Virus record (IMG/VR): IMGVR_UViG_3300043409_000400
Coordinates: 1 to 20,131 of that record
Source: a virus
Reading direction: 5' to 3' (one strand)
DNA length: 20,131 nt
Shown piece by piece: positions 1 to 20,131 of this stretch (position 1 is its first letter; every line of letters begins with the position of its first letter). The notes below the pieces were generated by a model. The model worked only from the letters and a program-made list of their open reading frames with translations. It did not search any database and was not told the DNA's origin. The position numbers and the translations under genes are program-made.

Positions 1-1459
1 CTACACCAATTTCAGTCAAACGGGTATCAACCGAACCCGTATAAGTTGCTAATGTACTATTTTGAGTTAATTGTGAACCACTAAATGTATTTATATTTGT
101 TATTGAAACTCCTTGTGAGTCATTTGTTGTTTTTGCAGTTGATGCAGAAGCTATTAAACTTCCACTAACTACTCCAATTTCAGTTAATTGAGTTAATACC
201 GAAGAACTGAATGATTCAATGCTAGTTAATCTACTTAATGTAGAAGCACTAAATGAGTTTAAGTTTGTTATAGAAACTCCAACACCTGCTCCAACATTTG
301 CAGTAATTGCTGCTAATGATGCTGAAACTGAACCACTATAATCGGTAAATCCGTTTACTTGGGTTAAAAGTATTTGTTGAGATGCAGTAACAAGATTGTC
401 ACCACCCAATAATGCTACTTTACTTTCAGAACCTACCTTACCAGCTTTCCAGTAATCGGTAGTTACATCCCAAAGTAAAGAACCGGAAGTAGTTGATGCA
501 CCTGTTGCATCTCTTACTATCAAACCACCATCAGATGTTCCTGCAGCGTTTAATGTTAATATATTATCTCCTAAGTTGATTGTTGTTGAATCAACAATAG
601 TTTGAGTACCTTGTACGAATAAATTACCTTTAACGGTCGTATCACCATTGAATGTTACATTAACACCACTTGCAGTAAACGCAGTTTTTAATGAAGATGT
701 ATATGAGTTTAATTCTGTAAGTGAAGCGTTTGTACTTGCACTAAATGAATTTAAGTTTGTTATTGAAACACCTTGTGAGTCATTTGTCGTTTTAGCAGTT
801 GATGCTGATGCTATTAAACTACCACTTACTACACCAATTTCGGTAAATCTAGTTTCTGCTGATTGAGTAAATGAATTTAATGCAGTTGTAGATGTATTTG
901 AACTCGTATAACTATTCAATGCATCTATACTTGTTTGTTGAGATGCAGAAGAACTATTTAAAGCCGTAATTGAAGTATTTACACTTGCAGAAGTTGATTC
1001 TAAATTAGTTAATCTAATAAGTGTAGAACCACTAAATGTATTTAATGCCGCTACTGCTACTCCAATACTACCACCACCAATTGATGCAGATAATGCACTT
1101 ATTGATGCGGAAACCGAAGAACTAAAATTACTAATGTTACCTGTTAAATCAGGAATACTATTTGCACCTTCACCTAATAAATATAATGTAGAACTACCAC
1201 TTGCGTAGTAAGGAACTCCATTTAACATTCCATTATAAGTTCCCGCTGCAAATGTATTTGGTGCGTTAGCACCTACCAAAACTCTATTTACGGCTTGCAC
1301 TCGTCCGTTTTCAGGAACTGCAAATACAATTGATGCCCCATTTGTTACTGATAGGTTAGATGAGCCCGATGCTATTACAATTTCACCTTTTTGTAAAGAT
1401 GCCGTTACAGCCGATAGGGATTCTAAACTACCCCTTCTGTGTTTAATGATTTGTGCCAT
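1..1459 (-). CDS. Long tail-fibre-type protein, 3' end beyond the window
   Basis: The reading frame opens with ATG at 1459 (MAQIIKHRRGSLESL) and stays open for 486 codons to the left edge, so the C-terminus is missing. Residues 1 to about 100 form a non-repetitive head domain with a beta-rich, Gly/Asn-rich composition, probably the virion-attachment part. It is followed by Ser/Thr/Asn-rich repeats of the type LNSFSAS, LTEIGVVSGS and TNLESTSAS. Residues about 268-352 form a distinct beta domain (GNLFVQGTQTIVDS, then SGSLLWDVTTDYW) that I recognise from structural proteins of T4-like phages. The repeats then resume, and a block of about 36 residues (205-240) recurs at 425-460. The repeats suggest a fibrous trimer that contacts the host. 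It is the last visible gene of the fibre series and is preceded by a 102-bp gap with a TATTTATA motif. Fibre class is fairly sure; receptor and exact position on the virion are unknown. Confidence 0.8.
   Translation of the reverse strand, partial: MAQIIKHRRGSLESLSAVTASLQKGEIVIASGSSNLSVTNGASIVFAVPENGRVQAVNRVLVGANAPNTFAAGTYNGMLNGVPYYASGSSTLYLLGEGANSIPDLTGNISNFSSSVSASISALSASIGGGSIGVAVAALNTFSGSTLIRLTNLESTSASVNTSITALNSSSASQQTSIDALNSYTSSNTSTTALNSFTQSAETRFTEIGVVSGSLIASASTAKTTNDSQGVSITNLNSFSASTNASLTELNSYTSSLKTAFTASGVNVTFNGDTTVKGNLFVQGTQTIVDSTTINLGDNILTLNAAGTSDGGLIVRDATGASTTSGSLLWDVTTDYWKAGKVGSESKVALLGGDNLVTASQQILLTQVNGFTDYSGSVSASLAAITANVGAGVGVSITNLNSFSASTLSRLTSIESFSSSVLTQLTEIGVVSGSLIASASTAKTTNDSQGVSITNINTFSGSQLTQNSTLATYTGSVDTRLTEIGV
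81..847 (-). repeat. In-frame direct repeat, two ~107-bp copies 660 bp apart
   Basis: Bases 81-187 and 741-847 are near-identical and exactly 660 bp (220 codons) apart inside the fibre gene. Both encode LTEIGVVSGSLIASASTAKT followed by TNDSQGVSITN. The start of a third copy (LTEIGV) is cut by the left edge at bases 1-18. The repeat flanks the distinct beta domain, so domain plus repeat looks like a duplicated or exchangeable cassette. Confidence 0.85.
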
Positions 1460-1492
1460 ATTTAGTTTTTGATTATTCTGTGTTATTCAATC

Positions 1493-1500
1493 TATAAATA
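1493..1500 (-). promoter_or_regulatory. TATTTATA motif before the long fibre gene
   Basis: On the coding (minus) strand this reads TATTTATAG and lies 33 nt before the ATG at 1459, in a 102-bp AT-rich gap. It is one of five copies found in gaps just before gene starts. A phage promoter element is a guess. It is the reverse complement of the T4 late-promoter core, so it is not simply that core in the expected orientation. The rest of the gap (1460-1561) holds only A/T tracts and a weak inverted repeat. Confidence 0.35.
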
Positions 1501-1561
1501 TCTTTTTTTTTATCAAACTGATTGTAAATTTGAATTAAATACAATATATTTTTTTATTACA

Positions 1562-1933
1562 TTACCATTCACCCTGATCAATGATTTGAGATGATGTTTG
1601 GTATAATTCTATATCAGTTGCAAAACTGTTATCTAATGAAGAACTGAATGATTCCAAATTAGTTAATCTAGTATTTACCGATGATGAAATATTAAGTGTA
1701 TTTGCCGAACTTGCACTAATTTGAGTATTAATAGATGAACTAAATCCAGCAAAATTAGTAGTTTGTAAAATATTAACCTGAACTGATGATGATATTATTC
1801 CATCAGGCAAAGTAGCTGCAATATTACCCTGTACAATAGCAATTACCGATTGTGAAAAATCAGTACCAATAGCTGCAGATGTTTGTAATGCAGAACCACT
1901 TTCTATTTGTTTTAATCTTATTAACGTTGCCAT
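1562..1933 (-). CDS. Short fibre-like protein with SSS repeats
   Basis: A complete 123-residue protein. Its opening (MATLIRLKQIESGSALQTS) is of the kind that begins many phage fibre and tail-appendage proteins. The rest consists of degenerate Ser-rich repeats (IISSSVQVN, FSSSINTQI, ISSSVNTRL, FSSSLDNSF) and ends in a polar tail with a final Trp. It has no distinct C-terminal receptor-binding domain, so it may be an adaptor or shaft segment for its neighbours, or the remnant of a longer fibre. It lies between two longer fibre genes with the same repeat type. The ATG is only 4 nt beyond a TATTTATA motif, with AGGAT directly before it. Fibre-related nature is likely; the specific role is unknown. 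Confidence 0.7.
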   Translation of the reverse strand: MATLIRLKQIESGSALQTSAAIGTDFSQSVIAIVQGNIAATLPDGIISSSVQVNILQTTNFAGFSSSINTQISASSANTLNISSSVNTRLTNLESFSSSLDNSFATDIELYQTSSQIIDQGEW

Positions 1934-1937
1934 ATCC

Positions 1938-1945
1938 TATAAATA
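1938..1945 (-). promoter_or_regulatory. TATTTATA motif before the short fibre gene
   Basis: TATTTATAGGAT is followed at once by ATG on the minus strand, in a 15-bp gap between two fibre genes. The spacing to the start (4 nt) is too short for a -10 element with an untranslated leader. Here the motif either acts at the mRNA level or would give a leaderless or internally started transcript. Function uncertain. Confidence 0.25.
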
Positions 1946-1948
1946 TCG

Positions 1949-3169
1949 TTAAGATAGTTTTATATATCCGTAATTAATTGTTTGAGTTGTTCCACTATTA
2001 TTTGTTATACCAAACTTAAATACATTTGAAGTATTTGGTGCGTATGATGTTGGAGAGGATATGAGAGTATTAGTTGTACCTATAATTTGGTCAGGCATTG
2101 TAGTTAAAACTAATGCATTACCCGGTGTGTAATACCAACCATATTGAGAACCAACTACCGGAACATTGGTATTTGATGTTGTTACAGTTGCGTTCCAAGT
2201 TATAATACCATTTGGAATATTACCATTTACCCACATTGTATATGAAGCACCGGCTTCTACTGTAAAACTTTGTGTAGATGCTCCTGCTGGTACTGACCAA
2301 GTTTCAGTTGTTTTTGATGGAAACGATGTTGTTAATTGAGTTGAACCACTAATTAAACCTGATGGTAATTGTGCAGAACCACTTATTACACCATCTCCAC
2401 CCGTATTCAAATATCTTGTATCTAATGAAGATGTTAATTGAGAAGAACCACTAATAGTTCCGGCCGGTATTGCTGCTGAAGAACTTATAAATCCAAATGC
2501 AGTTATTTGTGCAGATGAACTCAATAAATTTGAAGGTAATGGTTGAACACTACCACTCAATGTATATCTTGTATCGTATGATGATGTTAATTGAGATGAA
2601 GAACTTATTGCTCCACTTAAACTTGTCAAAAACGAACCCGTTTCACTTTCAGTAATCCAACTTCCACTTACACTTTCAATTGCGTTTAATCTACTTACTA
2701 ATGATGATGTAGATTGTGATGCAGTATATTCGTTAAAAGATGATGTTTGTAATCTTGCACTTATTCCGTTTGTAAATGCGGTATTTAATGATGATTGTGA
2801 AGATGTGAATGAATTTAAAGAAGTTATATCAGTATGTGATGAACTTATAAATCCAAAATTTGATATTTGTGTTGATGAACTAATTGTTCCTATCGGTATA
2901 GTTGTAGATGAACTTACAAACCCCAATCCAGTTATTTGTGCAGATGAACTTATTACACTTCTACCTTTACTTTCAAACGAAGATGTTACGGATTCCAAAG
3001 ATAATAGTCTATCCCTATCCAATATATTTACTCTTGAAGTAACTGCATCTGCTAATGTATCCAACTCAATTTTATAAGTCGTTCCACCATCTACACCAAC
3101 GATTGTAGTATCTAATGATGCGGAAGCTAATGCCGTTAATTCTGATATTCGTTTTCTTACGTTTGCCAT
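1949..3169 (-). CDS. Tail-fibre-type protein with ISSSAQI repeats and a C-terminal beta domain
   Basis: A 406-residue protein in three parts. Residues 1-60 start MANVRKRISELTAL and include GVDGGTTYKIELD, an N-terminal pattern common in phage fibres that dock onto tails. Residues about 71-282 hold repeated VISSSAQITGLGF, TISSSTQISNFGF, LLSSSAQITAFGF and similar units, each roughly 20-25 residues, typical of a fibrous shaft. Residues about 288-406 are non-repetitive (SYTMWVNGNIPNGIITW, GSQYGWYYTPGNALVL) and look like a beta-rich tip or capping domain that I have seen at the C-termini of phage structural proteins. It follows the 222-residue appendage gene with one spare base and is read in the same direction as the rest. 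Host recognition is the likely role. Fibre assignment is good; there is no evidence for a specific receptor. Confidence 0.8.
   Translation of the reverse strand: MANVRKRISELTALASASLDTTIVGVDGGTTYKIELDTLADAVTSRVNILDRDRLLSLESVTSSFESKGRSVISSSAQITGLGFVSSSTTIPIGTISSSTQISNFGFISSSHTDITSLNSFTSSQSSLNTAFTNGISARLQTSSFNEYTASQSTSSLVSRLNAIESVSGSWITESETGSFLTSLSGAISSSSQLTSSYDTRYTLSGSVQPLPSNLLSSSAQITAFGFISSSAAIPAGTISGSSQLTSSLDTRYLNTGGDGVISGSAQLPSGLISGSTQLTTSFPSKTTETWSVPAGASTQSFTVEAGASYTMWVNGNIPNGIITWNATVTTSNTNVPVVGSQYGWYYTPGNALVLTTMPDQIIGTTNTLISSPTSYAPNTSNVFKFGITNNSGTTQTINYGYIKLS
2478..2950 (-). repeat. Direct repeats encoding the ISSSAQI shaft units
   Basis: Near-identical tracts occur at 2478-2521 and 2907-2950, with a more diverged copy at 2838-2880. 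They encode the (A/T)QI-x-x-(F/L)GF-(I/V)SSS element of the fibre shaft. Copies 69 bp and 429 bp apart are all in frame (23 and 143 codons), so the gene could expand or contract by recombination without losing its frame. Confidence 0.75.
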
Positions 3170-3170
3170 T

Positions 3171-3839
3171 TTATATTATTATATCTAAACCATCTTCGGT
3201 TATTAAATTGTAACCATCTTCCGAAGCAATTGGGATATCTAACAATTTACCTATAACATATATATCATTAAGTGTTACATCATCGTAATCTATATAGTAT
3301 TCATTTAAAGTTATTACTACATCATTTCCAACTTGCTGTATTGAATAATTGCCTGGAATATGTAACCCATACACCAATACTTCAAAGTTTTCAGAAGATG
3401 CACCCTCTGTACCGTAATCTAATGCAACGTTCTGTATCGTTAAACTACCAAACCCAGTATTATCAAATAAATCAACTCCTCGTTTTACACTCATTGCACT
3501 AAATTCTAAAATCTCATTATAAAAATCTGATATTTTTGTTTTATTATTTACTAATTTAATCGGATTTGGATTAGTTTTAGTATTTGATTCAAATTTAGTA
3601 TTAGTTGGTATTTCGATATTTAGTAGACTACCTGTTAAATCACTATTCGTTAGATTATTAGTATTAACCGTTTGAATTGCCCTATTTAATTTTTTAGTAT
3701 TTGATTCAAATTTAGTATTAGTTGGTATTACAATATTTAGTAGACTGCCTGTTAAGTCACTATTCGTTAGATTATTAGTATTAACCGTCTGAATTACTCT
3801 ATTTAGTTTTCTGGCATTTGAGTTAAATTGTTTAAGCAT
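3171..3839 (-). CDS. Appendage protein with duplicated N-terminal repeat and C-terminal beta module
   Basis: A 222-residue protein. Residues 11-49 and 50-88 are almost identical 39-residue repeats (KLNR-x-IQTVNTNNLTNSDL, then SLLNI-x-IPTNTKFESNTK). Residues about 100-150 are a linker that includes SAMSVKRGVDLFDN. Residues 151-199 form a beta module (FEVLVYGLHIPGNYSI, VVITLN, NDIYVIGKLL) matching the C-terminal module of the two preceding genes. The C-terminus (EDGYNLITEDGLDIII) is of a type I have seen at the ends of phage structural proteins. It overlaps the preceding gene by 8 bp, and the next fibre gene follows directly, so it belongs to the neck-to-fibre series. Likely a virion appendage or fibre adaptor; the specific role is not recognisable. 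Confidence 0.65.
   Translation of the reverse strand: MLKQFNSNARKLNRVIQTVNTNNLTNSDLTGSLLNIVIPTNTKFESNTKKLNRAIQTVNTNNLTNSDLTGSLLNIEIPTNTKFESNTKTNPNPIKLVNNKTKISDFYNEILEFSAMSVKRGVDLFDNTGFGSLTIQNVALDYGTEGASSENFEVLVYGLHIPGNYSIQQVGNDVVITLNEYYIDYDDVTLNDIYVIGKLLDIPIASEDGYNLITEDGLDIII
3576..3809 (-). repeat. 117-bp tandem direct repeat (two copies)
   Basis: Copies lie at 3576-3692 and 3693-3809, head to tail and exactly in frame (39 codons each). They differ at only a few bases, changing V14/A53 and V37/E76 and a few silent sites. The high identity points to a recent duplication. The first 10 residues of the protein (to FNSNAR) also resemble the repeat end (FESNTK), which suggests how the unit could have been copied. 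Confidence 0.9.
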
Positions 3840-4161
3840 ATTGTTCTATATCTCCTTCAATTTCAATATAATCATCATTTTCCAATATATATTCAAAATT
3901 ACTTTTAATAAATTTCAAAAGTAACGCCCCACCAACTTCTTCAACTATGTAATCTCTTGCACTTATAGATTGTGTGTTTATATAGACCGTTAATCTATCT
4001 TGCGTAGTTCTATATTCAATTTCTCTTAATATGTCTACAAATCTCCAACCCGTAGCTTCAAAAATAAAATGAGTTGCGTTTGTTAAATCTTTTGGAGTTA
4101 AAACGGCTTTACCGGGGTTTCTACTGATTTTTTGTGTTATATCTAAAAGGCTTCTTTTCAT
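3832..4161 (-). CDS. Small protein with the shared beta module; neck/appendage region
   Basis: A 109-residue protein of unknown role. The N-terminal half is mixed helical (LLDITQKISRNPGKAVLT, ATHFIFEATGWRFVDIL). Residues about 56-105 (RLTVYIN, ARDYIV, LLLKFIKSNFEYIL, DDYIEIEGDIE) line up with the C-terminal modules of the preceding gp15-like protein and the following 222-residue protein. The start ATG shares one base with the stop of the gp15-like gene (TAATG), implying translational coupling and production in step with the tail-completion protein. Its position after gp13-14-15 suggests a small neck, tail or fibre-attachment protein. I do not recognise a named family. Confidence 0.6.
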   Translation of the reverse strand: MKRSLLDITQKISRNPGKAVLTPKDLTNATHFIFEATGWRFVDILREIEYRTTQDRLTVYINTQSISARDYIVEEVGGALLLKFIKSNFEYILENDDYIEIEGDIEQYA

Positions 4162-5285
4162 TATACAATATCAATAAATTTACCAGTTATTGTAATTTGA
4201 TCACCACTACTTACACTAAATCCTAAATTTGCAGAATTAAAGTTTATAGTAAAGGTTGTTAATGATATTGAAACGGTAAAATGCGTAGTTTGATCATATC
4301 TAACCCCATTTATATAAACTTTAACATCATATGACTTATCCGCAACGGTTATACCACTCGTTACTAAACTTGATAGTGTTGCGGGTGTTTTTATTAATTT
4401 TACATTTGCAAATGTTATAGTATTAGTTGTTGTAGGATTTTGTACTTTACTGTTATTTAAAGATAAAAAGTCAATTAAATCTTTGTTGTCATAATATGGT
4501 GATGGTGTAGTTAATAACCCCTCTAATCGTCCGTTTCCACTAGTTATATCTGTTTCAGTTGATACTACTACTCTTTTTGTAGAAAATGATTTTTTTACTA
4601 AGTTTTCACCATCAGTTTTTTCCGGAAGTATATATGCTTTTACATTTAGTGTAAATTCAAGCCGATTTACTCTTTCACTATTCTCCCCCACCTCATTGGT
4701 GATGTTGTAATCATTTATTAGCGTTCTAAATTTAAATTTATCCTTATCTCCCCAATATTGCGTTGAATGCTCAATTTGCTCAATTACTTTATTAAGATGT
4801 TCGGTATACGATGTCCAACACATACATTCATAACTTATATCAACGTAGTTTGCCATAGCAATATCGTATAACTCATATGATGGTTTTGTTCCATTTAAGA
4901 TACTAAACCTATCATATCTATTATTTTTATTAAACTTAGTTACTGTCGGATATGATAGATGTCTATTTAGTAACGGCATAGTATCATCCTTTGAAATAGA
5001 TGAACGTCTTAACATCATTATTGGTAATTGTATCTGCCCTTTTATATCTCTATAAATACCTTCTTTTCTAGCACCGTTCCATCTTTCTGAATTACCATAT
5101 ATTACAGGTATTCTAACGGTACTACCATCACCATCTTCTAAATCAGGCAATATCACATCTTCCAAATAAGTCATCATAGCATAATCAATATCAAATAGGG
5201 TTATGGATTGTCTTATATCCCCCTTTTCGTATTTAGTTTGATTTGCTCTATTTAACTCTGGTCTAATTATCTCTCTATTTGCCAT
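4161..5285 (-). CDS. gp15: T4 gp15-like tail terminator (tail completion / sheath stabiliser)
   Basis: A 374-residue protein. Its first ~225 residues follow the layout of T4 gp15: an early helix (DYAMMTYLEDVILPDLEDGD), the strand STVRIPVIYGN (residues 55-65) matching T4 FIRVPITYAS, IQLPIMMLRRSSISKDD (85-101) matching the LPRINLHLVDFSYN stretch, NYVDISYECMCWTSYTEHLN (146-165) matching MIYELSIFTRYEDD, and VNRLEFTLNVKAYILPE (206-222) matching RRIEWSLTFEVNGWMYPP. In T4, gp15 forms a hexamer at the top of the tail and joins it to the neck, so this phage very probably has a contractile tail. It is about 100 residues longer than T4 gp15; the extra C-terminus (about 295-374) ends in a beta module (VKVYINGVRY, GDQITITGKF) shared with the next two genes. 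It overlaps both neighbours by one base. Similarity judged by eye from remembered sequence. Confidence 0.75.
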   Translation of the reverse strand: MANREIIRPELNRANQTKYEKGDIRQSITLFDIDYAMMTYLEDVILPDLEDGDGSTVRIPVIYGNSERWNGARKEGIYRDIKGQIQLPIMMLRRSSISKDDTMPLLNRHLSYPTVTKFNKNNRYDRFSILNGTKPSYELYDIAMANYVDISYECMCWTSYTEHLNKVIEQIEHSTQYWGDKDKFKFRTLINDYNITNEVGENSERVNRLEFTLNVKAYILPEKTDGENLVKKSFSTKRVVVSTETDITSGNGRLEGLLTTPSPYYDNKDLIDFLSLNNSKVQNPTTTNTITFANVKLIKTPATLSSLVTSGITVADKSYDVKVYINGVRYDQTTHFTVSISLTTFTINFNSANLGFSVSSGDQITITGKFIDIV

Positions 5286-5740
5286 TATCTTACTCTTTCT
5301 GTAATATTTAAGTTTGATTTACGTGTCATAAAGGTAGTACAAACTATACTGTAATTATTATATGGCTGTCCTCCAATAAATTGAACTTCATTTGTATTAT
5401 CTATTTCATAGTATGAGTTATCAAACATAATAACATCACCTATTTCCGGATATATACCCCTTTCTTCACATAAATCTTTGTCAAATTTGAATGTAATCAA
5501 TTGAGAATTATCAGGACCAAATCCTTCATATACTACATTTTCAGGATCTTTATCAACCATTGCATATAAAGATACTCCCTGATACCACGTTTTATTAGTA
5601 GATTCGCCGTATATGTTTATTTTACTTTCGTAAATATTTAATTTGTATAGTGCAACTTCTACCTGCACAACAACATCTACCAATTCTCTGGCTATACTTT
5701 TGAAAAAATTAACATCTCTTTCCGATACGAACTTTGGCAT
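5285..5740 (-). CDS. gp14: T4 gp14-like neck / head-completion protein
   Basis: A 151-residue protein right after the gp13 homologue and right before the gp15 homologue, the same order as in T4. Residues about 99-135 (YPEIGDVIMFDNSYYEIDNT, then the IGGQPYNNYSIVCTTFMTRK stretch) resemble the T4 gp14 segment [20 protein letters not shown] and what follows it. It is shorter than T4 gp14 (256 residues), lacking both ends, so it may be the minimal core of the family. In T4, gp13 and gp14 form the neck that closes the filled head and accepts the tail. The start is 1 nt after the gp13 stop, and the stop shares a base with the gp15 start, so the three are made together. Assignment rests mainly on gene order plus one motif. 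Confidence 0.6.
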   Translation of the reverse strand: MPKFVSERDVNFFKSIARELVDVVVQVEVALYKLNIYESKINIYGESTNKTWYQGVSLYAMVDKDPENVVYEGFGPDNSQLITFKFDKDLCEERGIYPEIGDVIMFDNSYYEIDNTNEVQFIGGQPYNNYSIVCTTFMTRKSNLNITERVR

Positions 5741-5741
5741 A

Positions 5742-6929
5742 TTATCCTACATATAATCTTAATGGAACTTTTCTTAACATATCTTGGTGATGATCCGATT
5801 CATGTGCTTGTTTTTCAAACACATTCTTTCTACTCATCTCTTCCAAATTCTCTCTAAGTTGTGTAATTAAATTATCTTTTTCAACCTGTGCCTCTGCTCG
5901 TAATGCCGCACCATCTAAACTGATTTCTGCATCTGGAATTGGAATAGATGAATATTTCTCTCTAATTGCTCCTAACAATTCTTTTGAAAGAGCTAATGTA
6001 TACTTTCTAATCCACTGTTTACCAACATCATTTATATTACTATATTGAATAAAATCATATGGAATGTCAGAATAATCCGAAAGTGAATCTGATTGAATAG
6101 TTTGTGAATCGTGTTCAAATTCATCTCTACTCATATATTCAAAATATATTTTTGATAATGTACCTTCCGTTGGTATTGGGAATATTTCTAATTTGTTATC
6201 TACTATATTAAAAGTATGTGCAGATTTTCTAATATGGTCATTAAATTCAATTTGTTGCATTCTTAATACATCCTCATATAAAGGCATCATTAAGAATTGT
6301 GCAGCAGGTGAGTAATTTCCAAATCCCAATTCACTTATTAAATTCAAAGTTCCTTGTGCCCCAACTGAATATGGATCAAAAAATCTAGTTATGGCGGGTG
6401 TTGCTTCGTGAAATACTTTAGTTACATCAATCGTAGAACTGCCTGTAAATAATGTTGTAAAAGATGCAGAGGTTTCCACATCTACCGATGCACTCATTAT
6501 ATTATAAATTTGTTGTCCTGGAACTAAATTTATATAAGCTTTTTTAATTGAGGTACTACCACCTACTCCTGCCAATGTACCGTATTGTTGTGCCATACGA
6601 ACTGCAGTTGGTAAGAATGAACCATCTACCAATGTTTGTGAATAGTTTGCAACTCTTCCTTTCGGTTGTCCTCTTAAAATATCTAAATTATTACGAAGAT
6701 TAAATTGATTTACTTGTGCCGAATATTCAGAAACCGATTCTTCAAAACAAGCATAAAATTGCTCATCAATCATTTCAACATCTACAATCGGATACCCTAA
6801 CCGTTTTGCACACCATCCGGCTGTTTTTGGTCCATCGTTTTTGAAATCGGTATCCGAATCATACAGACCAAATGGAGTTGAGCCAGAGATGACAGAACCA
6901 CTGCCAGGCCATTTTAAATTTAAAGACAT
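5742..6929 (-). CDS. gp13: T4 gp13-like neck protein
   Basis: A 395-residue protein. The N-terminal part has the gp13-type segment GWCAKRLGYPIVDVEMIDEQ (residues 39-57) followed by an acidic helix (FEESVSEYSAQVNQF). Residues about 306-345 carry the helix WIRKYTLALSKELLGAIREK and SSIPIPDAEISLDGAALRAE, a hallmark of gp13 relatives in T4-like cyanophages. The C-terminus is a charged helix with a His-rich stretch (HESDHHQDM). T4 gp13 binds the portal vertex after packaging and, with gp14, makes the docking site for the tail. It opens the neck operon, behind the strong terminator that ends the capsid gene and behind a TATTTATA motif within a 9-bp hairpin. There is no Shine-Dalgarno sequence before the ATG. 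It is longer than T4 gp13 (309 residues), with an insertion around residues 125-200. Confidence 0.82.
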   Translation of the reverse strand: MSLNLKWPGSGSVISGSTPFGLYDSDTDFKNDGPKTAGWCAKRLGYPIVDVEMIDEQFYACFEESVSEYSAQVNQFNLRNNLDILRGQPKGRVANYSQTLVDGSFLPTAVRMAQQYGTLAGVGGSTSIKKAYINLVPGQQIYNIMSASVDVETSASFTTLFTGSSTIDVTKVFHEATPAITRFFDPYSVGAQGTLNLISELGFGNYSPAAQFLMMPLYEDVLRMQQIEFNDHIRKSAHTFNIVDNKLEIFPIPTEGTLSKIYFEYMSRDEFEHDSQTIQSDSLSDYSDIPYDFIQYSNINDVGKQWIRKYTLALSKELLGAIREKYSSIPIPDAEISLDGAALRAEAQVEKDNLITQLRENLEEMSRKNVFEKQAHESDHHQDMLRKVPLRLYVG

Positions 6930-6938
6930 ATTCTAATA

Positions 6939-6962
6939 ATTTATAGTTTTACTACTATAAAT
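6939..6962 (-). promoter_or_regulatory. Hairpin containing a TATTTATA motif before the gp13 gene
   Basis: ATTTATAGT (9 bp) pairs perfectly with ACTATAAAT across a 6-nt loop. The TATTTATA motif at 6956-6963 forms most of one arm. The hairpin ends 9 nt before the ATG at 6929, between the capsid terminator and the neck genes. It could be a promoter element, an mRNA structure controlling initiation, or a processing site. The perfect stem is visible; the role is inferred. Confidence 0.4.
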
Positions 6963-6970
6963 ATTATATT

Positions 6971-7006
6971 AAAATAAAAAAAGGGATAACTTTCGTTACC
7001 CCTTTT
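6971..7006 (-). terminator. Intrinsic terminator after the major capsid gene
   Basis: On the minus strand AAAAGGGGTAAC and GTTATCCCTTTT form a 12-bp stem (one G-U pair) closed by a GAAA tetraloop and followed by a run of T. It starts 22 nt after the capsid stop codon. This is a textbook rho-independent terminator, separating the scaffold-capsid unit from the neck genes. Confidence 0.92.
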
Positions 7007-7028
7007 GAATTACTCTAATCTGTTAAGA

Positions 7029-8642
7029 TTAAAGAGTTTCTAAACCTTCAATTAATACTTTACCGTAAAATTCTGGTCTTACTAATTTCTTAGCGTAACG
7101 AGTCATAACACCACGTCTTGGAGTGAAGTTAGTTGGGTCGTACACTAATGGAGTCATAATCAATGGTACATACGGTGCGTAAACTGCTCCGGTTTCGAAG
7201 AAGTTAGAACCTTTGAATCCCATTAAGATAACGTTCTCAGTCATATACGGGTTTTTGTAAACATCGTATCTATTTGAGATTTGTCCAATGTTACTTACAC
7301 CTGCTGCGAATGATAAAGCGTCTTTCCCTGGATTAGCAGAGAATCCGTTCATTGATTCTAAGATAGTTGCAACGTTTGGAGAAACTACTACGAAATTAGC
7401 TCCACCTCTCATTGTTAATTGGTGAATTTTGTTAGATACTTTTTGTAATTTAATACCCAAAGTCTGGAACCAAGTGTTCTTTTGGTATGCAGAAGCTGCA
7501 GCCGCATTAGAATCAATTGAGAAACCAGCACCATTCCAATCATATCCAACTCTAGCTGACCAATATTCAGTTGTGAAAGCATTTTGTTGTAACATTTCTA
7601 AGATTTCTAAGTCGATTTCTAAAGAGATGTATTCAGACAACATTTGAGTTAATTCCGCTTCTGCGTCAACAGAGTGGTATGCGTTCAAATCTTGCGCCAA
7701 TTCAGGAGTCCAAATTGCTTTTAACTTACGAGTTTTAGCAACGATTGGCTCTGATTTCAATTCTAATTCGATTTCTGGAATTGCCAAGTTATTACCTCTA
7801 TCTTCGAAATCACCACGAGAGATATCGGTAGGTTGTACGTGATATACCAAAGTAGCAGCCTGTACACCAGATGAACCTGTACCTGTTAGGTTTGCAACAA
7901 ATTCAACATTAGTACCATTCTTAGTAACATATTGAGGGTAGAAAACTATGTTAGAACCTGATGCTAAAGTTAATTCAAATGCTCTAACACCATTATTATC
8001 AGAATCAGCTGGCAAAGGAACACTTATTTTCTTTAGAGTGTTAGCTGCAAAAGATGTAGAAACAGCCGAAATAGATAAATCATAATCAATATCTGCTAAA
8101 GAAGCAGATGCAATTGTTACTGCTGATGCAGAAGAAGCGTTATTGATTGTGTATCCAAATCTACCTGCACCATACAAACCACCTGTTGTAGCTTGAGTAG
8201 AACCTAATTTATTTCCTGCTGGAGATAAAGAATCTTTACCAAACTCACCACCTGTACCAAACAAAGAAGAACCAGTAAAGTCAGGGTTACCCGCTGGGTT
8301 AGTACCATATTTGAAGTCCATGTAGAAAATAAGACCTGATGGTAAGTTCATTGGTTGAACCGAAACGAATTCTTTCGCTGCGATAGAACCGAATACTCTT
8401 CTTACCAATGGAAGTGCAACACCTGCCCATTCTTCCGAACCACCTGATGTACCAGTTCTGGTAGCTTCATCCAATAATTGTTTAGCCTGATTTTCTAGCA
8501 ATACTGCCATACCATGCTTAGTTGTTTCTGATTTTACTCCTTCAAGCAAACCAGTTTTTTCCCATTTTGCTTTCAAACCTCTAGTTTGCTCAAGCATGAC
8601 ACTCTGTGGGTTATTGCCATTCATTAATTTTTGTAAGTCCAT
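7029..8642 (-). CDS. gp23: Major capsid protein, T4 gp23-like
   Basis: A 537-residue protein, near T4 gp23 in length (521), with the HK97-type fold expected of this family. The N-terminus aligns with T4: LLENQAKQLLDEATRTG (residues 48-64) sits opposite the T4 propeptide end, and residues 76-105, with VRRVF, VSVQPMNLPSG and then FYMDFKYG, match the T4 VRRAIPN and CGVQPMNSPTG region. The site LDE/A (E59/A60) is at the place where the T4 prohead protease cuts (E65/A66), so a mature form starting at A60 is predicted. Further along, DFEDRGNNLAIPEIELEL and ELAQDLNAYHSVDAEAEL resemble family positions, and the C-terminus has RYAKKLVRPEFYGKVLIEGL. It follows the scaffold gene after 31 bp and is closed by a strong terminator, as expected for the most abundant virion protein. 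No Shine-Dalgarno sequence is visible. Confidence 0.96.
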   Translation of the reverse strand: MDLQKLMNGNNPQSVMLEQTRGLKAKWEKTGLLEGVKSETTKHGMAVLLENQAKQLLDEATRTGTSGGSEEWAGVALPLVRRVFGSIAAKEFVSVQPMNLPSGLIFYMDFKYGTNPAGNPDFTGSSLFGTGGEFGKDSLSPAGNKLGSTQATTGGLYGAGRFGYTINNASSASAVTIASASLADIDYDLSISAVSTSFAANTLKKISVPLPADSDNNGVRAFELTLASGSNIVFYPQYVTKNGTNVEFVANLTGTGSSGVQAATLVYHVQPTDISRGDFEDRGNNLAIPEIELELKSEPIVAKTRKLKAIWTPELAQDLNAYHSVDAEAELTQMLSEYISLEIDLEILEMLQQNAFTTEYWSARVGYDWNGAGFSIDSNAAAASAYQKNTWFQTLGIKLQKVSNKIHQLTMRGGANFVVVSPNVATILESMNGFSANPGKDALSFAAGVSNIGQISNRYDVYKNPYMTENVILMGFKGSNFFETGAVYAPYVPLIMTPLVYDPTNFTPRRGVMTRYAKKLVRPEFYGKVLIEGLETL

Positions 8643-8673
8643 TTTATGTACTTTTAAGTTTAGTTGTTAATAA

Positions 8674-9837
8674 TTATTTTAAAATTCCTGCTAATTTTTT
8701 AAATCTATCAGATAATTGAGTATTTTCCACAATTACTTGCTTAGATACAGACGGTTTAGTAGATTTTGTTACCTTACTCGCAATTCCTTCTGAAATTGAT
8801 TTCTTAGCTACTTTGTTAGAGGTTGTAGTATATTTGAAGTTTTCTGCTAATGTAGAATACACCAATTTAACTTCTCTAACTGTTTTTGTTCTATCCAAAG
8901 TTTCAATCACTTTAACTTTTTGTTCGTTAGTCATGTTGTGAGCTCTGAATAATTTGTTTGCGAATAACAATTTAGCGTTAAGTAAATTAACTTCATTGAT
9001 TGTGCTTTGAAGTGATTTAATAGTTTTGTAAGCTTCATTTAATTCTGCAGCTACATCATCATTATTTACTTCTTCACTATCATCAGTCATATCCGATTCC
9101 ATTTCTCTTAAAATTTCTTCTAAATCAATAGTATCATCTTCTACTTCTTCTTCACCTGCTTCACCATACTCTTCACCCATTGCAGGCTCTTCACCCATTG
9201 CAGGCTCTTCTTCGGTTGATTCTTCATCTCCCAATTGTGCTTCCAATTCTCTGATAATAGATTCTAAATCCATATCATCTTCGGTTTCTTCTTCTTCTGA
9301 TCCAGTTACATCATAATCTTCACCACCTTCTTCTTCACCGAAGTTGAAATCGTCTTCTTCATCTTCACCAGACTCATCAGAACCCATTCCATCACCTTCT
9401 AATTCGGCTAATCTTGCTTTTAATTCTGCAATTTCAGCGGAGTTATCAGTGTCTTCTTCTTCACCACCGAAATCAAAATCATCTTCTTCGTTGATGTCTG
9501 CTACTTTTTTGTAATCAGTACCAGCTTGTTCAGGCTTACCACTATCTTTTTTTACACCAACTGATAAATCAGTATCTGCATCCAAAGTTGGTTGTGAACC
9601 AGGTGTTTCAGCATATCCGGCATCTGTTTTTGAACCGATGTCTGATGAACTTAATTCTTCGTCCACTTGTTCTGCATCATCTTCCATTTCTGCTTCTGCT
9701 CTTAATTTTTGTGATAAGATAGATTGTAGTCTTGGTGTAAATGCTTCTTCAAGTGCCAATTTTGCGTTTGCTAAAGCCGTTTCTTTAACTGCTTTGGCAT
9801 CAGCGATTGCTTCTTTCAATAATTTTGAATTTGCCAT
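8674..9837 (-). CDS. gp22: Scaffold / prohead core protein, T4 gp22-like
   Basis: A 387-residue protein directly before the capsid gene, the place of gene 22 in T4. Residues 1-45 are an amphipathic helix (KLLKEAIADAKAV, LALEEAFTPRLQSIL). Residues about 50-260 are highly acidic and of low complexity (EEDDFDFGGEEEDTD, EEPAMGEEPAMGEE). Residues about 265-335 are a helical domain (LNAKLLFANKLFRAHN, EQKVKVIETLDRTKTVREV) of the kind seen in gp22 relatives, and the tail is basic (KKSISEGIASKVTKSTKP). Sites fitting the prohead protease rule are LKE/A (E9), LEE/A (E31) and ISE/G (E350), consistent with a core that is chopped up and lost before packaging. It is longer than T4 gp22 (269), mainly through the acidic centre. 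AAGGA 5 nt before the ATG is the clearest Shine-Dalgarno sequence in the window. It has its own leader and no upstream readthrough. Confidence 0.85.
   Translation of the reverse strand: MANSKLLKEAIADAKAVKETALANAKLALEEAFTPRLQSILSQKLRAEAEMEDDAEQVDEELSSSDIGSKTDAGYAETPGSQPTLDADTDLSVGVKKDSGKPEQAGTDYKKVADINEEDDFDFGGEEEDTDNSAEIAELKARLAELEGDGMGSDESGEDEEDDFNFGEEEGGEDYDVTGSEEEETEDDMDLESIIRELEAQLGDEESTEEEPAMGEEPAMGEEYGEAGEEEVEDDTIDLEEILREMESDMTDDSEEVNNDDVAAELNEAYKTIKSLQSTINEVNLLNAKLLFANKLFRAHNMTNEQKVKVIETLDRTKTVREVKLVYSTLAENFKYTTTSNKVAKKSISEGIASKVTKSTKPSVSKQVIVENTQLSDRFKKLAGILK
9169..9204 (-). repeat. 18-bp tandem repeat in the scaffold gene
   Basis: Two identical 18-bp units (9169-9186 and 9187-9204) encode the doubled EEPAMG hexapeptide in the acidic part of the scaffold. 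The repeat is in frame and could vary in copy number. Confidence 0.85.
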
Positions 9838-10009
9838 TTTTCCTTAAATTTGTTTGTGAAGTTATTTAGAAAGGAACTCCAATGATATTATGTCGATTGT
9901 TCGGTCACACCTTATATCAAAGGGTATTCATTAATCAACTATTTCTAAAAAGTAATCCCATATAGGAATGGGATATTTGATAATAAGTATATAGATTTTT
10001 TAAAAAAGT
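9838..10009 (-). promoter_or_regulatory. Leader region of the scaffold-capsid unit
   Basis: Together with the upstream terminator this is the largest gap in the window (221 bp). It lies after a strong terminator and before the two most highly needed head genes, so it should hold their promoter. I see no certain promoter boxes; TATATACTTATTATC near 9975-9990 is the most A/T-rich candidate. It also holds a 7-bp hairpin (9955-9974) and ends with AAGGA before the scaffold ATG. I see no open reading frame of note in it. Confidence 0.45.
9955..9974 (-). promoter_or_regulatory. Hairpin in the scaffold leader
   Basis: ATCCCAT and ATGGGAT form a perfect 7-bp stem with a 6-nt loop. On the minus strand it is followed by TACTTTTTAG, a weak T-rich tail. 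It could be a second, weaker terminator backing up the one at 10010-10037, or a structural element in the leader mRNA. Confidence 0.4.
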
Positions 10010-10037
10010 AAAAAAAAACCTCAAATTTCTTTGAGGT
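10010..10037 (-). terminator. Intrinsic terminator after the Dps-like gene
   Basis: On the minus strand ACCTCAAA and TTTGAGGT form an 8-bp stem with a GAAA tetraloop, followed by nine T residues. It lies 22 nt after the stop of the Dps-like gene and ends the long portal-to-core run of genes. Confidence 0.93.
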
Positions 10038-10058
10038 GTAAATATTATTTATATATTA

Positions 10059-10430
10059 TTACTGTAAATTGATCAATTTATATTTTGTAGAGTATAATAA
10101 AGTTACAATTGTATCTATATCGTTTTGTAGCCAACTTCTTTGTAGTTTTTCATCTTTTCTTAATTTATCAACTGCTTTACACAATTTTTCAAAATAATTG
10201 ATGATATTTTTTAATTCACAATTCGTATCCAACCCATTAACTGATTGTGGTTTGATTAAACCGTTTTCTCCTTGATATGCTTCTACTAATCCATCTATTA
10301 ACCCACCTATTGAATCGTAATAGTTACCCAATGTTATATGTGCTGAATATGAACCCGCTCCTTTAACTCCCCAATGAAAGGTATGAGCCTGTGTTCTACT
10401 GTGTAATAGTATTGATGCCAATTGTTCCAT
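10059..10430 (-). CDS. Dps/ferritin-like small protein in the head cluster
   Basis: A 123-residue, mainly helical protein. The segment FHWGVKGAGSYSAH (residues 18-31) closely follows the Dps pattern HW-x3-GA-x5-H. Taking E. coli Dps as reference from memory, His51, His63, Asp78 and Glu82 of the inter-subunit ferroxidase site correspond to H19, H31, D46 and E50 here with identical spacing (12, 15 and 4); the Asp67 position is Gly35. Dps proteins are about 165 residues, so this is a shortened form that may keep only the four-helix core. Such proteins bind and oxidise iron or protect DNA; some small phage proteins of this kind are annotated only as unknown. The ATG shares a base with the previous stop (TAATG), and a strong terminator follows, so it is the last gene of the core operon. 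Whether it binds iron, enters the head or has only a structural role is unknown. Confidence 0.6.
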   Translation of the reverse strand: MEQLASILLHSRTQAHTFHWGVKGAGSYSAHITLGNYYDSIGGLIDGLVEAYQGENGLIKPQSVNGLDTNCELKNIINYFEKLCKAVDKLRKDEKLQRSWLQNDIDTIVTLLYSTKYKLINLQ

Positions 10431-10861
10431 TATTTTTTAGATTTTTTATTTTCTCTTAATCCCAATCTTTGTTTCATAACATCTTCTGATAAATCTGCTA
10501 TTTCAAAGTATCTTCCTAAAACGTGTCCCATATCTTCATATAGAGCTTCTAATCGTTGTTGTTGAGATTTTGCTTCTACTGCTTCTTTTTCAAAACCTGA
10601 TTGTAACTTTTTTAATTCGTTCATATTACGTTTGATTGTAACTCTATCGAACCAATCACCACCTTCTCTCAAAGTGTATTCTTGTGCAGCATCTGCAATT
10701 CCACCCAATGTTTCTGCAATTTGCATAATATCGGATTTTCTACTCATTCCTTCTCTATGCTGATTGTATGTTGAAATTATTTCTAAAAAATGCCTCTTTA
10801 TTTCCGTAGGTAATTGCTTGAACTCTTCGGTTTCTTTTAAAATATCCTTTAATCGTATCAT
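10430..10861 (-). CDS. Helical protein with capsid-targeting-like N-terminus
   Basis: I place the start at ATG 10861 (MIRLKDILKETEEFKQ, 143 residues), one base after the preceding stop (TAA-A-ATG). The frame is open further, to a GTG at 10912, but that would overlap the previous gene by 50 bp and add a poor Tyr/Ile/Asn-rich leader. The protein is almost wholly helical and charged, with a likely coiled coil at about residues 70-115 (IKRNMNELKKLQSGFEKEAV, KSQQQRLEALYEDMGHVL) and a basic tail (LRENKKSKK). The opening MIRLKDILKE resembles the short capsid-targeting leaders of T4 internal head proteins, which end in a protease site. It lies between protease and scaffold genes. A prohead core or internal protein is likely; no named family is recognised. 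Confidence 0.6.
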   Translation of the reverse strand: MIRLKDILKETEEFKQLPTEIKRHFLEIISTYNQHREGMSRKSDIMQIAETLGGIADAAQEYTLREGGDWFDRVTIKRNMNELKKLQSGFEKEAVEAKSQQQRLEALYEDMGHVLGRYFEIADLSEDVMKQRLGLRENKKSKK

Positions 10862-10862
10862 T

Positions 10863-11213
10863 TTATTGTTTATTATTATGTAATAGTAATTCACCCAATA
10901 CTTCAATCTCACCCACTAATCGTTGAAATCCAATTTCCGATAAATCCATATTTTTGATTTTATCACAAAATTCGTTTGATTTTGTATCCAACAATTTTTT
11001 TGTTCTTTCAATATTAAAATTACCATCAACTGCATTTTGATAATAAGGAAGTTTAACTACAAAATGGTGATACGTTAATATGGCAGGACCACCTTTTTCT
11101 TTTGCATCATTTGTTATTTTAGTTGCACCTTGCAGTCTTTTAGAAACAAATTGCGTAAATGTTAAATTAGTAGCAATGTTTTCTTTTTTTAATAAAGATT
11201 TTAAATGCAACAT
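10863..11213 (-). CDS. Small helical protein of the prohead core region
   Basis: A 116-residue protein without a family I recognise. It begins MLHLKSLLKKEN, again a short amphipathic Leu/Lys leader ending in Glu like its neighbours. Two helices follow (LTFTQFVSKRLQGATKITND and MDLSEIGFQRLVGEIEVLGE) with a more polar centre (TYHHFVVKLPYYQNAVDG). A single Cys (FCDKIKN) and no metal-binding pattern are seen. It starts 4 nt after the previous stop, and the next gene begins 1 nt after its own stop, so it is part of a tightly coupled run. The location between protease and scaffold suggests a core or internal head protein. This is inference from context. Confidence 0.5.
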   Translation of the reverse strand: MLHLKSLLKKENIATNLTFTQFVSKRLQGATKITNDAKEKGGPAILTYHHFVVKLPYYQNAVDGNFNIERTKKLLDTKSNEFCDKIKNMDLSEIGFQRLVGEIEVLGELLLHNNKQ

Positions 11214-11217
11214 TTTT

Positions 11218-11502
11218 TTACTTTTTTAAAACACCTGATTTTTTAATCTTAGCAATCGCCATCATCAATTGTTGTCTATCCATTCCCAATGCATCAATTA
11301 TTCTTGCAACAATCAATTGCTCTTTTTTCTTCGGTAAACTATATCCTTTGATTTGATCAACCAGTTTTCCTAAAAATCTGTCAACTTGCGGTGGTAATGA
11401 AACATCCATATCCTCTAATTCTTCTTTTTGAATTCGGTTTGTCACATTCTCTTTCTTTAAAGAACCCATGCTTATGGGAATAAATTGTGTTAATTTTGCC
11501 AT
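11218..11502 (-). CDS. Small basic protein of the prohead core region
   Basis: A 94-residue, Lys-rich protein that I do not recognise. After a short N-terminal stretch (MAKLTQFIPISMGSLKKEN) it has helices around EELEDMDVSLPPQVDRFLGK and KKKEQLIVARIIDALGM, ending in DRQQLMMAIAKIKKSGVLKK. The C-terminal half has the look of a small helical bundle or winged-helix-like domain, but there is no clear DNA-binding signature. It starts 7 nt after the protease stop. By position it could be a counterpart of the small T4 core proteins gp67/gp68, though these lie before gene 21 in T4. Function unknown. Confidence 0.5.
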   Translation of the reverse strand: MAKLTQFIPISMGSLKKENVTNRIQKEELEDMDVSLPPQVDRFLGKLVDQIKGYSLPKKKEQLIVARIIDALGMDRQQLMMAIAKIKKSGVLKK

Positions 11503-11509
11503 TTTTATT

Positions 11510-12100
11510 TTAGTTTAATTCAATTATAATTTCTCTCATAAGGTTTTGCGATTTACACCACTTACCACATTCATCCGCTAACTTAGCCCACTGTTTTGAT
11601 TCGTTTACAGGTGCCATAAATGCACCGTGTGTAGATGGATTTGATACAAAATCCCAACCAACTAATTCAAAATCCTCCTGAACCATCACTGTACCATCTG
11701 TCATTTCTTTAACAGAACCCAATCCCCTCGATGATATACCTAAACGGATATTATTTTTTAAAAGTTCTTTAAGAATGTTTCCAGATGGAGTAGAAAGAAT
11801 TTCAACCGAACCCATTACATCTTCACCTTCCCACCAAATTTCTCTAATGTTGTGTGAAACATTTTTCAAATTAATTACAGGAGAATCCGGATGATCTAAT
11901 TCACCCAATGCTCTTCTTTCCTTAATAAGTTGTGCGTATTTTTTGCATTCTCTTTCTAAAATTTCTTTAGGATATCTTCTATTATTTTGATTAGGGGCAC
12001 CTGCTCTTTGAAGCACACCTTTAACAAGGAAAGTTCCATTTTCTTCCTGTTGAAGTTTTGCTTCAAACAAATGGGTCTCTATTAATAATCCTTTATTCAT
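11510..12100 (-). CDS. gp21: Prohead core protease, T4 gp21-like
   Basis: A 196-residue serine protease of the herpesvirus-assemblin-like group that matures T4-type proheads by cutting after (L/I)-x-E. The N-terminal strand TFLVKGVLQRAGAPNQNNRR leads to the family motif YPKEILERE. The catalytic His is in RALGELDHP (H70). The catalytic Ser is in RLGISSRGLGSV (S123 or S124). The segment FELVGWDFVSNPSTHGAFM (residues 144-162) is also typical. The length is close to T4 gp21 (212). The C-terminal part (KLADECGKWCKSQNLM) has two Cys and may be removed by self-cleavage. Its targets are in the same window: the capsid protein and the scaffold. It shares one base with the preceding stop (TAATG). The fold and role are secure; which Ser is the nucleophile is not settled here. 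Confidence 0.94.
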   Translation of the reverse strand: MNKGLLIETHLFEAKLQQEENGTFLVKGVLQRAGAPNQNNRRYPKEILERECKKYAQLIKERRALGELDHPDSPVINLKNVSHNIREIWWEGEDVMGSVEILSTPSGNILKELLKNNIRLGISSRGLGSVKEMTDGTVMVQEDFELVGWDFVSNPSTHGAFMAPVNESKQWAKLADECGKWCKSQNLMREIIIELN

Positions 12101-12408
12101 TATTTTAATTTTTTACCTTCGTTTTTAGCTCTTAATGCTGCCAAATCACTCGCTTCAATTTCACCATCTTTATCAGTGTCTAACTTTTCCTGATTTCCAG
12201 GTAGGTTTTCGTTATACCCTCTTAATCTACCTTCCGATTTTGCTTTGTAAGCTTTATCTACTGCATTAAAGAATTTCTTCTTCTCATCATCACTCATAGA
12301 GTTAATATCTTTACCCGTCTTATCTAACATATGTTTAAACAATTGTTGATAATCTTGTTCTTCTTTCACTACTTGCTTAACAAGTTCTTTTAATTGTTTT
12401 ACTTTCAT
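12100..12408 (-). CDS. Small core-region protein with an EF-hand-like calcium loop
   Basis: A 102-residue protein. Residues 1-17 are an amphipathic leader (MKVKQLKELVKQVVKEE) like those of neighbouring genes. Residues about 36-60 are helical (NSMSDDEKKKFFNAVDKAYK). Residues 77-88 are DTDKDGEIEASD, which fits the EF-hand/dockerin calcium loop with acidic residues at positions 1, 3, 5, 7, 9 and 12 and Gly at 6, followed by a helix (LAALRAKNEG). Only one loop is present, whereas EF-hands usually pair, so it may dimerise or be dockerin-like. The start overlaps the previous stop and the stop overlaps the protease start, both as TAATG, so it is translated with the protease. A core or protease-partner role is suggested by context only. 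Confidence 0.6.
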   Translation of the reverse strand: MKVKQLKELVKQVVKEEQDYQQLFKHMLDKTGKDINSMSDDEKKKFFNAVDKAYKAKSEGRLRGYNENLPGNQEKLDTDKDGEIEASDLAALRAKNEGKKLK

Positions 12409-13409
12409 TATTGTGATATTTTACGAATTTGGTGTTCTAATTTAATGAGTCTCTCTTTTATCTTATAAATATTAGTATTTGTTCTTTTCCAGAAATTTCC
12501 ATTAGATATTCCGTTTTCTAGTTTAATTCTACCATACCAATTCAAAAACTTTTCCATTTCTGCTAATTGTTTGTTGATGTTTGATATTCCTTTTCCAATT
12601 TTAGTAGTAGCAGGTGAATCTTCTCTTTTGAGTTCTACCCAACGATTTTCGGTAATAACTACTGCATATTTAAATGAAGCGTTTTCATTTACATTAGTAT
12701 ATCCTGTCAAATCTGCAAAACGTTTTCCTTTTTTCTTTTCATTTTCAGGTTTTCCAAATGCGAATGGGGTGTTATATGGTCCTGCTGCATCGGATGTTGT
12801 CATTTCTTTAATTGAAAGACCCAACTCTTCTTCTGTTTCCTGAATTTCATCATATCCCATTTGATGTAAATCTTTAATAATATCAGACTTACTTGCGTTT
12901 TTATTACCAGATACAATTATCGCAACTCGCTTCTTAACGGATGGTGTTCCGTCATTATAGTATTGCATTATTTTTTTAAAGTGAATATCACCACTACCCA
13001 TCTCATTTATTTCTAAATCGGCATCGGTGTATATACCTTTTACTTTATTTTCCAATTCTTGCGAATATTTCTTTTTAAGTGTAGTTAATTTTTTTAAATG
13101 TTCTAAATGAGTCTGTTGTTCTGGAGTTCCTTTTGATTTTTTGTATAAATCCAAATGTTTTTCCATAGCATCTAATACTTTTGAATAATCAGTTTGAATA
13201 GCTTTAACTGAACGTAATTCACCTAACACCATTTCTTTTATTTTATCAGGCAATCCTTTATGAGATGTTGATGCAAAATCTTTAGCATCTTTATCACTCA
13301 TTGAATCGGCTGCTTTTTCAACTTCTGGCGATGGATTTTCCATATCACCTTTTTGAGTTGCATGAACCATACCCATAAATCTTTGCTGTGCTTTTGATTG
13401 TGCTGGCAT
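12408..13409 (-). CDS. Multi-domain core-region protein with a DUF3008-like N-terminus
   Basis: A 333-residue protein. Residues 1-60 (MPAQSKAQQRFMGMVHATQK, then the ADSMSDKDAKDFAST and HKGLPDKI elements) match the small domain I know as DUF3008, which also occurs alone in bacteria. Residues about 65-125 are a likely coiled coil (KVLDAMEKHLDLYKKSKG, HLEHLKKLTTLKKKYSQELE). The middle has VKKRVAIIVSGNKNASKSDI and DLHQMGYDEIQETEEELGL. Residues about 204-245 (TSDAAGPYNTPFAFGKPE, KRFADLTGYTNVNE) form a Gly/Pro linker that I have seen in other T4-like head-core proteins. The C-terminus (INKQLAEMEKFLNWYG, KIKERLIKLEHQIRK) is again coiled coil. Its position between portal and protease suggests a prohead core or internal protein. 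Function is not established. Confidence 0.6.
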   Translation of the reverse strand: MPAQSKAQQRFMGMVHATQKGDMENPSPEVEKAADSMSDKDAKDFASTSHKGLPDKIKEMVLGELRSVKAIQTDYSKVLDAMEKHLDLYKKSKGTPEQQTHLEHLKKLTTLKKKYSQELENKVKGIYTDADLEINEMGSGDIHFKKIMQYYNDGTPSVKKRVAIIVSGNKNASKSDIIKDLHQMGYDEIQETEEELGLSIKEMTTSDAAGPYNTPFAFGKPENEKKKGKRFADLTGYTNVNENASFKYAVVITENRWVELKREDSPATTKIGKGISNINKQLAEMEKFLNWYGRIKLENGISNGNFWKRTNTNIYKIKERLIKLEHQIRKISQ

Positions 13410-13420
13410 TTATTTGTTTA

Positions 13421-13651
13421 TTATGATAAAATACTAAATGAACCCGTTGAACAACTAATTTGTCGTGGATAACACGGATATACTTGTCCCGTAATCATAT
13501 GCGAACCGATCAATGTTCCACCACCTTCCATTACAATCCCACCCAAAGTTCCATTATGGTCTTTCATAACACCCCAAGCTTTTCCTGATACTGAACCTGT
13601 TACGCTTGATGATGTGAATGTTTCTACTTTATAAATTCTATAATTTACCAT
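13421..13651 (-). CDS. Very small beta-rich protein, function unknown
   Basis: A 76-residue protein, Gly/Ser/Thr-rich and probably beta-structured: YRIYKVETFTSSSVTGSVSG, GGIVMEGGGTLIGSHMITG, VYPCYPRQISCSTGSFSIL. The regular Gly pattern and absence of helices set it apart from its helical core neighbours and recall small decoration or tail-surface proteins. Two Cys (in YPCYP and ISCST) are close together. It has no signal peptide or membrane segment. It begins 3 nt after the preceding stop, and the next gene starts 11 nt after its own, supporting real translation as part of the run. No family recognised. Confidence 0.5.
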   Translation of the reverse strand: MVNYRIYKVETFTSSSVTGSVSGKAWGVMKDHNGTLGGIVMEGGGTLIGSHMITGQVYPCYPRQISCSTGSFSILS

Positions 13652-13654
13652 TTT

Positions 13655-14527
13655 TTATTTATTTAAACTTTCTTTTAATTCTTTTAATAATTCGTAACTC
13701 ATCATTAAGGCCGATAAATGTTCTTCTTTTATCTTCTTAACAGATTTTACTTTTCTAATATTTGAAATAGTTTCTGCTAATTTTATTTTAGTTACTTTGT
13801 CAGGAATAGTTTTACCAACTTCTTTTAATTGTATAATCAATTTTGTAATGGATTTTCCGATATATTCGTTTAATTTACCAGTATTATTGATATTATTTAT
13901 ATACTCTCTTAATAGTGATTTTTGGTCAACTGTTAAGTTTTTATATTTGGTATTAAAATTCTCTACTAAAAATTTGTAAGATATTGCTCGTAAATCATCA
14001 TCTTGCTTCTTATACTCTTCCATAACTACATCTTTCAATTTTGTATCTTTGTTTTGTATAGAAGAATTGATTATGGTTTCTGCTATTGTAAATCTTGAAC
14101 TTACAATATCAGTTGGATCGTATTGAACATTTGTAGTGGTTACTTCAAACACTTTATAAATAGAAGCGAGTGCTTTATAATTTGATACAGGTGAATTTAT
14201 AAATTCATCTATATTATAAGTTTCTCTGATTTGTTTAATTAGATTATACTTTTCTTTGATTAGTTTGGACTCATCCAATCTTTTTCTGGCCTCACAAATT
14301 GTATCGATAAATTTCTCTGCTTTTGTTTCGGAATTATATTTCTCATTTATCAAATACTGATATAATTTTAATTCCTTCGATAATTCTTTTTTAGAATTAA
14401 AGTGTTCTTTCAAAATCTTTTCTGCAACCGGTTTATCTGATGACATTATTTCTGCGGTAATCTGTCTTACCAATAGTTCAAATATAAATCCTGTGTTTTT
14501 AAACTTTGAATGTTTTATTCTTTTCAT
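13655..14527 (-). CDS. Long helical protein after the portal, prohead core candidate
   Basis: I choose ATG 14527 (MKRIKHSKFKNTGFIFELLV, 290 residues); one codon earlier is a TTG that only lengthens the frame. The protein is Lys/Ile/Asn-rich and nearly all helical, with no Trp and a poorly conserved look. The N-terminal motif KHSKFKNTGFIFELLVRQIT is familiar to me from conserved unknowns of T4-like phages. Helices follow with EKILKEHFNSKKELSKELKL, ISYKFLVENFNTKYKNLTVD and the basic C-terminus RKVKSVKKIKEEHL. In T4 the slot after the portal holds the small core genes 67 and 68. This gene takes that place but is much longer. It starts behind a TATTTATA motif. Core protein is an inference from context. 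Confidence 0.6.
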   Translation of the reverse strand: MKRIKHSKFKNTGFIFELLVRQITAEIMSSDKPVAEKILKEHFNSKKELSKELKLYQYLINEKYNSETKAEKFIDTICEARKRLDESKLIKEKYNLIKQIRETYNIDEFINSPVSNYKALASIYKVFEVTTTNVQYDPTDIVSSRFTIAETIINSSIQNKDTKLKDVVMEEYKKQDDDLRAISYKFLVENFNTKYKNLTVDQKSLLREYINNINNTGKLNEYIGKSITKLIIQLKEVGKTIPDKVTKIKLAETISNIRKVKSVKKIKEEHLSALMMSYELLKELKESLNK

Positions 14528-14549
14528 CAATTTATGTATTTTTGTCAGA

Positions 14550-14557
14550 TATAAATA
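14550..14557 (-). promoter_or_regulatory. TATTTATA motif between portal and core genes
   Basis: On the minus strand ATATATTTATATCTG lies in the 48-bp gap after the portal stop, 22 nt before the ATG at 14527. It is one of five such motifs in gaps before gene starts. The spacing would fit a promoter for the core gene run; untested. Confidence 0.35.
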
Positions 14558-14575
14558 TATTTTTATATTACTTTA

Positions 14576-16321
14576 TTACTTTTTTGTTAAATCTTCTGTT
14601 AAAATAGTTTTTTTGTTACCATTCATATCTTTAAAAATCTCATCATAGTTGGCTCTGGGTTTGTATTTTACGGATCCTTCCTTTTGTTTAAGTGTTTTAA
14701 TTCCTAATGGATCCCTTCCTTCCGGATGGTCATCTTTCCCATATCTAACTGGATCTTTAGGCCTTCCTACTTTACCATCCTCTTCTAATTCGGATTTAAT
14801 TCTTTGTATTTCTTCTTCTACATTAGTCTGTCCCTCTACACCGGTTTCGTTTGCAGGATCAGTACCCTGTGTTTCAATTGATGTTAATCTGAATTGTTGT
14901 TTAGTATCCTCCAATACCTGCAACGTTAATTCATCTTGCTCATCATCTGCTAATCCCATAATAGAATCATACATCCATTTTTTAGAGAACATTTTTGTTT
15001 GTTGCATTTGTTGAATCAACTGCACTTTTGAATTATATAATTCAACTTTTTCTTGTTCGTATATTTTTGATGGTATTGTTAATTCTAATGAGAAATCTGT
15101 TAAACGGTCATCGGTAACACCCTGTGCGTACAAATGAATTATCGCAATTTTGGTTAATTCCGAAATAAGTACTCTTTGTATCCTTTCAACAGTTTTTGCA
15201 AAACGAATATCTTGTGATGCTAGAGTTGCTTTACCATTCGCATCTTCCTCATATCCTAAATATGCTTTAGGTATTTTCAAAGATGCCATCATTTTACCTT
15301 TTAAATAATTAAGGTCATCAATCATATTATATTCTAATCCTTTAAGAGTATCAATGGATGTACCATTATCACTACCCCTTACTGGCATATAATAATCTTC
15401 AATAAGATTTTGAATATTGTATTTTAAGTTATACTCACCGGTTCTTTCATCAACAAATGGAACTTTTTTAGAATTGTTGATAATTTTTTGCATATAATTA
15501 TCCACTTCATTTGGTGGGATATTACCAACATCTACTTTAAAAATTCTCTTTTCAGGAGCTCTCATTACTCTATGGATTAACATCGCATCTTCCATCAACA
15601 TTAATTGTTTCCAAACTCTTCTACCACCTTCAATCATTGATTTTCCGTAAGGAAGAAAGTTTGAGTCTGAATTCAAACGAAAGTGTGCCATCTCATAATT
15701 TTCAAATTCTTTTTTAGCAGATTGAGAAGCTCCTCCATATGGGTTTTGATATGGTGCATATAAGAATTTAACTCTTTGTGGGTTTTCTGGATCAAATTGT
15801 TCCACCCTACTCATCTCATAGCAAGATAGTGGCATAACATTAACAATACCGAGTGTATCTGCCATCTCTAACTGTAAGAAGAAATCACCATACTTAACTA
15901 AATTTCTTGTCCACGGCCATAGATTAAATTCCAAATTTAAAATATCAAAGAAAAGGTTTTCTAAAATTTGTTTTATGTTATCATCGGAGTGGTGTATTTT
16001 TAATACACTACCCATTTCGTTTCTAGCAGTACATTCATCTGCGTATATATCCAATGCGGATGCCAGAATTGGGTCAGTATCCATTGAATCGTAATCCCTA
16101 AATAAATCAATACGAACTTGTTGATACGCCATAGATGATTCGAGGACACCCGAACCGTAGTTTGTGACTTTAAGTTTCATAAACCTATCTACTAGGTTTG
16201 TTGTCATATTCTGATATTCATCAGTATCTATGACTTTAACCCCGCTTGCCGTTTTACGAACTATGGTATTTGTTGAAAATAGTTTTTGTAACCTACTGAA
16301 TACTGATTTATCTACTGCCAT
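14576..16321 (-). CDS. gp20: Portal (connector) protein, T4 gp20-like
   Basis: A 581-residue portal protein, a dodecamer at one capsid vertex through which DNA is packaged and on which prohead assembly starts. Family segments are seen in order: DLFRDYDSMDTDPILASALD (72-91) and EFNLWPWTRNLVKYGDFFLQ (131-150) of the wing; PYGKSMIEGGRRVWKQLMLM (224-243); the hallmark HRVMRAPEKRIFKVDVGNIP (250-269); EDYYMPVRGSDNGTSIDTLKG (308-328); and DDLNYLKGKMMASLKIPKAY (335-354). It is about 57 residues longer than T4 gp20 (524), with an acidic and then charged C-terminal tail (EEEIQRIKSELEEDGK, then HPEGRDPLGIKTLKQK) that probably projects into the head. No Shine-Dalgarno sequence; the ATG follows an A-run. 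It is separated from the upstream Cys-rich gene by a 48-bp A/T gap without a terminator. Identification is secure. Confidence 0.96.
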   Translation of the reverse strand: MAVDKSVFSRLQKLFSTNTIVRKTASGVKVIDTDEYQNMTTNLVDRFMKLKVTNYGSGVLESSMAYQQVRIDLFRDYDSMDTDPILASALDIYADECTARNEMGSVLKIHHSDDNIKQILENLFFDILNLEFNLWPWTRNLVKYGDFFLQLEMADTLGIVNVMPLSCYEMSRVEQFDPENPQRVKFLYAPYQNPYGGASQSAKKEFENYEMAHFRLNSDSNFLPYGKSMIEGGRRVWKQLMLMEDAMLIHRVMRAPEKRIFKVDVGNIPPNEVDNYMQKIINNSKKVPFVDERTGEYNLKYNIQNLIEDYYMPVRGSDNGTSIDTLKGLEYNMIDDLNYLKGKMMASLKIPKAYLGYEEDANGKATLASQDIRFAKTVERIQRVLISELTKIAIIHLYAQGVTDDRLTDFSLELTIPSKIYEQEKVELYNSKVQLIQQMQQTKMFSKKWMYDSIMGLADDEQDELTLQVLEDTKQQFRLTSIETQGTDPANETGVEGQTNVEEEIQRIKSELEEDGKVGRPKDPVRYGKDDHPEGRDPLGIKTLKQKEGSVKYKPRANYDEIFKDMNGNKKTILTEDLTKK

Positions 16322-16369
16322 TTTTTTTATATTTTTATAAAGATACGGAAATTTTTTGGATTTACCAAA

Positions 16370-17347
16370 TTACCATTTCCTACAACTCCAATATCTTGCC
16401 TTATCTCTTGGTCCTGGTTGGTCACAATTATGTCTAGCTCTAAACGATTTTCTCGCTTTTGGATTAGATTTTCTTATTCTCATCGTTTTCTCACCTCTGG
16501 ATGCCGCAGATGTTCCACCATGTCCAAAATTTACTTTAACAACATTGCCTGCCGGGTTCTTTACATATACTTTAAATTTTTTAACATCACCGGCCATTGG
16601 TTTACCCAATTTAACTTCTCTGCCCTGATATTCTGCTTCAAATACACAAGGACACCCATCTTCGTTTAATTCTTTAGAATATGTTCTTATAAAAGAAATA
16701 AAATCTACCATATCCTCATCCTCTACATCATATTCTTCTGGTTCAACATATCCGTAATTTACATCATCATCACTATTGATATCTTCGCTTACAGGAACAC
16801 AATTTGGAACTTGTCTACCTCCTTTATCTTTCATACCAACTTGCGTATACCCATCCCAGCATGCTTCACATAATCCGTTAGCTTCTCCTTCATTACAGGT
16901 TTTCCAACCACCACCTTTACCTTTGTAGTTTTTTGCGGCCCAACCATTTGCATATGCAGATGGGTAAACATCAAATTTAGCTTTTGCAGCCGATTTAGAT
17001 GCTGACCATTTAGCCGAATCAGTTGGACAATTCTTTTCTAAAAATAAATTTAGTTTTTCTTCTATATTCATAGTTTCATTTTTTGGTTTAGTAGAAACAT
17101 TTATTGGTGCTTTACCTTGTCCACTACTATCTTTACCACCTCTTCCTGCATCATTTTGCGCCGCTCTCTTTCTACGAGTTGCACTTTCTTTTTCTTTTTT
17201 ACTCATTCCGGCTGCTTTTGCCGCAGGAACACATTTTGCATAACCTTTCTTTTCTCCCGAAGTACCGCATGGTGGGTGTTTACCATCAACTTTTTTTCCG
17301 ATGTTTACCCATTTTTCTTTAAACCATTTATTTAGGTCTTCGTTCAT
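16370..17347 (-). CDS. Cys-rich modular protein of unknown function between terminase and portal
   Basis: A 325-residue protein with 11 Cys. Module 1 (residues 1-64) is basic: WFKEKWVNIGKKVDGKHPPC, GYAKCVPAAKAAGMSKKEKE, RRKRAAQ. Module 2 (about 97-183) has NCPTDSAKWSASKSAAKAKF, YPSAYANGWAAKNYKGKGGG, then CNEGEANGLCEACWDGY, whose Cys residues 151, 160, 163 and 183 could bind zinc. An acidic linker follows (EPEEYDVEDEDMVDFI). Module 3 (about 229-325) has CPC, KKFKVYVKNPAGNVVKVNFG and RKSFRARHNCD with YWSCRKW at the end. I recall modules 2 and 3 as conserved unknown or 'structural' proteins of T4-like marine phages. In T4 this slot holds sheath and tube genes, which it clearly is not. A TATTTATA motif and a small hairpin precede the ATG. 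A virion protein is plausible; the function is unknown. Confidence 0.65.
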   Translation of the reverse strand: MNEDLNKWFKEKWVNIGKKVDGKHPPCGTSGEKKGYAKCVPAAKAAGMSKKEKESATRRKRAAQNDAGRGGKDSSGQGKAPINVSTKPKNETMNIEEKLNLFLEKNCPTDSAKWSASKSAAKAKFDVYPSAYANGWAAKNYKGKGGGWKTCNEGEANGLCEACWDGYTQVGMKDKGGRQVPNCVPVSEDINSDDDVNYGYVEPEEYDVEDEDMVDFISFIRTYSKELNEDGCPCVFEAEYQGREVKLGKPMAGDVKKFKVYVKNPAGNVVKVNFGHGGTSAASRGEKTMRIRKSNPKARKSFRARHNCDQPGPRDKARYWSCRKW

Positions 17348-17352
17348 TTAGA

Positions 17353-17372
17353 ATAGTTTCACTATATAAATA
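17353..17372 (-). promoter_or_regulatory. TATTTATA motif plus small hairpin after the terminase gene
   Basis: In the 33-bp gap the minus strand reads TATATTTATATAGTGAAAC. The motif TATTTATA is at 17365-17372, and ATAGT/ACTAT form a 5-bp stem with a 3-nt loop just after it (17353-17365). The arrangement resembles the motif-hairpin before the gp13 gene. Possible promoter or mRNA element for the Cys-rich gene and portal. Confidence 0.35.
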
Positions 17373-17380
17373 TACAAAAA

Positions 17381-18988
17381 TTAACCAATTAACCAATTTA
17401 AGTTTTCTTTTTCACCTCTACCCAAATCCATTTCATATGGGTTGTTTGCCATATATCCAGTAGATACCATGCCTTCATACTTATTTATATGGGATGCGTT
17501 TAACATACTTTTTGTTAAATCAATACCCTCTTGTCTTAAACGAAGTGCAGTATTTCTTACCCACAACCCAATCCCCAATGCCATAATAAGGTCATCATTA
17601 TACCCTTTCATTGCTTCAGCTTTACCGTTATTCCAAATAAATGTAAACATTTCATCTATCAACCTATTAGAACGAATTAGAATATCTTTATTGTTCATAT
17701 ATGTATCTATTGCAGAAATAATAAGAGGTCTTGTCTTTGTAGTTGTTGAAAATCCAGCCACCATTTGTCTTTCATCTCTGTAAAATTTATTACTCATCTG
17801 TTTTTCAACATCAATATACTTTAAATCATTACTCATATAAAATAAGTTTTGATAACCTCTATCTATGACCTGTTGAATACATGCCCAACCTACGTTTGAG
17901 TTTTCAATTACTAATAATGCAGTATTGTATTCCGTTGCTAATGCAGTTAAAAAGTTTCCAAAATCTTTGGTATCAATTTTACCTCTATATTCCGCAACTT
18001 GCGAACTATCTTCTATATCCAATACCTGCGCAGTTGAATAATCCGCACCATCTCCTCTTGCAACATCGGCTACTACCATATATTGCCTATTGTAATTCGG
18101 ATGTTCCCATACCCAAAGGTTTCCATCAAATCCTCGTTTCTCAACCGGATCCATAACATATGTTTCTTTATACCAGGTTAATAACGCAGGTTGTATTACT
18201 GTATCTCCCGAACCAACAAAATCACAATCACATTCCTGACTAGAACCCTTAACTCCCAAAATACGAGTTTGTTCATCTCTCCATTGTTGATTTCTTTCTG
18301 GGTGCACCGTCCAATGCAAGTTAATACAATTAAATCCGTTTATACCACCTTCACCTGCTACCCAAGTTTTATGGAAAAAATTACCCACACCATTAGGAGT
18401 AGAAAGGATAATAGCAGAACCACCCGTTGATAGGGTTGATTGCGCTGATAACCAAATATCATCAATATCTCTAATGAATGCTGCCTCATCCACAACCAAT
18501 AGTGATAAGGCTTCCGAACGACCTGCATCGGGTGAGGACGCGATTGCCTTCACCTGTGAACCGTTCTTTAATTTTAGTGATAATTTATTATCTTCAACTG
18601 ATGATTGACCACCATCTCTTAGCCACACTGGCAGAAGGTCATGCATTACTCTTACCTTTTCAACTAAATTCTTAGCAACTGTTACTTTAGTCGCAATAAC
18701 CAATGCGTTGAAATCCTGATTAAATATCATTTTCCAAAGAATAAATCCAGCAGAAAGTGTTGATAATCCTAATTGTCGAGATTTTAGAATAATATTAAAA
18801 CGATTGTCTTTGAAATCACTTAAACAATCCTCCTGAAACGAATAAAGGTGAAAGGGTATTTTTCCTCTCACCGGATGTTGTATAATGCAGTATTTTTTCA
18901 TAAAGTAAATGGGGTCACTGCCACACTTACGATATTCTTCTGCTATAATTTGTTTAAGATTTTTTTGTGGTTGCCCTTGAACTACCAT
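17381..18988 (-). CDS. terL: Large terminase subunit (DNA-packaging ATPase/nuclease), T4 gp17-like
   Basis: A 535-residue motor that pumps DNA into the prohead and cuts it at the start and end of packaging. The ATPase half shows the adenine-binding region (HLYSFQEDCLSDF, about 47-59), Walker A NIILKSRQLGLST (65-77), Walker B LSLLVVDEAAF (161-171, D167 and catalytic E168) and coupling motif ILSTPNGVG (194-202). The RNase H-like nuclease half shows three acidic clusters: VVADVARGDGADYS (305-318, D308), LLVIENSNVGW (358-368, E362) and GYNDDLIMALGIG (462-474, D465/D466). It is a little shorter than T4 gp17 (610). Its ATG shares a base with the stop of the membrane-protein gene upstream (TAATG). 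Downstream lie the Cys-rich gene and the portal it docks on. The small terminase subunit is not recognisable in the window. Confidence 0.98.
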   Translation of the reverse strand: MVVQGQPQKNLKQIIAEEYRKCGSDPIYFMKKYCIIQHPVRGKIPFHLYSFQEDCLSDFKDNRFNIILKSRQLGLSTLSAGFILWKMIFNQDFNALVIATKVTVAKNLVEKVRVMHDLLPVWLRDGGQSSVEDNKLSLKLKNGSQVKAIASSPDAGRSEALSLLVVDEAAFIRDIDDIWLSAQSTLSTGGSAIILSTPNGVGNFFHKTWVAGEGGINGFNCINLHWTVHPERNQQWRDEQTRILGVKGSSQECDCDFVGSGDTVIQPALLTWYKETYVMDPVEKRGFDGNLWVWEHPNYNRQYMVVADVARGDGADYSTAQVLDIEDSSQVAEYRGKIDTKDFGNFLTALATEYNTALLVIENSNVGWACIQQVIDRGYQNLFYMSNDLKYIDVEKQMSNKFYRDERQMVAGFSTTTKTRPLIISAIDTYMNNKDILIRSNRLIDEMFTFIWNNGKAEAMKGYNDDLIMALGIGLWVRNTALRLRQEGIDLTKSMLNASHINKYEGMVSTGYMANNPYEMDLGRGEKENLNWLIG

Positions 18989-19629
18989 TATTTTGACAAT
19001 CTAATTTTCCAATATACCCCAACACCAACATATGGACTAAATTTACCATCACTTCCGTTTGTAGTTGTGTTTATTACACCTCCACCGATTTGGTATAGTT
19101 TATCACTTTTGGTTTTCAGTACTACCCCAGTTCCAATTGCACTAACTAGATCCGTTTTGTTAAAGTTACTATTCAATCCCCAATATAGTTGTGTTTTTGG
19201 CAATTCTTTAACAATTGTAGTTTCTTTTATTGTTCTTTGTTTAACACTGGCATTAAATGTTCTACCCAATATTTTATTCTGTGTAATAGTATCAATCACT
19301 GATACTGTTCCTAATGAGTCCGGTAGAGTTAATACATCTTTATACACATTCTTTGCGTAATAATTTTGCAATAATGCTTGAGTATCTATCACCGTTGGAA
19401 TCTGTACTTCCTTTATAGTTTCGTAAGGAATATCATCTCCCTTTCTTGTAACAATTTTAGTTTTAATTACATCTACCGTATCAATTACATGTTTGATTAC
19501 TTCGTATTTTTTACCATCAACTTTTATAATTTTACCAGTTCCTTTTTTGTTTCCACCACATTGTTGGAAAACTACTATTGCAACTAAAAGTGCTATTGCA
19601 ATGTTTTTTAAAGATATGTATTTTTTCAT
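18988..19629 (-). CDS. Membrane-anchored protein upstream of terminase, function unknown
   Basis: A 213-residue protein with a short basic start (MKKYISLK) and one hydrophobic segment (NIAIALLVAIVVF, residues 9-21) followed by QQCGGNKKG. Cys24 could be a lipidation site, but Gln at -1 breaks the usual lipobox, so a signal anchor is equally likely. The rest would lie outside the inner membrane: strands with many Lys/Thr/Val (GKIIKVDGKKYEVIKHVIDT), a middle of alternating polar and non-polar residues, and a C-terminal part (TQLYWGLNSNFN, IGTGVVLKTK, YVGVGVYWKIRLSK) that reads like beta-barrel strands. A host-lysis (spanin-like) role or superinfection exclusion is conceivable, but there is no family match I can name. 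It couples to terminase through TAATG and starts 4 nt after the preceding stop. Confidence 0.6.
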   Translation of the reverse strand: MKKYISLKNIAIALLVAIVVFQQCGGNKKGTGKIIKVDGKKYEVIKHVIDTVDVIKTKIVTRKGDDIPYETIKEVQIPTVIDTQALLQNYYAKNVYKDVLTLPDSLGTVSVIDTITQNKILGRTFNASVKQRTIKETTIVKELPKTQLYWGLNSNFNKTDLVSAIGTGVVLKTKSDKLYQIGGGVINTTTNGSDGKFSPYVGVGVYWKIRLSK

Positions 19630-19633
19630 AATT

Positions 19634-20131
19634 TTATTTTTTAATAAGTTCTGGATGATTTAATTCAATTAACTTTTCTTCCAATGCTCCTTTTCTTTCC
19701 AATAATGCTTCTATCGCATCGTATGCACCATCAATATCATTTTTTAAGTTCTGCTTTACCTCATCAATATTAGTTTCCCATGTCCAATTTTGTAAAGAAC
19801 CATCTTCATTTACTATTTGAAATTGTGATTTAACACCTTCCAATGCTTCCTCAAATCTTTGTTTTAACTCCCTTATATATGCGAGTTTGTTACGTGTTAT
19901 TTTATAATCTTCATAATATGGATATGTACCATCTGCTTTTAAATTTGTTTCGTATTTAGCCAAACAGTTTATACACATTCCAGTTTTACGAATTAACTTT
20001 TTGTCGGCATTACTATATTTAATACTATCACACTCTTCGCTAGTACAATTGCCCATTTGATCCAAATACTTTCTAACGGCATCCATTTTTGTTACTGATA
20101 TGGTGTATCCATCTTTTTGTTCCCATTGATG
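19634..20131 (-). CDS. Zinc-ribbon-like helical protein, 5' end beyond the window
   Basis: The first in-window ATG is at 20086 (150 residues), but the frame stays open without a stop to the right edge and reads HQWEQKDGYTISVTK before that Met, which looks like ordinary protein sequence. The true start therefore probably lies outside. Numbering from the in-window Met, Cys14, Cys19, Cys38 and Cys41 (CTSEEC, then CINC) form a likely zinc site of the form C-x4-C-x18-C-x2-C. The second half is helical and acidic (RELKQRFEEALEGVKSQF, NLKNDIDGAYDAIEALLERK) with coiled-coil character. I recall similar Cys-pair proteins as conserved unknowns in T4-like phages. Its place upstream of terminase raises the thought of a small terminase or packaging partner, but nothing in the sequence proves it. 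Confidence 0.6.
   Translation of the reverse strand, partial: HQWEQKDGYTISVTKMDAVRKYLDQMGNCTSEECDSIKYSNADKKLIRKTGMCINCLAKYETNLKADGTYPYYEDYKITRNKLAYIRELKQRFEEALEGVKSQFQIVNEDGSLQNWTWETNIDEVKQNLKNDIDGAYDAIEALLERKGALEEKLIELNHPELIKK

What the first reader, a model, noticed from the sequence alone, without database searches (positions are those of the whole stretch)
10059..10430. Dps/ferritin-like protein encoded inside the phage head-assembly cluster
Four of the five Dps ferroxidase-site residues (as I remember E. coli Dps) match with exact spacing: H19, H31, D46 and E50, with the surrounding HW-x3-GA pattern. The fifth position is Gly35. The gene is translationally coupled to core-region genes and closes that operon before a strong terminator. 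A DNA-protecting or iron-binding protein made with the head could be packaged, could shield the phage DNA, or could be an old fold re-used in assembly. I cannot tell which.
Basis: partly seen in the sequence, partly recalled or inferred. Interest (0 to 1): 0.72.

Follow-up and report, generated by a model that had tools for sequence, protein, structure and literature searches.

The report
Mini-Dps ferritin in phage head operon
A phage gene sitting among the genes that build the virus head encodes a small iron-binding, ferritin-type protein, and some sister phages carry a true ferritin in the same place instead, which suggests that these viruses make an iron-oxidising protein together with, and perhaps inside, their heads.

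Summary
The 123-aa ORF (minus strand, 10430-10059) is a DUF5856/PHROG-858 protein. Its profile's best PDB matches are Dps proteins (E 1.4e-6), and AlphaFold gives a four-helix bundle (pLDDT 96) whose top PDB matches are Dps. Among 181 distinct relatives from at least five phage lineages, H16, H19, H31, D46 and E50 never vary. Position 35, the Dps Asp, is variable.

It is a Dps-like relative, not a canonical Dps: no BC helix, no basic tail, fifth ligand lost. In the window's lineage it closes the prohead-core operon. Unexpectedly, sister phages carry a classical ferritin with an intact ferroxidase site in the same slot, almost always instead of the mini-Dps. Unrelated freshwater podoviruses place DUF5856 directly after the portal gene. 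Published virion proteomics list DUF5856 homologues in LIMEstone1, Sajous1 and ValerieMcCarty03/04; I matched the proteins by sequence, ValerieMcCarty04 excepted.

Most likely it is a late-made, head-associated, iron-oxidising mini-Dps. Packaging in this phage, oligomerisation and activity are inferred. The family was known as a DUF and a mislabelled "transcriptional regulator"; one earlier paper proposed ferritin in Sajous1 virions. New here: the family-wide metal signature, the head-operon setting and the exchange with true ferritin.

The parts
10059..10430 (-). DUF5856 mini-Dps gene, 123 aa
   Evidence: ORF; PF19174 55.4 bits over cut-off 34.6; PHROG 858 2.4e-17; AF2 pLDDT 96.4 four-helix bundle
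10374..10385 (-). codons 16-19, holding invariant H16 and H19 (H19 = Dps H51 position)
   Evidence: 181/181 distinct relatives
10338..10340 (-). codon H31 (Dps H63 position)
   Evidence: 181/181 invariant
10326..10328 (-). codon G35 (Dps D67 position; carboxylate lost in this lineage, G/Q/N/S; E in most Straboviridae members)
10281..10295 (-). codons 46-50, holding D46 and E50 (Dps D78 and E82 positions)
   Evidence: 181/181 invariant
10018..10037 (-). intrinsic terminator closing the operon
10430..10861 (-). upstream coupled gene g10430 (143 aa from the ATG at 10861; the ORF listing gives a longer GTG start at 10912); unknown function, very conserved
   Evidence: AF2 model poor, pLDDT 48
10863..11213 (-). 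small core-region gene g10863, function unknown
11218..11502 (-). small core-region gene g11218, function unknown
11510..12100 (-). prohead protease, T4 gp21-type (Peptidase S77)
   Evidence: PF03420 8.9e-32; PHROG 207
8674..9837 (-). acidic presumed scaffold/core protein (gp22 position); assigned from position and composition only
   Evidence: no family match; syntenic
7029..8642 (-). major capsid protein gp23
   Evidence: PF07068 1.4e-76
14576..16321 (-). portal protein gp20
   Evidence: PF07230 1.3e-70
17381..18988 (-). terminase large subunit
   Evidence: PF03237 5.1e-6

Best explanation
The gene encodes a minimal Dps-like ferritin of the DUF5856 family, made late with the prohead core and most likely carried in the virion. 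Two subunits pair as in Dps, so that H19, H31 (and perhaps H16) of one subunit and D46, E50 of the other bind iron; the protein oxidises and sequesters Fe(II), sparing packaged or newly replicated phage DNA from Fenton damage. SHOWN: family, Dps-type fold (predicted), invariant metal residues, position and transcriptional setting, replacement by a true ferritin in sister phages, presence of sequence-verified homologues in published virion proteomes. INFERRED: dimer or cage formation, ferroxidase activity, packaging in this particular phage, protective benefit.
For: Fold: AF2 pLDDT 96.4, pTM 0.89; all 50 listed PDB matches are Dps or Dps-like entries, TM up to 0.80; profile against PDB, best matches Dps, E 1.4e-6. 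Residues: H16, H19, H31, D46, E50 in 181/181 distinct relatives, down to 28% identity. Setting: TAATG coupling to a core-region gene and a terminator after the gene; order protease-...-g10430-DPS-scaffold-MCP kept across the lineage. In 61/63 loci found by the neighbour gene and 35/40 distinct loci found by the capsid gene it is in this slot. Exchange: a PF00210 ferritin (1.6e-17; PDB bacterial non-heme ferritin 1.4e-11) takes the same slot in 16 loci, one of which has both genes, with E34, E67, H70, E110, Q142 invariant in 52 sequences bar one gapped row; seven large DPS-type contigs lack PF00210 and six ferritin-bearing contigs (four of this lineage) lack DUF5856. Independent head setting: 67/72 freshwater podovirus loci have DUF5856 right after the portal gene. 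Virion proteomics of homologues: LIMEstone1 ORF78, 28% coverage (PMC3296691); Sajous1 gp217, 10 spectra (PMC10892097); ValerieMcCarty03/04 gp108/gp100, 26/27 spectra against 20/17 for the DNA end protector (PMC13119998). The first two and VMC03 gp108 confirmed as PF19174. Purifying selection, median dN/dS 0.20.
Against: No virion data for this phage. The cited virion preparations contain some non-virion proteins and the counts for this protein are modest. In Straboviridae and Ackermannviridae the gene is not in the head cluster. Dps features are missing: fifth carboxylate, BC helix, basic tail. 4 of 40 capsid-selected distinct loci have neither DPS nor ferritin in the slot, only a ribosomal S21 gene, and the slot often holds S21 as well, so it could be a general accessory-gene slot. 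Foldseek E-values to Dps are weak (4e-3) although TM-scores are high.
Confidence: 0.5

Rival explanations
1. Late intracellular protector: an iron-scavenging mini-Dps made with the late genes that protects replicating phage DNA or the dying host from iron and peroxide, but is not a virion component; its place in the operon only sets timing and dose.
For: Late operon position; in Straboviridae a late-promoter-like TATAAATA lies about 350 bp upstream, before rI, in six records; Benler et al. propose host protection for gut-phage DPS (PMC8008677); a co-occurring S21 gene is not a head protein by family.
Against: Homologues appear in purified virions of three phage groups; repeated head-module placement in unrelated phages.
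Confidence: 0.27
2. Structural re-use: the Dps fold serves as a core, scaffold or portal-adjacent assembly protein and metal binding is vestigial.
For: Adjacent to scaffold in one lineage and portal in another; BC helix and fifth ligand missing.
Against: Exactly the metal-ligand residues are invariant in 181 sequences while Trp20 and many other positions vary; replaced by a ferritin of a different family with its own intact site; some lineage members lack both, so it is not an essential assembly part.
Confidence: 0.1
3. Ferrojan-horse iron carrier: iron held by the protein on the tail helps receptor engagement through host iron uptake, as proposed for Sajous1.
For: Proposed from Sajous1 proteomics (PMC10892097).
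Against: The same authors saw no change in tonB or feoB mutants; in this lineage and in podoviruses the gene is with head, not tail, genes.
Confidence: 0.05
4. Transcriptional regulator, as the PHROG and database label 'starvation-inducible transcriptional regulator' says.
For: PHROG 858 annotation.
Against: No DNA-binding domain found; the label probably descends from Dps naming (inference); late expression setting.
Confidence: 0.02

Closest known systems
DUF5856 (PF19174) / PHROG 858, including T4-type rI.-1
   Same: Member by sequence (55.4 bits over cut-off 34.6); all relatives share H16, H19, H31, D46, E50
   Different: No published function found under the DUF name; in T4-type coliphages and Ackermannviridae not in the head cluster; window lineage lacks the position-35 carboxylate that most Straboviridae members keep as Glu
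Bacterial Dps (for example HP-NAP, E. coli Dps)
   Same: Four-helix bundle; H51/H63/D78/E82 equivalents with exact spacing in the window
   Different: 123 aa; no BC helix in the model; no basic tail; D67 equivalent is Gly; Trp52 equivalent not conserved; extra invariant His16
Phage-encoded true Dps (Lactobacillus phages, SU10 CDS67, Gratiaviridae)
   Same: Ferritin-superfamily protein of a phage; SU10 CDS67 (PF00210) also seen in a virion proteome
   Different: Longer PF00210-type proteins; in SU10 and the Lactobacillus phages they lie in middle or replication gene regions
Encapsulins with ferritin-like cargo (EncFtn, Flp, IMEF)
   Same: An HK97-fold shell (gp23-type capsid here) made together with a ferritin-like protein
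   Different: Encapsulins hold no genome and have defined cargo peptides; cargo loading is not shown here
Sajous1 gp217 'Ferritin' / ferrojan horse
   Same: Sequence-verified DUF5856 homologue in virions
   Different: Authors placed it on the tail and proposed receptor use; head-operon synteny here points to the head

Membership tests
DUF5856 (PF19174) | Profile score over the curated cut-off | tested here: met
   55.4 bits against 34.6, E 1.3e-14
Dps | Four-helix ferritin-type bundle, best structural matches Dps | tested here: met
   AF2 helices 2-21, 27-56, 73-90, 99-121; 50 listed PDB matches Dps or Dps-like, TM up to 0.80, E 4e-3 at best
Dps | Inter-subunit ligands H51, H63, D78, E82 | tested here: met
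   H19, H31, D46, E50, 181/181 relatives
Dps | Fifth ligand D67 (Asp/Glu) | tested here: not met
   G35; G/Q/N/S in the lineage; E in 6 of 7 Straboviridae, D in 2 of 13 huge-phage sequences
Dps | BC helix in the B-C connection | tested here: not met
   Residues 57-72 carry no helix in the model
Dps | Basic N- or C-terminal tail for DNA binding (many, not all, Dps) | tested here: not met
   Helix A starts at residue 2, helix D ends at 121 of 123
Dps | Dodecameric cage | not testable with these tools
   Only monomer prediction, no coordinates returned
Dps | Ferroxidase activity and DNA protection | not testable with these tools
   Needs biochemistry
Classical 24-mer ferritin (for the slot gene of L167 and relatives, not the window gene) | PF00210 match and intra-subunit A/B site E17, E50, H53, E94, Q127 | tested here: met
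   PF00210 1.6e-17; E34, E67, H70, E110, Q142 invariant in 52 distinct sequences, E34 missing only in one gapped row
Virion protein | Present in purified particles | not testable with these tools
   Not for the window's phage; homologues yes in three published studies

The most novel reading that the evidence does not exclude
A widespread group of T4-type freshwater phages (and, separately, podoviruses) load their heads with a ferritin-superfamily enzyme, interchangeably mini-Dps or true ferritin, that controls iron around the packaged genome: a viral counterpart, or relative in logic, of ferritin-loaded encapsulins.
Probability: 0.35. Interest if true: 0.85.

Novelty: new variant of a known kind. 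Interest (0 to 1): 0.68.

Why it matters
It gives a testable function to an abundant, mis-named phage family: over 500 annotated phage records, and more than 590 further environmental matches in one scan. It shows two different ferritin families exchanging in one slot of a head operon, which points to iron control as a selected part of making a phage particle. If the protein is packaged, tailed-phage heads and encapsulins would share iron-enzyme cargo, and phage particles could carry or detoxify iron in nature.

Tried and rejected
Searching bacterial genomes for close relatives of the window and podovirus forms: none, none on plasmids. Structure of the coupled upstream gene g10430: pLDDT 48, nothing inferred. 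Neighbours of the huge-phage DUF5856 genes: no informative families. T4 late promoter directly before rI.-1: absent within 130 bp, but TATAAATA lies about 350 bp upstream, before rI, in six records. Paper 7-7-1: 'DPs' there are decoration proteins, not Dps. Counting Dps/ferritin exchanges: capsid tree 6 changes (at least 5 forced by well-supported branches), protease tree 5 (at least 2), g10430 tree 2 (at least 1); I therefore claim exchange, with more than one event likely, but not a number. The ferritin loci were found with a ferritin query, so their share is not a frequency; the capsid-gene scan gives 35 Dps, 1 ferritin, 4 neither of 40 distinct slots. The gp21-type cleavage motif L-V-E at residues 48-50 is the metal-site sequence itself and was not read as a cleavage site.

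Full report
Observation. The ORF lies on the minus strand, 10430 to 10059, 123 aa. Its start overlaps the stop of the upstream gene as TAATG. An 8-bp stem with a T-tract follows it at 10037-10018.

Family and fold. The protein is DUF5856 (PF19174, E 1.3e-14, over the curated cut-off) and PHROG 858, labelled 'starvation-inducible transcriptional regulator'. Alone it aligns without gaps to Dps chains over the metal region (2d5k E 0.0022); a diverse 21-member profile reaches E 1.4e-6 against the PDB with Dps proteins on top. AlphaFold2 with 42 relatives gives pLDDT 96.4 and four helices. Foldseek lists Dps or Dps-like entries in all 50 top PDB rows (TM up to 0.80), with weak E-values of 4e-3 and above.

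Conservation. I gathered relatives from the window's lineage, freshwater podoviruses, huge phages, Straboviridae and Ackermannviridae. In 181 distinct sequences H16, H19, H31, D46 and E50 are invariant, D106 is kept in all but one, and position 35 (Dps D67) is mostly G, Q or N, but Glu in six of seven Straboviridae sequences. Trp20, prominent in the window, is not conserved. In Dps the four shared ligands come from two subunits (established knowledge), so keeping both halves implies at least a dimer (inference). H16, one turn before H19, could replace the missing carboxylate (speculation).

Genomic setting. The window is T4-type: TerL, gp20, S77 protease, gp23. In the lineage the order protease-(small genes)-g10430-DPS-(often S21)-scaffold-MCP is kept; one divergent relative, L089, has DPS before g10430. 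Selecting loci by the neighbour gene g10430, 61 of 63 have DPS. Selecting by the capsid gene, 35 of 40 distinct slots have DPS, one has ferritin and four have only an S21 gene. Cultured relatives by protease, Microcystis phage Mel-JY01 and Flavobacterium phage immuto, have no annotated or detected DUF5856 there. In podoviruses of the ctNMl277 type DUF5856 follows the portal gene immediately in 67 of 72 loci, an independent head-module placement. In T4-type coliphages and Ackermannviridae the gene is elsewhere; in Ackermannviridae a putative late promoter precedes it (annotation of LIMEstone1).

Replacement by true ferritin. L167 lacks DUF5856 but has a 178-aa classical ferritin in the slot (PF00210 1.6e-17; bacterial non-heme ferritin 1.4e-11). 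A scan found 58 loci; 16 belong to this head operon, with the ferritin between g10430 and scaffold wherever both are held, and one (L315) carries both genes side by side. The ferroxidase positions E34, E67, H70, E110 and Q142 are invariant in 52 distinct sequences apart from one gapped row. Seven long DPS contigs (87-209 kb) have no PF00210, and six ferritin contigs (up to 221 kb; four of this lineage) have no DUF5856. None of 50,697 phage records holds this ferritin. Trees of capsid, protease and g10430 need 6, 5 and 2 changes between the two states; the disagreement points to movement of a g10430-ferritin cassette, so the number of events is uncertain. The exchange argues that the slot's product is selected for iron chemistry, not for one particular shape. 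S21 in the same slot is a caution that the slot also takes other cargo.

Virion evidence from papers. [quoted passage not shown] Sajous1 gp217 was found in CsCl virions with 10 spectra and modelled as ferritin (PMC10892097). ValerieMcCarty03/04 'starvation-inducible transcriptional regulator' gave 26/27 spectra, above the authors' cut-off of 15 (PMC13119998). I verified LIMEstone1 ORF78, Sajous1 gp217 and VMC03 gp108 as DUF5856. These lists contain some non-virion proteins, so each alone is moderate evidence; agreement over three groups is stronger. SU10 CDS67, a PF00210 Dps-domain protein, was also seen, in a preparation with several non-structural proteins.

Mechanism. Best reading: a late, head-associated mini-Dps that oxidises and holds iron, protecting DNA. 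Shown: family, predicted fold, invariant ligands, setting, exchange with ferritin, homologues in virions. Inferred: oligomer, activity, packaging here, benefit. Rivals: late intracellular protection, structural re-use, ferrojan horse (no effect in tonB or feoB mutants).

Novelty. The fold family is known; the Dps-type signature across DUF5856, the head-operon setting in two phage types, and the exchange with a true ferritin were not found in the papers searched. That library lacks most subscription journals.

Noticed in passing
L167:1954-2490; L303-L316, L335; other contexts L317-L359: A phage family of classical ferritins absent from 50,697 annotated phage records; besides the head-operon slot some lie a few genes before TerL and portal (for example L349).
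   Followed up: partly
L181, L370, L401, L428; L300:7155-7382; most DPS loci: A ribosomal protein S21 gene (PF01165) sits in the same slot before the scaffold gene in most relatives (93 DPS+S21 of 133 distinct slots); the window itself has none there.
   Followed up: partly
BFVD A0A6J7XDU5, A0A6J7WPK9, A0A6J7WIS1: Proteins of uncultured phages annotated 'prohead protease' (333-763 aa) contain a stretch that matches the mini-Dps model structurally, possibly Dps-protease fusions.
   Followed up: no
BFVD A0A481ZC29 (Pithovirus LCPAC404), A0A7D3V608 (Fadolivirus): Giant-virus proteins of 115-129 aa match the mini-Dps model (TM about 0.74-0.86, 19-23% identity).
   Followed up: no
window 10010-10420 against L046: In the closest sister contig the flanking DNA is mostly 94-99% identical but the DPS block only 72-78%, a local allelic exchange; the major capsid gene shows a similar dip near 7800-8200.
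   Followed up: partly
L122 (LIMEstone1) ORF80-82, ORF85: Genes near the DUF5856 homologue encode further unknown virion proteins (one with 23 peptides), a virion gene island outside the head cluster.
   Followed up: no
window 9955-9974: A second hairpin with a partial T-tract lies between the terminator and the scaffold gene.
   Followed up: no
window 2-3169: Tail-fibre-like ORFs made of long Ser-rich repeats (SSS, NSFS motifs).
   Followed up: no
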